64,000 bases of DNA from Haloferax marisrubri (lineage in GTDB: Archaea; Halobacteriota; Halobacteria; Halobacteriales; Haloferacaceae), in assembly GCF_001469875.2 (NCBI RefSeq), contig NZ_LOPW02000010.1:1-64000 (forward strand), written 5' to 3'. The position numbers were made by a program, and so were the translations under genes. The notes under the pieces were generated by a model that was not told the DNA's origin, did no database searches, and was given only the letters and a program-made list of their open reading frames with translations. Below are positions 1 through 64,000 of the stretch, in pieces; position 1 is the first letter of the stretch, and each line of letters opens with the position of its first letter.

Positions 1-35
1 AAAGCCCACTAGACTTCGGTCTAGTGGGCTTTTTT
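1..35. terminator. Perfect hairpin with UUCG loop and flanking A/T runs
   Basis: Bases 1-14 and 19-32 are exact reverse complements closed by a TTCG tetraloop, with an A run at the left foot and a T run (30-35) at the right foot, so it could terminate in both directions. Haloarchaeal termination usually relies on T tracts alone, so this bacterial-looking structure stands out. It separates whatever lies left of the window from tRNA-Cys. Confidence 0.7.
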
Positions 36-172
36 CATTTACAGCGAGCGGCACGCACGTCCGCTCGACTCCCTACACCAACAGCGACCGCGTCGAGTCG
101 AGACCTCGAAAACGCCCGACTCAGGTCGTACACCGTCAGGCTTAAGCACAAGACAAGGATACCAGTAACTGC

Positions 173-249
173 GCCAAGGTGGCAGAGTTCGGCCCAACGC
201 ATCCGCCTGCAGAGCGGAACCCCCGCCGGTTCAAATCCGGCCCTTGGCT
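173..249 (+). tRNA. tRNA-Cys (GCA)
   Basis: A complete cloverleaf can be folded. The acceptor stem GCCAAGG (173-179) pairs with CCTTGGC (242-248), followed by discriminator T249. The anticodon stem TCCGC/GCGGA (202-206/214-218) encloses loop CTGCAGA with anticodon GCA at 209-211. The T arm contains GGTTCAAATCC. CCA is not encoded. A TATA-like cttaag lies near 141-146, about 27 to 30 nt upstream, as expected for a haloarchaeal tRNA promoter. There is no intron. Confidence 0.95.
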
Positions 250-309
250 TTTCTCTTCGAGTGCAAGCCCGTGAGCGACGCGTCTCGACCCGAATAGCGA
301 CCGGCGACG

Positions 310-3300
310 TTACTGCACGAGCTGTGCTTCCAACGCGCCGACCGCCTCGTCGTCGTCGAGTTCGCGTGCGAGTTCGAGGGCGTCGAGTGCCGTCTTCCGC
401 GCTCGAACCCCTGCTTCGACGGACGAAAAGCAGGCAGTAGCACGCCGCAGTTCGGCGAGTGCCTCGGACGCATTCCCTGTTTCGCAAAGTGCGCCGGCGT
501 ACTGTCGGCGGCATCGACCTTCGAGGACCGCCGTTGGGGCAGATTCGATTGCGGTTTTGAGTAGCGAGCGGCCGTCGTCGGTCTCCCCCGACTGCACGTA
601 CACGTCTCCAAGGGTCATGCTCGCGAGCGCCTCCGGTTCGTCACCAAGCGTCGCCGCTCGCTCGTGGGCCCGTTCTGCGACCGCGCGGGCATCGTCGAGT
701 TTGCCGCTGTCCAAGAGAGCGCGGGCCCGAACGGTTTGGAGTTCAGTCCGCTTCGACTCGTTTTCTTCGAGGAGTTCGATAGCGCGGTCCGCGTACTCGA
801 TAGCCTCTGCTGACTCGCCGAGTTCTTGGAGTGTCTGGGCGAGTCCGTAGTACACGTCCCTTCGAATCCAATCGAACTCCGGGTCTTCGACGTCGTCGAG
901 GAGCGATTCGTAGCGCTCGCGTGCGTCGCCGAGCGCCCCGCGGTCGAACGCTATCTTACCGAGGTTGTTCGATGTCGAGGCGACGCCGATGGAATCGCCA
1001 ATCTCGGCACGGATATCGAGCGCTAACCGAGAGTAGCGCTCCGCTTCGTCGAGTGTTCCGCTCTCGAGTTCGATACGACTGAGGACGGCGAGACTCAGGG
1101 CCTCTCCCCACGGATACTGGATGTCTCGCCGGATTTGGAGGCTCGTGCGGGCGTGCGCCGCCGCTGATTCGAACTCTCGGAGCGTTATCTCGACGAGTCC
1201 GAGGTTTGCGAGCGTGCTCGCGATTTTCGTGTCGTCTCCGACGTCACGGCGTATCTCAAGTGCTTGTTGATAGTAGGCTTTCCCGGGCTCTGGGTTATCT
1301 GTCTGTGCTTCGATAGCACCCAGCGCGTTCAACACGTCACTTCGGCCCACGTCGTCGTCGATTCGGTTGAACCGTTCGAGGGCTTCCTGTGCGTACTCGC
1401 GTGCGCGCTCGAACGACCCGCGGTAGCGTTCGACTTCGGAGAGTCCGGCGAAGCCGTCGGCGCGCGCGCGGACCAGCATCGTTTCGTCGAAGTCTTCGCC
1501 GTCGAGCGACGCGAGCGACTCGAACTCCCGCTCGGCGCGTTCGAGTTCGCCGCCGTTGACGAACATGCGAGCGCGCCACCGACGCACGTCGAGTCGGAGG
1601 TCGTCGTCGCACGCTCGCGGCACGTCGACGTTCGAGAAGTCGGTCTCGGCGTACAGTTCCGAGAGCGCCGGGTTGTTGACGCCGAATTCGAACACGCCGC
1701 GGACGAGTCGCTCGCCCCACGCCGCGGGGTCGTTCTCGATGGTGCGAACGATATCGGCGGTCCCGCCGAACACCGATTGGACGGCCTGCCGCGCGTCGTC
1801 GTCGTCGACGAGCGAGCAGAGCGCGTCGAGACATCGCTCGAACCGACGACGGGCGCGGCGTTCGGATTCGAGGTCGAGCAATCGCTGGAGGAATCGCGCG
1901 GACCACGTCTCGTGGACCGCCCGGACCCGCTCACCGCCGGCGTCGTCGCCGAACGCGGAGTAGAGGACGGACCGCTCGAGGGCGTCGAGGGCTTCCTCGA
2001 CGACCGATTCGTCGTGTCTCGACTCGCTGAGTGCGTACGCGAGCGGGGGCGAGACGCCGACGCCGGAGGCGTTCAGGAGGTTCACGAGGACGCCAACGTC
2101 GACCCCGAGGCGCTCGTCGACGCGTTCGAGGTCGGCGTAGACGGAATCGATGTCGTCGAGGAGGCTCGTCGGGGCGGCCTCACCGGTCGCCGGTTCGGCG
2201 TGCCGGGCGAGCCGGTGGAAGAAGAGATACATCTCGCCGGGTTCGAGGTCGTCATCCCCGCTCGGGGAGAGTTCGTCGGGGTCGATATCGACCTGTGTCC
2301 CGACGGTCGCCTCGAAGTGATCGACGAGTCGGGCCCGTTCGCGGGCGTCGACGACGGGGACGGAGACCACGTCTATCGACTGGGTGCGGTGGGATTCGAG
2401 GCGGGCGGACCCGCGGAGCGAGCCGTCGCGCCACTCGTTTTCCCGGCTGTCGAGGAGGAACGTCACGCGGTCGTCGTCGTCGAACTCGCGGACGAGTTCG
2501 AAGATGCCGTTCGCCTCGCTTCGGGTCGCGTCCTCGACGACGACGAGGACGTGTCCCTCGGCCTCGGCGAGGTACGACCCGAGGTGTGCCGCGGAGGTAA
2601 ACGGGTCGCGCTGGCCGGACTTCCGGTAGAGCACGGGCCCCTGTTCGCGCTCGTACCATCGGCACGCGACGGACATACAGACCGTGCTCTTTCCCGCCCC
2701 AGGTGGTCCCGTCACCACGTGGTCTGCCCCAGAGCGAAGCCGCGAGAACAGGTCGTCGGTCACGTTCTCGCGTCCGTCTTCGGCCGGTCGCTCGCGGTCG
2801 AGCGCGTACCCGACGCGGACCTCGCCGAGGTCGAATCCAGCGCGCCAGCACGCGAGCGGTGGCGAGACACCGACGCGGTCGAAGTACGCCGGTGAGAGCC
2901 GAACGAAGCCCTGCGACCGGAGCGTCGTGGGGAGCGACGGCCCGCGAACCGACAAGTCCGTGCCGGCGTCGTCTGTGCCGTCCTGCGACTCGGTCGTCGT
3001 CGATTCGGCGCTCGCACCGTCGGGTGTGCCGTTGGAGTCGGTCTCTGCTTCGGGTGCAGACTCGGATGGGAACGGCTCCGAATCGGGTTCGTTTGGGGTC
3101 CCCGCTTCGGCCGCTTGCGCGTCGTCGCCGATGGTTCCGTTGAGGTCGAACGGCGTCGCCGCCTTCCAGACGGATTGCACGCGGCTCCGGGCCCACGCCA
3201 CGGCGCGCTCGCTCGTGTTCTCGATGACACAGCGGGCGCGGGCGTCGTCACCGTAGGCGACGACCGTCATCTGAGGCGTCCCGTCGAGCGTCGTCTGCGC

Positions 3301-3891
3301 GATGGCGAACGGGGGAACGTCGCCGACCCGAAGCTCGCAGTCGGCGACGGTTTGGACGGTTTCGAGAAACGCCGGATACGCCCGCCACATGGCGGTGACG
3401 ACCGATTCCGGCGCGACGAACCGACAGGAGTGGCCGTCGACGAGCCACGACGTGCATCGGTCGACGAACGTCTGACTCGGCAGGAACGGGAGGACGAACG
3501 TCCCGTTGTTCGTCGCCGACAGCCTGTTGCCGAGCGCGTCGAACGGGTGTGACACGCGCGGGCCGGTCAGCAGTTCGTCGGCCCCGACGACGGCCTCGAC
3601 CGGAAGCGGGTAGTCGGCGGCGGTTCCGGCGGCGAACGAGTCGAGTTCGAGCACGTCGGCGGCGGCGTCGCGGGCGGTCCGAAACAGGGAGACGAGCTGT
3701 CGGCCCTTCAGCGACGTGGTGTAGTCGCCGTCGTCCAGGACGAGTCCCGCGGCGGTCAGGTCGCGTATCGCGCGGTCGACCGTCGACCGGGAGTGCGGAA
3801 GCGACTCGGTCAGGTCGCGCTTGTCGAGGCGCGCGCCGTCGAGCGCGTCGAGGAAGTCGAACCGGTCGGAGACGAGTTCCAACTGTTCCAT
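310..3891 (-). CDS. Large wHTH/FilR1-like/P-loop NTPase/TPR regulator (STAND-like)
   Basis: A signal-responsive regulator or NTPase of about 1193 aa. Seen in order from the ATG at 3891: a winged-helix region (first about 70 aa); a segment like the FilR1/DUF1724 effector domain common in haloarchaeal regulators (about 100-240); an acidic Ser/Thr-rich linker; a P-loop domain with Walker A GPPGAGKST (encoded near 2685-2712) and a Walker B-like VLVVVEDAT (near 2531-2557); then a long all-helical C-terminus with TPR-type spacing. This order resembles STAND regulators of the MalT type, where TPRs sense a ligand and the NTPase controls oligomerisation. The frame stays open to a TTG at 3990, with GTG codons at 3915 and 3894. 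I prefer the ATG because the wHTH begins just after it. The target is unknown; an immune role is possible but nothing nearby supports it. Confidence 0.85.
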   Translation of the reverse strand: MEQLELVSDRFDFLDALDGARLDKRDLTESLPHSRSTVDRAIRDLTAAGLVLDDGDYTTSLKGRQLVSLFRTARDAAADVLELDSFAAGTAADYPLPVEAVVGADELLTGPRVSHPFDALGNRLSATNNGTFVLPFLPSQTFVDRCTSWLVDGHSCRFVAPESVVTAMWRAYPAFLETVQTVADCELRVGDVPPFAIAQTTLDGTPQMTVVAYGDDARARCVIENTSERAVAWARSRVQSVWKAATPFDLNGTIGDDAQAAEAGTPNEPDSEPFPSESAPEAETDSNGTPDGASAESTTTESQDGTDDAGTDLSVRGPSLPTTLRSQGFVRLSPAYFDRVGVSPPLACWRAGFDLGEVRVGYALDRERPAEDGRENVTDDLFSRLRSGADHVVTGPPGAGKSTVCMSVACRWYEREQGPVLYRKSGQRDPFTSAAHLGSYLAEAEGHVLVVVEDATRSEANGIFELVREFDDDDRVTFLLDSRENEWRDGSLRGSARLESHRTQSIDVVSVPVVDARERARLVDHFEATVGTQVDIDPDELSPSGDDDLEPGEMYLFFHRLARHAEPATGEAAPTSLLDDIDSVYADLERVDERLGVDVGVLVNLLNASGVGVSPPLAYALSESRHDESVVEEALDALERSVLYSAFGDDAGGERVRAVHETWSARFLQRLLDLESERRARRRFERCLDALCSLVDDDDARQAVQSVFGGTADIVRTIENDPAAWGERLVRGVFEFGVNNPALSELYAETDFSNVDVPRACDDDLRLDVRRWRARMFVNGGELERAEREFESLASLDGEDFDETMLVRARADGFAGLSEVERYRGSFERAREYAQEALERFNRIDDDVGRSDVLNALGAIEAQTDNPEPGKAYYQQALEIRRDVGDDTKIASTLANLGLVEITLREFESAAAHARTSLQIRRDIQYPWGEALSLAVLSRIELESGTLDEAERYSRLALDIRAEIGDSIGVASTSNNLGKIAFDRGALGDARERYESLLDDVEDPEFDWIRRDVYYGLAQTLQELGESAEAIEYADRAIELLEENESKRTELQTVRARALLDSGKLDDARAVAERAHERAATLGDEPEALASMTLGDVYVQSGETDDGRSLLKTAIESAPTAVLEGRCRRQYAGALCETGNASEALAELRRATACFSSVEAGVRARKTALDALELARELDDDEAVGALEAQLVQ

Positions 3892-4131
3892 CACGTAGTC
3901 GTCCTCGCGCGTCACGACGCGCTCCCGGGTCGGTTCCGTCGAACGACTGGTCCGTAACTCATGATACGCCCGTTCGGCCGACAGATTCAAAAAGTCTCGT
4001 CAACCTGTAACCGCGACTGCCCTCCGGCCCCACCGTATTGAGGGTGAGAGTCGCCGCCGGCGGTCGCGCGACGCGGTGACATGCTCCGAGGAAAAGTAAT
4101 CGTTATACGCCGCGTGGCCCATGCCGAAACC

Positions 4132-4986
4132 ATGCAACGACGCGCCGCGGTCATCTCCGTCGTGTTCTTCCTGGTCATCGGTGCCGGTGCATACTCGCTC
4201 ATCGCGACTGCATCGACGCCGTCGGTCAGTTTCGAGAACCCCGAGTACTCGCTGGCACAGGGAGACGAGTTCTCCGTCCCCGGTAGCGACCAGGCGTACA
4301 CAGTATCGTCGATAACCGAAGAGGAGGAGTCGGGCGGCCACGGTGGCGGCACCACGCTGGTTCGCTCCGGTGAACTCACCTACGTGAACGACTCCGCTCG
4401 CTTCACCGAGACGTGGGACAACGAGAGCACCGTCACGCTCGACGGCACGGACTACCGTGTCGAAATCGCCAACGTCTCCGACCCCACCGAAGCGACGCTG
4501 GTCGAACTGTACAACGAGACCGCAATCCTCCGTGAGGACCCGAACGCCGACAACGAGACCGTCACCCGAGACGGCGAGCGCTACGTCGTCGTCAACGACT
4601 CGACGCTCGTCTCGGTCGATGAGTACTTCCCGGCGAACGAGACGCGCACCGTCGCCGAGGGTGACTCCTTCGACTACAACAACCAGTCTGTCACCGTCGA
4701 CGCCGTCGAGACCTCCGGCGTGACCATCGAGTGGTTCGCGTCCGAGGAGAACACCGTCACCGTCGATAACGAGGCGAACCTGACCCTCTCGGGACAGCAG
4801 TACCTCGCGTACTTCCCGGACGGCGAGACGCTCGTCCTGACGCAGGACTACGACAGCTACCAGGCGCAACTGTCCGAAATCGACAGCTTCCACGAGACGG
4901 AAAACGGCCTCTGGGGCATCGCCATCGTCTCGTTCACCACGGTCATTCTCCTCATCGGCATGGCGTTCCTCCCGTCGCGGTACTGA
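4132..4986 (+). CDS. Two-TM surface-exposed membrane protein
   Basis: About 284 aa. An N-terminal hydrophobic helix (AVISVVFFLVIGAGAYSLI) is followed by about 230 mostly acidic residues with many N-x-S/T sequons. A second hydrophobic helix lies near the C-terminus (IAIVSFTTVILLIGMAF), ending in a short basic tail. This suggests an extracellular, probably N-glycosylated domain held by a TM helix at each end. The start at 4132 is preferred over an ATG at 4081 because it directly precedes the TM helix, and a TATA-like ttatac lies about 30 nt upstream. I recognise no catalytic motif. Confidence 0.8.
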   Translation: MQRRAAVISVVFFLVIGAGAYSLIATASTPSVSFENPEYSLAQGDEFSVPGSDQAYTVSSITEEEESGGHGGGTTLVRSGELTYVNDSARFTETWDNESTVTLDGTDYRVEIANVSDPTEATLVELYNETAILREDPNADNETVTRDGERYVVVNDSTLVSVDEYFPANETRTVAEGDSFDYNNQSVTVDAVETSGVTIEWFASEENTVTVDNEANLTLSGQQYLAYFPDGETLVLTQDYDSYQAQLSEIDSFHETENGLWGIAIVSFTTVILLIGMAFLPSRY

Positions 4987-4998
4987 ACGCCTCGCTCG

Positions 4999-5226
4999 TC
5001 ACCGTTTTTCGCGCGCCTCACTCGCCCCGAGCCACGCGACTCCGGCACCGATGACGACCGACGACAGCGACCCGAGTATCTGGAGCGCCGCGACTGCGAC
5101 GACCGACCCGCCGCCTGCGTAGCGCCACGGGGCGCTCACGAGCGTTCCGAGGCCGACGAGGACGAGGAACACGCCGACGGCGACCAGGAGCCACGGCGCT
5201 GGCCCCGCAGAGGTTCGAGTGGACAT
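4999..5226 (-). CDS. Small two-TM hypothetical protein
   Basis: 75 aa with two hydrophobic stretches (LLVAVGVFLVLVGLGTLV and VVAVAALQILGSLSSVVIG) joined by a short Gly-rich loop, and a charged C-terminal tail. It is convergent with the preceding membrane protein and lies just downstream of, and on the same strand as, copA, so it could be at the end of the copA transcript. No functional motif is recognisable. Confidence 0.65.
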   Translation of the reverse strand: MSTRTSAGPAPWLLVAVGVFLVLVGLGTLVSAPWRYAGGGSVVAVAALQILGSLSSVVIGAGVAWLGASEAREKR

Positions 5227-5275
5227 ACCCTGAAAGAATCGCCGCGCGAGGAGAAAAATGAGGTGGCGGAGCGGA

Positions 5276-7861
<2,586 letters not shown>

Positions 7862-7933
7862 CTTATCTACACCTACGTGCCCCTCTCTTACCTCGATTGC
7901 CCCTTCAGAACCGAGCGCCCGAGCGGGTCGGAA

Positions 7934-7948
7934 CTTTGGATTCGAAAC
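7934..7948. promoter_or_regulatory. Candidate operator upstream of copA
   Basis: CTTTGGATTCGAAAC, an imperfect inverted repeat with a central T, 73-87 nt before the copA ATG. It matches the perfect palindrome before the AsnC-TRASH gene (8646-8660) at 13 of 15 positions. Lrp/AsnC proteins commonly bind sites of about this size, so it is a plausible binding site; that is inference. Confidence 0.45.
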
Positions 7949-7999
7949 CGCCGATTCCGACGCTCAGTCGCCGCCTGCACCACCTCGTCGCCAGCCCGG

Positions 8000-8599
8000 T
8001 CAGTCGTCGTTCGCGCCGGCTTCGAGGCGGTCGTATCGGTCTTCGAACCGGCCGAGACAGGACGAACAGCAGAAGTGGTAGAGCGTCCCGCCGATGCGGG
8101 CGCTTTCGCCCTCGCTCGTCACCGTGTTGCCGCACTCGGCGCATTCGAGGGCGAACCCGGTCCCGTTGACCGTCGGCGTCCACTCGGCGGACTCCACGAG
8201 GCTCACCTCGTAGTCGCGGACCCGCGAGAGGTCCACGAGGTCGTCCAACTGGGCGCGGACGGAACTCCCGTCGAGTCGGGCGTGAGCGGTCACCTCGCCG
8301 TCGGCCGCGACGAACAGGTGTTGGACCGGGTTGGCCGCGCGGAGGGCGTCGCGGACCTCGTCGACGAACTCCGGGCGGACGGTCAGCCTGACGAGGACGG
8401 GCGTCCCGCCCGAGAGCGTCGATTGGTCGAGGTCGACGGTGAAGCGGCGGATGATGCCCTCCTCTCGGAGGCGGTCGATGCGGTCGGAGACCGCCGGCGC
8501 GGAGAGGCCGACTTCGGCGGAGATGTCGCTGAAGGGTCGGCGGGCGTCTTCGGCGAGGAGTTCGAGGATGTGGAGGTCGGTTTCGTCGAGCGCGCGCAT
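8000..8599 (-). CDS. Lrp/AsnC-family copper-responsive regulator with TRASH domain
   Basis: About 199 aa. An AsnC-type helix-turn-helix occupies the first 50 residues (LDETDLHILELLAEDARRPF, then SAPAVSDRIDRLREEGII), followed by a ligand/oligomerisation region. The C-terminal TRASH metal-binding domain has a CAEC pair and a later YHFCCSSC cluster. In Halobacterium an AsnC-TRASH protein (VNG1179C) is required to induce the copper ATPase; this gene has the same architecture and sits beside copA. The ATG at 8599 is preferred to one at 8626 because the family starts right before LDETD and a TATA-like cctatgac is centred about 27 nt upstream. Confidence 0.9.
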   Translation of the reverse strand: MRALDETDLHILELLAEDARRPFSDISAEVGLSAPAVSDRIDRLREEGIIRRFTVDLDQSTLSGGTPVLVRLTVRPEFVDEVRDALRAANPVQHLFVAADGEVTAHARLDGSSVRAQLDDLVDLSRVRDYEVSLVESAEWTPTVNGTGFALECAECGNTVTSEGESARIGGTLYHFCCSSCLGRFEDRYDRLEAGANDD

Positions 8600-8645
8600 G
8601 CGCCTCGGTAGGGGCCGCGATGTCATAGGTGTTCCTCGCGTTCGG

Positions 8646-8660
8646 CTTTCGATTCGAAAG
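8646..8660. promoter_or_regulatory. Perfect 15-bp palindrome before the copper regulator
   Basis: CTTTCGA-T-TCGAAAG, exact arms with a one-base centre, 47-61 nt upstream of the regulator start and 72-86 nt upstream of the divergent CopZ-like gene. It is closely related to the motif at 7934-7948 before copA, suggesting autoregulation and shared control of the three copper genes. Confidence 0.5.
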
Positions 8661-8731
8661 TCGAAGTCGGCCGGTCGGCGAACCGACGAAAGGGCAATCC
8701 ACTAAATCGAGAAGCCCCTACTTCGAACCGT

Positions 8732-8929
8732 ATGCCGACCACCCTCACCGTCACCGGAATGACCTGCGAACACTGCGAACAGCGCGTCGCCGACGCCCTC
8801 GCCGGCGTCGACGGCGTCGATGACGCGACCGCCGACCGCGAGACGGAGCGCGCGACCGTCGAGGGCGACGCCGACACCGACGCCCTCGTCGCGGCCGTCG
8901 AAGACGCGGGCTACGACGCGAGCGCCTGA
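8732..8929 (+). CDS. CopZ-like heavy-metal-associated chaperone
   Basis: 65 aa, a single HMA domain with metal-binding GMTCEHC near residues 9-15 and the usual beta-alpha-beta-beta-alpha-beta length. Such proteins carry Cu(I) in the cytoplasm and hand it to the HMA domains of CopA. It is divergent from the AsnC-TRASH regulator and next to copA. A TATA-like ctaaat lies about 28 nt upstream, consistent with leaderless transcription. Confidence 0.93.
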   Translation: MPTTLTVTGMTCEHCEQRVADALAGVDGVDDATADRETERATVEGDADTDALVAAVEDAGYDASA

Positions 8930-8986
8930 ACTCGGTTCGACGCGCCGACCTGAACCGTTTTAGCCGGCGACCCGCTACGCTCGATT

Positions 8987-9169
8987 ATGCACGCGCGGTC
9001 GTGGGCGACTGTCCTGTTCGCGCTCGTCATCGGACTCCTCCTCGCGCTCGGCGTCGTTCGACTCGCCGCCGGCGACACCGGCGACTTCGCGCGGAACGCC
9101 GGTATCGCCGCCCTGCTGACCGTCTTCGCCGTCGCGCTGGTCAGAGACTGGGAGACGAGCGCGGACTGA
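8987..9169 (+). CDS. Small two-TM hypothetical protein
   Basis: 60 aa with two predicted membrane helices (ATVLFALVIGLLLALGVVRL and AGIAALLTVFAVALV) and a short acidic tail. It starts 57 nt after the CopZ-like gene, with its own TATA-like gttttag about 27 nt before the ATG, so it is probably separately transcribed. No family recognised. Confidence 0.65.
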   Translation: MHARSWATVLFALVIGLLLALGVVRLAAGDTGDFARNAGIAALLTVFAVALVRDWETSAD

Positions 9170-9280
9170 GCGCCCCGTGCGGCGACCCCCGACCGCGTCG
9201 GCTCCGCGACCACATATCAATCGGTTGTCTCTCACTTCGGCTGCAGACGGTTACAAGAGGCCGCGGTTCGAACCCCGCTT

Positions 9281-9640
9281 GTGTCTCCACCGAGCGACGA
9301 CGACTTTCGCACGCACTCCCCGACGGACCCGATAGACGACACGCCCACCGTCTCGTGTTCGCGGTGCGGCGAGGAGTGGGACCTCTCGTACGAACTGGAC
9401 GAGCTACAGCTCGGCAATCAGTCGGTCGAGCAGTTCGCGCTCGACCACCGCCGCCACACCGGCCACTTCCCGGACGGCGTCTCGCCGTGGGTCGTCAGCT
9501 GTCGGCGGTGTCCCGACGGCGAGCAGTTCCTCTCCGAGACCAGCGCCCGCCGGTGGGCCCGCACGCACGCCCGCCACACGCGACACGAGGTGTCGATGGA
9601 CCACGCCGACGAGGACGGCGTCGTCATCGCACCCGAGTGA
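9281..9640 (+). CDS. Haloarchaeal zinc-ribbon-like small protein
   Basis: 119 aa from a GTG start. Two Cys pairs, CSRCGEEW (near residue 26) and CRRCPDGE (near 74), are spaced like a rubredoxin/zinc-ribbon fold, with several His residues (DHRRHTGH, THARHTRH) that could add metal ligands. No enzyme motif. It is convergent with the acetyltransferase gene downstream. The start is uncertain because the nearest TATA-like element is about 65 nt upstream. Confidence 0.65.
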   Translation: MSPPSDDDFRTHSPTDPIDDTPTVSCSRCGEEWDLSYELDELQLGNQSVEQFALDHRRHTGHFPDGVSPWVVSCRRCPDGEQFLSETSARRWARTHARHTRHEVSMDHADEDGVVIAPE

Positions 9641-9658
9641 GGTGCGGCGGGAGCCCGG

Positions 9659-10282
9659 TCATCCTTGACTCTCGGGTCGGGTCGTCGGCCGTGCGGCCGG
9701 CGGGACCGGCGACGTCAGGTCGAGACGCATCTTCGCGTCCGTGCTGTCTGAGGTAACCGTCTCGAATCCGAGTTCGCGGTAGACGTGGACGGCCCGCTGA
9801 TTCTCGGGGGCGACGTGGAGAACGAGCGCCTCGTGCCCGGCGTCGGCGGCGTCGGCGGCGACGTGACGACACAGTTCGGTCCCGATGCCGCGGTCGTGGC
9901 TGTCCTGATGGACGAACACCGCTAGCTCCGGCTCCGGGTCGTCGCTCGCGACGTACGTGGCGTGGCCGACGATACCCCGGTCGGCGACGGCGACGAAGTT
10001 GCGGCCGCGGTCGACGAGGGTCGCGAGCCACTCGGCGATGCGCGGCCCCCGCTCCGGCGGCAGTCCCATCGACCGGGCGTCGGGGTCGTAGTCGCGGTAC
10101 ATCTCGGCGAGGGCGTCTCGGTCGGCGTCGTCGTACGGGCGGACGACGAGGCCCCGCCCGTCTTTGCTGACGAACCGCGGGCACCGAGGGGGATAGTGCG
10201 GCGTCCCGACGCACCGACTCGCGTCCCAGAACCCGTCGGACCCGCCCGCGCCGTTCGGCCCGTCAACGTCCGTCTCTCCCAT
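9659..10282 (-). CDS. GNAT-family N-acetyltransferase
   Basis: About 207 aa. The GNAT acetyl-CoA-binding core is clear: ELAVFVHQDSHDRGIGTELC contains the R/Q-x-x-G-x-G/A pyrophosphate loop, followed by VAPENQRAVHVYRELGF. Residues before the core are low in similarity and contain CPRF. It is a paralogue of the GNAT at 58797-59351, sharing the VRxYD start, GHAT and IFVHQ/VFVHQ motifs. The substrate cannot be told. The ATG at 10282 is preferred over an upstream start at 10381, which adds a basic unrelated extension. Confidence 0.85.
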   Translation of the reverse strand: MGETDVDGPNGAGGSDGFWDASRCVGTPHYPPRCPRFVSKDGRGLVVRPYDDADRDALAEMYRDYDPDARSMGLPPERGPRIAEWLATLVDRGRNFVAVADRGIVGHATYVASDDPEPELAVFVHQDSHDRGIGTELCRHVAADAADAGHEALVLHVAPENQRAVHVYRELGFETVTSDSTDAKMRLDLTSPVPPAARPTTRPESQG

Positions 10283-10405
10283 ACAGGAACGGCGCGAGCG
10301 CGACCCTTGAGGGCGGCCGCCGATTCCCAGTTTCCGAGGATTCGAAAATCGGTCCGGATTTATAACCTCCCGGCGGCCCACGCTTCACATGTGAGGTGAC
10401 AGACG

Positions 10406-10942
10406 ATGGCCGCAACCGGCGAAATCGAGATGCTGGGGAACCGGATGGAGTTCGACTACGCCGAGGGCGTCACCGGCTACGTGCTCGTGTTCGCCCGAAT
10501 CGTCACGGGGTACTGGTTCCTCCACGCGGGGGTGACGAAGTACCTCGCCGCCGAGCCGTTTAACGCGGGCGGCTGGCTCGTGAACGGCACCACCGGCGCG
10601 CCCGGCCCGGTCCACGCGTTCCTCGCGTGGGTCGGCCAGACGCCGCTGATGCTCGAGTTCACGAACTTCATGGTTCCGCTGGGCGAGACGCTCATCGGGT
10701 TCGCGCTCATCACCGGGGCCGCGGTCCGCCTCGCCGCCGCCGGGGGGACGTTCCTCATGACGTTCTTCTACCTCGGGAACGCCGACTGGGGTCACGGGCT
10801 GGTCAACGGCGACCTGCTGGGGCTCGTGATGTTCCTCGTGGTCGGCGCGCTCGCGGCGGGCCGCATCCTCGGCCTCGACGCGTACCTCGAGGAGATGGAG
10901 TTCGTCCGTCAGCGACCGAAGCTCCGGTACCTCCTCGGCTGA
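10406..10942 (+). CDS. DoxX/DoxD-like membrane protein
   Basis: 178 aa with four predicted TM helices. The first carries RIVTGYWFLHAGVTKYL, typical of the DoxX family; later helices follow GETLIGFALITGAAVRLA and GLVMFLVVGALAAGRILGL. Related proteins include the small subunit of archaeal thiosulfate:quinone oxidoreductase and bacterial DoxX proteins linked to redox homeostasis. The large DoxA-like partner is not visible here, so a quinone-linked role is only a family-based guess. A TATA-like tttataac lies about 45 nt before the ATG. Confidence 0.8.
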   Translation: MAATGEIEMLGNRMEFDYAEGVTGYVLVFARIVTGYWFLHAGVTKYLAAEPFNAGGWLVNGTTGAPGPVHAFLAWVGQTPLMLEFTNFMVPLGETLIGFALITGAAVRLAAAGGTFLMTFFYLGNADWGHGLVNGDLLGLVMFLVVGALAAGRILGLDAYLEEMEFVRQRPKLRYLLG

Positions 10943-11047
10943 GGGGGACCGTTTCCGACCGCGTTCGACCGCCTTTTCTCTCGGACGACGTCGCCGAAGA
11001 TTCCCCCGACGCGGGTCCCTGCGGGCCGTTCTCAGCGTGTCGCTGGA

Positions 11048-11063
11048 TTTAGGAGTCCCTAAA
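11048..11063. promoter_or_regulatory. Iron-box-like inverted repeat, distal copy
   Basis: TTTAGG-AGTC-CCTAAA with perfect 6-bp arms. It begins 36-37 bp before a second copy at 11085. The TTAGG-N4-CCTAA pattern resembles sites of DtxR/IdeR-type metalloregulators, and the operon downstream encodes iron-type transport. The regulator itself is not in the window. Confidence 0.65.
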
Positions 11064-11084
11064 ATCCGAAAGTGGTTTATTGTA

Positions 11085-11098
11085 TTAGGGACGCCTAA
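11085..11098. promoter_or_regulatory. Iron-box-like inverted repeat, proximal copy
   Basis: TTAGG-GACG-CCTAA, just downstream of a TATA-like tttatt at 11076-11081 and ending 5 nt before the ATG at 11104. A protein bound here would cover the transcription start, consistent with repression. Together with the distal copy it brackets the core promoter. Confidence 0.65.
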
Positions 11099-11103
11099 AA
11101 CGT

Positions 11104-11169
11104 ATGAACGAAGACGGAGCCGGCTTCGACCACGCGTTTCGACGGGCTGTTCTCACGGGGGCGGTCTGA
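11104..11169 (+). CDS. 21-residue leader ORF before the iron-type operon
   Basis: The ATG lies about 25 nt after the TATA-like box, so it would be the first codon of a leaderless transcript. The peptide begins MNEDGAGFDHAFRRAVLTG and ends at TGA 11167-11169, 3 nt before the GTG of the oxidoreductase. It could be a translated leader that delivers ribosomes to the weak GTG start, or a functional micropeptide. No match to a known family. Confidence 0.45.
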   Translation: MNEDGAGFDHAFRRAVLTGAV

Positions 11170-11172
11170 GCC

Positions 11173-12162
11173 GTGACCGACAAAGGCACCGAACCCGATT
11201 CGACGGACGTGGTCGTCGTCGGCGGCGGTCCCTCCGGGTGCGCCGCGGCCGTCTTCACCGCGCGATACGGCCTCGACACCGTCGTTTTCGACCGGGGCAA
11301 CGCCGCCTTCCGTCGGTGTGCGTACCTCGAAAACTACCTCGGCTTCCCCGCCGGCATCGGCGTTGACACGTTCACCGCGCTCATGCACGAACACGTCGCC
11401 GAAGTCGGCGCGGACTACGTCGCGGACATGGTCGTCTCGGTCGAGCGACTGCGCGACGACGAGACGAGTACGGACGCGAGCGGGGACGAGTCGGACGTGT
11501 TCGACGCCGACGCCCGGCGGTTCGTCGTCCACACGCAGGACGGCCGCCGGGTCGAAGCCGACTACGTCGTCGCCGCCGCGTGGTACGACGGCGACTACCT
11601 CCGCGGCCTCGACGACGACGACGCGATGTTCGAGGAACACGACCACCACGGCGAGGTCCACGAGCACTTCGATTCCGACTACCCCGACGACGACGGGCGG
11701 ACTCCCGTCGAGGGGCTGTACGTCGCCGCGCCCTCGGGCGACCGGAACGCGCAGGTCGGCATCGCCGCCGGACAGGGCGGTCACGTCGCCCGGTGTCTCA
11801 TCGAGGACCGCCGGCGCGAGCGCGGCTTCCCCGGCGACCTCGCGCGCCACTACGACTGGCTCCGCGCCGACACCGAGTTCCAAGGCGAGTGGGGCGACCG
11901 CGACCGCTGGCGCGAGTGGTTCGAAAGCGAGGTACCGGCCGACGCCGACCTCGACGACGAGCGCCTCGCCGAACTCCGCGAGACCTACATCGACCGGGCG
12001 TTCGACACCCGGCGGACCGACCACGAGGTCGAGGCCGCCGAACCCCGCGGCATCCGGCGACTCGTCGAGACCATCGGCACGGAGCGCGTCCTCGACGCGC
12101 TTTCCGACGAGACGCTCGCTGACTACCTCGACGGGCGCGAACTCGGAGGTGTCGAGCAGTGA
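11173..12162 (+). CDS. FAD-dependent, thioredoxin reductase-like oxidoreductase
   Basis: 329 aa from GTG. The N-terminal Rossmann motif VVVVGGGPSGCAAAVFTARYG binds FAD dinucleotide, and ENYLGFP follows as in thioredoxin reductase-like proteins. The redox CxxC and a second GxGxxG NAD(P)-binding motif are missing, and the middle is rich in Asp, Glu and His (EEHDHHGEVHEHF). It is translationally coupled to a FecCD-type permease (4-bp overlap) behind two iron boxes. Inference: a cytoplasmic reductase or processing enzyme acting on the imported iron complex. It could also be a flavin monooxygenase. Confidence 0.8.
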   Translation: MTDKGTEPDSTDVVVVGGGPSGCAAAVFTARYGLDTVVFDRGNAAFRRCAYLENYLGFPAGIGVDTFTALMHEHVAEVGADYVADMVVSVERLRDDETSTDASGDESDVFDADARRFVVHTQDGRRVEADYVVAAAWYDGDYLRGLDDDDAMFEEHDHHGEVHEHFDSDYPDDDGRTPVEGLYVAAPSGDRNAQVGIAAGQGGHVARCLIEDRRRERGFPGDLARHYDWLRADTEFQGEWGDRDRWREWFESEVPADADLDDERLAELRETYIDRAFDTRRTDHEVEAAEPRGIRRLVETIGTERVLDALSDETLADYLDGRELGGVEQ

Positions 12163-13274
12163 GCGGGACGACGCCGACCGAACAGTCTTCGGGGTCGGTA
12201 CTGAATCGGCTGTTCGGCTGGATAGACGGCTCGCTCCTGTCGCTTTGTCTCGCCAGCCTCGTCGTCGTCGTGGCCGGCGGCCTCGTGCAGGTCAGTTTCG
12301 GCGCGTTCTCGATGACCATCGGCGAGGCGTGGCGCGCCGTCTTCGACCCGGCTGTCATCTTCGACCCGCAGGTCTGGCAGGTGTTCCTCCTCGGCGGCGA
12401 ACTCCCCGAACTCGGCCGCCAGACGCTCATCGTCTGGAACATCCGGCTCCCGCGGGTGTTCGTCGCCGTCCTCGTCGGCGCGAATCTCGCCATCTCGGGC
12501 GCGATTTTCCAGGCGGTCACCCGGAACGAACTGGCCAGTCCGTTCATCCTCGGCGTCTCGTCGGGGGCCGGACTGCTCATCCTCCTCACGCTCGTCGTCT
12601 TCTCGGGGCTCGCGGCGTACCTCCCGCTTCTGGCGGCGCTCGGCGGGATGTTCGCGTTCGTCCTCGTCTACCTCATCGCGTGGAAGAACGGCACCTCGCC
12701 GGTCAGGCTCGTCCTCGCGGGCGTCATCGTCGGCACCGTCTTCCAGAGCCTCCAGACGGGGCTGTTCTTCTTCGTCGACGACATCGGCGTCGTCCAATCG
12801 GCCATCGCGTGGACGACCGGGTCGCTCACCGGCACCGACTGGGAGCAGGTCCGCATGGCCCTGCCGTGGTCGATTATCGCCGTCGGCCTCGCGCTCGGAA
12901 GCTCCCGACAGCTCAACGTCCTGCTTCTGGGCGAACAGACCGCCCGCTCGCTCGGGATGTCCATCGAGAAGGTCCGATTCGCCCTCTCGGGCGTCGCGGT
13001 CCTCGCGGCCGCCGCGAGCATCGCCGTCGCCGGCATCGTCGGCTTCGTCGGCCTCGTCGTCCCGCACCTCGTGCGGAACGTGGTCGGCAGCGACTACAAG
13101 CGGCTCGTCGTCGGCTGTCTGTTCGCCGGCCCGGCGCTGATGGTCGCCGCCGACGTGGGCGCGCGCCTCGCGCTCAACCCGATTCAGCTCCCGGTCGGCG
13201 TCGTCACGGGCCTCGTCGGCGGGCCGTACTTCCTCTATCTCATGCGCAAACAGCAGAACATCGGTGAAGTGTGA
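12159..13274 (+). CDS. FecCD/BtuC-family ABC transporter permease
   Basis: 371 aa from a GTG that overlaps the previous stop by 4 nt. About nine to ten hydrophobic helices, with family motifs RLPRVFVAVLVGANLAISG, NELASPFILGVSSGAGL, and the C-terminal coupling region GIVGFVGLVVPHLVRNVVG. This family forms the membrane channel of iron-siderophore, haem and cobalamin importers. The iron boxes upstream favour an Fe(III)-chelate. No binding protein is encoded beside it. Confidence 0.93.
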   Translation: MSGTTPTEQSSGSVLNRLFGWIDGSLLSLCLASLVVVVAGGLVQVSFGAFSMTIGEAWRAVFDPAVIFDPQVWQVFLLGGELPELGRQTLIVWNIRLPRVFVAVLVGANLAISGAIFQAVTRNELASPFILGVSSGAGLLILLTLVVFSGLAAYLPLLAALGGMFAFVLVYLIAWKNGTSPVRLVLAGVIVGTVFQSLQTGLFFFVDDIGVVQSAIAWTTGSLTGTDWEQVRMALPWSIIAVGLALGSSRQLNVLLLGEQTARSLGMSIEKVRFALSGVAVLAAAASIAVAGIVGFVGLVVPHLVRNVVGSDYKRLVVGCLFAGPALMVAADVGARLALNPIQLPVGVVTGLVGGPYFLYLMRKQQNIGEV

Positions 13275-14155
13275 TGTCGAACCAGCAATCAGGAGACTCC
13301 CAACAGATGGTACAACACGGCGAAACGGACGCGAACGCGGACGGACGCGCGAGCGTCGAAGACGGCTCGACACGCGAGAGCGCGCTCACCGGCGACGCGC
13401 TCGAACTCTCGTATCCGACGAGCGAGGAGCCGGTCGTCGAGTGCGAGCGAATCGACATCCCACGCGGCGAAATCACGGCGCTCGTCGGGCCGAACGGCTC
13501 CGGCAAGAGCACGCTCCTGAAGTCGCTCGCCAAACAGCTCTCGCCCGACACCGGGAACGTCTACCTCGACGGGAAATCCATCAGCGAGTACGACGACAAG
13601 GCGTTCGCGCGCGAGTTGGGGATGCTCTCTCAACAGCACGACTCGCCCACGTCGCTCACCGTCGAGGACCTCGTCTATCACGGCCGATACCCGCACCGGA
13701 GCTTCTTCGAGCAGGTCAACGACGACGACCACCAAGCGGTCGAACGCGCCATCGACCTCGCCGGCGTCGAGCACATCCGCGACAAGCAGATCGGCAACCT
13801 CTCGGGCGGCCAGAGCCAACTCGCGTGGATTGCGATGGTGCTCGCACAGGACACCGACGTGCTCCTCCTCGACGAACCGACGACGTACCTCGACCTGCAC
13901 CACCAACTCCGCGTGCTGGAGACGGTCCGCCAACTCAACGAGGAACGCGGCGTGACGGTCGCGGTCGTCCTCCACGACATCGCGCAGGCGGCGCGGTTCG
14001 CCGACTACCTCGTCGCCATGCAGGACGGCGAACTGTACGACTGGGGCCCGCCACGCGAGGTCGTCACCGAGGAACTCCTCGCCGACGTGTTCCGCGTCGA
14101 GGCCGCGGTCAACTACACGCCAGACCCCGAAATCGTCCCGAAGCACTCGCTGTAG
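13274..14155 (+). CDS. Iron-chelate-type ABC transporter ATP-binding protein
   Basis: 293 aa. Walker A GPNGSGKSTLL, signature NLSGGQSQ, Walker B DVLLLDEPTTYLDL and the switch His in VVLHDIAQAA are all present; the YLDLHHQ stretch is typical of FecE/FepC-type ATPases. An acidic extension of about 45 residues precedes the domain. The ATG at 13274 overlaps the permease stop in TGATG; a GTG at 13271 is an alternative. It should energise the FecCD-type permease. Last gene of the operon. Confidence 0.93.
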   Translation: MSNQQSGDSQQMVQHGETDANADGRASVEDGSTRESALTGDALELSYPTSEEPVVECERIDIPRGEITALVGPNGSGKSTLLKSLAKQLSPDTGNVYLDGKSISEYDDKAFARELGMLSQQHDSPTSLTVEDLVYHGRYPHRSFFEQVNDDDHQAVERAIDLAGVEHIRDKQIGNLSGGQSQLAWIAMVLAQDTDVLLLDEPTTYLDLHHQLRVLETVRQLNEERGVTVAVVLHDIAQAARFADYLVAMQDGELYDWGPPREVVTEELLADVFRVEAAVNYTPDPEIVPKHSL

Positions 14156-14227
14156 CGCGGTTCGACGCTCTTTCTTGCGAGTCCGTTCCATCGCTCCATC
14201 ACAACTGCCCCGCCCGCCCGCGAGCGC

Positions 14228-14701
14228 CTACTGAACGGCGACGATTTCGATGTCGAAGACGAGCGTCTTCCCCGCGAGTTCGTGGTTGAAGTCGACTTCG
14301 ACCTCGTCGTCGTGGACGGCGGTAACGTCGCCGTGGAGGCCGTTTTCGGCGTGGACGTGTAGGCCGACCTCGGGCTCTTCGCCGACCATCCCCTCGAACG
14401 TCTCGGGGTCGTAGGTCCGAATCCGGTCGGGGTCGAACTCGCCGTAGGCGTCCGCCGGTGGGACGGTCACGGTCGCCTCCTCGCCCGCCGACATCCCGAC
14501 GACGGCCTCGTCGAGACCCGGGATAATCTGGCCCGCGCCGACGACGAACGTCTGGGGGGCGTAGTCGTCGCGGTCCTTCTCTTGGGCCTCGAACAGGCCG
14601 TGTTCGACCGCGACCTCGTACCGCGAGGTGTTGAAGACGGTCCCGTCTTCGAAGCGTCCGACGTACGCGAGCGCGACTCGGTCTCCCGATTCGATTGCCA
14701 T
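14228..14701 (-). CDS. FKBP-type (SlyD-like) peptidyl-prolyl isomerase
   Basis: 157 aa. The FKBP core starts VALAYVGRFEDGTVFNTS and includes FVVGAGQIIPGLDEAVVGM, with the inserted-flap arrangement of SlyD-type archaeal FKBPs, then VDFNHELAGKTLVFDIEIV. These proteins catalyse cis-trans proline isomerisation and chaperone folding in the cytoplasm. It lacks the His-rich tail of bacterial SlyD. The ATG at 14701 is chosen because the region upstream to 14767 is not family-like. Confidence 0.93.
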   Translation of the reverse strand: MAIESGDRVALAYVGRFEDGTVFNTSRYEVAVEHGLFEAQEKDRDDYAPQTFVVGAGQIIPGLDEAVVGMSAGEEATVTVPPADAYGEFDPDRIRTYDPETFEGMVGEEPEVGLHVHAENGLHGDVTAVHDDEVEVDFNHELAGKTLVFDIEIVAVQ

Positions 14702-14770
14702 AGCGGGGGTCGGCGGAGGACGCGCATAAAAGTCGTCATCGAGGCATTCCGCCGGGGGAATCACCACGGG

Positions 14771-16243
14771 TCAGACTGGCGTCCGGAGCGCCGGCGGCCT
14801 GTTGCTGTCGGCCGTCGTCGTCTCCGTTTCCGTCCCGTTTTCGACGCCCTCGACCCAGGCCGGGGGCGTCGCGGTCGTCTCGCCCACGCGGCCGTAGGTC
14901 CACTCGAAGCGCACCCAGTAGAACCCCTCATCCGAGACGAGCGCGTAGGTCGCCGTCGCGTCGGCGACGAATCCCCGCTCGTCCACGTGGGCGACGAACT
15001 GGTAGTCTTGGACCGGTTCGACGCCGCCGATTGCCGGGCGTTGGCTCCCCTCGATTCGGTAGTACGTGACGTTCCCGTCGGTCACTTTCCCGGTCACGTT
15101 CGTCGCCCGCGTGTCGAGGTACTGGCGGACGAGTCCGCGGTTCAACCCGCGCGGTTCGAACTGCACCGGCGGCGCGGTGGCGTTGCCGGCGACTCGGCGG
15201 GTCCGCTCGACCCCGTCTTCGGTCTCGGCGACGTACCACGCGTCGCCGTCGTAGTAGACCGTCTCGAGTCTGGTTCGCTCGCGCCCCGATTCGACGCTCT
15301 CAGCGATGACGTACCGGTCGCCGGCGACGGCGATGTCGGTGTCGTACTGGGTCCGCGTCGAGTTCGGGTCCGCGCCCTCGGGGCGGTAGATATCGACCCA
15401 CAGCGTGTAGGACTCCTCGGCCAGTACGCGCTCGTGGGCCGCGCTGAGCGCGGTCAGGTTCTCGATGCCGTCCGGCCCGACGCCCGGGACGCGCTCTAAC
15501 TCGCCCGGTTCGACGGGTTCGACCGGGCCGGAGCGCTGTCCGTCCCCGAGGCTCGGCACGCCGGTGTTCCGCGTTTCCGCCCCCGAGGCGCTCTCGGTCG
15601 CCGCGGTTTCCGACGGTTCCTCCCTCGCCGCGTCGTCGCGCTCGGGTGTGGCTGCCGGCGGCCCCGACTCACCGGCCCCGCCCGTCCCGACGCCGGCGGA
15701 CTGCATCGCCCCGTCGAGCGGGGACGGAACGAGGTCGAGCGCGACGGCCGCCCCGCTTACGACGGCGACGACGACGATGAGCGCCGCGAGTCCGCGGGCG
15801 GCGTCGCGGCCGGACCCGGCGACCTGGTCGCCGAACCGTCGGGCTCCCCGCCGGGCGCGCATCCGAAACGGTGGACGGAGGTCGTCCAGCGGCGCGCCGA
15901 ACTGACGGCGACAGACCGCGTCGGCGTCCGGCCGGTCGAGGGCGTACAGGAGCGCCTCGGCGATGTCGTCGCTGGTGAGATGTCTCACAGGGGGCGCGTC
16001 AGCGTCCGCGCCCATCTCTCGTTCGGCCGTCGCCGACGCTTCCGACCGACGGCCGGTGACGGGGCGAAGCCATACCGACCGGCCGCGGCGCTCGGCGCGG
16101 ACGGCCCCCGCCTCGACGCGCGTCTCGAAGCCGCGGGCGGCCCAGAGGTCGGCGACGACGGCCAGCCGCGCCCGTGCCGAGAGGCGTTCGAGACGGGCGG
16201 CGACGACCGTCCGGTATCGGTCGGCTCGCTGGTCGGGGTTCAT
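14771..16243 (-). CDS. Membrane-anchored haloarchaeal protein with large outer domain
   Basis: About 490 aa. A basic N-terminal region of about 140 aa rich in Arg precedes one TM helix (GLAALIVVVAVVSGAAVALDL). Then follow a Ser/Thr/Glu-rich linker and an outer domain of about 260 aa with N-x-T/S sequons and repeated Tyr/Trp beta-strand patterns (ESYTLWVDIY, VYYDGDAWYVAETEDG). The outer part resembles haloarchaeal lipoprotein-like domains that may bind lipids or fold as a LolA-like sheet; I cannot assign it firmly. The N-terminal segment may contact nucleic acid or lipid. Start ATG at 16243. Confidence 0.75.
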   Translation of the reverse strand: MNPDQRADRYRTVVAARLERLSARARLAVVADLWAARGFETRVEAGAVRAERRGRSVWLRPVTGRRSEASATAEREMGADADAPPVRHLTSDDIAEALLYALDRPDADAVCRRQFGAPLDDLRPPFRMRARRGARRFGDQVAGSGRDAARGLAALIVVVAVVSGAAVALDLVPSPLDGAMQSAGVGTGGAGESGPPAATPERDDAAREEPSETAATESASGAETRNTGVPSLGDGQRSGPVEPVEPGELERVPGVGPDGIENLTALSAAHERVLAEESYTLWVDIYRPEGADPNSTRTQYDTDIAVAGDRYVIAESVESGRERTRLETVYYDGDAWYVAETEDGVERTRRVAGNATAPPVQFEPRGLNRGLVRQYLDTRATNVTGKVTDGNVTYYRIEGSQRPAIGGVEPVQDYQFVAHVDERGFVADATATYALVSDEGFYWVRFEWTYGRVGETTATPPAWVEGVENGTETETTTADSNRPPALRTPV

Positions 16244-16331
16244 CTGGTACTTCCCTAGAAGGAGGGGACCGACGGGCATAGGCGCTTCTGCGAGTCCGGC
16301 GGTCGCGACGGTCTGCTTGCGGGGGGTCGGC

Positions 16332-17090
16332 TCAGACGACCGCGTCGAGGAGCGATTCGAGGGCCGGGGCGACGCCGAGCACGTCGAAGACGACGAGCAG
16401 GTAGTAGGCGCTGACGACCAGCATGACCGCGCCGGTGACGCGGTTGATGGCGGTCGTGTGGCGGGCGAACCACCGGGTCGCCCGTCGGCTGTACCGCTCC
16501 GAGACGAGGGCGAAGACGAGGAGCGGCGCGCCGATGCCGAGGCCGAACGCGAGGAATCCGAGGAGGCTCTCGGCGGCGGTGTCGAACAGCACGGGGACGC
16601 GCGCGAAGAACAGGGCGATGAAACCGGGGTTGCAGGGGAGGACGATTGCGCCGAAGAAAAAGCCGTAGGCGAACGCCGACAGCGCCGGGTGACGCGTCTC
16701 CGGCGGCTCGATAATGGGGAGTCGCGCGAACACCTTCGCGTCGAAGAGGAGCGCGAGGCTCACGACGAAGAGCACGACGAAGGCCGCGGGCGAGACCACC
16801 TCGACGACCGCCGTGAGCGACACTTCGAGGAGGAGCGAGAACACGACGCCGACGACGAGCATGAACGACACCGCGCCGGCGGTGACGAGGCCGCCGAGGA
16901 CGGCTATCGGGAGGCCGCCGTCGCCGGTCGAATCATCGGATGACGGCGACTCCCCGCTCGCCCGCGAACTCTGTCGCGCGAGATACGCGAGGAAGCCGGG
17001 GTACAGCGGGAGGGCGCAGGCTGCGGTGAGCGGGGTGCCGACGCCGAGGACGAACAGTTCGAACAGCCGCGGCGCGAGGTCGGTCAGCAC
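16332..17090 (-). CDS. CcdA-type thiol:disulfide transmembrane transporter
   Basis: 252 aa with about six TM helices. Each half carries a Cys next to a Pro-Gly motif: AACALPLYPGFLAYL at the N-terminus and VLPCNPGFIALFF in the middle. CcdA proteins pass electrons from cytoplasmic thioredoxin across the membrane to exported thiol proteins. The GTG start at 17090 overlaps the stop of the TlpA-like gene, so the two are translationally coupled and probably work together: CcdA keeps the exported TlpA-like Cys pair reduced. Confidence 0.88.
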   Translation of the reverse strand: MLTDLAPRLFELFVLGVGTPLTAACALPLYPGFLAYLARQSSRASGESPSSDDSTGDGGLPIAVLGGLVTAGAVSFMLVVGVVFSLLLEVSLTAVVEVVSPAAFVVLFVVSLALLFDAKVFARLPIIEPPETRHPALSAFAYGFFFGAIVLPCNPGFIALFFARVPVLFDTAAESLLGFLAFGLGIGAPLLVFALVSERYSRRATRWFARHTTAINRVTGAVMLVVSAYYLLVVFDVLGVAPALESLLDAVV

Positions 17091-17680
17091 TCGCCGACCC
17101 GCTCGCGGAGGAACGCGGTCGTCTTGTGGCCGTCTTTGAGCCGCGTCGCGCTCCCACCGGGACAGACCCGGACCATCGGCACCACCGGCGCGCTCGCCAT
17201 CGACGAGCCGAACTCGGCGGTGAGACTCCTCGTGACCGGTTCGGGCGAGACGGCGTAGCGCCAGTCGAAGCCGTGGTCCGCCGCGTGCGTCCTGACCTTC
17301 TCGGCGTCCTCGTTGGGGTCGATGTCGAGCGCGACCGTCAGCACGTCGTCGCCGACGGCCTCGTGGAACTCGATTAGCTCGCGCTGTTGGCGCAGGCAGT
17401 TCGAACACCACACCGCGAACGTCTCCAGGAGAATCGGTCGGTCGAGGAGCCCCTCGATACTGAACGTCTCGCCGGTTCGCACGTCGGTGAGTTCGGCCGT
17501 CCGCCACGCGCCGTCGCCGGCCGCCGCGCCGGTCGTCTCGCCTCCGGTCGTCGTGTCACCGCCGGCATCGACACGTCCGCCGCCGCTCCCGCCGAGGCAT
17601 CCCGCCAGCCCGACCGTCCCCGCCCCAGCGCCCGCGCCCGCGAGCCGAAGGAAGTCTCTCCGCGTCGGCGTTCCTTTCAT
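17084..17680 (-). CDS. TlpA-like thioredoxin-fold Tat lipoprotein
   Basis: 198 aa. A Tat signal with RRDFLRLAG is followed by lipobox LAGC (Cys28), so it should be exported folded and lipid-anchored. After a Gly/Thr-rich linker comes a thioredoxin fold with active site WCSNC (Cys92/95). The usual cis-Pro loop seems to be in SAPVVPMVRV. Such proteins reduce disulfides on cytochrome c or other exported proteins. Coupled to CcdA. Confidence 0.92.
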   Translation of the reverse strand: MKGTPTRRDFLRLAGAGAGAGTVGLAGCLGGSGGGRVDAGGDTTTGGETTGAAAGDGAWRTAELTDVRTGETFSIEGLLDRPILLETFAVWCSNCLRQQRELIEFHEAVGDDVLTVALDIDPNEDAEKVRTHAADHGFDWRYAVSPEPVTRSLTAEFGSSMASAPVVPMVRVCPGGSATRLKDGHKTTAFLRERVGEC

Positions 17681-17797
17681 ATCGTTGTAGGGTCGCTATC
17701 GAAGCTTAATTCGGCCGCGTTGGGGCGCGAGTGACGCACAACCCCTGTTGTGGGTTGAGAGGGTCGGCCGTCGGGTAAGCCGGCTGTCGCGCCCTGT

Positions 17798-18562
17798 TCA
17801 GTCGCCCGTACTCATCTTCCGGGCGTGCTGCGGGGGCAGCCGAAGTTCGTCGAGTCCGGGGAGGTGTTCGATGTTGTAGACGACTTTCAGGTCGTCGGTC
17901 ACCGGGAGGCTGATACACGACAGCCGGACGCCCTGTTCCAGCATCTCCTCCGAGAGGATGTGGTTCGAGGGCATCTTCACGTCGCCTTCGACGACCGCCA
18001 CGGCGCAGTTCGCGCAGGCACCGCCGCGGCAGGCGAAGGGCCAACTGTGGCCCGCGTCCTCGGCGGCCTTCAGGAGGTTGGTCCGCGGCTCGACGAACAC
18101 CTCGCCGTAGGCGTCGCCGTCGAGGCCGCTCTCGGCGGCCTTCTCGAAGAGGTCGTCGTCGGTGAGCGACCAGCCGCGCTCCGTGAGCACGTCGTAGTCG
18201 AGGAACTCGACTCGCGCCCCCCGCCGTTCGGCCTCGGGCTCTGAGTCGGGACCGGCACCGGAACTCGCGCCGCCGGTCCCGTTTTCGGTCCGTCCGTTTC
18301 GGGCGGCCCCGGCGTCGTGTTGTCCGTTTCGGCTCGTCCCCTCGTCGGCCGGACGACGGCTGTCCGTCTCGACGGGTTCGAGTTCGTCGCCGGGCTCGTA
18401 GCCGGCGCGAATCGCCTCGTAGGCCGTCCGAACCGCCTGAAATTCTTCGGCCGACCCGCCGTGGTCCGGGTGGGCCGACTTCACCCGCCGACGGTACGCG
18501 TCGACGAGTTCGTCCTCGTCTGCGTCCGGGTCGATGCCGAGCGTCTCGAACGGGGAGTCCAC
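17798..18562 (-). CDS. J-domain fused to halobacterial-type 2Fe-2S ferredoxin
   Basis: 254 aa. Residues 3-55 form a J-domain (DSPFETLGIDPDADEDELVD, HPD at 31-33), the Hsp70-activating module. A polar linker leads to a haloarchaeal plant-type ferredoxin domain with its typical VEFLDYDVLTERGWSLTDDD entry and cluster ligands CRGGACANC plus a later LSC. This pairs a DnaK docking module with an electron carrier, suggesting a role in delivering or assembling Fe-S clusters, or redox-linked chaperone work. The GTG at 18562 is chosen because TATA-like gcataaatcc lies about 28 nt upstream; that box sits inside a longer open frame reaching 18604. Confidence 0.9.
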   Translation of the reverse strand: MDSPFETLGIDPDADEDELVDAYRRRVKSAHPDHGGSAEEFQAVRTAYEAIRAGYEPGDELEPVETDSRRPADEGTSRNGQHDAGAARNGRTENGTGGASSGAGPDSEPEAERRGARVEFLDYDVLTERGWSLTDDDLFEKAAESGLDGDAYGEVFVEPRTNLLKAAEDAGHSWPFACRGGACANCAVAVVEGDVKMPSNHILSEEMLEQGVRLSCISLPVTDDLKVVYNIEHLPGLDELRLPPQHARKMSTGD

Positions 18563-18711
18563 ATCGGGGCTAGTAGGAACTCGCGAGCATAAATCCACGG
18601 CCACCGGCCGTCTCGTCGTGGTTTAGTCCTCGAATACGGGGGTCGGTCGCCCCGGACCGGACGCGGCCGCGAGCCGCGGCGGTTTTGTAGCGGGCCTCGT
18701 TTGCTTCGGGT

Positions 18712-19713
18712 GTGAGACGCGGGGTTCGGTTCGTCGTCGGCGCGGGACTCGGCATCGGAGCGCTCGCGGCGTACCTCTGGTACGTCGGTCCGGAAGAGGT
18801 CGGCTCGCGCGTCGCGGCCGTCGCCCCGTGGGCCGTCGGCGTCGTCTGCGTTCTGATGCTCGCCGAGGCGACCGTCGACGGCCTCGGCGTCTGGGCGTCG
18901 GTACGTCCCCTCCGGGGCGGGCTCTCGCCGCGGGCGAGCGTCCAGTTCGCGTTCGCCGGCGACTTCTTCGACGTGCTCAGCCCCGCCGGCCCGGTGAGTT
19001 CAGAGCCCATCATGGCGCAGTTCTTCGGCGTCGCGACCGAGACGAGCTACAGCGAGGCCCTCGGCGTCCGCGGCGTCGCCAAGTACGTCAAATCCGCGGC
19101 GCAACTCCTCCTGTCGGTCGCCATCGTCGGCGTCCTCTTTCTCGACGCGCCGACACCGCGGTTCGTCCTCGTGACGCTTGCTGGCGCGGTCGTCGCGCTG
19201 TTGGCCGTCGGTGCCGCGCTCCTCTGGGCGCGAGACGCGCTCTCGGCGGTCGTCGTCGCTGTCTTGGCCCCCGTCGTCCGCGTCGTCACCGGGGTCACCC
19301 GCGAGACGCCGCTCGGCCGCGACGCCGTCGCCGACGCGGTCGAACGGTTCTGGGAGCGCGTCGTCCACTTCCGAGACGCGCCGGAACTCCTCGGCGTCAT
19401 CGCGCTCAGCGGCGTCTTCGAGCAACTGCTCACGTCGCTCGCGCTCTGGGTCGCACTCGCGGGCACCGGAACGACGGTGGCGTTTCTCCCGATTGTCGCC
19501 GTCATCCCGCTCCCGCAGGCGGCGAGCGTCGTCCCCGTTCCGGGGAGTCTCGGCGCGTACGACGTGCTTCTCGCGGGCGCGCTCAGTCTCACGACCGGCG
19601 CGCCGGCCGCGGGGGCGGTCGCGGCGGTGCTCGTCGTGCGGACGTTCGAACTCCTCGTGTCGCTCGGCTGTGGCGGCGTCGCAACCGGGTTCCTGCGCGG
19701 CTTCCGTGCCTGA
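18712..19713 (+). CDS. AglD/LPG-synthase TM-type (UPF0104) membrane protein
   Basis: 333 aa from GTG with about seven to eight TM helices. Motifs QFAFAGDFFDVLSPAGPVSS and EALGVRGVAKYVKSAAQL match the lysylphosphatidylglycerol-synthase transmembrane family, which also forms the membrane part of haloarchaeal AglD-like glycosylation proteins. PLPQAASVVPVPGSLGAYD is a conserved re-entrant-type segment. The family probably flips lipids or lipid-linked sugars; the substrate is unknown. Confidence 0.85.
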   Translation: MRRGVRFVVGAGLGIGALAAYLWYVGPEEVGSRVAAVAPWAVGVVCVLMLAEATVDGLGVWASVRPLRGGLSPRASVQFAFAGDFFDVLSPAGPVSSEPIMAQFFGVATETSYSEALGVRGVAKYVKSAAQLLLSVAIVGVLFLDAPTPRFVLVTLAGAVVALLAVGAALLWARDALSAVVVAVLAPVVRVVTGVTRETPLGRDAVADAVERFWERVVHFRDAPELLGVIALSGVFEQLLTSLALWVALAGTGTTVAFLPIVAVIPLPQAASVVPVPGSLGAYDVLLAGALSLTTGAPAAGAVAAVLVVRTFELLVSLGCGGVATGFLRGFRA

Positions 19714-19769
19714 GACGGAGTCGAAAGCGCGTCCGCCGCGTCGGCGCGAGGGGACGGGAGGAAGAACAG

Positions 19770-20738
19770 TCAGTCGGCGGCGCGCTCGTGAATCGGGACG
19801 CTCGCCAGCCCGACCGCGTTGGACTTCGAGGAGACCGAGAGCGTCGCGTGCCAGCCCTCCTCGGCCGGCGTGACGTGCAGGGAGACGGGCTTCCACGACT
19901 CCGCCCGGCGGTAGAGGTCGAGGACGACCGGTAACACCGGGAGCCGCCCCTCGCGCGCCGAGAGCGCGTAGCCTTCGAGGGTCAGCTCCGCTGACCTCGT
20001 GCTGGCGTCCGGGCCGGGCCGCCACGGCGAGCAGGTGTACGACCCGACGAGGTCGAGCCGTTCCATCTCCGCCAGCGTCGCCCCCAGCGCGCCCGCCGAG
20101 TCGGGCCGCGACGCGAGGTGTGAGGCGGCGCGTTCGAGCACGTCAGCCTGCTCGGCCGACGTGAGGTGGACGTGGAGCGCGGTCGCCATGCTCTCCAACA
20201 GGCGCAGACAGAGGTCGTCCGCGCTGGACATGGTCTCCGCGAGGTCGAAGTACGAGTCCATCACCGCCGTCTCGACCGCCCGGTGGTCTGCGTCCACGAG
20301 CGCCTCGAACACCGCCGCCGCGACCCGGTGACAGAACTCGACCCGCTCGGAGCGCTCCCCGCCGTCGCCGCACTCGGGTCCGCCGTCCGCGTCGGCTCCG
20401 AGGTCGAGGTCGCTGGGTGGTTCGGGGAGGCCGGGCGTCGCCCCGGCGGTCGCCCAGCCGTCGGCGGTCGCGTTCGCGCCGCCGATGCCCGGTCCGTCGT
20501 CGTACTCCGAGACGATGAGGTCGTAGTACGGGACCTTCGGGTCGTACCGCCTGAGGGCGGACCGATACTGCCTCGCCGCGCGGGCGGCGGTCTCCGCCGT
20601 CGAACGGTCCGGGAACCGGAGCCCGTCCACCGGGACCGGTCGCTCTCCGGTCCGTCCGCAGACGAGTTCGTACGTCCCGTCGTCGCTCGCGAGCGATTCG
20701 ATGCGCGTCCGAATCTGGGTAAGTGTCGTGCCGACCAT
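19770..20738 (-). CDS. Conserved haloarchaeal protein with iron-box promoter
   Basis: 322 aa, soluble, acidic. The N-terminal about 95 aa (TLTQIRTRIESLASDDGTYE, then RFPDRSTAETAARAARQYRS) looks like a small alpha/beta domain. A linker of about 60 residues rich in Gly/Asp follows, then a mainly helical C-terminal domain (VEFCHRVAAAVFEALVDADH). No catalytic motif or membrane segment seen. It is probably monocistronic. The TTTAGG-N4-CCTAAA site 72-87 nt before the ATG matches those of the iron-uptake operon, so iron-linked expression is likely; the function is unknown. Confidence 0.75.
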   Translation of the reverse strand: MVGTTLTQIRTRIESLASDDGTYELVCGRTGERPVPVDGLRFPDRSTAETAARAARQYRSALRRYDPKVPYYDLIVSEYDDGPGIGGANATADGWATAGATPGLPEPPSDLDLGADADGGPECGDGGERSERVEFCHRVAAAVFEALVDADHRAVETAVMDSYFDLAETMSSADDLCLRLLESMATALHVHLTSAEQADVLERAASHLASRPDSAGALGATLAEMERLDLVGSYTCSPWRPGPDASTRSAELTLEGYALSAREGRLPVLPVVLDLYRRAESWKPVSLHVTPAEEGWHATLSVSSKSNAVGLASVPIHERAAD

Positions 20739-20809
20739 GGTGTCTCTGTCTACTGGTTCGCGGGCCGTCGCCGACGCCGCGGTCCGTGCGTCGTTCGCTC
20801 GACAGATTG

Positions 20810-20825
20810 TTTAGGTCGGCCTAAA
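20810..20825. promoter_or_regulatory. Iron-box-like inverted repeat
   Basis: TTTAGG-TCGG-CCTAAA, perfect 6-bp arms with the same 4-bp spacing as the boxes at 11048 and 11085. It sits upstream of the minus-strand gene starting at 20738. No plus-strand gene follows it for over 4 kb, so that gene is the only likely target. Confidence 0.65.
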
Positions 20826-20942
20826 ACGTGTTGGTTCAGGCGGTCGGACCGGGTGCCGGGGCGGACCGGTCGGTCTCGGGAGGCTGTCCGCTCGTACTGA
20901 ATTGGTGCGCGGAAAACAGAACCCGGCGGCGAAATTTCGGCG

Positions 20943-22091
20943 TCAGCCTCTGAGAGCGTCGACCGGGCGGTCGTTCGCGGCCTTCCACGCGGGGTAGATG
21001 CCGCTCAGGACGCTCGCCACGACGGCGAATCCGAACCCGTAGACGAGGTACTGCGAGCTACTCCAGTCGAGCGCGGCCAGCGGGTCGCCGGTGAGCGTGT
21101 TGAATATCACCAGCCCCGCGGCGAGCGACGCGACCGCGCCGACGAGGCCGCCGAGCGCCCCCATGAGCGTCGCTTCGGTCAGAATCATCCGCAACACCTC
21201 GATGCGGCGGATTCCGACCGCGCGGAGGACGCCGATTTCGCCGCGGCGTTCGACCGTGCTCATCAACATCACGTTGAGGATGGCGACGCTCGCCACGACG
21301 AGCGAGATGCCGCCTATCGCCAGCAGGGCCGTCGACAGCGTGTCGAGGAACCCGCCGACCTGCTGGGCGTTGCCCGCCGTTCGGATGCTCACCTCCTCCT
21401 CTTCGTCGGTGTTGAAGTAGTCGTCGAGGGTGGTCCCGATTTCCTCGGCTTCGGTGCCGTCGGCGGCGACGATAGTCACCGTGTCGTAGTACTGCTGGTC
21501 GGACAGCGCCGACAGCGGCAAGACGAGTTCGCCGCCGCCGCCGGGACCGAACGACGACCCCGACTCCTCGATGAAGCCCTCGACTCTGTACAGTCTTCCG
21601 TCGTACTCGACGGGGTCGCCCAGCTCCAAGCCGAGCGTCTGGGCCGTGTCGTTGCTGATGAGCGCGCCCGACTGGAGGCGAGTGGGCGCGTCGCCAGACG
21701 TGAGGTTGTACAGCGCGGCCGCGTTCGTCACCCCCGTGACGCTCATCCGCGCCTCCTGTCCGTTTCTCGTCGTCAGCGTCGTCGAGTTCGTCTTCTGGGG
21801 GACCACCGCCGCGTCGCCCGCGAGGTTCTCCATCATCTCGACTTGGTCGGGGGTCACGCCGTCGGTGGCGCTGTCCTGTCCCGACGAGAGCGTCACCTCG
21901 TTCCCGATGTCGCCGAGTTGGGAGTTCGCCTGCTGTTGGAGCGCCACCGTCGCCATCCCGAGCGAGCAGATGGAGACGACGCCGATGACGATGCCGAGCG
22001 CCGCCAGCGCGGTTCTGAGCTTGTTGCGGCCGAGGTTGCGCCACGCCATGAGCGCGCTCGGGTACCGCCACAGGTAGCTGGCGACGCTCAC
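20943..22091 (-). CDS. MacB/LolC-type ABC transporter permease
   Basis: 382 aa from a GTG overlapping the ATPase stop. One TM helix near the N-terminus (NKLRTALAALGIVIGVVSI), a large outer domain of about 220 aa, and three C-terminal TM helices with VERRGEIGVLRAVGIRR, the FtsX-family coupling motif. This layout matches MacB/LolC permeases, which work by mechanotransmission to push lipoproteins, peptides or signals outside rather than by a channel. It pairs with the ATPase and outer-surface protein in the same operon. Confidence 0.92.
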   Translation of the reverse strand: MSVASYLWRYPSALMAWRNLGRNKLRTALAALGIVIGVVSICSLGMATVALQQQANSQLGDIGNEVTLSSGQDSATDGVTPDQVEMMENLAGDAAVVPQKTNSTTLTTRNGQEARMSVTGVTNAAALYNLTSGDAPTRLQSGALISNDTAQTLGLELGDPVEYDGRLYRVEGFIEESGSSFGPGGGGELVLPLSALSDQQYYDTVTIVAADGTEAEEIGTTLDDYFNTDEEEEVSIRTAGNAQQVGGFLDTLSTALLAIGGISLVVASVAILNVMLMSTVERRGEIGVLRAVGIRRIEVLRMILTEATLMGALGGLVGAVASLAAGLVIFNTLTGDPLAALDWSSSQYLVYGFGFAVVASVLSGIYPAWKAANDRPVDALRG

Positions 22092-22765
22092 GGTCGGCTC
22101 ACCTCTCGAATGACACCGTCGACGATGCGGACGGTGGTGTCGGTGTAGTCGAGCATCTGGTCGTCGTGGGTGACCGCGACGATGGCGACGTTCTCGTCTT
22201 CCTTCAGTCGCGTCAGCTCTTCGAGAATCGTCTTCCCGGTGTCCTGGTCGAGGTTCCCCGTCGGCTCGTCGGCCAAGAGGATGTCCGGCTCGTTGATGAG
22301 CGACCGCGCGACCGCGACGCGCTGTTGCTGGCCGCCGGAGAGCTGTCCGGGCGTGTGGTCGAGTCGGTCGCCGAGCCCGACCCGTTCGAGGAGGTCGACT
22401 GCGCGGTCGTGCCTGTCTACCGAGGTGTCCCACATCGAGGGGAGTTCGACGTTCTCGACCGCCGTCAGCATCGGGAGCAGGTGGAAGTCCTGAAACACGA
22501 ACCCGATTCCCGTCCGGCGCTCTTCCGTGAGTTCGTCCTCGCTGAAGTCGGTCACTTCGCGGGCATCGAGGCGGACGTGGCCCTCGGTGGGGGTGTCGAG
22601 CAGTCCAATCATGTTGAGCATGGTACTCTTGCCCGAACCCGAAGGGCCGATGACGGTGACCATCTCGCCGCGGTCGGCGCGGAAGTCCACGCTCTTGAGC
22701 GCCTCGATGGTCTCCGTTCCGCTCTGATAGCGCTTGACGACGTCCTCGAGTTCGATGACGCTCAT
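22088..22765 (-). CDS. LolD/MacB-type ABC transporter ATP-binding protein
   Basis: 225 aa, complete ABC domain: Walker [13 protein letters not shown]-loop [11 protein letters not shown], signature QLSGGQQQR, Walker [14 protein letters not shown], switch His in AIVAVTHD. The ATG at 22765 overlaps the upstream stop by 4 nt (ATGA), and its own stop overlaps the permease start, so three genes are coupled. LolD-like ATPases drive MacB-type permeases. Confidence 0.93.
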
Positions 22766-24288
22766 GACTGTTGACGCCATCGGTAGACGCCGAACCCCAC
22801 GGCGCCGATTCCCACGACGCCGAGCGCCATCGGAAGTGCGGAGAGGATGCCGCCGGAGTCGGAGCTCTGACCGGGCGGTCCGCCGGCACCGGCCGCGGCC
22901 TGCGCATCGCCCCCGTCCGCGCTCGCACTCGCGGCCGCGGCGCTCGTGCCGCCGACATCGACGTCGACGACCTGTTCGAAGCGCTCGCCGTCGACCGAGT
23001 AGCTAATCAAAACGGGGACGCGCTCGACCGAGCCGTTCCCGCTCGCGGTCGCGGTCAGTTCGAACGTCGAGAACTCGCTCGTCTCGATGGTCCCGACGAA
23101 GTACTCGCCGTTCGAGGAACTGGGCGAGACCCCGTCGGACTCGGCGACGCTGATGAAGACCGAGTCGGCGTCGGCGCTCCCGAGATTCGCGGCCTCGCCG
23201 CTCAGCGTGACGGTCGACCCCTGTACTGTGGCTTCGACGCCGGTCAGCGTGATGTTCGAGGACTCCTGTGGGTTGTACTCGAACGTCCGTTCCGTCGTGT
23301 GCTGTTCGCCCGCGGCGGTGTACCGCGCGACGACCGTCACGGTCCCCGAGGGGACGTCCGTCCCGTCGAGCGCGACCGTTCGAGTCTCCTCGGCCGGCAC
23401 GTCGGCCATGATGCCTCGGGCCACCGTCTCGCCGTCGACGACGGCGCTGAGTTGCACGTCGCGGAGTTCGACGTTGCCGTACTCCGTGAGCGACGCCTCG
23501 ATGACGGACGACCCGTTCGCCGTCGTCGTCCTCGCGGTCAGTTCGGCGTCCACGTTCGACTCGTCGACGTCGACCGTCACGTTCCGGCTTATCGTCCGCG
23601 TCACGCCCTCGTCGGTCTTGTACGTCAGCGTCGCCCCGAGCGTCTGCTCGCCGGTCTCGTCGAAGGTGACCTGATACGTGTTCGTCACCTGCTCGCCGGA
23701 CTGAATCGACGCGCTCACGCGCTCTGCGTTCTCGACGGCGGCGTCGCCGCCCAGTTCGAGTTTGACGTTCGAGAGCGCGCCGTCGTCGCCGTTCGAGACG
23801 GACACGTTGACCGAACTCTCCTGTCCCGCCACGAGGTCGGGCGTCGAGAAGGAAATCGCGGCCTCGTCGGGTTCGTCGACGTCAACGTACAGCGGGTAGT
23901 TGAGGCGGTGGTACGTCCCGTCGGAGTCCTGTGCGACGACGTGGACGGTCAGGCGCTTCTCGCCGGCGTCGGCGATGTTCATCGTCAGCGGGACGGAGAT
24001 GGTCCCGCCCGACGAGACCGACCCGACGTCTTCGACGCGCGCGTACTCCTTCGACCCGCTCGAATCGCGGACGTACACGTCCGTGATATCGACCGGCCCA
24101 GAACTGCTCTCCAAGTTGGCTATCGTCGTCGTCACGGTGAACGACTCGCCCGGTGCGGGCTGGTCGACCGACGTGTTCGCCGACTGAATCGCGATGTCGG
24201 TCTGTGCGGCGCTCGCGATGCCCGCCGCGGAGCCGACCGAGGTGACCACGAGCAGTCCGACCAGGAAGGCGCTGACCCGTCTGCTCAT
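22762..24288 (-). CDS. Exported CARDB-like multidomain protein with C-terminal anchor
   Basis: 508 aa. Signal peptide RRVSAFLVGLLVVTSVGSAA, then several repeats of about 100 aa with Ig-like CARDB/NEW-type strands (GESFTVTTTIANLESSSGPV, and later AGEKRLTVHVV, SNVKLELGGDA). A Gly/Ala/Asp-rich spacer precedes a C-terminal TM helix (LPMALGVVGIGAVGFGVYRW) and a short basic tail. So it is a surface-displayed, membrane-tethered adhesion- or substrate-binding-like protein. First gene of the operon with a MacB-type ATPase and permease; likely the outer partner of that transporter. Confidence 0.85.
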   Translation of the reverse strand: MSRRVSAFLVGLLVVTSVGSAAGIASAAQTDIAIQSANTSVDQPAPGESFTVTTTIANLESSSGPVDITDVYVRDSSGSKEYARVEDVGSVSSGGTISVPLTMNIADAGEKRLTVHVVAQDSDGTYHRLNYPLYVDVDEPDEAAISFSTPDLVAGQESSVNVSVSNGDDGALSNVKLELGGDAAVENAERVSASIQSGEQVTNTYQVTFDETGEQTLGATLTYKTDEGVTRTISRNVTVDVDESNVDAELTARTTTANGSSVIEASLTEYGNVELRDVQLSAVVDGETVARGIMADVPAEETRTVALDGTDVPSGTVTVVARYTAAGEQHTTERTFEYNPQESSNITLTGVEATVQGSTVTLSGEAANLGSADADSVFISVAESDGVSPSSSNGEYFVGTIETSEFSTFELTATASGNGSVERVPVLISYSVDGERFEQVVDVDVGGTSAAAASASADGGDAQAAAGAGGPPGQSSDSGGILSALPMALGVVGIGAVGFGVYRWRQQS

Positions 24289-24876
24289 CGCGTGCCCTCC
24301 GTCTGCGTCTGCCGACGTTCACGCGTCGCCGTCGACGCGACGCGCGGGACCACCGCGTCCCTGCGACACCTGACTGCGCTGTCCGTTCGAGCGTGTCTTC
24401 GCATGTTCACGGTCGGAGGGCTGTCTGCCACCGATTTATTCTATTGCCGACATTCCCCGAAAATCACTCACACGTTAGGCCCAAATTCGGGACAACCGCG
24501 GGGGCGTTCGATTTCGCCCCACGACTCGGGTCATGGAGTCCTCGACTATCGTTCGTGAACGTGTTCGTCTCCGAATTCTGTCCGTTCGGCTGCACCCGAA
24601 TCCAACACGCACGAATCCGAATTTGGGTCTAACTTGTGCCTCTCTCGGGGGCAACTCTGCGTCGAGTTCGGCGAATCATTATCCGCCGTAGCGTGGGTGT
24701 ATTCGATAGATGACGCACTCGATGAACTGCGAGACGAACACGCCCTCGACGACCGGCCGCGGGACGACCGCGACGGTCGCGCGACGATGACGAACCACGC
24801 CACGAGAACGCAGGCGCTCCAGCAGACGACGACAGATGCACGTCACGAACACCGGCGGAGCAGAACGGGAGCGCAG
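24289..24876. other. Gene-poor divergent promoter region
   Basis: About 590 bases between the divergent CARDB operon and the wHTH gene. A TATA-like gatttattct lies near 24435. The open frame of the wHTH gene extends upstream to 24634, but the extension lacks domain-like composition; an ATG at 24787 is the main alternative start. I see no RNA gene or long inverted repeat. Confidence 0.4.
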
Positions 24877-25170
24877 ATGAGGCAGTTGCTGTGGTGGCTC
24901 GTCGGCGGGACCCGCGGCGGGAAGAACCGTCTCAGAATCATCCGCGCGCTGAACGAGCGCCCGATGAACACGAACCAGCTCTCGAACGAACTCGACTTGA
25001 ACTACAAGACCGTCCAGCACCACCTAGAGATGCTCACGGAGAACGGCGTCCTCACCACCAGCGGCGAGGAGTACGGCAAACTGTTCTTCTTGACGCCCAA
25101 GATGGACGACAACCTCGACCTCCTCGACGATATCGCGGAACAGACCGACATCGAGGACGAGGATGCATGA
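24877..25170 (+). CDS. ArsR-like winged-helix transcriptional regulator
   Basis: 97 aa. MRQLLWWLVGGTRGGKNRLR opens a small winged helix typical of haloarchaeal regulators, followed by NQLSNELDLNYKTVQHHLEM (recognition helix) and LTTSGEEYGKLFFLTPKM (wing). No metal-binding Cys cluster. Its stop overlaps the start of a four-TM protein, forming a two-gene unit in which the regulator may control or respond to the membrane protein. Confidence 0.85.
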   Translation: MRQLLWWLVGGTRGGKNRLRIIRALNERPMNTNQLSNELDLNYKTVQHHLEMLTENGVLTTSGEEYGKLFFLTPKMDDNLDLLDDIAEQTDIEDEDA

Positions 25171-25579
25171 GACCGCGGCGCTCCGCCGGACCGTCGGGTA
25201 CACCGTAGTCGCGGTCGCCGCCTCGCTGGGCGTCGTGTTCTCGCTCCCCGACGCGGGGGTTCCGGCGTTCGTCGACCCGCGGACCCCGCTTTTCGGCGCG
25301 CTCGTGCAGGCGAAGCTATTCTTCTCGACGTTCACGACGCTCTTACTGGTCGTCCTGCTCGCGACGTACGGCCGCGTCTACCGCGAGTTCCCGAACCGGT
25401 TCACGCTGAGTCTCATCCTCTTTACCGTCGCGCTGTTGTTGCACGCGGTCACGTCGAACCCGTTTCTCCCGCTGTTGTTGGGGTTCGGCCGCGGCGTCGA
25501 ACTCGGCCCCTTCACGTACCTCCCGGACCTCTTTACGAGCGTCGCGGTGGTCATCCTCCTGTACCAGAGCCACAGGTAG
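25163..25579 (+). CDS. Four-TM hypothetical membrane protein
   Basis: 138 aa with about four hydrophobic helices, including VGYTVVAVAASLGVVFSLPD, FTTLLLVVLLATYGRV, LSLILFTVALLLHAV and LPDLFTSVAVVILLYQ. It starts 8 nt inside the end of the wHTH gene, so it is co-translated. Haloarchaeal genomes often pair such a wHTH protein with a small integral membrane protein; the function is unknown, possibly a membrane signal receptor. Confidence 0.8.
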   Translation: MHETAALRRTVGYTVVAVAASLGVVFSLPDAGVPAFVDPRTPLFGALVQAKLFFSTFTTLLLVVLLATYGRVYREFPNRFTLSLILFTVALLLHAVTSNPFLPLLLGFGRGVELGPFTYLPDLFTSVAVVILLYQSHR

Positions 25580-25694
25580 GGGTCGCCCCCCGCGATTGGG
25601 CCGTCCGAACTCGGTGAGAGTTGTGCCTCATCTGGCCCCGAATTGGTCGTAAGTTCGGAAATCGAATTTCACCTCGCGGCTCGCACCCCGAACT

Positions 25695-25928
25695 ATGAGT
25701 TCCGGTAGTGCCCCGTCCAAGCGAGACCGACTCGAACAGTACCTCTCGGCGCGCGCCTCGGAGGGCGCGTTCTACTTCAAGAGCAGGCACATCGCCGACG
25801 AGGTGGGGCTCTCGCCGAAGGAGATCGGGTCGCTCGTCGGGACGCTCCAGCGCGAGGCAGAGGCCGTCCGCATCTCCCAGTGGGGGTACACCCGCGGCAC
25901 CACGTGGTACGTCGAGCGCGCCGACTGA
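25695..25928 (+). CDS. Small haloarchaeal wHTH-like protein (DUF7123 type)
   Basis: 77 aa. The sequence (RDRLEQYLSARASEGAFYF, KSRHIADEVGLSPKEIGSLV, then TTWYVERAD) reads as a compact winged helix, widely conserved in haloarchaea as I recall it. Probably a DNA-binding or DNA-associated small protein. A TATA-like taagtt lies some 45 nt upstream. Confidence 0.8.
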   Translation: MSSGSAPSKRDRLEQYLSARASEGAFYFKSRHIADEVGLSPKEIGSLVGTLQREAEAVRISQWGYTRGTTWYVERAD

Positions 25929-26272
25929 ACCGGGGAACGACTCGACCGACTGTTCGCAAAAGAAACCGTTGGTGGGGTTCCGACCCGGGGCAGGGGCAAC
26001 TGGGTCCGAGGGGAGCGTTGCGTCGGGCCGGAGGGGGAGGGAACCGGTGACCGTCCGCCCGCCGAAACGGGCTGGTTGGTGTTCGGCGGGCGCGACGCGC
26101 CACCGACGGCGCTCGTCACGGGGGAGGGAGGGGGTGCCTCTGTCTCCCCGTCTGTCGAGTCGGCGGACGAGGGAATAGCGGTTTTCCGAACTTCGGGACA
26201 ACACCGACCGAACTCCCGCCGAACTCCGTTCGGATTACACCCAATTCTCGCTCGTGGCGACCCGCGACTCGG
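25929..26272. other. Intergenic region with G-run tract
   Basis: About 340 bases with no supportable gene between two gene ends. The plus strand is rich in G runs. Bases 25987-26013 read GGGG-CA-GGGG-CAACT-GGG-TCCGA-GGGG, a canonical four-run quadruplex pattern. Further runs follow at 26035-26045 and 26119-26133. It could be a 3' UTR element of the small wHTH gene or a non-coding RNA; nothing decides this. Confidence 0.35.
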
Positions 26273-26812
26273 TCACGACGCGTCGGGGGCCTCTTCGCCC
26301 GGCCTGTAGAACGTCCGGTGGAACATCTTGTACGAGTCGGTGATGGGGACGATGGTGTAGGTGTCGACCACGTCGCTGTCCTGCAGGAGTTCGCGGACGT
26401 AGCTGTTGATGCTGCTCAGAGAAGACTGCCAGACGCGAATCAGCAGGTCGTACTCGCCGATGCACTCGGCGACCTCGTAGACCAGCCCCTCGTCGAGGAG
26501 TCGCTCGATGAACGCCGTGATTTCGTCGTTCGTAGCGCCCTTGCCGTACGAGATGTGGACCTCCGCGTAGGGGTAGTTGGCCGCCCGAAAGACCAACAGC
26601 GCGAAGATTTCGAGGATGCCGTCCTCTTGGAGCATCTTGCGCCGCCGCCGCGCGGCCGTCCGCGAGAGCCCGACGCGGTCGGCCAGCTCCGTGTCCGAGA
26701 TCCGCCCGTCTTTGTTCAGCTCGCGGAAGATGAGGACGTCCTTTTTGTCCATCCGGTCTTCGAGAAGCTCGACAACCCGCGGGTCCTCCATCCACTCCTG
26801 CGAATCGGGCAT
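26273..26812 (-). CDS. Lrp/AsnC-family transcriptional regulator
   Basis: 179 aa. AsnC helix-turn-helix (VLIFRELNKDGRISDTELAD, then GLSRTAARRRRKMLQEDGIL) and a C-terminal RAM-like effector domain (YEVAECIGEYDLLIRVWQSS). No TRASH domain. The ATG at 26812 is chosen because a TATA-like gttatatc lies about 25 nt upstream; an ATG at 26845 would place that box inside the gene. It is divergent from the DUF7529-like gene and about 1 kb from the peptide-type operon, so it may regulate that operon; this is inference. Confidence 0.88.
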   Translation of the reverse strand: MPDSQEWMEDPRVVELLEDRMDKKDVLIFRELNKDGRISDTELADRVGLSRTAARRRRKMLQEDGILEIFALLVFRAANYPYAEVHISYGKGATNDEITAFIERLLDEGLVYEVAECIGEYDLLIRVWQSSLSSINSYVRELLQDSDVVDTYTIVPITDSYKMFHRTFYRPGEEAPDAS

Positions 26813-27005
26813 TGCTATTCTCACGGTTATATCGCTTAGCTTCATATATATGAATGTTTCTTCAAAATCTCCGAATCGGATACAATAGATGAACGAATCG
26901 TTTACTCGGGTCGAAGCAATGGACGACCGAAATCGCAGGCCGTCGGGGGAACGCGCGTTTCGCCCCCCCAAACACTTTTACTCCGCGTTCACGGAGGGTG
27001 TCGTC

Positions 27006-27488
27006 ATGGTACGCGGAAAAATCAACCGAACGAACAAGGCCCTCGCCGATTGGGCTGATATCCTCACCGAGATCGACGAGGTTTCGGCGGAACTCGAAGA
27101 TTCCGGCTGGGAGACGCTCGTTCTTCATCCGGGGGACGTCTCCACCACGGACGCGGCGGCGGCCGCCGACTCCGGGTTCCGGCTCCTCGTTCCGGATTCC
27201 GAACTCGAAGCGCTCGAATCGACCGTCTCGGGCCCTGATTCGGCGTTTGACCAGTTCGAGGTCTACCGCGCCCGAGACACGAACGTTCGAATCTTCGTCG
27301 TCGTCGTGAAATCCGAGAAAACGATGGAAGCGGTCCTCTACCCCGTGTTTTACGACCCCGGAACCGACCACTCGTTCGTCGAAACGCTGCGGACCGAGCC
27401 CGAGATTCGGACGACGGTGAGCGACCTGGGGGACACCCGTCGTTGCTCGTTCCGACACACCGAACCCGCCCTGTTTCTCCCGCAGTAA
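27006..27488 (+). CDS. DUF7529-like haloarchaeal protein
   Basis: 160 aa. Contains ELEDSGWETLVLHPGDV near residue 30, FEVYRARDTNVRIFVV, and ends close to EPALFLPQ. A paralogue at 60655-61176 shares GWETLVLHPGDV, YDVYRARED and the EPLFP end. No catalytic motif is evident; probably a soluble alpha/beta domain. A TATA-like ttttact lies about 30 nt before the ATG at 27006, making the leaderless start likely. Confidence 0.75.
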   Translation: MVRGKINRTNKALADWADILTEIDEVSAELEDSGWETLVLHPGDVSTTDAAAAADSGFRLLVPDSELEALESTVSGPDSAFDQFEVYRARDTNVRIFVVVVKSEKTMEAVLYPVFYDPGTDHSFVETLRTEPEIRTTVSDLGDTRRCSFRHTEPALFLPQ

Positions 27489-27792
27489 CTGCTCGCGGGG
27501 TCGCTGATACCGCCTCGTTTTCGACCGCGCTCGACCCGACATCTCCGAGATTACTGGGTCGATTTCTGTCCACTAATACCACTATTAGATGTGTATATCT
27601 AGTCTCTATCAGATGAGACAAATTCGAATGGGCACCTATCTCTGTCTGCGGGTCGTATTCGTCCATATCCGTGGGTTCTCGGTTCTCTCTATAATTATTA
27701 CAGGACTAAAATTAGATGAATCAACTTCTTTCGTCGACGATATGTTTAATCACTAGGAAAGCTTTATACGAATGGGGTATCCACAACCGTCT
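27489..27792 (+). promoter_or_regulatory. AT-rich promoter region of the peptide-type operon
   Basis: About 300 bases, clearly lower in GC than the flanks, no gene. TTTATA at 27763-27768 is 25 nt before the substrate-binding protein ATG at 27793 and fits a TATA box. An inverted repeat CTAATA-CCAC-TATTAG lies at 27573-27588, and GTCTC/GAGAC arms with an 8-nt spacer follow near 27602. Either could bind the nearby AsnC-type regulator. Confidence 0.5.
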
Positions 27793-29478
27793 ATGCCAAC
27801 CGGCAACATAGAACGCAGAAAACTGCTGAAGCTCATCGGTGCGGGAGCGACGAGCGTCGCCCTCGCAGGCTGTCAGGGAGCCCAGCAGACCGAGACCACC
27901 GACGAGAGTTCCGGGAGCGACTCGACTACGACCGACCAGACGAGCGACGGCGGAAGCGGTGGGGGCAGCAACGACTTCCACTTCATCGCCGGACAGGTCT
28001 TCGGGACGCTCGACCCCGCAGAGCAGGTCGACTACACGCAGGGGCTCGCGGCGCAGAACCTCTACGACGAACTCATCACGGTCGACGCCGAGACGCTCCA
28101 GCCGACCGCGCACATCGCCGAGAGCTGGGACACCGAAGACGAGGGGCAGACGTGGGTGTTCACCCTCCGCGACGACGTGACGTTCTCCGACGGCACGCCG
28201 CTGACCGCCGACGACGTGGCGTACTCGCTCACCCGGATGCTAGAACTCCAGCGCGGCTACTCGTCATTCTGGCTCGACTACCTCGACCCCTCGAACATCA
28301 CCGTCCGCGACGAGCAGACGGTCGCCTTCGAGTTCAATCAGGCGTACGGGCCGGCGCTGGCGACGTTCGTCCAGTTCTACATCGTCAACAGCACCGTCGT
28401 CCAGGAGAACGAGCAGGACGGCGACTACGGGAACACCTATCTCCAGAGCAACTCCGCCGGGTCGGGCGCGTACGTCCTCGACAGCTGGGAGCAGGGCAAC
28501 TCCATCGAGGCGACCGCCTACGAGGACTACTGGAAGGGCTGGAGCGAGGATAGCTTCGACACGTTCCGCTCGACGGTCATCACCGAGGAGTCCACCATCA
28601 AGACGACGATGCAGCAGGGCGAAGGCGACATGACCGACCAGTACATGGGCACGCAGGCGTACGCGGAGATGGACTCGTACTCCAACGTCCGCGTCCCCGA
28701 GGTGCCGCAGCTGCAACTGTTCCACTTCCCGCTGAACTGCCAGAAGGCACCGACCGACGACATCAACGTCCGGAAGGCCATCGCCTACGCCTTCGACTAC
28801 GACAGCGCCGTCAACGACATCATCGGCGGCGGCGGCGTCGCGGCCGGGCCGGTCCCCCGCGAGATGGCGGGCCACAACGACGACCTCGTCCCGATGGAAC
28901 AGGACCTCGACAGAGCCAAGGAGTTCCTCGACAGGGCGGACTACTCCGTCGAGGAAATCAACGAAATCGGCCTCGAACACGTCGTCGTCGCCGGCACCGA
29001 ACTCCAGCGCCAGATGGGGCTTCTCAACCAGGCCGGGCTGAACGAACTCGGCATCGACCTCGAAATCAACCCGCTGCAGTGGGCCCGCCTCACCGACCGC
29101 GCGACGAGCGCCGAGTCGACCGCTCACATGACGAACATCTTCCACACGGCGAAGATGCCGTCGCCGGACAGCCACACCTACCTGATGTACCACCCCTCCT
29201 CGTTCGGGTCGTACATCTCCCAGTCGTGGTACTCCACCGACGAAATCGCGGCCACCCTCGAAGAGGCGCGCCAGACCTCCGACCTCCAGTCGCGGCTGGA
29301 GAAGTACGAGGAGGCGCAGGCGCTCATCGTCGAGGGCATGCCCAGCGTCTACATCGCCAACCCGCCGTACCGCATCGGCATCAACGAGAACGTCGAGGGC
29401 TGGCAGTACCGCGGCGTGATGTCGTTCGACTGGGACGTTCACTCGATGACTCGCAGCGGCGAGGGTCGCGCGGAGTAA
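27793..29478 (+). CDS. Peptide/nickel-type ABC transporter substrate-binding lipoprotein
   Basis: 561 aa. A Tat-type signal (ERRKLLKLIGAG) with lipobox ALAGC places it on the outer membrane face, followed by a Ser/Thr/Gly linker. The SBP_bac_5 body starts at FIAGQVFGTLDPAEQVDY and has HIAESWDTEDEGQTWVFTL and LRDDVTFSDGTPLTADDVAY, all typical of DppA/OppA family proteins. It captures peptides or similar solutes for the transporter encoded next. First gene of a 12-gene collinear operon. Confidence 0.93.
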   Translation: MPTGNIERRKLLKLIGAGATSVALAGCQGAQQTETTDESSGSDSTTTDQTSDGGSGGGSNDFHFIAGQVFGTLDPAEQVDYTQGLAAQNLYDELITVDAETLQPTAHIAESWDTEDEGQTWVFTLRDDVTFSDGTPLTADDVAYSLTRMLELQRGYSSFWLDYLDPSNITVRDEQTVAFEFNQAYGPALATFVQFYIVNSTVVQENEQDGDYGNTYLQSNSAGSGAYVLDSWEQGNSIEATAYEDYWKGWSEDSFDTFRSTVITEESTIKTTMQQGEGDMTDQYMGTQAYAEMDSYSNVRVPEVPQLQLFHFPLNCQKAPTDDINVRKAIAYAFDYDSAVNDIIGGGGVAAGPVPREMAGHNDDLVPMEQDLDRAKEFLDRADYSVEEINEIGLEHVVVAGTELQRQMGLLNQAGLNELGIDLEINPLQWARLTDRATSAESTAHMTNIFHTAKMPSPDSHTYLMYHPSSFGSYISQSWYSTDEIAATLEEARQTSDLQSRLEKYEEAQALIVEGMPSVYIANPPYRIGINENVEGWQYRGVMSFDWDVHSMTRSGEGRAE

Positions 29479-29532
29479 CCGTCTCCAGGCGGTTTCCGAC
29501 GCCCCGATTCGGGTCGTCGATCTAACTCACCA

Positions 29533-30552
29533 ATGTCATACGTAGATTACCTCGTTCGGCGCGCCATCCACTCGGTCCCCGTCATCTTCGGGCTGTCAGT
29601 GCTCATCTTCCTGATATCCCGCGTGATTCCGGGCGACCCCGTTCGGTTGGCGCTCGGACCGGAAGCAACTGACCAGCAAGTCGCGGCACTCCGGGCCGAG
29701 ATGGGCCTCGACCAGCCGCTGCCGATGCAGTACGCCGACTGGCTGTTCGGCGTCGTGCAGGGCGACTGGGGAATGTCGCTTCGGACGAACAACAACGTCT
29801 TTTCCGACATCGTCGCCCGCCTGCCCGCGACGCTCGAACTGACCGTCGTGACGCTGTTTTTCGCCGTGTTACTGGCGATTCCGTTCGGCGTCGTCGCCGG
29901 GACCAACAAGGACCGCTGGCAGGACCACCTCTCGCGCATCACCGCCCTGTTCGGCGTGTCGATGCCGCGGTTTTGGGTCGCTATCGTCCTCCAAATCGTC
30001 TTCGTCGTCAGCCTCGGGCTGTTGCCCCTCTCGGGGCGGCTCAGCGACGGCGTGGCACCTCCGCCGGCGGTCACGCGCCTGTACCTGGTCGACAGCCTTA
30101 TCGCCGGCCAGTTCGGGACGTTCCTCGACGCGGCCACGCACCTCCTGTTGCCGACCGTCGCGCTCGGCCTCGCCACGCTGGCGCAGGTGATGCGGCTCAT
30201 CCGCTCGGACATGATTGACGAGCAGCGCAAGGACTACGTCCTCGCCGCGCGGGCCTACGGCCTTCCGAACACCCTCATCGAATACAAGTACATGCTGCAA
30301 AACGCCTTTACGAGTTCACTCACGGTGGTCGGTCTCGCCTTCGGATTCCTCCTCGGGAACGCGTTCCTCGTGGAGATCGTCTTCGCGTGGCCGGGGATGG
30401 CGCGCTACGGCGTCCAAGCCATCCTCTATCAGGACTTCAACGCCATCGTCGGCGTCACCATCGTGGTCGGCATCGGCTTCGTGACCGCCAACTTCGTGGT
30501 CGACCTGCTGTACGGCTACCTCGACCCGCGGGTGCGGCTGGAGGAGGGATAA
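29533..30552 (+). CDS. Peptide-type ABC transporter permease (DppB family)
   Basis: 339 aa with six TM helices. The family N-terminus (HSVPVIFGLSVLIFLISRV, IPGDPVRLALG) and the EAA-loop region (DEQRKDYVLAARAYGLPN) that docks on the ATPase are present. Forms a heterodimer with the following permease. Starts 54 nt after the binding protein. Confidence 0.93.
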   Translation: MSYVDYLVRRAIHSVPVIFGLSVLIFLISRVIPGDPVRLALGPEATDQQVAALRAEMGLDQPLPMQYADWLFGVVQGDWGMSLRTNNNVFSDIVARLPATLELTVVTLFFAVLLAIPFGVVAGTNKDRWQDHLSRITALFGVSMPRFWVAIVLQIVFVVSLGLLPLSGRLSDGVAPPPAVTRLYLVDSLIAGQFGTFLDAATHLLLPTVALGLATLAQVMRLIRSDMIDEQRKDYVLAARAYGLPNTLIEYKYMLQNAFTSSLTVVGLAFGFLLGNAFLVEIVFAWPGMARYGVQAILYQDFNAIVGVTIVVGIGFVTANFVVDLLYGYLDPRVRLEEG

Positions 30553-30554
30553 TC

Positions 30555-31460
30555 GTGTCCACGAAGACCTCTATCCCGTTTCTCGACACCGAGAGCGCCG
30601 CCCGGAAAGAGCGGATTCGACAGCTCAAACGCGGCTTTCGGACCTTCGCGGGCAACAAGCTCTCGCTCGTCGGACTGGCGATGATTCTGACGCTCGTCGT
30701 CGCGGCGCTCCTCGCGCCGTACATCGCGCCGTTCCCCGAACACGCCGGCGCGGGCGTCTACTTCGACCAGGCGAGCGAGCCGCCGAGCGCGACGCACCTG
30801 ATGGGCACCGACACGACCGGCCGCGACATCTTCAGCCGCGTCCTGTTCGGGGCGCGCCTGTCGCTCCTGATGAGCGGTATCGTCCTCTCTATCGCCATCT
30901 CCATCGGCGTGACGCTCGGGCTCATCGCGGGCTACCTCGGCGGGACGACGAACACCGTCATCATGCGGGTGACGGACATCTTCCTCGCCATCCCGCCCAC
31001 GCTCCTCGCCATGGCGGTGGTCGCCGCGACCGGCGCGTCGCTGTTCAACGTCATGGTCGCCATCGCCTTCTCGTGGTGGTCGTGGTACGCCCGCCTCGTG
31101 CAAGGCGAGGTGCTCTCGATAAAGGAAGACGAGTTCATCGAGTCGAGCCGTGCGCTCGGGTCGGGGTGGATGCGGACGACGTTCAGGGAGATTCTCCCGA
31201 ACGTAGTCAGCCCCATCACGGTCAAAGCGACCCTCGACATGGGATTCGTCATCCTCGTCGGCGCGGGCCTGTCGTTCCTCGGCCTCGGCGCGCAACCGCC
31301 GACGCCGACGTGGGGCGCGATGATCGCACAGGGCCGCAACTACGTCACGAGCTTCTGGTGGATCGCCGTGTTCCCCGGGCTGGCGATTTCGTTCGCCGTC
31401 CTCGGGTTCAACTTCATCGGCGACGGCCTGCGCGACGTGCTTGACGTGGAGGTGGACTGA
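30555..31460 (+). CDS. Peptide-type ABC transporter permease (DppC family)
   Basis: 301 aa from GTG, 2 nt after the DppB-type stop. The DppC N-terminal segment precedes TM1 (GNKLSLVGLAMILTLVVAAL). HLMGTDTTGRDIFSRVLFGA is the family motif, and KEDEFIESSRALGSGWMRT is the EAA loop. Six TM helices. Confidence 0.93.
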   Translation: MSTKTSIPFLDTESAARKERIRQLKRGFRTFAGNKLSLVGLAMILTLVVAALLAPYIAPFPEHAGAGVYFDQASEPPSATHLMGTDTTGRDIFSRVLFGARLSLLMSGIVLSIAISIGVTLGLIAGYLGGTTNTVIMRVTDIFLAIPPTLLAMAVVAATGASLFNVMVAIAFSWWSWYARLVQGEVLSIKEDEFIESSRALGSGWMRTTFREILPNVVSPITVKATLDMGFVILVGAGLSFLGLGAQPPTPTWGAMIAQGRNYVTSFWWIAVFPGLAISFAVLGFNFIGDGLRDVLDVEVD

Positions 31461-31461
31461 G

Positions 31462-32604
31462 ATGGCAGACCCCATCTTAGAGGTGAAGAACCTCCACGTC
31501 CACTTCGAGACCCACGACGGGACGGCCGAAGTGATAAACGGCATCGACTTCGCCATCGACCGCGGCGAGACCGCGGCGCTCGTCGGCGAGACGGGCTGTG
31601 GAAAGAGCGTCACCGTGAAGTCCATCATGGGACTGCTCCCCTCGGCGACCATCCCCGAGGGCGAGATTCGCTACAAGGGCGAGGACGTGCTCTCGCTGTC
31701 CGACGCCGAGCGCCACTCGCGGCGCGGCAAGGAGATGAGCATGATAATGCAGGACCCGATGACGAGTCTCAACCCCGTCCTGACGGTCGGCGAGCAGATG
31801 ATGGACGTGCTGAAGTGGCAGGGGCGACCGCGCCTGTCGCTGTCGAAACTCGTCCGCGACGCGCTGTCTACCGGCGCGAAAGCCGAACACCGGAAGCGGG
31901 CCATCGAGATGCTCGGCGAGGTCGAAATCTCGGCCCCCGAGCGCGTCTTCGAGAGCTACCCGGTCGAACTCTCCGGAGGGATGCGCCAGCGCGTCCTCAT
32001 CGCCATCGCGCTCCTGTCGGAGCCGGACCTGCTCATCGCCGACGAACCGGGGACCGCCCTCGACGTGACGACCGAGGCGAAGGTGCTCGACCTCCTCGAC
32101 GAACTCGTCGAAGAGCGCGACACGAGCGTCCTCTACATCACCCACGACCTCGGCGTCGCCCGCGAGGTCAGCGACCGAATCAACGTGATGTACGCGGGCG
32201 AAATCGTCGAACAAGCGCCGACCGCCGACCTGTTTGCGAACCCGCAGCACCCCTACACCCGCGGGCTGTTAGAGAGCATCCCGACGCTCTCGACCGGCAT
32301 CGGCGACGGCATCGAGGGACACCTGCCCGACTACACGAATCCGCCGGCCGGCTGTCGGTTCGCCGACCGCTGTCCGCACGCGGAGGCGGCCTGCCACGAG
32401 GCGTACCCGTACCCGCGGCAGACCGGCGCCGACCACGCGACCGCGTGCCACCTGTTCGACGGACTTCCGGCCCGCGAGCGTCACGAATCGCTCGCCGCGG
32501 AACGGGTCGATATCGGCACCGCGCCGTGGCTGTCTGCTGGTGGTGACACCCATAGCGGCGACGCCCCCGGCGACATCTCCGCCGACGGGGGGACGGACCA
32601 ATGA
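31462..32604 (+). CDS. Peptide-type ABC transporter ATPase (DppD family)
   Basis: 380 aa. Walker A GETGCGKSVT, Q-loop IMQDPMTSLNPV, signature ELSGGMRQR, Walker B DLLIADEPGTALD, switch His in YITHDLGVA. The C-terminal oligopeptide-transport extension has GCRFADRCPHAEAAC. An acidic/Gly tail follows. ATG at 31462 is 1 nt after the previous stop. Confidence 0.94.
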   Translation: MADPILEVKNLHVHFETHDGTAEVINGIDFAIDRGETAALVGETGCGKSVTVKSIMGLLPSATIPEGEIRYKGEDVLSLSDAERHSRRGKEMSMIMQDPMTSLNPVLTVGEQMMDVLKWQGRPRLSLSKLVRDALSTGAKAEHRKRAIEMLGEVEISAPERVFESYPVELSGGMRQRVLIAIALLSEPDLLIADEPGTALDVTTEAKVLDLLDELVEERDTSVLYITHDLGVAREVSDRINVMYAGEIVEQAPTADLFANPQHPYTRGLLESIPTLSTGIGDGIEGHLPDYTNPPAGCRFADRCPHAEAACHEAYPYPRQTGADHATACHLFDGLPARERHESLAAERVDIGTAPWLSAGGDTHSGDAPGDISADGGTDQ

Positions 32605-33665
32605 ACGACTCAGCGTACACGACCGAATCGACGGCGGCGGCACAGCGCGACCGGGACCTCGACGACCCGATGGTCACGGTCGAGAACCTCAAGAAGCACT
32701 TCCCGCTGTTCGAGGGCATCTTCCAGAAGAAAGCGGGCGAGGTCCGCGCCGTAGACGGTGTGAGCTTCTCCATCGCGGAGGGCGAGACGTTCGGTCTCGT
32801 CGGCGAGTCGGGGTCCGGCAAGACGACGACCGGCCGGTCGATGCTCCGCCTGACGGAGCCGACGAGCGGGCGGGTCGAAATCGACGGCAAAAACGTCGTC
32901 GACCTCTCCGACGGCGAGCTCAAGCGGTTCCGCCGGAACATGCAAATCGTCCACCAGGACCCGTCGTCGAGCCTCAACCCGCGGCACCGCGTCAAGTCGA
33001 TTATCGAGGCTCCCCTGAAGATTCACGACTACGGCGACTCCGAGGCCCGGCTCGAACGGGTCGAGGAACTGTTGGACATGGTGGACCTCCCGCGGGAGTT
33101 CATGTACCGCTACCCCGGACAGCTCTCGGGGGGCCAGAAACAGCGCGTCGGTATCGCCCGCGCCGTGGCGCTCAACCCGAAGTTCGTCGTCCTCGACGAG
33201 CCGACGAGCGCGCTCGACGTGAGCGTGCAGGCCCGCATCATCAACATCCTCGAGGAGATACAGGAGGAGTTCGGCATCACCTACCTGTTCATCACGCACG
33301 ACCTCTCGCTCCTGAAGAACGTCGCCGACCGAATCGGCGTCATGTACCTCGGTCGGCTCGTGGAGGTCGGCGACGTGGACTCGGTGTTCGGGTCGCCGCA
33401 ACACCCCTACAGCCGGGCGCTCCTCTCCGCCATCTCGACCATCAGCGAGGAGGACGAACTGGCGAAACCCGACCGAATCACGCTCGACGGCGAGGTTCCG
33501 GACCCGCGGGAGAAGCCCAGCGGCTGTGCCTTCCGCTCGCGCTGCGCCCACGAGTTCGACGCCTGCGCGGTCGAGGAACCCGAACTGTACGAGCGCGGCC
33601 CGGACCAGGTCGCGCGGTGTTTCCTCCACGACGACCGGTTCGAGGAGGGCGCGGAGTGGGAATGA
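32601..33665 (+). CDS. Peptide-type ABC transporter ATPase (DppF family)
   Basis: 354 aa, overlapping the DppD-type stop by 4 nt. Walker A GESGSGKTTTGRS, Q-loop VHQDPSSSLNPR, signature QLSGGQKQR, Walker B FVVLDEPTSALDV, and the C-terminal GCAFRSRCAHEFDAC extension. Completes the A-B-C-D-F set, so the operon encodes an entire importer. Confidence 0.94.
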   Translation: MNDSAYTTESTAAAQRDRDLDDPMVTVENLKKHFPLFEGIFQKKAGEVRAVDGVSFSIAEGETFGLVGESGSGKTTTGRSMLRLTEPTSGRVEIDGKNVVDLSDGELKRFRRNMQIVHQDPSSSLNPRHRVKSIIEAPLKIHDYGDSEARLERVEELLDMVDLPREFMYRYPGQLSGGQKQRVGIARAVALNPKFVVLDEPTSALDVSVQARIINILEEIQEEFGITYLFITHDLSLLKNVADRIGVMYLGRLVEVGDVDSVFGSPQHPYSRALLSAISTISEEDELAKPDRITLDGEVPDPREKPSGCAFRSRCAHEFDACAVEEPELYERGPDQVARCFLHDDRFEEGAEWE

Positions 33666-34024
33666 CCGCAGAGCGTGCGGAGCGCCTCGCCGCCCTCCGG
33701 CGGGCGCGGCAGAACCGGCCGTGGACCGACGAACTGCTCCGGTCGTGCGCGTCTGACCCGGCGGCGTTCAAGGCCGCCCAGCCGGCGTGTTCGGCCTGCG
33801 ACCGACCGTGCCGCGCCGACGAGGTCTGCGCCACGGCGGTGGCGAAGTCCGACGGGCTGTTCGAATCGATGGGTCGCGACCAGACGTATCACCTGCTCGC
33901 GGCGGGCATGAAGCGACTCCGAGCGCGGGGGACCGCGACGCTTCGCAACGCCGACAGACAGCGGCCGAACGCCTTCCTCAGCGTGACGGCCGACGACGCA
34001 GACGCCCCCGAGGAACCCCAATGA
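33662..34024 (+). CDS. Unknown Cys-rich small protein
   Basis: 120 aa, overlapping both neighbours (ATGA type at each end). After a basic N-terminus comes a Cys cluster in ACSACDRPCRADEVC (C-x2-C-x3-C-x5-C) plus one earlier Cys (LLRSCASD), suggesting a bound metal or Fe-S centre. The rest is helical, with no TM segment. I do not recognise the family. Its position between the ATPase and the DUF917 gene implies a part in the same pathway. Confidence 0.75.
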   Translation: MTAERAERLAALRRARQNRPWTDELLRSCASDPAAFKAAQPACSACDRPCRADEVCATAVAKSDGLFESMGRDQTYHLLAAGMKRLRARGTATLRNADRQRPNAFLSVTADDADAPEEPQ

Positions 34025-35166
34025 CGACAGACGACACGCAGACGGACGGCGCGCAGCACGCGCCGACAGACGACGCACAGCCCGCGCCGACCGACGGCGA
34101 GCGGACGATAACGGCCGAATGGGTCGAAGACGTCGCGGTCGGCGGCGCGGTCCTCGGCGGCGGGGGCGGCGGCTCGCTGGCCAAAGGTATCGAGTTCGGC
34201 GAACTCGCCGTCGAGTACGGCCGGCCGACAATCGTCTCGGTCGCCGACCTCGACCCGACGGACGTGGTGTTGACCGTCAGCGGCGTGGGCGCGCCCGCCG
34301 CGACCGAGAGCCACGTCGACCCCGCGGACTACGTGCGCGCGGTGGAATTACTGGTGGACAGACTCGCGGCCGACGGGACGACCGTCGGCGCGCTGATGAC
34401 GAACGAGATGGGCGGGTTCGCCACCGTCAACGGCCTGCTTCAGTCGGCCGTGACCGGCCTCCCGCTCGTCGATGCGGCCTGCAACGGGCGGGCGCACCCG
34501 ACCGGGCCGATGGGCTCTATCGGGCTGTCGCAGGACGCGAACTCGGTGCAGGCGGCGGTCGGCGGCGTGCCGGGAACCGCCAGCCGACTGGAGACGGTCG
34601 TCGAGGCGGAACTCGGCACGGCGGCGTCGCTCGTCCGGCACGCGGCCGAAGACGCCGGCGGCCTCGTCGCCGTCGCCCGCAACCCGGTCTCGGCGCGCTA
34701 CGCCGAGGCAAACGCGGCGCTCGACACCTACGACCAGGCCGAAGCAGTCGGTCGCGCGGTCAGACTCGCGGGCGGCGGCCGCGACGCCGCGGAACGCGTC
34801 GCCGAGGTCCTCGGTGGCGAGGTCTCGCTCGTCGGCCCCGTCGAGTCGTTCGCGCTCGAAACGACCGGCGGCTTCGACGTGGGCGAGGTCGAAATCGAGG
34901 GGCGCGAACTCACCTTCTGGAACGAGTACATGACGCTCGAACTCGACGGCGAGCGCCTCGCGACGTTCCCGGACCTCATCACGACGCTCGACGCCGAGAC
35001 GGGGATGCCCGTCTCGACGGCGGAACTCGCCGAGGGGCGGTCCGTGGCGGTCGTCGTCGCGCCCGCGGCGAACCTCTCTCTGGGCGCGGGGATGGCCGAC
35101 CCGGCGCTCTTCGATTCGGTGGAACAGGCGGTCGGAAAAGCGGTCAAATCACACGTATTCAACTAA
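34021..35166 (+). CDS. DUF917-family protein
   Basis: 381 aa. After an acidic start comes the family's Gly-rich motif VLGGGGGGSLAKG, then TNEMGGFATVNGLLQSAVTG, ACNGRAHPTGPMGS, and LTFWNEYMTLELDG in the C-terminal half. DUF917 proteins are related to hydantoinase-like enzymes; from memory, one member was later described as an S-methyl-thiohydantoin desulfurase. An enzyme acting on a cyclic amide such as a hydantoin is therefore possible. It overlaps the preceding gene by 4 nt. Confidence 0.85.
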   Translation: MTTDDTQTDGAQHAPTDDAQPAPTDGERTITAEWVEDVAVGGAVLGGGGGGSLAKGIEFGELAVEYGRPTIVSVADLDPTDVVLTVSGVGAPAATESHVDPADYVRAVELLVDRLAADGTTVGALMTNEMGGFATVNGLLQSAVTGLPLVDAACNGRAHPTGPMGSIGLSQDANSVQAAVGGVPGTASRLETVVEAELGTAASLVRHAAEDAGGLVAVARNPVSARYAEANAALDTYDQAEAVGRAVRLAGGGRDAAERVAEVLGGEVSLVGPVESFALETTGGFDVGEVEIEGRELTFWNEYMTLELDGERLATFPDLITTLDAETGMPVSTAELAEGRSVAVVVAPAANLSLGAGMADPALFDSVEQAVGKAVKSHVFN

Positions 35167-35174
35167 CGAAACTC

Positions 35175-36092
35175 ATGTTCGACAAGATTCAGCAAGCCTA
35201 CGACATCCTCAGCCGTCCCGACGCGGACGGCGAACTGGTACGCGACGCGCTCGAAACGTACGGTCTCGACACGGAAGTGACGACCATCTCGACCGACGAG
35301 GGGTCGACCGACTTCGTCAAGACGGTCGTCCCCGGGGCCGACCCGGACGCGCCGACGCTCGGCGTCGTCGGTCGCCTCGGCGGCGTCGCCGCGCGACCGG
35401 CCGAACTCGGCCCGGTCTCAGACGCCGACGGGGCCATCGTCGCTCTCGCGGTCGCGCTCCACCTCGGCGAGATGCGCGCCCGCGGCGACGTGCTCGCCGG
35501 CGACGTTCGCATCGCCACGCACGTCTGTCCCGACGCGCCGACTTCCCCCCACGACCCGGTGCCCTTCATGGGCAGTCCGGTCGATACACGCACCATGAAC
35601 GAACACGAGGTGGACGAGGAGATGGACGCGGTCGTCTCCGTCGACGCCACGAAGGGCAACCGCGTCCACTGCGAGCGCGGCTTCGCCATCACGCCGACCG
35701 TCAAGGAGGGGTGGGTGCTGAAGGTGAGCGACAGCCTCCTCGACATCCAAGAGCGGGCGACCGGCCGCCCGCCGAGCACGCTCACGCTCACGATGCAGGA
35801 CATCACCCCCTACGGCAACGACGTGCACCACATCAACAGCATCCTCCAGCCGGCGACGGCGACCGACGCGCCCGTCGTGGGCGTGGCGACGACGAGCGTC
35901 TCACCCGTTCCCGGCTGTGGGACCGGCGCGAACTACCTCACCGACCTGCTCGACGCGACCGGGTTCGTCGTCGAGACGGCCAAGGACTTCACTCGCGGCC
36001 GCGCGTCGTTCTACGACGAGGCCGAGTACGACCGCCTCACGTCGCTGTACGGCTCGATGGGCCGCCTCCAGACCCTCGGCGAGGGCGTCTGA
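35175..36092 (+). CDS. DUF1177-family protein
   Basis: 305 aa from ATG 35175, 8 nt after the previous stop. Conserved-looking segments include GVVGRLGGVAARPAELGPVS, IATHVCPDAPTSPHDPVPF, DITPYGNDVHHINSIL and SPVPGCGTGANYLTDLL. The Cys/His residues in VCPDAP, DVHHIN and PGCGTG might bind metal. Function undescribed as far as I know; the family repeatedly neighbours DUF917 and AroM genes in bacteria, from memory. Confidence 0.8.
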   Translation: MFDKIQQAYDILSRPDADGELVRDALETYGLDTEVTTISTDEGSTDFVKTVVPGADPDAPTLGVVGRLGGVAARPAELGPVSDADGAIVALAVALHLGEMRARGDVLAGDVRIATHVCPDAPTSPHDPVPFMGSPVDTRTMNEHEVDEEMDAVVSVDATKGNRVHCERGFAITPTVKEGWVLKVSDSLLDIQERATGRPPSTLTLTMQDITPYGNDVHHINSILQPATATDAPVVGVATTSVSPVPGCGTGANYLTDLLDATGFVVETAKDFTRGRASFYDEAEYDRLTSLYGSMGRLQTLGEGV

Positions 36093-36093
36093 G

Positions 36094-36753
36094 ATGTCCA
36101 CGCTCGGACTGGTGACCATCGGGCAGGCACCCCGGACGGACGTGACGCCCGATATCGCGGCGGCCCTCCCGCCGGAGGTAGACATCGTCGAGGTCGGCGC
36201 GCTCGACCAGTTCAACTCGGCGACCGAGGTCGAAGCCGCGGTCGGCCCGCGAGAGGGAAAGGCGGTGTACGTCTCGCGACTCGCCGACGGGACGCCCGTC
36301 ACCGTCGACCGCGAGTCGGTCGTCGAACTCCTCGGAGAGCGCATCCGCGACCTCGAATCTGAGGTCACGGCAATCGGCGTCCTCTGTACGGGTCACTTCC
36401 CGTCGTTCGACGTCAGCGTCCCCGTCTTCGAGCCGAGCGACCTGCTTTCGGCGTGGGTTTCGACCATCCTCGACGGGGGGACCCTCGGCGTCATCATGCC
36501 CAAAGAAGAACAGGAGGCCATGACGTTCGAGAAGTGGGCCGACTACGACATCGTCACCGCCGCGGGGTCGCCGTACGCCGAGGAAGACGAGGTGTCGGCC
36601 GCGGCGGCCGAAATCGGCACCGACGCCGACCTCATCGTGATGGACTGCATGGGCTACACGCCCGAGATGAAGGCGACCGTCCGCGAGACTACGGACACGA
36701 GCGTCCTGCTCGGGCGGTCGGTGCTGGCGAAGACGGCCGAGGAGGTGCTCTGA
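36094..36753 (+). CDS. AroM-family protein
   Basis: 219 aa, 1 nt after the previous stop. Starts LGLVTIGQAPRTDVTPDI, the AroM family opening, with IGVLCTGHFPSF and IVMDCMGYTPEMKATVRE further on. AroM is named after a gene beside aroL in E. coli but has no proven activity; the fold resembles Asp/Glu racemases. The two Cys-containing motifs (LCTG, DCMG) would fit a paired-Cys racemase-like active site, which is inference. Confidence 0.85.
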   Translation: MSTLGLVTIGQAPRTDVTPDIAAALPPEVDIVEVGALDQFNSATEVEAAVGPREGKAVYVSRLADGTPVTVDRESVVELLGERIRDLESEVTAIGVLCTGHFPSFDVSVPVFEPSDLLSAWVSTILDGGTLGVIMPKEEQEAMTFEKWADYDIVTAAGSPYAEEDEVSAAAAEIGTDADLIVMDCMGYTPEMKATVRETTDTSVLLGRSVLAKTAEEVL

Positions 36754-36754
36754 C

Positions 36755-37702
36755 GTGGCCGACTTCCGCGAGGTGGCGACGCGACTCCTCGCCGAGAACA
36801 TGAACGCCGCCCCCGGAGAGACGCTCCTCGTCGTGACCGACACCGACACGAACCACATCGGGCGGGCGCTGTTCGAGGCCGGGGTCGAACTCGGCTTGGA
36901 GTCCGGCCTGTTCGAGATTCCGCCGATGGAGCGAAACGGGATGGAGCCGCCCGAGTCGGTCGCCCGCGCCATGACATCGGCCGATATCGTGGTCTGTCCG
37001 ACCAGCGCGTCGCTGACGCACACGCGAGCGCGGGAGGCCGCGACCGAGGCCGGCGCTCGCGTCGCCACGATGCCCGGCATCACGGACCAGATGTTCAGCG
37101 AGGGCGCGATTACGGCCGACTACGAGGAGGTCGAGCGCCTGACGGCGGCGCTCACGGAGAAACTCACCGCGGCCGACGAGGCCCGCATCGAGGTCGGCGA
37201 CGCGTCGGCGACGATGTCGCTTTCGGGCCGCGACGGCATCCCGAGCGACGGCATCATCGCCGAACCCGGCGACTCCGGCAACCTCCCGTCCGGCGAAAGC
37301 TACATCGCGCCGGTCGAGGGGACAGCCACCGGCACGCTCGTCTTCGACGGCGGCCTCGCGGGCGTCGGCGTCCTCGACGAGCCGCTGACGGTCGAAATCG
37401 ACGAGGGGCGCATCGCGTCCGTCGAGGGCGCGGCGGCCGACGAGTTCCTCGACGCGACGAGCGGCGACGACTGCGCCCGGCGAGTGTGCGAACTCGGCCT
37501 CGGGACGAACCCGGCGGCGAGCATCATCGGGACGGTCCTCGAAGACGAGAAGGTGTACGGCACCTGCCACGTCGCCTTCGGCGACAACCTCGGCTTCGGC
37601 GGAACCATCGACTGCGACTCGCACCTCGACGGCGTCATCCTCGAACCCACGGTTTCGCTCGACGGCGAAGTCGTCGTCGACGACGGCGAGGTGCTCGTGT
37701 GA
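36755..37702 (+). CDS. M29-like (AmpS-related) aminopeptidase
   Basis: 315 aa from GTG. Metal-ligand motifs of M29 metallopeptidases are visible: LPSGESYIAPVEG (Glu), EDEKVYGTCHVAFGDN (Glu and His) and DSHLDGV (His and Asp). It is shorter than the stand-alone homologue at 52756-53850 (364 aa) but has the same motif order. It would release N-terminal amino acids from peptides, or cleave a related amide, in the cytoplasm after import. Confidence 0.85.
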   Translation: MADFREVATRLLAENMNAAPGETLLVVTDTDTNHIGRALFEAGVELGLESGLFEIPPMERNGMEPPESVARAMTSADIVVCPTSASLTHTRAREAATEAGARVATMPGITDQMFSEGAITADYEEVERLTAALTEKLTAADEARIEVGDASATMSLSGRDGIPSDGIIAEPGDSGNLPSGESYIAPVEGTATGTLVFDGGLAGVGVLDEPLTVEIDEGRIASVEGAAADEFLDATSGDDCARRVCELGLGTNPAASIIGTVLEDEKVYGTCHVAFGDNLGFGGTIDCDSHLDGVILEPTVSLDGEVVVDDGEVLV

Positions 37703-38631
37703 GCGACCGGACACCCTCGACCGGTGACCGCGCGGGCACGGACCACACGGAGCAAGCAGACCACGTGGACCGACCCGCCCTCGCCGCGGCGGCCGCCGAA
37801 GTCCCCGACCTCGCCCCGTGGCTGGCGCGTCGCGCCACGGTCCGCCAGTTCGACACCGACGCCGAGATTCCCGACGACGAGGTCCGCGCGATGGTCGACG
37901 CCGGACGGAAGGCCCCGACCAGCGGGACGGCCCAGATGTACAGTTTCGTCTGGATACGGGACTCCGACCGCCGCGAGCGGATTCACGAACTGTGTAGCCG
38001 CGGCACCGTGCAGGTCGAGGAGGCGAGCCACTTCCTCCTCGTCTGCATCGATATCCGTCGGATTCGACTGCTGTTGGAACACCGCGACCGCGAGTTCCGC
38101 ATGACGCCCGCGATGGGGCTGTTGGAGGGGTCGATTGACGCCTCGCTGGCCGCGATGGGCGTGATGCTGGCCGCCGAGAGCCGCGGCTACGGCGTCTGTC
38201 CCATCGGCAACATCCTGAACAACCTCACCGAAGTCGCCGCGACGGCCGACCTTCCGGCGGGCGTCCTGCCGATTTTCGGACTCTGTCTCGGCGTCCCGCG
38301 TCACGGCGAGGCGACCGAGAACGCCCCGCGGGTTCCGCTCGACACGGTGCTCCACGAGGGCGGCTACCGCGACGCCACCGAGGCGCAACTCGACGCCTGC
38401 TACGACGCGATGAACGAGATGTACGGCGACAGCGTCTACGGCGACGACCGCCGCGAGTGGCAGGAGACGCTCGAACGCTACTGGGGACCGAACGGCTTCA
38501 TGAACCGCCGCGAGGGCGAACTGCTCGACGCGCTCCGCCAGCAGGGCTTCTTCGAGGCCCGCGGCATCGACGAACCGGCAGATGCGGACACCGAGCCGGA
38601 CGCCGACCGACACGCCGGGGGTGCCGCCTGA
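37699..38631 (+). CDS. Nitroreductase-family FMN oxidoreductase
   Basis: 310 aa, GTG overlapping the previous stop by 4 nt. ARRATVRQFDTDAEIPDDEV and AGRKAPTSGTAQMYSFVWI match the N-terminus of NfsA-type flavin reductases, and AESRGYGVCPIGNILNN the FMN-binding C-terminal part. It probably uses NAD(P)H to reduce an unsaturated or nitro-like group; the natural substrate is unknown. An acidic tail of about 20 residues follows the domain. Confidence 0.9.
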   Translation: MSDRTPSTGDRAGTDHTEQADHVDRPALAAAAAEVPDLAPWLARRATVRQFDTDAEIPDDEVRAMVDAGRKAPTSGTAQMYSFVWIRDSDRRERIHELCSRGTVQVEEASHFLLVCIDIRRIRLLLEHRDREFRMTPAMGLLEGSIDASLAAMGVMLAAESRGYGVCPIGNILNNLTEVAATADLPAGVLPIFGLCLGVPRHGEATENAPRVPLDTVLHEGGYRDATEAQLDACYDAMNEMYGDSVYGDDRREWQETLERYWGPNGFMNRREGELLDALRQQGFFEARGIDEPADADTEPDADRHAGGAA

Positions 38632-39290
38632 TGGTCGAACTCGGCGTCCTCCGGGTACTCACGCTCGACGACCGCGAGGAGGTCGCCCTCCACGGGCGGC
38701 TCATCGAGCGGCACTACCCGCACGTCTCGACGCTGTCGCGGTGCATCCCCGACCACCCCGACGGGATTCCGAACGCGGCCGCCGAGACCGACGCCCTCCC
38801 GTACATCGAGGCGCTCGGCCGCGAGATGGCGACCGAGGTCGACGCGCTCTGCGTCAGTTGCGCGCTCGACCCCGGCGTGGAACTGCTCGGCGAGGCGCTC
38901 GACATCCCGGTCGTCGGCGCGGGCGCGAGCGTGTCCGCCGTCGCGTCCGCCCGCGGCGAGCGCGTCGGGACGCTCGGCCTCGAAAACGGGGCCGGGTCGA
39001 GCATCCGACACCTGCTCGGCGACCGACTCGCGGCCGAGGCGGTCGTGGAGGGCGCGGCGACGACGAACTTCCTCACGACCGACGACGGGCGAGCGGCGAT
39101 TCGCGCCGCGGTCGACCGCCTCGTCGACGCCGGCTGTGACGTCGTCGCGCCGAGCTGTACCGGTATCTCCTCGTCGGGCGCGATACCCGACGTGCGGGCC
39201 GACGTTCCGATACCCCTCGTCGACCCTGTCGTGGCGATGGGCGCGGTGGCGACGACCGCGGTCTCGCCGCCGCGTCCACTACGGCAGTAG
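38631..39290 (+). CDS. Asp/Glu/hydantoin racemase-family protein
   Basis: 219 aa, start overlapping the previous stop (TGATG). Both catalytic-type Cys motifs are present: ALCVSCALDPGVELLG near residue 79 and VVAPSCTGISSSGAIPDVRAD cut near residue 170, with Cys as acid/base pair. The family includes aspartate, glutamate and hydantoin racemases. Last gene of the operon, suggesting that a D-configured or cyclic-amide amino acid derivative is processed. Confidence 0.87.
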   Translation: MVELGVLRVLTLDDREEVALHGRLIERHYPHVSTLSRCIPDHPDGIPNAAAETDALPYIEALGREMATEVDALCVSCALDPGVELLGEALDIPVVGAGASVSAVASARGERVGTLGLENGAGSSIRHLLGDRLAAEAVVEGAATTNFLTTDDGRAAIRAAVDRLVDAGCDVVAPSCTGISSSGAIPDVRADVPIPLVDPVVAMGAVATTAVSPPRPLRQ

Positions 39291-41759
<2,469 letters not shown>

Positions 41760-41967
41760 CCGCGCCGCCCGCCGCTTTCGGTCGCGGTTGAGGCGCGCGA
41801 AGTCGGTCCCCGTCGCGGCGTCTGCGGTCGCGGTCGCCGCCGCGGGCTGACTTTTTCGCTCGCGTTCTCTTACTCGCTCTCCGAGCGACTGCCATCGTGC
41901 GTTCGGGCGGTTTCGACTCGGCTCGACTCGGACCGGACTGACCGGCCGCCACCCGGCTTGACCCGGT

Positions 41968-43779
41968 TCAGTCGTCGGACGGAACCTCGCAGTCGAACGT
42001 TTCGAGCTCCTCTTGCAGGCCGCCGGTCTGGCCCCTGAGCTCGTCGAGTTGCTCTCGAATCTCCGAAATCGTCGCCGCTCTGGACTCGGCCTGGCTCGCC
42101 AGCGCGTCGCTCTGCTCCGCGATGTCCCGCGAGTGGTCGGCGATTCCGATAATCGCGTCGACCACTTCCTCAGTCGTCCGCGCGCCGTCGTCGGTCGCCG
42201 TGGCGACCTCGTTGACCGACATATCAACGCTCTCGACGATTTCCGAGACCGCCGCGAACGCCTCGGCGGCGTCGGTCGTCGTCGATTCTCCCGTTTCGAG
42301 TTGCGCCTTCGTCTGTTTCATCTCCGCCTGCACGCGCGCCACGTCCTCGACCGTCTCGGTTATCGTCTGCTCGATGGCCGCCGAGTGGTTCTGCGTCTCG
42401 TCGGCGAGGGACTTCACCTCGTTCGCGACGACGGCGAACCCCTCGCTGCCGTCCGAGGCGCGGGCGGCCTCGATGTTCGCGTTGAGCGCGAGCGTGTTCG
42501 TCTGCTCGGCAATCGACTCGATGAGGTCGGTGCTCTTCGAGACGTCGTCCATCCGGTCGTCGAGCGACTCGACGAGCGACGCGAGTTCGCCGACGCTCTG
42601 TTCGACGTTCTCTATCGCCTCGATGGCCGCCGCCGCGGTGCCCGTGCCCTCGTCCGCGGCCGCCGCCGCGTTACTGGCTTCGTCCGAGACCTGGTCGGCG
42701 TTCGCGGCGATTTCCTCGATTGTCGCCGAGAGACTGCTCAGTTCGTCGGTCGTGGATTCGAGGTCGCGAGCCTGCTCGCGCACCTCCGTGGCGAACGCCC
42801 GCACGTCGGCCGCGAGCTGTCGTTGCGTCCGTTCGAGCGTCTCCGCGTCGTCGTGGACCGACCGCGTCGTCCGCTCGACGGTCGCCGCGAACGACCGGAG
42901 GTCGACGATGGTCGACGAGAGGTCGCGCTTCATCGCCACGAACGCGTCGCTGATGGCCTCGATGGCCTCGATATCGCTGTTCTCGGGCGGGTTCGCGGTG
43001 AAGTCACCCTCCGAAACCGCGTCCATGGCTGCGGCGAGTTCGTCGGCCTGCACCACCAACTGCTCGTTCAGGCGCTCGACTTCGGCCTTCGCCTCCTCGC
43101 TGTCTTCGAGGCTCTGCATCTTCTGTCTGGTCTCCTCCCGAGAGCGCTCGACGGAGAACCAGTTCGTGACTAACGCCGACGCGAGCATGAGGATGAACAC
43201 CGCGTGGACGAGCCCCCATCCCATCGGATTCGCGATAGCTTCCGGGTGGTTGTACACCGCCTCCGGGTGGTCCATGCCGAAGACGCCGTGCTGGATGGCG
43301 ACGTACAGGATGCCGACGACGAACGGCACCCAGTCTTCGTACACCGCGAGGACGGCCACGATGACGAAAAAGTGGAAGTGCGCTTCGATGTAGCCGCCCG
43401 AGAAGTAGACGAGCAGGGCGGAACACGTCAGCAACCCGATTGACGCGAATCCGCTTCGCATCCGGCGCGGGAGCCACGGGAGCCACGCGAACAGCGCCAA
43501 CCCCACGACTGCACCGACGCCGAGCAGGACGTGCTCAGTGGGCGCGGCGGTGAGCGTCGCTCCCGTGACGTACGGCTCCGACCCGGTGAAGTTCCCGAGG
43601 AGATACAAAAGCGGCGCGTGCGCCACGAGGAAGACGAGGATGTTTCGGTGACGCGCCCGCCACGACTCGCTCGGAATCGAGTCCCCTTGCGGGACGTATC
43701 GTACTGCGTCTCGAACCCCCTGTCGCCACCGCCCCACACCGCCGCGACGGTTCTGCCTGTCCGCTGTCGACGTTCCCAT
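41968..43779 (-). CDS. Methyl-accepting transducer with six-TM sensor domain
   Basis: 603 aa. Six N-terminal TM helices (about residues 47-206) include [20 protein letters not shown], whose His residues recall a haem- or metal-sensing membrane module. A HAMP-like region and a long coiled coil follow, with the conserved signalling hairpin [19 protein letters not shown]. Methylation-type Glu/Gln pairs flank it. It should relay to CheA/CheW. The sensor resembles the multi-helix oxygen transducer described for Halobacterium (HtrVIII), from memory. Adjacent to katG, consistent with oxygen/oxidant sensing. Confidence 0.88.
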
Positions 43780-44043
43780 GCCCCTTCCCTTCGACTTCGG
43801 GGTGAAATGAATTGCCGCTCGTTTATCAAGGATGATTCTCGTAGCGGCGGATTTGAACTCAAAAACCCAAATATTGTGGTACTTTGTGGGATTTCGACAT
43901 TTGTTTGTTTGATTATAGACAGGTTCTCGTGTGGCCGACGGGGGCGGTCGTTGAATGGCTATCGGCGGCGGGGTTAGGAGCGACCTCCGGAACTCACGAT
44001 GGAATAGACAATGCGGGAACCAACGAAACCTTTGGAAGAATTC

Positions 44044-45198
44044 CTAATTCGGGGTAAATACTGATAGGTATTCGTCGTGGACCGCAAGGATTCGACTAAC
44101 GCGTTCACTCAGCCCTACATTTGATTTCGGCACGTGTTCTTCCACGGACTCTCTAGCTGTTTCACGAGTCACTTCACTCTCGGACAATAGTAGTTCGACC
44201 CACGCGCGAGTCTCCATCGTCGTCAAGGAAGTGCCCGTCGCGGCGATACAGTCGTATGCTGCACGGGCATCTTCGGTGTTCGGGAAGATACGTTGTAGCT
44301 CAGCAATTGCAGAAAATGGGATGTCGTTACCCTCATAGCCACGGTCAGGGAACATTTCATACACCCGTTCAGCCCGTTGAACTTGTAGTTCGCTGGCTCC
44401 TTCTACATCGATTGTATCCGCGATTTCCTTATGCGACAATCCATATTTTGTTCGCCCATTACGGAACAGTCGCCCCCATTCCCATTTTTGGGCAACACCC
44501 GAATAGTCCCGCTTGATCTCGCGCACGTACTCCTCGAGTTTGTCGAATGAGTAGTCTACTGGGTCTAATTTGAACGGAGACTCGGCTCGACCAGAATCTG
44601 TTTTTACTCTTTGCTCGAGGATAGTGTGATGAGAACAGCGGACTGCTTGCGAATCTACGCTTGTAACCTCGCAGTTGACGACGAGTGCTTCGTCTGTGCT
44701 CCCTTCGACGATAACCTGTCGTCCGTCAATGAGCTGAACCTTACCACTACGTAGTCCGCCGATAGTCAGTCGGTCACCAGCGTTGATGGGATCGAATCCA
44801 GAGAGCTTGCGGTGGACCTGTGTGAAGCGTGGCAATGGTTCAAGATCGTTCACACTAGGTGCTTCGATAGAGTCGTTACTGAACTGCTGAAAGTACTCGT
44901 GGCCATCTGCAGCGTCGTCGTTTGAGACAATGATTCTGGCGTCGTCTGTCAGGCTGAGCCAGCCGGAATCGAAGCCCCAGTGGCATTGTCGGCAGAGAAG
45001 CAAGCCGTTCGCTTCTGTATCCGGCCCTCCGTGTTGTGCGGGATGGATGTGTGCAGCTTCCGCCTCAAGATGTCCAAAGGGAGATTCACGCCTCTGTCCG
45101 CATACTGCACAGTGACCTGAATACAGGTTTCGGAGATTCTGCCTCGTATCGGACGAGAATTCGCCCGTATAGTGACTCACCGTCCAATTCCCACTCAT
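44044..45198 (-). CDS. HNH nuclease-domain protein
   Basis: 384 aa. The HNH zinc-finger core is at residues 30-75: CAVCG (Cys30/33), AAHIHPAQHGG (His50/52), NGLLLCRQCHWGFD (Cys69/72). The long C-terminal part of about 300 aa has no domain I recognise, but includes VILEGSTDE-like beta strands and a helix-turn-helix-like SHKEIADTIDVEGASELQVQ. Likely a nuclease with a specificity domain, possibly restriction or mobile-element related. GC and codon use are lower than the flanks; first gene of the island. Confidence 0.82.
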   Translation of the reverse strand: MSGNWTVSHYTGEFSSDTRQNLRNLYSGHCAVCGQRRESPFGHLEAEAAHIHPAQHGGPDTEANGLLLCRQCHWGFDSGWLSLTDDARIIVSNDDAADGHEYFQQFSNDSIEAPSVNDLEPLPRFTQVHRKLSGFDPINAGDRLTIGGLRSGKVQLIDGRQVIVEGSTDEALVVNCEVTSVDSQAVRCSHHTILEQRVKTDSGRAESPFKLDPVDYSFDKLEEYVREIKRDYSGVAQKWEWGRLFRNGRTKYGLSHKEIADTIDVEGASELQVQRAERVYEMFPDRGYEGNDIPFSAIAELQRIFPNTEDARAAYDCIAATGTSLTTMETRAWVELLLSESEVTRETARESVEEHVPKSNVGLSERVSRILAVHDEYLSVFTPN

Positions 45199-45554
45199 AT
45201 GAAACGAGTTAGAGCCTTGCCGGGTTAATTTGTACTGCTGTGCAAACACTAAACATTCGTTTTCAACGTGTCTGTAGGCCGTATTTTGGATTCAGTTCGT
45301 TCGAAATCTGAACATCGGTATTTGGCCTCTCGGCTGGAACGACTCGTTGTCAAATCTCATCGCTAGTGGTAGACAATGAAGACTCGCACAGCAACACTTG
45401 TCCATCTACTTAAATAGACGATTTACAAAGACCGGTCTTGACCACCACCATTCGAAATTTCATGGGTCACTCTGCACATGCTGCGGTGTATTCTCAATCT
45501 TGTTCAATTGGTATATGAGTAGTTATACATGCTCTCGCCCTGTATAACGAAAAA
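45199..45554. other. Non-coding AT-rich gap
   Basis: About 355 bases between the divergent HNH and Fic genes, low in GC. A TATA-like gttatac near 45523 fits the Fic start at 45555. No copy of the tRNA-derived core found at 46809, 47764 and 49134, and no other repeat seen. Confidence 0.4.
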
Positions 45555-46700
45555 ATGCGGACGAAGAAGCTCCCGAAGGAGGCACCGGGGAAGTACGTTG
45601 AGTATCACCCACGTCCGTATTATTCGCCAGACCCGCTTCCTCCGGAGCCAAAAATCGAGATTCCCGTCGAGACACACGACCTCGTCGCCGATGCAGCCTA
45701 TCAGATTGGCCGTGTCGATGGCATTAGCTCGACAGTCGATTTCGCGGCCGTCCTCTACACGACACTCATCCGAATCGAGGCAGTCGAGTCGGCTCGTATC
45801 GAGGGTGCAGAAGTCGACTATCAGGACGTCGCCGCGTTCCACACGAAGCACGAAGACAACGCCGATGCCGAACCGCAAAGCAAGGACTTGCGTGAAGTTC
45901 TGAACTACGAAGACGCGCTCCTGTACGGTATCGAGCACATCGAACGTGGTGAGGAACTCACGCTTGAACTGATTACGCGCCTCCACGAGATGCTCCTCGA
46001 CGGCGTCCGTAACGAGGGCGACGTCGTCGGGGAGTTCCGCGACCACATGGTTCGGCTCAATAGCCCGAATCCAGCCAGAGATCCGTTCGTTCCTCCCTCG
46101 GCGTCGTCTCTCGGTCCTCTCATGTCGTCGCTCGTCGAGTACGTCGAGGCAGACGGCGAGTACCACCCACTTGTCGATGCCGCGATTATCCACTACTTCT
46201 TCGAGACGGTTCACCCGTTTTCGGACGGGAACGGCCGCCTCGGCCGACTCATCATCATCCTCTATCTGGTCGATCAGGGCTACATCGAGAGCCCGTACAT
46301 CTACCCGAGTGCCTACTTCAACCGGCACAAGGTCGAGTACGTCGAGAAGATGCGCGCCGTGAGCGAGCAGGGCGAATGGGTCGAGTGGATCGACTTCTTC
46401 CTCGAAGCGCTCCGGTCGCAGGCCGAAGAGTCGTACGACCGGACGTGGGCGCTCAAGGAACTCCAGACGAAGTACGAAACAGAATACTCGGGGAGCACGT
46501 CGACGGACAGATTTGCCCGCAAATTACTTGCGGTTCCGTACTTCACGGCGAACGACATCGTGCGAGAACTGGACGTGTCGCGTGGGACGGCGTACAACGT
46601 CATCGAGAACCTCGAAGACGCCGAACTCATCGAAGAAGTGACTGGCGCGGAGTGGGGCCAAGAGTACAAAGCGGTCGACGTGTTCGACGTGTTCGCGTAA
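45555..46700 (+). CDS. Fic-family protein with N-terminal inhibitory motif and wHTH
   Basis: 381 aa. The Fic active site HPFSDGNGRLGR (near residue 218) is complete, so AMPylation or related nucleotide transfer is expected. SARIEG near residue 78 fits the S/T-x-x-x-E-G/N inhibitory motif of class II Fic proteins, so it is self-inhibited with no separate antitoxin. The C-terminal 70 aa contain a winged helix (TANDIVRELDVSRGTAYNVI). It may bind its own promoter. Located in the low-GC island. Confidence 0.92.
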   Translation: MRTKKLPKEAPGKYVEYHPRPYYSPDPLPPEPKIEIPVETHDLVADAAYQIGRVDGISSTVDFAAVLYTTLIRIEAVESARIEGAEVDYQDVAAFHTKHEDNADAEPQSKDLREVLNYEDALLYGIEHIERGEELTLELITRLHEMLLDGVRNEGDVVGEFRDHMVRLNSPNPARDPFVPPSASSLGPLMSSLVEYVEADGEYHPLVDAAIIHYFFETVHPFSDGNGRLGRLIIILYLVDQGYIESPYIYPSAYFNRHKVEYVEKMRAVSEQGEWVEWIDFFLEALRSQAEESYDRTWALKELQTKYETEYSGSTSTDRFARKLLAVPYFTANDIVRELDVSRGTAYNVIENLEDAELIEEVTGAEWGQEYKAVDVFDVFA

Positions 46701-46808
46701 ACAGCGTGACTCTCGGTTCGCCGAACGAAATCTACGCGAGTTCGTTTCTTGAATTGATGACTGATATTCTGGTGTCTCTGTGGCCTGAATGTGCGGTTTT
46801 AGAAAATG

Positions 46809-46876
46809 ACGGACCCGACGGGAATTCGTCATCGCGTGTGACAGAATTGGTTTAATCGGGGTGCTGTCTGGCGATT
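46809..46876. repeat. tRNA-Arg-derived core plus right arm, copy A
   Basis: Begins acggacccgacggga (46809-46823), identical to the tRNA-Arg 3' region at 49134-49148, followed by a 17-bp palindrome-like CGTCATCGCGTGTGAC (46827-46842). It matches copy B at 47764-47831 in most of 68 positions. This is the outer end of the first mini-element. Confidence 0.85.
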
Positions 46877-46894
46877 AGCAAACTCCAGTTCTGG

Positions 46895-47224
46895 CTACTT
46901 CAGATACCCACCGACGTGCTCGACGACTTGGTCTACAAACTTCGCCTCAAGACGTCCCTGCCACGCCACGAAGTCCTCTTTTCGAGGTGAGTGTACTGCC
47001 CACGGAGAGACGAACGAGTCGCGTGGAACACCACCAACCTCCCACACCTCGTCGGTGAGTGGGAGTGAATCGTCGTACTCTTTCGTCGAGATGGCGACAG
47101 CGATGTACTGCTGGTCAGCGAACGGGTGAGAATCGTTGTTGACGATGAGCCAGGGTCGTTGCCTGTCGTCGCCGAGTTTGAACGGGTCAGAACTTCGGAC
47201 AACGTCACCACGCTCTGGCTGCAT
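46895..47224 (-). CDS. PemK/MazF-type toxin
   Basis: 109 aa. MazF fold signatures: GDVVRSSDPFKLGDDRQRPW with the Arg-Pro-Trp pocket, LIVNNDSHPFADQQYIAVAI, and DSFVSPWAVHSP leading to the VVEHVGGYLK end. MazF-type toxins cut RNA in the cytoplasm. The ATG is immediately adjacent to the stop of the upstream wHTH gene, so the two are co-translated. The stop lies 18 bp from the right arm of the mini-element. Confidence 0.85.
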   Translation of the reverse strand: MQPERGDVVRSSDPFKLGDDRQRPWLIVNNDSHPFADQQYIAVAISTKEYDDSLPLTDEVWEVGGVPRDSFVSPWAVHSPRKEDFVAWQGRLEAKFVDQVVEHVGGYLK

Positions 47225-47596
47225 CTATTGTTCGTCCTCGTCTCGTTCGCTTGGATGCGGTGTCTCTGGAGCGACTGCGTCCCATTCGTCGGCGTCGATG
47301 CCGCCATCTTCGTCGTCGAGTCTGTCGGTCGTGGTGTGGAGGTCGTAGGCCGCGGCGACACGTTCGTTGTCGTTCGTGATTGCCCAGAACTCTCTCTTGT
47401 GTCGAACGAGGTTGCGAGCCTTCAATCGGGAAAGCGCAGTGCCCACTGTGTTCGGGTCTTCACTGATTGCTGTCGCAATCTCGGAGCGCGTGAACGCTTG
47501 GTCGCTGTGTGTGTAGAGATATGTGACCACCTGCTCTGGGACGCTTGGACCACGGGGTAGGTCACCAGATTCGAAGTCGTCGATACTCACGGGCAT
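47225..47596 (-). CDS. Winged-helix antitoxin-like regulator
   Basis: 123 aa. N-terminal winged helix (PEQVVTYLYTHSDQAFTRSE, then NTVGTALSRLKARNLVRHKR) and a Pro/Asp-rich tail that may wrap the toxin. Its gene precedes and abuts the MazF-like gene, the usual antitoxin-first order. The start at 47596 lies 49 bp from the left arm of the mini-element; promoter elements would be in that arm. Confidence 0.8.
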   Translation of the reverse strand: MPVSIDDFESGDLPRGPSVPEQVVTYLYTHSDQAFTRSEIATAISEDPNTVGTALSRLKARNLVRHKREFWAITNDNERVAAAYDLHTTTDRLDDEDGGIDADEWDAVAPETPHPSERDEDEQ

Positions 47597-47644
47597 ACTG
47601 TGAAATATGTGTGCTGATGTAATGAGTGTACTGTTGTACTCTGT

Positions 47645-47778
47645 GTGCTGGCGCCTCCGCTAGGAGAGTTCGTCACGCTACGTGACGAAACCTGTCGGTG
47701 GGAGAATATACGATTCTACGGGTAGAGCGGTCGTTGTTTGGTTTCAGAACGTTCCAGAAGTGTACGGACCCGACGGGA
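47645..47778. repeat. Left arm plus tRNA-derived core, copy B
   Basis: 134 bp from gtgctgg to the core tacggacccgacggga at 47763-47778. It contains CGTCACGCTACGTGACG (47671-47687, perfect 7-bp arms) placed 76 bp before the core. It aligns along its length with 49006-49148, which leads into the tRNA; the last 35 bp (from ggttt to the core) are the closest. Confidence 0.85.
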
Positions 47779-47831
47779 ATGCGTCATCGCGTGTGACGAA
47801 TTTGTTTTAATTGGAACGCTGTCTGGCGATT
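47764..47831. repeat. tRNA-Arg-derived core plus right arm, copy B
   Basis: acggacccgacggga (47764-47778) then CGTCATCGCGTGTGACG (47782-47798), and on to gctgtctggcgatt. Same order as copy A at 46809-46876. This junction core is shared between the two tandem elements. Confidence 0.85.
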
Positions 47832-47846
47832 TGGCTCACCTCCTCC

Positions 47847-48368
47847 TCAAATCACTCGGACGTCGCCACCGTCGTCCATGATGTCGCTTCGACGAAGCAC
47901 GAGAATCGATTCGCCGTACCTTTGCTGTTTGACTGCACCCTCTATCGCTGCCGCTGCAATCTTGTCGTCAGTGAGAACGACGACTCGTGAGTGGCCACTT
48001 CGGAGAAACTCGATTGCTAATCCGGCGAATACAGTATCAGCTTTCTCTACTTCGTGTTCGTTCTTGCCAGACTTTCGGGCAATCTCTCTTCGAACGTAGT
48101 CCATCGCTGCGACTGCACCGGAATCGGTTGGCGATGGTGGATTGATTTTGGTAGCCCATCCTTCCTCTATGGCCATTTCTACTCGGTCCGCGATGTGCAT
48201 CGTGCTCAGTTCCTCGACAACACGTTGGGGAACTTGCAAGGTTAGCTGATGCCGTGCAGCAAACTTCTGTAGCTTCTGGAACTTCGGATTCTCCGGGCCA
48301 CCCACAGCGACGAAGAGATTCGTGTCGGCGAGGACGAAGTCGTCCGAGTGGAGGTCACTACTCTCCAT
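47847..48368 (-). CDS. PIN-domain (VapC-like) ribonuclease
   Basis: 173 aa. PIN acidic residues appear in FVLADTNLFVAVGG (first Asp), RVVEEL (Glu), KADTVFAGLAIEFL (Asp) and VVVLTDDKIAAAAI (Asp). Probably a Mg-dependent RNase toxin or related nuclease. The ATG at 48368 lies 11 nt inside the end of the upstream wHTH gene. The stop is close to the right arm of the mini-element. Confidence 0.82.
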   Translation of the reverse strand: MESSDLHSDDFVLADTNLFVAVGGPENPKFQKLQKFAARHQLTLQVPQRVVEELSTMHIADRVEMAIEEGWATKINPPSPTDSGAVAAMDYVRREIARKSGKNEHEVEKADTVFAGLAIEFLRSGHSRVVVLTDDKIAAAAIEGAVKQQRYGESILVLRRSDIMDDGGDVRVI

Positions 48369-48972
48369 CGAACTCCAGATCGTCAGGGTCAGACGAGATG
48401 AGTTGTTCGAAGTATGGGTCGTTCTCCCGACCAGCCTCAAGGACGGGTCGGACTGCATAGATGATGGCCATCCCTTCGACTGGTTTGACGTCCATCTCCT
48501 CGGTCGCCATTCGTTGGGTGAGCTTCCCGGCGTAGTACTCTGCTGCTGCTCGGACTGCTCTTACGAGTCGCCCGACGCCGTACCGATTGTGGAAGTATTC
48601 GGCATCGTCGTCGAATTCCGTGAGTGCGACTGCGTGGAGCAGCGTCGGGGTAATTGCGACTTCGCGGCCGTCGACGAACGCAAACGGTTTCGCGGTGAGT
48701 TGGTGGGGGCGCGTGCTCTCATCGCGGTCGACGACGCCGAGTCGTTCGAGTCGTTCGACATCGTCGTAGGCCGTTGCACGAGCGAGGCTCAGTTCCTCGA
48801 TGAGGTCTTGAATCGTTGCTGGCCCGTAGTAGCAGAGGTAGACGTACTCGCGGGCGAGGCGTGGGTTCTGCAGCAACGTCGTGGCTGCCAGCAACCCATC
48901 GAAATCGTCGAACGGTTGTGGAGGTGCGTCTTCGATTGGCGGTGCGTCGCCACGGTCAGTGAGGGTGGGCAT
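48358..48972 (-). CDS. wHTH regulator paired with PIN nuclease
   Basis: 204 aa. A TrmB/MarR-like winged helix is visible (YVYLCYYGPATIQDLIEELS, then ARATAYDDVERLERLGVV), followed by a helical C-terminal domain (AEYFHNRYGVGRLVRAVRAA). Much longer than a usual VapB antitoxin, so it may be a transcriptional regulator of the pair or a non-canonical antitoxin. Overlaps the PIN gene by 11 nt. A TATA-like tattttag lies about 25 nt upstream. Confidence 0.8.
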   Translation of the reverse strand: MPTLTDRGDAPPIEDAPPQPFDDFDGLLAATTLLQNPRLAREYVYLCYYGPATIQDLIEELSLARATAYDDVERLERLGVVDRDESTRPHQLTAKPFAFVDGREVAITPTLLHAVALTEFDDDAEYFHNRYGVGRLVRAVRAAAEYYAGKLTQRMATEEMDVKPVEGMAIIYAVRPVLEAGRENDPYFEQLISSDPDDLEFDGE

Positions 48973-49005
48973 ACGTAAAATACGAAATCTATGTATTTTA
49001 GATTT

Positions 49006-49148
49006 GTGCTGGTGGTGCTCGTTCTCTGGAGTGCGAGTCCGTCACGGTGCGTGACGAGATCGGTTGGCGGGAAAATATGCTAATTCGATAGTTAGAGCAC
49101 TCGCTCTTTGGTTCTAAAGCGTTCCAAAAGTATACGGACCCGACGGGA
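49006..49148. repeat. Left arm plus core, copy C, ending in tRNA-Arg
   Basis: 143 bp from gtgctgg to cgacggga, aligning with 47645-47778. It contains CGTCACGGTGCGTGACG (49040-49056), 77 bp before the core, against 76 bp in copy B. The final 14 bp are the 3' end of the live tRNA-Arg gene. Confidence 0.85.
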
Positions 49149-49207
49149 TTTGAACCCGCGACATCTTGGTCCGGAACCAAGCACTCTGTCCACTGAGCTA
49201 CGGGCCC
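49135..49207 (-). tRNA. tRNA-Arg (CCG)
   Basis: Read on the minus strand: acceptor GGGCCCG pairs with CGGGTCC (one G-U), anticodon stem CTTGG/CCAAG encloses TTCCGGA with anticodon CCG, and the T arm contains GGTTCAAATCC. Discriminator G (complement of 49135). CCA is not encoded. It reads CGG codons. Its 3' end supplies the core repeated at 46809 and 47764, so it serves as an integration site. Confidence 0.96.
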
Positions 49208-49269
49208 TCAGCGGAGAGAGCTACACGGCACCGACGTAAAACCGTTGTGGAACCCACGCCGGCGGCCGA

Positions 49270-50736
49270 TTACGTTCCGGTCGCGTCGGCGTCGACGACG
49301 CTGTGTTTCCACGTCCCGCGGGTGAACCACGCCGTGGCCGCAATCGCGCCGAGAATCTGTCCGACGGCCATCCCGAGCCAGATGCCCGTCTCGGCGAACC
49401 CGAACTGGAACGAAAGCAGGTAGACGATGGGCACGCGGCCTAACCAGAGCGCGAACAGCGAGAACCCGAGGGCGGTCTTCGTGTTCCCCGCGCCGCGGTA
49501 CGCGCCGAGGACGACCTGGAGGACGCCGATGAAGCCGAACTCGAACGCCCGGATACGGATGTACTCGACCCCGAGGTCGATGGTCTGTGCGGCCGAGGCC
49601 GTCCCGGTCTGGAGGAAGAACGCGACGATGGGTTCGGCGAAGACGTAGGCGAGGACGCCGGTGACGAGCATGACGCTCGCGCCGACCTTGGCGGCGAGCC
49701 AGACGGCGCTCTCGGCGCGCTCCGGTTTCTGCGCGCCGAGGTTCTGGCCGACGATGGTGTTCGTCGCCCGGCCGAGACCGAGCGCCGGGAGGAACACGAG
49801 CGACGTGAGGCGGTTGCCGAGACCGAACGCGGCGACGACTTCGGGCTTGAACGTGACGACCATCGCGGTGAGGGTGATGAAGCCAAGGGCGGTGGCGGAC
49901 TGCTCGATGGCGCTCGGGACGCCGATATCGACGATTTTCTTGATGTACTCGAACTGCGGGCGGAAGTCGGCGAGTTGCACGTCGGGGCCGGCGCTCGTCC
50001 CGAAGATGACGTAGATGCCGATGATGGTGGCGACGGCGCGCGAGAGGACCGTGGCGTACGCCGCGCCGGCGACTTTGAAGCCGTCGAAGCCCGTGGCGGT
50101 GAAGAGGCTCGCCTGAAGCCCCTCTAACCCGAGCATCGAAAACAGCGGGTTGGCGTCGAAGCCGAAGATGAACACGGGGTCGATGACGATGTTGATGACG
50201 ACGCTGATGAACATCACGACCATCGGGGCGCGGGTGTTGCCGTAGCCGCGCATGAGCGCGGAGAAGACGAAGAAGCCGAAGAGGAACGGCAGGCCGAGGA
50301 AGAACACCCGCATGTAGTCGCCGGCGAGGGGGATGACCTGCCCGGCGGTCGCCTCCGAACTCGGGAGGACGCCGAGCATCGCGTCGGTGGCGAAAAAGCC
50401 GATGACGCCGACGACGATGGCGATGACGGTGATGAACGTGAGCGTCTGTCCGGCGACGGTCCCGGCGGAGCCCTCGCTTTTCGCGCCGGTGTACTGGGCG
50501 ACGAGCGTGCTCCCGGCGACGGTGAAGCCGCCGCCGACGGAGATGAGCAGGAAGATGAGCGGAAACGCGAGGCTGATGGCGGCGACGGCGTCGGTCGAGA
50601 GCCGGCCGAGCCAGACGGTGTCGGCGAGGTTGTACGCCACCTGGAGGAGTTCGGTGACGATAATCGGCCACGCCAGTGCGAACATCGGACGTTTGAGGTC
50701 GCCTTCGGTGAGGGAACCTCCTTCGGGGAGGGACAC
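49270..50736 (-). CDS. MATE-family multidrug/cation exporter
   Basis: 488 aa from GTG with about 12 TM helices in two halves. RPMFALAWPIIVTELLQVAY is the family N-terminus, and each half has a similar opening (FEYIKKIVDIGVPSAIEQSA in the second). Uses Na+ or H+ gradient to export drugs or metabolites. Transcribed alone; tRNA-Arg follows it on the same strand. Confidence 0.93.
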   Translation of the reverse strand: MSLPEGGSLTEGDLKRPMFALAWPIIVTELLQVAYNLADTVWLGRLSTDAVAAISLAFPLIFLLISVGGGFTVAGSTLVAQYTGAKSEGSAGTVAGQTLTFITVIAIVVGVIGFFATDAMLGVLPSSEATAGQVIPLAGDYMRVFFLGLPFLFGFFVFSALMRGYGNTRAPMVVMFISVVINIVIDPVFIFGFDANPLFSMLGLEGLQASLFTATGFDGFKVAGAAYATVLSRAVATIIGIYVIFGTSAGPDVQLADFRPQFEYIKKIVDIGVPSAIEQSATALGFITLTAMVVTFKPEVVAAFGLGNRLTSLVFLPALGLGRATNTIVGQNLGAQKPERAESAVWLAAKVGASVMLVTGVLAYVFAEPIVAFFLQTGTASAAQTIDLGVEYIRIRAFEFGFIGVLQVVLGAYRGAGNTKTALGFSLFALWLGRVPIVYLLSFQFGFAETGIWLGMAVGQILGAIAATAWFTRGTWKHSVVDADATGT

Positions 50737-50934
50737 TGAACAGGTGAGACACGCGGAGACCGTTTGAAAGCGTCGATAGGCGTCGTCGCCCGGCGAGGCG
50801 GTCGGCGGTGGGCGGGAGCGACTCGCGCGTACCCGACCGCGCCCGACGACGCGGGAGCTAGTCTCAGAAGCGGCGACGACGGCTCACGAACGGATGGCGT
50901 CGAGAGAAAACGGTGGGTGGTTGCGGTCGTCGCG

Positions 50935-51513
50935 TTACGGCGCTTCGCCGGTCTCGATGGCGAAGTCGGCCTTCGGGTAGGCGACGCAGGTGAGCGTATA
51001 GCCGTTGTCCATCTCCTCGTCGGAGAGGGTCTCCTGGGTGTGGTGCGTGATGTACTCCTCTGCTGGGCCGTCGGTAATCTTCGCGGCACAGGAGACACAG
51101 GAACCCTGTCGGCACGCGTAGGGGAGGTCCATCCCGGCGTCTTCGCCCTGGTCGAGCACCGTCTCGTTGCTCGCCAGCTCGATGGTCTCGCCCTGCTTGA
51201 CGAACTCGACTTCGAAGTACTCGACTTCGTCTTCGGGCATGTCGGCGGGGCTGGGCTCTGCTTCCTCTTCCTCGCCTTCGAGTTCGGCGCCCTCTTCGCC
51301 GCCCGCGACCGCGGCGACGCCGCCGCCGCCGATAGAGCGGTTCATCGGCTCGGGGAAGTCGGTCTCTGCGACGGTCGCCGCGCGGCGTTCGAGGACCTCC
51401 TGTGTGATGTCGGCGGTCGGCTCCCAGCCGGTGCCCTTCGAGTAGTGCAGGGCGACGGCGAGGAGTACCAGGACCAATCCGGCCCCGACACCCACCAGAC
51501 TGATGACTGCCAT
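50935..51513 (-). CDS. Membrane-anchored 2Fe-2S ferredoxin
   Basis: 192 aa. An N-terminal TM helix (VISLVGVGAGLVLVLLAVAL) is followed by an acidic linker of about 85 residues and a plant-type ferredoxin with CRQGSCVSC (near 145-153) and a later LTC. It would carry electrons at the membrane surface, perhaps for a membrane enzyme not encoded here. The start at 51513 is chosen because the frame upstream (to 51615) is basic and unlike the family. Confidence 0.9.
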   Translation of the reverse strand: MAVISLVGVGAGLVLVLLAVALHYSKGTGWEPTADITQEVLERRAATVAETDFPEPMNRSIGGGGVAAVAGGEEGAELEGEEEEAEPSPADMPEDEVEYFEVEFVKQGETIELASNETVLDQGEDAGMDLPYACRQGSCVSCAAKITDGPAEEYITHHTQETLSDEEMDNGYTLTCVAYPKADFAIETGEAP

Positions 51514-51687
51514 ACCGGCGGATATGGAGGGAGGGGTTAAGGAAATTGTGATTGTGGCGGCACCCGCGGGCGGTCGATTTCGCCGCCGAGACGAGGGTCT
51601 CACGGGGGTTCCCACAATATCGAGGGCGCGAGGCGTCCGTCGCGGTCGTCGCGGTCGCGCCGGGGCAGTTCGCCGGGTACGACCGCC

Positions 51688-52587
51688 TCAGTCGTCCTTC
51701 CGCGCGACCTCGTGGCGACCGAAGCCGTACCGGAGTCGGTTCGCGAGGCGGCGGGAGAAGCGGTCGTCGGCGCGGGAGCCGAACCGCTCGGCGAGCGACT
51801 GGTAGATGAGCGGGACCGGTACCTCTTGTTCGAGTGCCTCTTGGACCGTCCACGTGCCCGTCGAGCCGCCCGCGACGTGGTCGTCCACGTCGCCGAGGTC
51901 GCTTCCCTCCTCGCGGAACGCCTCCTCGCAGAGTTCGAGGAGCCACGAGCGGATGACCGCGCCGTTGTTCCACGTGTTGGCGACCGATTCGAGGTCGAGG
52001 TCGTAGCGGCCCTCGGCGAGCAGTTCGAAGCCCTCGCCGTACGCCTGCATCAGCGCGTACTCGACGCCGTTGTGGACCATCTTCACGTAGTGGCCGGAGC
52101 CGGACTCGCCCATGTGGCCGTGGCCGGCGGGGCCGGTCGCCACGGCGTCGAAGACGGGGGACAGCTCGTCGTAGGCCCACTGCGGGCCGCCGACCATGAG
52201 CGAGAAGCCGAGTTCGGCACCGGCGGGGCCGCCGGAGGTGCCGCAGTCGAGGTAGGCCGCCGAGCACGCCTCGGCGCGCCGCACGGACTCCTCGAAGTGG
52301 GAGTTGCCGCCGTCGACGACCACGTCGTCCCCGTCGAGATGCGGGTCGAGGTCGTCGAGGGTGGCGTCCACCGCGTCGCCCGCGGGGACCATGAGCCAGA
52401 TTCGCTTGTCGTCGCCGAGTCGGTCGGCGAGGTCGGCGACGCTGTCAGCGGGTTCGGCACCCGCGTCGGCGGCCGCCGCGACGGCTTCCGCCGAGAGGTC
52501 GAAGGCCACGACCTCGTGCCCGGCATCGAGCACTCGGTCGACTACGATGCGCCCCATCCGGCCGAGGCCGATGACGCCTAGTTGCAT
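51688..52587 (-). CDS. gndA: 6-phosphogluconate dehydrogenase (decarboxylating)
   Basis: 299 aa, the short form. Rossmann motif IGLGRMGR at the start, VVDGGNSHFEESV and the catalytic Lys/Asn in HYVKMVHNGVEYALMQAYGE, then GTWTVQEALE. Converts 6-phosphogluconate to ribulose 5-phosphate and CO2 with NAD(P)+. Haloferax uses an oxidative pentose phosphate pathway with such an enzyme, so this is likely central metabolism. Transcribed alone. Confidence 0.93.
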   Translation of the reverse strand: MQLGVIGLGRMGRIVVDRVLDAGHEVVAFDLSAEAVAAAADAGAEPADSVADLADRLGDDKRIWLMVPAGDAVDATLDDLDPHLDGDDVVVDGGNSHFEESVRRAEACSAAYLDCGTSGGPAGAELGFSLMVGGPQWAYDELSPVFDAVATGPAGHGHMGESGSGHYVKMVHNGVEYALMQAYGEGFELLAEGRYDLDLESVANTWNNGAVIRSWLLELCEEAFREEGSDLGDVDDHVAGGSTGTWTVQEALEQEVPVPLIYQSLAERFGSRADDRFSRRLANRLRYGFGRHEVARKDD

Positions 52588-52755
52588 GCGTCGGCATCGT
52601 CCGCGGGGGGTGGTAGTGGTTGTGGTTTGGCGCGTGCGCGGTCGTCGTCGCGTCGACTCGCGTCGCCTGCCCGCCTTCGGGTGACTGCGCCCGAAGGCGG
52701 GCGACTTCGCGCCCGCAGACGCCGACGTTTTTACCGCCCCGCGCGAGGGTCGCGT

Positions 52756-53850
52756 ATGGACGAACGCATCCACGAGCACGCCGCGGTGCTCGTCGACTGG
52801 AGCGCGCGAATCGAGGCCGGCGACGACGTGGTCGTCTCCGTCGGCGAGGGGGCCCACGACCTCGCGGTCGCCGTCGCCGACGCCCTCGGCGAGCGCGGCG
52901 CGAACGTCGTCACGACGTACGCTTCCGAGGAGGTCCAGCGGGCGTACCTCCGCGCGCACGACGGCGACTTCGAACTCCCCGGACACGAACTCGCCCTCTA
53001 CGAGGCCGCCGACTCGGTGCTCTTCCTCGGCGGCACCCGCAACACGGCGGCGACCGCGGACGTGCCCACCGAGACGCGGCAGGCCTACGGCCGCGCCACG
53101 AGCGAGGTCAAAGAGGCGCGCATGGACACCGACTGGGTCTCGACGGTCCACCCCACCCGCGCGGCGGCCCAGCAGGCCGGTATGTCGTTCGAGGAGTACG
53201 CCGACTTCGTCTACGACGCGATTCTCCGCGACTGGTCGGAACTCGCCGACGAGATGGCGAACATGAAGGACGTGCTCGACGCCGGGTCGGAGGTCCGCAT
53301 CGTCAAGGCGGACACCGACCTCACGATGTCCATCGAGGGCCGGACCGCGGTCAACTCCGCGGCCTCCGTCGCCTACGACTCCCACAACCTCCCGTCGGGC
53401 GAGGTGTTCACCGCGCCCGTCGAGGACGCCGTCGAGGGCGAGGTGTTCTTCGACGTGCCGATGACGCTGGAGGGCCAGCGCGTCGAGAACGTCCACCTGA
53501 CGTTCGAGGGCGGCGAAGTCGTGGACTTCTCCGCGGGCGCGGGCGAGGACGCGCTCGCCGGCATCCTCGACACCGACGAGGGCGCGCGCCGACTCGGCGA
53601 ACTCGGCATCGGCATGAACCGCGGCATCGACCGCTTTACCGACAGCATCCTCTTCGACGAGAAGATGGGCGACACCATCCACCTCGCGGTCGGCCGGGCC
53701 TACGGCGCGTGCCTCCCGGAGGGCGAAGACGGGAACCAGTCCGCGGTCCACGTGGACATGATAACCGACATGAGCGAGGACTCGCGCATCGAGGTCGACG
53801 GCGAGGTCGTCCAGCGGAACGGCACGTTCCGCTGGGAAGACGGGTTCTAA
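52756..53850 (+). CDS. M29-family (AmpS/PepS-like) aminopeptidase
   Basis: 364 aa. Metal ligands in LPSGEVFTAPVED (Glu), LFDEKMGDTIHLAVG (Glu, His) and SAVHVDMITDM (His, Asp). Releases N-terminal amino acids from short peptides in the cytoplasm. Typical length for the family and a clear leaderless start at 52756 after a TATA-like ttttacc. It is divergent from gndA and is the fuller relative of the protein at 36755-37702. Confidence 0.95.
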   Translation: MDERIHEHAAVLVDWSARIEAGDDVVVSVGEGAHDLAVAVADALGERGANVVTTYASEEVQRAYLRAHDGDFELPGHELALYEAADSVLFLGGTRNTAATADVPTETRQAYGRATSEVKEARMDTDWVSTVHPTRAAAQQAGMSFEEYADFVYDAILRDWSELADEMANMKDVLDAGSEVRIVKADTDLTMSIEGRTAVNSAASVAYDSHNLPSGEVFTAPVEDAVEGEVFFDVPMTLEGQRVENVHLTFEGGEVVDFSAGAGEDALAGILDTDEGARRLGELGIGMNRGIDRFTDSILFDEKMGDTIHLAVGRAYGACLPEGEDGNQSAVHVDMITDMSEDSRIEVDGEVVQRNGTFRWEDGF

Positions 53851-53967
53851 GCCGTCTTAACGCCGTTTTTCTGAATCGAACGTTTGTCGGGCGTCGAGAC
53901 GATTAAGATACCATGTTGCGTGGTAACTACCCGCTTACTAAAATCTCGTGAGGACGTAGCTCCGGCT

Positions 53968-54486
53968 ATGGCGCGATTCGTCCGAACGAGGCGACGGTTC
54001 CTCGAACTGGCGGGGAGTGGTGCGGTGGTGGGAATCGCTGGCTGTCTCGGCGGGGGTGGCGGCCAACAGGAGACCGAGACGGAGACGACGACCGAAGCGA
54101 TGGACGACGACCACGACGAGGAGCGTCCAGAAGGCGTCTCCGCCGAGGAGTTCGAACACGGTCCGGTTCCCGAGGCGTACCGGACCGCGCTCTCGCAGGC
54201 GAACGAGCAGCGGGACCCCGACGACCTGTTCACGAAGGAGGCGGTCAAGTTCCAAGAGGCGGACGAGGCCGTCGAGGCGGGGCTCACGGAGGCCGGGCGG
54301 GACTGCGGCAACTGCGCGGAGTACATCCCCGACAAGAACGGCGACGGCTTCGGTGCCTGCGCGAAAGTCGAGGGCTACGTCGACCCCGAAGACTGGTGTT
54401 CGCTCTGGGAGTCTATCGAGGAGGCCGAAGCCGAGGCCGAAGAAGAAGCGGGCGGAGACGGAGACGAGACCGCGTCCGTCGCGTGA
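53968..54486 (+). CDS. HiPIP-like high-potential iron-sulfur Tat lipoprotein
   Basis: 172 aa. Tat signal RRRFLELAGSG and lipobox IAGC, then a Gly/Thr/Glu-rich linker. C-terminal cluster CGNC-x14-C-x12-C (GDGFGAC, PEDWCSLWE) matches the HiPIP ligand pattern with its trailing Trp. HiPIPs carry electrons on the outer face of the membrane, as in purple bacteria. The partner is not evident. The start at 53968 is chosen because the Tat motif begins there; the frame is open to 53884. Confidence 0.85.
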   Translation: MARFVRTRRRFLELAGSGAVVGIAGCLGGGGGQQETETETTTEAMDDDHDEERPEGVSAEEFEHGPVPEAYRTALSQANEQRDPDDLFTKEAVKFQEADEAVEAGLTEAGRDCGNCAEYIPDKNGDGFGACAKVEGYVDPEDWCSLWESIEEAEAEAEEEAGGDGDETASVA

Positions 54487-54489
54487 GGC

Positions 54490-54792
54490 TCACTCCTGAG
54501 CCACGCCGATGTTCTTCAGCGACCCGCCGCACCGCGGGCAGACCTGCTCGTAGACGCCGTGTCCCGAGCGGTAGCCGCATGCGGTGCACTCGTACCGCGA
54601 GCGCTCGACGAGCGCCGTCGGGTCCGCCTCGACCAGCATCTCTGTCCGGCGCTCGACGAGCGCCTCGGTCCGGCGTTCGACTAACTCCGCTGGGCGTCGT
54701 TCGACGAGGTCCGTCGGCTCGGGGTCGACCAGCGCCCTCGATTTGGCTTTGACGAGGTCTGCAGGCTCACGCGTGGCGATATCCTTGCTCAT
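54490..54792 (-). CDS. Zinc-ribbon protein with tandem acidic repeats
   Basis: 100 aa. Residues about 20-65 are an imperfect repeat of about 8-9 aa (units such as DLVERRP, ELVERRT, ALVERRT, MLVEADP, ALVERS). The C-terminus is a zinc ribbon with CTACG and CPRCG. The repeat suggests an amphipathic helix or a binding surface. Convergent with the HiPIP gene; the family is not recognised. Confidence 0.75.
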   Translation of the reverse strand: MSKDIATREPADLVKAKSRALVDPEPTDLVERRPAELVERRTEALVERRTEMLVEADPTALVERSRYECTACGYRSGHGVYEQVCPRCGGSLKNIGVAQE

Positions 54793-54946
54793 GCTACGGT
54801 GTACGCCGTGTTAGATGTTAACTCTTACCAGCACGCGTCGTTCTCGCTGATACCGCCGAATTCGACGGTTTCAACCCGATTCGGCGGGTGCGGTCCCGAG
54901 ACGCGCTTTCGACGTACTTTTTATCCGCGACCGTTTTCATCCGCGC

Positions 54947-55348
54947 ATGGCAGAATTCATGGTCGTCGTCGCCGACCCCGACACCGGTGCGACCTACCAA
55001 GTCGACGTCGAAGGACAGGACGCAAACCGATTCCTCGGCCGCGACCTCGGTGACGAGGTCGACGGCGCGGCCGTCGGTCTCGACGGCTTCACGCTCGAAC
55101 TGACGGGCGGTTCGGACAAGGCCGGCCGACCGATGCACCCCGACGTCCCCGGCGGCGCGCTCAAGGAAATCCTCGCCGAAGACGGCATCGGCTACAAGCC
55201 GTCCCGCGACGGCGAGCGCAAGCGCGTCACCGTCCGCGGCCGCGAGGTCTCCGACGAGACCGTCCAGATCAACGCGAAGGTCGTCTCCGGTGACGGCGAC
55301 GTCGCCGCCGCCTTCGGCGAGGGCGACGACGAAGAAGCCGACGAATAA
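54947..55348 (+). CDS. rps6e: 30S ribosomal protein S6e
   Basis: 133 aa. S6e signature [17 protein letters not shown], then [16 protein letters not shown] and VQINAKVV. Binds 16S rRNA in the small subunit. The acidic C-terminal tail (GDDEEADE) is typical of haloarchaeal forms. TATA-like tttttatcc about 28 nt before the ATG. Starts a short run of conserved haloarchaeal genes. Confidence 0.97.
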
Positions 55349-55372
55349 CGCAGTCTCACTCCTCTCTTCCCC

Positions 55373-55810
55373 GTGCCAGAGCAACTGCCCTCCGATCATC
55401 CGTCGGTCCAGACGTTCCGCGCGAACATCGCCCGGAGCGGCGGGACCCGTCGCCCCTGTCTTCGCGTCCCCGACGACGTGACCGCCGAAGACGGCGAGTT
55501 CGTCCGTCTCCACCTCGACGGCACCGCGTATCACGCCCGTCTCTCGGCCGACGCCTCGGGACTCGTGATTCGCGGCGCGTACGACAACAAGCGCCTCGCG
55601 CGCACCCCGAACGACGGCGAGAACCGACTCGTCGAGTGGTGCCGAGAACACGACCGGGCCGACGGCGACGCCGTCGAACTCGACGAACTGGACGACGGCT
55701 ACCAGTACGGTCTCCGGGTTCCCGGAGTCCGGCAGGTGTACCGCATCACCGAACGCCCGAACGACTCGCTTTCGAGCATCGCCGAGAAGTTCGGTCTGTC
55801 CGACGAGTGA
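55373..55810 (+). CDS. DUF7112-type haloarchaeal protein
   Basis: 145 aa from GTG, 24 nt after rps6e. SVQTFRANIARSGGTRRPCL and GEFVRLHLDGTAYHARLS look like a small beta-rich domain, then a segment of GENRLVEWCREHDRADGD and SLSSIAEKFGLSDE. Conserved beside rps6e in haloarchaea, from memory; function unknown. Family name is from memory. Confidence 0.75.
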   Translation: MPEQLPSDHPSVQTFRANIARSGGTRRPCLRVPDDVTAEDGEFVRLHLDGTAYHARLSADASGLVIRGAYDNKRLARTPNDGENRLVEWCREHDRADGDAVELDELDDGYQYGLRVPGVRQVYRITERPNDSLSSIAEKFGLSDE

Positions 55811-55864
55811 CTAGTCGCACTCCGAGACACGCCGCTTTTACGCGCCGACCGCTCTAGGCGGGGT

Positions 55865-56293
55865 ATGAGCAAGGTAACGGAGTACCTCGCAGGCGAGCGC
55901 CTCGACGACGTGGCGCTCTATCTCACCCACGAGTACCTCGACAGCCAGGGCAAACTACCGAACATGGGCGTCGAAGTCGACAACGGCTACGTTCTCGTCG
56001 TCCCCGGTGACGACGGCCGCCGCGCCTTCGCGGCCGGCACGGGCATGGACGCCATGGAGTTCGCCCAGACCGCCATGGGCAACGACGGCGACATCGACGA
56101 CGACCTGAGCGGCGGCACCTGCCCCGAGGCGGCCGCCGAGGAGAACCACGAGGTGAAGTTCATCTTCTCCTTCGCCGAGGAGCAAAACGAGGAGGTCGGC
56201 GGCATCTACGAGGAGGGCGACGTGGTCCACGCCTACGCCAAGTGCACCTGCGGGACGACGTACTCCGACCGCTGGGTCGTCGACGACGCGTAA
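55865..56293 (+). CDS. DUF5807-type haloarchaeal protein
   Basis: 142 aa. Starts VTEYLAGERLDDVALYLTHE, with an acidic middle and Cys-containing TCPEAAAEE and KCTCGTTY near the end, possibly a metal site. Follows the DUF7112-type gene by 54 nt with its own short upstream region. No known function. Confidence 0.75.
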   Translation: MSKVTEYLAGERLDDVALYLTHEYLDSQGKLPNMGVEVDNGYVLVVPGDDGRRAFAAGTGMDAMEFAQTAMGNDGDIDDDLSGGTCPEAAAEENHEVKFIFSFAEEQNEEVGGIYEEGDVVHAYAKCTCGTTYSDRWVVDDA

Positions 56294-56356
56294 TCGGCCC
56301 CCGTTTTTTGACGCTGGTTTTCCGACTCGGATTCGGCTTCGGGGTCGCGTTCGCCG

Positions 56357-57616
56357 TTAGCGCTCGGTCTCGACGCCTTCGTCGTCGTCGGCCGCCTCGT
56401 CGTCGGCTTCGGCTTCCGCTTTCTCGACCGCGTCGGCGACCTGCTCGAACGCCCGGAGGATGACGCGCTTCGTCGTCGCGCCCTGCGTCGTCCAGTGGTG
56501 GGCGTAGTCGAGCATGTCGTCGTAGATGTCGGGCTTACAGCCGGCGGCCTTCGGGTGGCCGCCGCCGTTGACGAGGTCCGCGACCTCGTGACAGCGTTCG
56601 AAGTCGTCGGAGCCGCGGATGCTGGCGCTTCCGGCGGGCTTGACGACGACCGCCGCGTCCGCGCCCGACTCGCGGAGGGCGTCGGCGACCTCGTTCTGCG
56701 AACACCGGCCGTAGGTGACGCCGACCGTCCAGTCGCCGACGGTCTTCAGCTCGGCGCGGTCGACGGCGGCTTGGATGAGGTTCTCCTTTTCGACGCGGCG
56801 GTGGGCGATGTACTCCTCGACGACCGGCGGGAGGTCCGCGCCGTACGCGCCGACGACGGCGACGTACTCCTCTTTCGAGGTCCAGTAGGCGTAGTCCGCG
56901 AGGTCCTGACTCCGCTCGTCTTCGTTCAGCCAGAGGTCGTGGTCGCGGGTGACGGCCGCGAGTTCCGAAAACCGCTCGTCGAACTCGTAGTCGAGTTCGC
57001 GGAGCGTCACGTCGGTCGAACACTCTTCGTCGGACTCGCCGACGACGAGGTCGACGCCGGCCTCGCGGACCGCCTCGGCCACCTCGGGCTTCCACTGGTG
57101 GTGGTCGTACCAGTGAATCTCGCCCGCCGTCTCGACGAGCGCGGCGAGTTCCTCCTCGACGTACTCGAACTTGTCCGGACAGAGGTCACAGACGTACACC
57201 TCGACGCCCTCGGGGGCGTAGTCGGCCACGCGCTGGAGGTCGTCTTCGAGCGAGTACGGACTCGACCCCATCAACGCGACCGGCGATTTCGGGCGTTCTT
57301 CCTCGTCTTCCTCGGCGAGGGCGGCTTCGTCTTCCTCCTCGTCGTCCTCGTCGTCTGCGAGTTTCTCCTCGATGCGTTCTTCGAAGTCGGCCACGTCGAG
57401 GGCGGCGTCGTACGCCTCCCGGAGGAGGGCGACGCAGCCGAGGCCGTCGGCGTCGGTGTCGGTGACGACCGCGACCGACGCGTCTTCGAGCTTCTCCTTG
57501 GCGCGCTCTTCGGCGCGTTCCTCGTCGAACGAGTCGGGGTAGAAGAATCCGGCTCCGGGGAGCACGGACTTACGGGGGAGCGAGAGCTGAGAACTGTCGA
57601 TGAGCTCGTCTTCCAT
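56357..57616 (-). CDS. DHH/DHHA1-family phosphoesterase
   Basis: 419 aa. N-terminal DHH-type metal motifs VVTDTDADGLGCVALL and HWYDHHQW, plus VYVCDLCPDKFEY between. The C-terminal DHHA1 motif is VNGGGHPKAAGC. An acidic insertion (EEDEEERP region) lies in between, as in halophilic forms. Related to RecJ, NrnA and cyclic-dinucleotide phosphodiesterases; which substrate is used cannot be told. Confidence 0.92.
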   Translation of the reverse strand: MEDELIDSSQLSLPRKSVLPGAGFFYPDSFDEERAEERAKEKLEDASVAVVTDTDADGLGCVALLREAYDAALDVADFEERIEEKLADDEDDEEEDEAALAEEDEEERPKSPVALMGSSPYSLEDDLQRVADYAPEGVEVYVCDLCPDKFEYVEEELAALVETAGEIHWYDHHQWKPEVAEAVREAGVDLVVGESDEECSTDVTLRELDYEFDERFSELAAVTRDHDLWLNEDERSQDLADYAYWTSKEEYVAVVGAYGADLPPVVEEYIAHRRVEKENLIQAAVDRAELKTVGDWTVGVTYGRCSQNEVADALRESGADAAVVVKPAGSASIRGSDDFERCHEVADLVNGGGHPKAAGCKPDIYDDMLDYAHHWTTQGATTKRVILRAFEQVADAVEKAEAEADDEAADDDEGVETER

Positions 57617-57741
57617 ACGCCGAACTCGGGCGCGACGGGGAAAACTCCTCCCGATTCGGTCGCTTCGCCGGTCGCCCGTTGGTCACGCTGGTCACCGGCC
57701 TGTCGCCGACGGACCGCCGACTGCTCGGGCGACCTCGTCGT

Positions 57742-58203
57742 TCAGGCGGCCTCGTCGCTCAGCAGGGAGTCCGTCGTCCCCTCTTCCAACTGGCGGACCG
57801 TCAGCACCGGCACCGGACAGGTCCGAACGACGCGCTCGGCGACGCTCCCGATGAGAAAGCGGTTCTCGCCGTGTCGGCCGCGGGTGCCCATGGCGACGGC
57901 GTCGGCGTCAACCTCGCGGGCGTAGTTCGAAATCTCGGCCGCGGGGCGGCCCTCTCGCACCGCGACGGTCACCTCGCGGTCGGTCGCGGCCTCGACCTCG
58001 GCGAGCGCCTCCTCGCCGCGTTCGGTGAGCGCGTCACGCATCTCGTCGCGGAGTCGGTCCGGCGCGGTCTCCACGTCGCCGGCGTCGATGACGTACAGCG
58101 CGTGGACCGACGCGTCGAACCGCTCTGCGAGGTCGACGGCGACGCTGACCGCCCGGCGGACGCTCGCCGAACCGTCGGTGGCGATGACGATGGTGTCGAA
58201 CAT
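57742..58203 (-). CDS. Universal stress protein (UspA family)
   Basis: 153 aa. FDTIVIATDGSASVRRAVSV opens the fold; the ATP-binding motif G-x2-G-x9-G-S is seen in GTRGRHGENRFLIGSVAE. Cytoplasmic, usually a stress-linked nucleotide-binding dimer. Divergent from the second Usp-like gene at 58305, with about 100 nt between them. Confidence 0.93.
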   Translation of the reverse strand: MFDTIVIATDGSASVRRAVSVAVDLAERFDASVHALYVIDAGDVETAPDRLRDEMRDALTERGEEALAEVEAATDREVTVAVREGRPAAEISNYAREVDADAVAMGTRGRHGENRFLIGSVAERVVRTCPVPVLTVRQLEEGTTDSLLSDEAA

Positions 58204-58304
58204 GTCCACGGGTTCACGGCGCGGCGGCATAAAACCAGTCTGGGGCGGTCGGCCGTCGGGAGCGTGGGGTGAGTTTTTTGTCGTCCCCCGACGCAGGTGG
58301 GGAC

Positions 58305-58760
58305 ATGTCACCGCGCCCGCTCTCTATCGACCTCGTTCTCGTGCCGGTCGACCAAAGCGAGGAGGCGACGCGCGCGGCGGAGTACGCCGCCGCCGTCGCG
58401 GCCGAGTACGACGCCGCGGTCCACGCCGTCCACGTCCTCGGCGAGGACGTCGTCCGCGCCATAGAGCAGGGCGTCGTCGACGAGGACGCCGTCGCCGAGG
58501 ACAGCAAAGCCGTGACCGACACGGTCTCGGCCCTCGCCGAAAACGCCGACGTTCCAGTCACCACCTCCGTGGCTTACGGCTTCTCGCGGACGAGCAAGCT
58601 CCGCCACCCCGGAAGCGTCGTCCTCGACACCGCAGAAGAACTGAACGCGGACTTCATCGTCGTGCCCCGAGAGCCGGTGTCGGGCGACCCCGGCGAAGTG
58701 CTCGCCAAGGCCGCCGAGTACGTCCTTCTGTACGCCAGCCAGCCCGTCCTCTCGGTCTGA
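58305..58760 (+). CDS. UspA-like protein lacking a clear ATP-binding motif
   Basis: 151 aa. LVLVPVDQSEEATRAAEYAA gives the UspA start and VLDTAEELNADFIVVPREPV the middle. The G-x2-G-x9-G-S motif of the neighbour is not evident, so it may bind no ATP. Divergent from the 57742-58203 gene. The ATG at 58305 is preferred over one at 58269. Confidence 0.85.
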   Translation: MSPRPLSIDLVLVPVDQSEEATRAAEYAAAVAAEYDAAVHAVHVLGEDVVRAIEQGVVDEDAVAEDSKAVTDTVSALAENADVPVTTSVAYGFSRTSKLRHPGSVVLDTAEELNADFIVVPREPVSGDPGEVLAKAAEYVLLYASQPVLSV

Positions 58761-58796
58761 GTCGCAGGTCGTTGTCGTCGTGACTCCGCGTCGCCC

Positions 58797-59351
58797 TCAA
58801 CCGCCCTCCTCGTCCGGCGGTTCGGCGAGTCGGATGGTCATCTCCAGTTCGAAGCTCTCGGCGTCGCTCGTCTCGAAGCCGACGGTCTGGTAGAGGCCGA
58901 CCGCCGCGCGGTTCCAGCGCTCGACCGTGAGCCACACCTTCTCGACGCCGGACACCCGGCCGTAGCCGAGGAGCGCCTTGATGAGCCGCGTGCCGATACC
59001 GGCGCGCTGGTACGTCTGGTGGACGAAGATAGCGAGTTCGTAGGCGTCGCCGTCGGGGACGAGCGTCGCGTGGCCGGCCACCTCGTCGCCGTCCCACGCG
59101 ATGACGTTCAGACAGTCCTCGTCGAGGATGTTCTCCAGCCAGTCGCGGATGCGGTCCTCGCGCCCCGGCGGGATGCCCTGCGCGCGGTCCGAGGGGTCGA
59201 ACGCGTCGTACATCTCGACGAGCGCCTCCATCTCCTCGTCGGAGCCGTCGTACGCGCGCACCTCGATGGTGCGGTCTTCCCTGTCGGTGAACGACAGCGG
59301 CGGCGCGTCGTAGGGGTCGGCGACGGCGTCGGAGAACGTTCGGTTGCTCAT
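58797..59351 (-). CDS. GNAT-family N-acetyltransferase
   Basis: 184 aa. AcCoA-binding loop QRAGIGTRLIKALLGYGR in the core, then NRAAVGLYQTVGFE. Paralogue of the 9659-10282 protein (shared GHAT, FVHQ and VGFET-like motifs). Its ATG overlaps the stop of the Usp gene at 59348, so the two are coupled. Confidence 0.92.
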   Translation of the reverse strand: MSNRTFSDAVADPYDAPPLSFTDREDRTIEVRAYDGSDEEMEALVEMYDAFDPSDRAQGIPPGREDRIRDWLENILDEDCLNVIAWDGDEVAGHATLVPDGDAYELAIFVHQTYQRAGIGTRLIKALLGYGRVSGVEKVWLTVERWNRAAVGLYQTVGFETSDAESFELEMTIRLAEPPDEEGG

Positions 59352-59716
59352 CGTACTAGAGTGACGGTCACGTGGGAGTTCAAGAGGACGAACTCCGCGA
59401 TGTTGCCGATCTGTATCTTCCCCATCGGGCTCGTCTCCCCGCCGCCGAGCACCAGTTGGTCGAACCCCTCGTTCTCGGCGAGGTCCACGAGGGAGCTCCC
59501 CGGGTCGCCGTCGAGCAGGCGGACGGGCGCGTCGACGCCGCGCTCGTCGAGCAGTTCCGTCACCCGCGTTTCGATGTCCTCGCGCGAGCGCTCGCCGGCC
59601 GGGTTGTCGACGATGGCGACCGTGAGGTCGTCGCCCACGTTGGCCGTCCGTTCGACCGTCTTTTCGAGCGCTCGGATGGAATCGTCGCTGCCACCGATTC
59701 CGAGCAGTACCTTCAT
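59348..59716 (-). CDS. Universal stress-like protein coupled to GNAT
   Basis: 122 aa, short for UspA. MKVLLGIGGSDDSIRALEKT at the start; LGGGETSPMGKIQIGNIAEF near the end keeps a G-rich, partial nucleotide-binding loop. ATGA overlap with the GNAT gene suggests both act in one stress response. Confidence 0.85.
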   Translation of the reverse strand: MKVLLGIGGSDDSIRALEKTVERTANVGDDLTVAIVDNPAGERSREDIETRVTELLDERGVDAPVRLLDGDPGSSLVDLAENEGFDQLVLGGGETSPMGKIQIGNIAEFVLLNSHVTVTLVR

Positions 59717-59836
59717 GATTCCCAATCTCGCGGTCGTGATAGAAAACCCTTGCCCGGAATCGGGGGGCGACACCCCCGCCGGCGGGGGACCGCACGTCGC
59801 GGAACCCTTTTCGGCCGTGCCGCGGTAGCCCGCGGT

Positions 59837-60574
59837 ATGACAGACGAGTCCGACGAGTTCGAGACGGGCGCGAGCGACGCCGAGGAGACGGCTCGCCCCG
59901 GCGCGGACGCGCGAGCGGAGGCGGACGAAGCGGCGGCAGACGCGGCGGCGGCAACTACGGAGACGGCAGGCGCGGAACCGACGGACGCGGAGGCCGCCGA
60001 CGCGGCCGACCCCGAGGCCGACGCCGACGGTGCAGATTCCGATTCCGAAGACGCCGAAGACGCCGAAGACGCCGTTCCGGAGGACGTACAGAAGTACGCC
60101 CGGTTCAAGAAGGTCGACGGCGCGCAGTACGACCGCGTCAACGACTTCCTCCGCCAGCGGACCTACGTGACCGCCCGCGAGTGGGCCATCGCGCGACTCT
60201 GCGCCGACTTCCGGACCGAGACGGGCGTCGAGATGACGAAAATCGGGAACAACCTCCCCGAACTCGTCCCCTTCATGACCGACACCTACACCCCGCAGGC
60301 GGTCAATCAGGCCCGGTCTGCGTTCCGCGACAAGGTCCGAAAGTCGGGCGCGACGTTCCTCTACGGCGCGATGTCCGGCTTTTTCACCGCCGAGGAACTC
60401 GACGAGATGATGTACGAGGTGACGGAAATCGCCAAGTTCCTGCTCGAAGTCGAGGGCGTGGACCTCTCGGTCGAAGAGGAACTGGAGGCCGAAGAGCGCA
60501 TTTCGAGCGTCATGCGGGAGGTCCGCGAGGCGAGCACGGAACTGCGACAAGAAGAGCTGTCGGACGAGGAGTGA
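59837..60574 (+). CDS. DUF5806-type haloarchaeal protein
   Basis: 245 aa. A very acidic Ala/Asp/Glu-rich N-terminal 80 residues precede a conserved domain (KYARFKKVDGAQYDRVNDFL, TAREWAIARLCADFRTETGV, FLYGAMSGFFTAEELDEMMY). The domain is probably helical and DNA- or protein-binding; function unknown. Family name from memory. Followed by a short G/C-rich gap. Confidence 0.8.
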   Translation: MTDESDEFETGASDAEETARPGADARAEADEAAADAAAATTETAGAEPTDAEAADAADPEADADGADSDSEDAEDAEDAVPEDVQKYARFKKVDGAQYDRVNDFLRQRTYVTAREWAIARLCADFRTETGVEMTKIGNNLPELVPFMTDTYTPQAVNQARSAFRDKVRKSGATFLYGAMSGFFTAEELDEMMYEVTEIAKFLLEVEGVDLSVEEELEAEERISSVMREVREASTELRQEELSDEE

Positions 60575-60654
60575 GACTCCGCGGCCGGTACGCACCGGCC
60601 TCGAACCGGTTTCGAACCGCCCCGCCCCCAAACCGACTCCCCGCGGATTCGCGC

Positions 60655-61176
60655 TCAGGGGAACAGCGGCTCGGGGTTCGACTGGACTAACTCGACGCGT
60701 CGGTCCGCCTCGACCGGTCGGACGTAGAGGCGGAGCTCACCCTGTTCTCGTGCTCGCGTCACCATCGCGTCCACCTTGTCCAGCCCGTAGTACAGCGGGA
60801 CGACGACGGCCTTCGACGCCGCGGCGTCCTGCACGACCGAGACGGCGAACACGGTGTCGTCCTCGCGGGCGCGGTACACGTCGTAGCGGTCGAACTCGGC
60901 CGACTCGACCCACGACGACAGCGACTCGAATTCGCTTCCGGGGACGAGCACGTCGAACCCGACGCGGTCCGTCGCCTCGGGCAGGTTCGCCGGCGGCAGC
61001 ACCGTCACGTCGCCGGGGTGGAGCACGAGCGTCTCCCAGCCCTCGTCTTCGTACTCGGCCGCGGTCGCCTCGGCGTCCTCCACGACCGTCTCCCAGAACG
61101 ACAGCAGTCCCGTGAGTGCGTGCGGTTCGTCCGCGTTCGGGCCGCGACCTCGGGGCGGCGTCTGCTCGTCGGTCAT
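60655..61176 (-). CDS. DUF7529-like haloarchaeal protein
   Basis: 173 aa. Shares DEGWETLVLHPGDVTV, DRYDVYRARED and VQSNPEPLFP with the paralogue at 27006-27488. The ATG at 61176 is chosen because the upstream open frame is unrelated. No active-site pattern. Confidence 0.8.
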   Translation of the reverse strand: MTDEQTPPRGRGPNADEPHALTGLLSFWETVVEDAEATAAEYEDEGWETLVLHPGDVTVLPPANLPEATDRVGFDVLVPGSEFESLSSWVESAEFDRYDVYRAREDDTVFAVSVVQDAAASKAVVVPLYYGLDKVDAMVTRAREQGELRLYVRPVEADRRVELVQSNPEPLFP

Positions 61177-61307
61177 GCGTGTCACTCCCTCGGGGTGTCG
61201 GACGGGAAAAGGATTCGCTTGCATCGGGTTCGTCCGGTCCCCGACCGAGCCCTCGACACCCGGTGACGACGGAACTGCTATCTGTCTCCCCGCCGACAGT
61301 CGGCCCG

Positions 61308-61760
61308 ATGCGCTGGTCACTCCGCGCGGTCCTCGGGTCGTTTCAGCTCCCCGTCGCCGGTGCCGGGGTCGCGCTCCTCGCGTTCGTCTGGCGGACCGCC
61401 GTCACGATGCCCCCGCCGCCGCCCGGAAGTGACGGCTTCGTCCACGGGCTCGCGGGCTTTTTCCTCCTCGTGTTCGGAGTCGCCGGCTTCGTCCTCCTCG
61501 CGGGCGGCCTGCTCATCCCGCCCGGGCCGGGCTACGGCGTCGCGTTCACTCGCAACCAGCGTTGGCTGTTCGCCTACGCGCTGGTCTCGCCGGCCCTCGC
61601 CGTGGGCGGCTTCCTCGCAACCGTCGTCGCATCGTCCGCACTCGGCGGCCTCGGCGGCCTCGCCGGGTCGGCCGTCTCGCTCGTCGTCCTGACGGCGCCG
61701 CTCGCGGTGCTCGTCGGCGTCGGCTGGAAGGGCGCGCAGGTCGCGGCCGCGCGGTTCTGA
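61308..61760 (+). CDS. Hypothetical four-TM membrane protein
   Basis: 150 aa, four hydrophobic segments (SFQLPVAGAGVALLAFVW, HGLAGFFLLVFGVAGFVLLA, LFAYALVSPALAVGGFLAT, VVLTAPLAVLVGVGWKGAQ). A short GFVHGLAG loop lies before TM2. No motif recognised. Convergent with pyrC. Confidence 0.7.
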   Translation: MRWSLRAVLGSFQLPVAGAGVALLAFVWRTAVTMPPPPPGSDGFVHGLAGFFLLVFGVAGFVLLAGGLLIPPGPGYGVAFTRNQRWLFAYALVSPALAVGGFLATVVASSALGGLGGLAGSAVSLVVLTAPLAVLVGVGWKGAQVAAARF

Positions 61761-61793
61761 GGGTTTCGGGGCCCCAGTCGCGCTCAATCGCGC

Positions 61794-63083
61794 TCAGTCG
61801 CGGACGTTCTCGCCGGCGACTTCGCCGAAGCCGTCGCCGTCCCAGACGAACTCGCCGCGGAGCATCGTCCACTCGGGGAAGACGCCGGTGTGGCCCTCGA
61901 ACGGGGTCCAGTCGCACTTCGAGTGGAGGTCCGAGCCGCGAATCTCGCGGGCGGCGTCGAGGTCGTACAGCGCGAGGTCGGCGTCAGCGCCCGCCTCGAT
62001 GCGGCCCTTGCGCGGCAGGTCGAACACCTCTGCGGGGTTCGCGGCGACCACGTCGCGGACTCGTTCGGCGGTGAGGTCGCCCTCGACGACCGCGCCCAGA
62101 AGCAGGGGCACCATCGTCTCGACGCCGGGAACGCCGCTCGGAGCATCGAGGAGCGACTGTTCTTTCTCCTCGCGCGTGTGCGGCGCGTGGTCCGTGGCGA
62201 CCATGTCGATGCGGCCGTCGGCGAGGCGCTCGAACATGGCCTCGCGGCGCGCCTCGGAGCGGAGCGGCGGGTTCATCCGGCCGTAGGTGCCCAACTCGGC
62301 GAGGTCGTCGCGGGACAGAAACAGGTGGTGCGGCGTCGCCTCGCAGGTCGCGCCGCCGTCGCGGGCGGCGTCGACGCCCTCGGGTGTGCTCGTGTGGGCG
62401 ATGTGAATCTGCGCACCGGTCTCGCCGCCGACGCGGACGGCGCGCTCGACGGCGGCCGCCTCGGCCTCGGCGGTGCGGTAGGCGCTCCACGCGTCTGCGT
62501 CGGCGTCGTGGCCGACCCCCCCGAGGTCGCCCTCGATGGCCGACTCGTCGAATAGGTCGGCGTCCTCGGCGTGGACCGTGACGGGCACGCCCGCCTCGCC
62601 GGCGCGCTCCGCGGCCTCGGAAAACAGGTCGGCCTCGATGCCCATGTCGCCGGTCGAATCGGCGAGGAACACCTCACCGAGGGCGAAAAGCGGGCGGTCG
62701 AGGAGGCTGTCGGGGTCCCAGTCGGCGGTGACGCCGCCGTTGATGCCGTAGTCGATACAGGACTTCGCGGCGCGCTCGGCCTTCGTGTCGAAGCCCGCGC
62801 CGTCGGTCGTCGTCGGGTTGGTGTTCGGCTGGTCGGCGACGGTCGTCACGCCGCCCGCGGCGGCGCTCCGCGCGCCCGTCTCCCACGTCTCTTTGTGCTC
62901 GAAGCCCGGTTCGCGGAAGTGGACGTGCACGTCGATAGCGCCCGGTAGAAGCAGGTTCTCCTCGGCGTCGACGGTCTCCTCGTCGGCGACGGGGTCGAGG
63001 TCGCCGACCGCCTCGACGGTCCCGTCCTCGACGCGGACGTCGACCACGCGGCCGTCGGCCAGCGTCGCGTTCTCGATTCGCAT
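61794..63083 (-). CDS. pyrC: Dihydroorotase
   Basis: 429 aa. Zn ligands in DVHVHFREPG, GRMNPPLRSE and ATDHAPHTREEK mark the amidohydrolase fold. Third step of UMP synthesis: carbamoyl aspartate to dihydroorotate. Length fits class I enzymes. Transcribed alone. Confidence 0.95.
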   Translation of the reverse strand: MRIENATLADGRVVDVRVEDGTVEAVGDLDPVADEETVDAEENLLLPGAIDVHVHFREPGFEHKETWETGARSAAAGGVTTVADQPNTNPTTTDGAGFDTKAERAAKSCIDYGINGGVTADWDPDSLLDRPLFALGEVFLADSTGDMGIEADLFSEAAERAGEAGVPVTVHAEDADLFDESAIEGDLGGVGHDADADAWSAYRTAEAEAAAVERAVRVGGETGAQIHIAHTSTPEGVDAARDGGATCEATPHHLFLSRDDLAELGTYGRMNPPLRSEARREAMFERLADGRIDMVATDHAPHTREEKEQSLLDAPSGVPGVETMVPLLLGAVVEGDLTAERVRDVVAANPAEVFDLPRKGRIEAGADADLALYDLDAAREIRGSDLHSKCDWTPFEGHTGVFPEWTMLRGEFVWDGDGFGEVAGENVRD

Positions 63084-63197
63084 ACGAGGGGGTGCGACGC
63101 GCCGGGTGCTAAGTCCGGCGGTTCGGGTAGTGGCGGCGGTTCGGAACGTGGCTTCGACCCATCATATTCTCCCACCGCTGGACACGCCCCGCGTCGC

Positions 63198-63884
63198 TCA
63201 CGCGAGGTCCGCCGCGTCTTCGACTCGGGTGTCCGCGTCGCCGACGAAGACGGCTTCGAGGGCGTCGCAGACCGCGTCCGGGCTTCCCGGTCCCCCGGCG
63301 TCGGCGACGCTGCCCACCGAATCCGGGTCGAAGGGGACCTCGATGGCCTCGTAGACGGGCGCGAGCACGTCGGCTATCTCGTCGCGGTCGGCGACGACGA
63401 CCACGCCGGAGACGAGCGCGCTCTCCTTGCGGACCCGCTGGGCGATGCCGCAGAGCTTCCCGCCCGCTTGGACCGAGTGGTCGCCGGGACAGTACGACTG
63501 CGGGGGCTCGCCCCGACGCGCGGGGACGCCGAGTGTTCGGAGGGCGCGGACGACGGCGGTCGTTCCGGCCTCGTACCGCGCGTCGAGTCCGGTCCGGGCG
63601 TCGTCGAGCGGGAGCGCGTGGGCGAACGCGACGGTGGTTCCCGTGTAGGCCACCGCGCGACCGCCGACGGAGCGCTCGACGGCCGGGAATCCGCGTTCCT
63701 CGGCGGCGGCGACGGCCTCGTCGTACCGCGGGGCACGGGTGTCGCGCCTGCCGAACGCGAGTTGTCGGTGCGGCGTCCACGCGCGGACGGCCGGTTCGCC
63801 CGTCTCGCCCGCCTCGCGGAGCATGGCCGCGGTGACCGCCCGGTCTGCGTCCCGGTCGGGCCCGCGGCCGCGGATGACGCGCAT
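63198..63884 (-). CDS. Lipoate-protein ligase-family protein
   Basis: 228 aa. BPL/LplA fold: AFGRRDTRAPRYDEAVAAAE, RSVGGRAVAYTGTTVAFAHA (nucleotide/lipoyl loop), PGDHSVQAGGKLCGIAQRVR with the catalytic-type Lys. It attaches lipoate, or biotin/octanoate as relatives do, to carrier proteins. ATG at 63884; the longer start at 63899 adds five residues. Confidence 0.9.
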   Translation of the reverse strand: MRVIRGRGPDRDADRAVTAAMLREAGETGEPAVRAWTPHRQLAFGRRDTRAPRYDEAVAAAEERGFPAVERSVGGRAVAYTGTTVAFAHALPLDDARTGLDARYEAGTTAVVRALRTLGVPARRGEPPQSYCPGDHSVQAGGKLCGIAQRVRKESALVSGVVVVADRDEIADVLAPVYEAIEVPFDPDSVGSVADAGGPGSPDAVCDALEAVFVGDADTRVEDAADLA

Positions 63885-63938
63885 GCCTGAGAGAACCACC
63901 CCGACGTACCTAAGCGCACCCGTCCCGTCCCGACGACC

Positions 63939-64000
63939 ATGCTGCGACTGCCGCGGTCGATACTCTCGCGCTTCGAGCGCTTCTCGCTCTACAACTCGCC
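63939..64000 (+). CDS. N-terminal fragment of an unidentified gene, cut by window edge
   Basis: ATG at 63939 opens MLRLPRSILSRFERFSLYNS and continues past the window. Too short to assign. Confidence 0.5.
   Translation, partial: MLRLPRSILSRFERFSLYNS

Follow-up and report, generated by a model that had tools for sequence, protein, structure and literature searches.

Some archaeal copper regulators join an Lrp-type helix-turn-helix (HTH) to a metal-binding TRASH domain. In Pyrococcus furiosus, CopR has this architecture, is encoded next to copA and was reported to activate copA and repress its own gene in vitro, a semi-palindrome being present at its targets (PMC7830388). In Halobacterium salinarum, VNG1179C (CopR) shares the architecture of the regulator encoded in the 64,000-nt stretch of Haloferax marisrubri DNA analysed here (the window), and acts on the same kinds of target, namely the pump yvgX (VNG0700G) and the chaperones VNG0702H and VNG2581H; copper induction of the pump requires the regulator, and a heat-shock role has also been reported for it (PMC3551603, PMC4236453, PMC4177876, PMC5605881). 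Without VNG1179C the copper induction of yvgX is lost, and the transcript of the regulator itself is described as not responding to copper (PMC3551603). A review presents the protein, printed there as VNG1197C, as a copper-dependent activator (PMC3600143), and another report calls it a repressor of pumps (PMC5605881). Motifs for VNG1179C derived from ChIP-chip and from structure were published as figures, one of them refined against bound promoters; the de novo motifs were called ambiguous and TATA-like, and the text of these reports names no palindrome (PMC3551603, PMC4236453, PMC4177876, PMC5605881). Since the motifs sit in figures, the palindrome described below may already be drawn there.

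The system nearest to the window is that of Hfx. alexandrinus, from the same genus and with the same three neighbouring genes, copA-lrp-copZ, whose numbering (SC1-cds4 to cds6) would fit the window order on a contig starting at base 1 (PMC10694973). Induction in that study used silver, not copper: the log2 fold change of copA was 3.25, 4.48 and 5.64 at 0.1, 0.25 and 0.5 mM, that of lrp 2.2 and 3.73 at 0.25 and 0.5 mM, and that of copZ 3.1 at 0.5 mM (PMC10694973). Control by Lrp was proposed there from gene position and co-expression only, and the text of the paper describes no operator (PMC10694973). The H. mediterranei genome paper lists no copper-specific regulator among the annotated ones, as far as its text goes (PMC9240420). 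The palindrome was not found in literature titles or the openings of abstracts, nor in the text of PMC3551603, PMC4236453, PMC4177876, PMC7830388, PMC9240420, PMC5605881, PMC3600143 and PMC10694973.

The cop locus and its two palindromes

The genes and sequence elements of the locus are collected in Table 1. The regulator begins with an AsnC-type HTH (PF13404, 1.2e-16), its top PDB match by phmmer being LrpA (1i1g, 1.2e-12), and ends in a TRASH domain (PF24273, TRASH_HVO_1752_C, 6e-26); C153, C156, C177, C178 and C181 are unchanged across 28 aligned sequences. Its middle region gave no RAM domain in Pfam, and matches to AsnC-family structures extend to residue 138. The best 11 of 66 relatives all belong to Haloferax, with identities of up to 99%, and linkage to a CopA ATPase, often with a small chaperone too, was seen in many of the 66, not in all. 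With this HTH, these TRASH cysteines and its linkage to copA and copZ, the protein is classified by its sequence as a CopR-type (Lrp/AsnC-TRASH) regulator, and by analogy with the relatives studied in the literature it would control copA in a copper-dependent manner.

Table 1. Genes and sequence elements of the cop locus, in window coordinates
Feature	Position	Strand	Remarks
copA, copper-translocating P-type ATPase	5276..7861	-	TIGR01511, 551 bits (cut-off 397)
Putative core-promoter stretch of copA, GAAGGGGCAATCGAGGTAAG	7887..7906	-	conserved in alignment of relatives
Suggested degenerate second site, CGCTCGGTTCTGAAG	7903..7917	-	5 mismatches by eye; overlaps conserved core promoter
One-mismatch copy of the palindrome, CTTTGGATTCGAAAC (GTTTCGAATCCAAAG on the copA strand)	7934..7948	.	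centre 7941
Regulator gene, AsnC-type HTH and C-terminal TRASH	8000..8599	-	ORF readable from 8626
TATA-like box of the regulator gene, TATGAC	8622..8627	-	contains upstream ATG 8626
Palindrome CTTTCGATTCGAAAG, between divergent regulator and copZ genes	8646..8660	.	inverted repeat around central T; centre 8653
Putative core-promoter stretch of copZ, GAAAGGGCAATCCACTAAAT	8688..8707	+	counterpart of the copA stretch
copZ, 65-aa HMA copper chaperone, divergent from regulator	8732..8929	+	NF047957, 85.6 (cut-off 85, just passed)

The initial annotation had noticed two related 15-mers, one before the AsnC-TRASH gene and one before copA, and direct reading of the sequence found both in place. It had overlooked copZ, which runs in the opposite direction to the regulator, so that the perfect palindrome sits between two divergent genes, its centre 54 bp before the regulator ATG and 79 bp before that of copZ. 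The centre of the other copy lies 80 bp before the copA ATG. The two copies are 712 bp apart and match at 93% over 14 nt.

A search pattern, CTTTSGAWTCSAAAG, was built solely from these two sites and their symmetry. In the whole 3.9-Mb genome it has one exact place and two places at ≤1 mismatch, both in the cop locus; the chance expectation per genome, from an order-2 Markov model of the window, is 0.017 exact places and 0.79 at ≤1 mismatch. Frequent occurrence throughout the genome, which had been named beforehand as speaking against a regulatory site, was checked in this way, and the motif proved near-unique instead. At ≤2 mismatches there are 12 places, versus three for the reversed pattern. 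Ten of these 12 lie outside the cop locus and were considered as extra targets in the genome; they were rejected, since no homologue of copA, copZ or the regulator lies about 1.5 kb or less from any of them. Inside the window, the 0- and 1-mismatch matches are exactly 8646-8660 and 7934-7948, and a scan at ≤3 mismatches is uninformative alone, since it gave four matches against a shuffle mean of 2.45, with 23 of 100 shuffles reaching four.

Recurrence and spacing at haloarchaeal cop promoters

All 15 Haloferax genomes searched contain a place at ≤1 mismatch (the reversed pattern: one place in one genome), and the first-returned locus was the cop locus in 14 of them, L089 being the exception. 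Across 293 genomes of the order, 21 genomes have 22 exact places between them, and the reversed control has no match; in 17 of the 22 cases a homologue of copA, copZ or the regulator lies within 1.5 kb. The other five have no cop gene near, and about five exact sites are expected by chance in 293 genomes (0.017 per genome from window composition, assuming similar base composition); the non-cop sites were therefore treated as background. In one of the 17 cop-linked cases (L099:1555-1797), copA is represented after the regulator and the exact palindrome by a C-terminal fragment alone (86% identical), perhaps the product of a truncation or an assembly join.

Independently of the motif, 66 loci were gathered by similarity to the regulator, giving 67 regulator upstreams with the window, and 200 nt upstream of each gene were scanned. 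Among the copA upstreams of these loci, 28/38 have a site at ≤2 mismatches, 10/38 have none at that threshold, and 36/38 have one at ≤3; outside Haloferax the figures are 16/26 and 24/26. At ≤2 mismatches a site was found before copZ in 23/38 upstreams (12/26 outside Haloferax), the other 15 having none, and before the regulator in 25/67 (14/55 outside Haloferax), the remaining 42 having none; these last two sets of counts are not independent, since regulator and copZ share one site. Shuffled copA upstreams reach ≤2 mismatches in 0.16% of cases and ≤3 in about 1.5%, shuffled upstreams overall reach ≤2 in about 0.1-0.2%, and real DNA outside cop promoters does so in 6 of 6124 windows (0.1%), or 4 of the 1227 windows of ≤58% G+C. 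The palindrome is thus conserved at cop promoters and rare elsewhere, where one-mismatch sites occur at about the chance rate. Selection free of the motif applies to the regulator-similarity loci; the real-DNA control, the alignment of 54 copA promoters and the second-site scan (see below) also include motif-selected loci, a set of 67 places among the matches listed plus one place from the exact search. Related genomes are not independent, the 54 copA promoters reducing to 21 at a 60% identity cut.

The distance between the palindrome and its genes is narrowly kept. Among the regulator-selected loci, 34/38 have the centre of their best copA site between -73 and -80 and the other four have it at about -46, and all 28 sites at ≤2 mismatches lie 73-80 bp before the start codon. 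The centre is mostly at -76 to -80 from copZ and at -51 to -56 from the MRALDETD start of the regulator, so that copA and copZ have a common spacing and the regulator a different one. In the window, copA and copZ also have a common core promoter downstream of the palindrome, made of GAARGGGCAATC followed by a weak TATA-like stretch with TAA; the conserved copA stretch (Table 1) is read as BRE-like and then weakly TATA-like, these element names being an interpretation of the sequence. When the 54 copA upstreams, some of them motif-selected, were anchored on the palindrome, the downstream region held a mean of 0.515 bits per column, versus 0.261 when anchored on the start codon, which indicates that the distance from palindrome to core promoter is kept.

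The pattern is not specific by itself once a mismatch is allowed: among the matches listed in other genomes, 84 loci with 0-1 mismatch were examined, and 46 of them lack a nearby start of a cop gene. Judged by eye, some non-cop sites recur beside the same gene in several genomes (an S9 peptidase with a TAXI-type protein, MATE, PDH E1-type and MFS genes), several of them close to the starts of these unrelated genes. Variants close to the palindrome, TACTTTCGATTCGAAAT among them, are found repeatedly in one family (f17) beside S9-peptidase-like/TAXI-like genes and MATE-like ones (L110, L113, L116 and L120; L111, L115, L119, L125 and L132). Near base 1508 of L107, L108 and L109, which belong to three different families, an exact palindrome precedes an MFS-like transporter gene; given the CTTGAA or CTTGCA that follows, it may belong to a core promoter and have no link to copper, and with three families and an exact site the case could be more than background. 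Another exact palindrome (L100:1501-1515) precedes a gene at 1617-1970 for a small Met-rich membrane protein (MMGYG, with a SHOCT-like end by eye), and similar proteins are encoded near one-mismatch sites in L143 and L160, a possible copper-related extra target.

The palindrome as a probable CopR operator, and the alternatives

Our reading, with a probability of roughly 0.8, is that CTTTSGAWTCSAAAG serves as operator for the AsnC-TRASH copper regulator encoded beside it, the CopR of haloarchaea. The initial annotation had proposed the pair as a direct binding site of that regulator. As far as a cop-specific operator is concerned, this proposal is strongly supported by the near-uniqueness of the motif, by its fixed spacing before copA in other genera and by a Halobacterium copA that carries it on a contig other than that of the regulator; binding by the regulator itself we infer. 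Taken together, the available accounts of Halobacterium, P. furiosus and Hfx. alexandrinus speak for a CopR operator through which copA and copZ are activated, the regulator gene being also raised by metal in Haloferax.

Under this operator reading, a dimer of the regulator would read the two CTTTSG half-sites through its HTH domains, and copper(I) or silver would reach the C-terminal TRASH cysteines. From its sites some 80 bp before copA and copZ, the protein would then activate their weak TATA-like promoters, and the site about 54 bp before the regulator, beside its core promoter, would allow self-adjusted expression in the lineages that keep it. P. furiosus resembles this in that its cop-motif TTNNCAWWWTGNNAA at copper-induced promoters is also a 15-bp, semi-palindromic element and in that the TATA box there is atypical (C-enriched), as the weak TATA-like stretch is here (PMC7830388). 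The letters differ from those of CTTTSGAWTCSAAAG, and evidence in haloarchaea is confined to cop genes, as opposed to ten selected target genes in P. furiosus. The place of the site differs too: it lies directly before the BRE in P. furiosus (PMC7830388) and about 50 bp before the TATA-like stretch in haloarchaeal copA and copZ. Unlike these two, the site of the haloarchaeal regulator gene adjoins its core promoter. A comparison with Pyrococcus CopR could set operator-to-BRE distance against activation or repression.

The biological system is an ordinary one, and the new part is the sharpened cis-element. It offers a sharp, testable candidate operator for a haloarchaeal regulator whose de novo motifs were called ambiguous in the text of earlier reports, predicts a very small regulon (copA, copZ and sometimes the regulator), and marks a candidate copper- or silver-inducible promoter for Haloferax genetics.

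The palindrome might instead be the operator of a transcription factor other than the linked AsnC-TRASH protein. Since nearly every genome of the order has the regulator (135/146), linkage proves little on this point and co-occurrence has little power, and the VNG1179C motif work is known here from its text. A 15-bp palindrome, however, suits an Lrp-type dimer. The best-conserved palindromes stand at cop genes, and the Halobacterium orthologue is reported as needed for copper induction of the pump (PMC3551603); a different factor is accordingly held to be unlikely.

The 7934-7948 copy, lying shortly before copA, could also be imagined as a terminator or RNA hairpin that belongs to the regulator gene, but this is very improbable. 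That copy is an inverted repeat located 52 bp past the regulator stop codon, but a consensus scan made for bacterial terminators found no terminator-like site in 7800-8800, and the perfect copy stands in a divergent promoter region. Sites before copA also occur away from the regulator, which argues against a terminator or a by-product of gene order. The Halobacterium copA (L187), fetched by protein similarity and with the regulator on another contig, has CTTTGGATTCGAAGG at -77. In 11 motif-selected loci (L102, L103, L147, L150-L153, L155, L166, L172 and L173) no regulator was detected within 1.5 kb and the site lies at -77 to -80 of copA; an added motif-selected locus, L144, has it at -73. 

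An exception to the operator reading is Halobacterium bonnevillei, whose CopA upstream retains only a degraded, 5-mismatch remnant. Beside the Halobacterium copA with the degraded site, a stretch (L186:4338-4520) matches the TRASH end of the regulator only. In favour of the operator reading, two near-complete genomes in which no regulator match reached E 1e-30 also lack a close CopA, their best P-type ATPases being distant (41% and 37% identity), and the palindrome is absent from them at ≤1 mismatch; two cases prove little.

The least probable reading is that the two sequences resemble each other by chance or as a by-product of core promoters. In its favour, haloarchaeal BRE elements often contain CGAAA, about 0.8 one-mismatch places are expected per genome, and the many listed matches away from cop gene starts include recurrent ones beside unrelated genes. 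Strongly against it, the palindromes at cop genes are found further upstream than the core promoter, at a narrow spacing, and mark 16/26 copA upstreams outside Haloferax, compared with about 0.1-0.2% in the controls.

Plausible autoregulation and a possible second site

Autoregulation was part of the original proposal for this locus, and distances to the regulator gene are counted here from its probable start. Relatives have a TATA-like box at the position of the window TATGAC, reading TATCAC in L012 and, for example, TATTGTAT or TATATA in other genera, and the box lies 23-28 nt before MRALDETD. A TATA box at such a distance is expected for a leaderless haloarchaeal transcript. As the upstream ATG at 8626 falls within this conserved box, the start was taken as 8599 (MRALDETD), which from the sequence is probably the true one.

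Counted from there, many lineages have a site at about -53, and in a few of them no copZ diverges from the regulator. The regulator keeps a site in L054 (2 mismatches) and L067 (3 mismatches), where there is no plausible divergent gene, and in L040 (1 mismatch), which has a divergent ORF other than copZ; in these three loci the palindrome apparently does not serve copZ alone. Silver induction of lrp in Haloferax, as reported, agrees with autoregulation (PMC10694973). On the other side stand the 42 siteless regulator upstreams and the Halobacterium regulator transcript, described as constant with copper (PMC3551603). Autoregulation is therefore plausible in the lineages that keep the site, and is not general.

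The copA promoter may hold a second, degenerate site (Table 1), placed 31 bp further downstream than the main one, a distance of about three turns of the helix. In the 21 copA promoters less than 60% identical, a second copy fits best at +31 bp, with a mean of 6.67 mismatches, compared with 10.88 at the median offset and with 9.76 (sd 0.19; 0/300 as low) in shuffles, in which the conserved core promoter is lost as well. Part of this signal comes from the GAAGG that is conserved within that promoter. For copZ the best offset is 37, on the core promoter, with +31 second, and for the regulator it is again +31, there on the TATA region. These results, together with the loss of the core promoter in the shuffles, leave the +31 site as a suggestive lead. 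A tentative model would be a two-site, helically phased CopR operator, in which the strong palindrome, some 79 bp from copA, would be joined by a degenerate partner 31 bp nearer the promoter. Neighbouring dimers on one DNA face could then reach the weak core promoter, and the regulator site at about -53 would give a different, weaker output. If this were true, how each gene responds would depend on where its operator lies, not on the letters. Elsewhere in the window, a half-site, GATTCGAAA, which is not a full palindrome, occurs at 10339-10347, before a DoxX-like gene at 10406.
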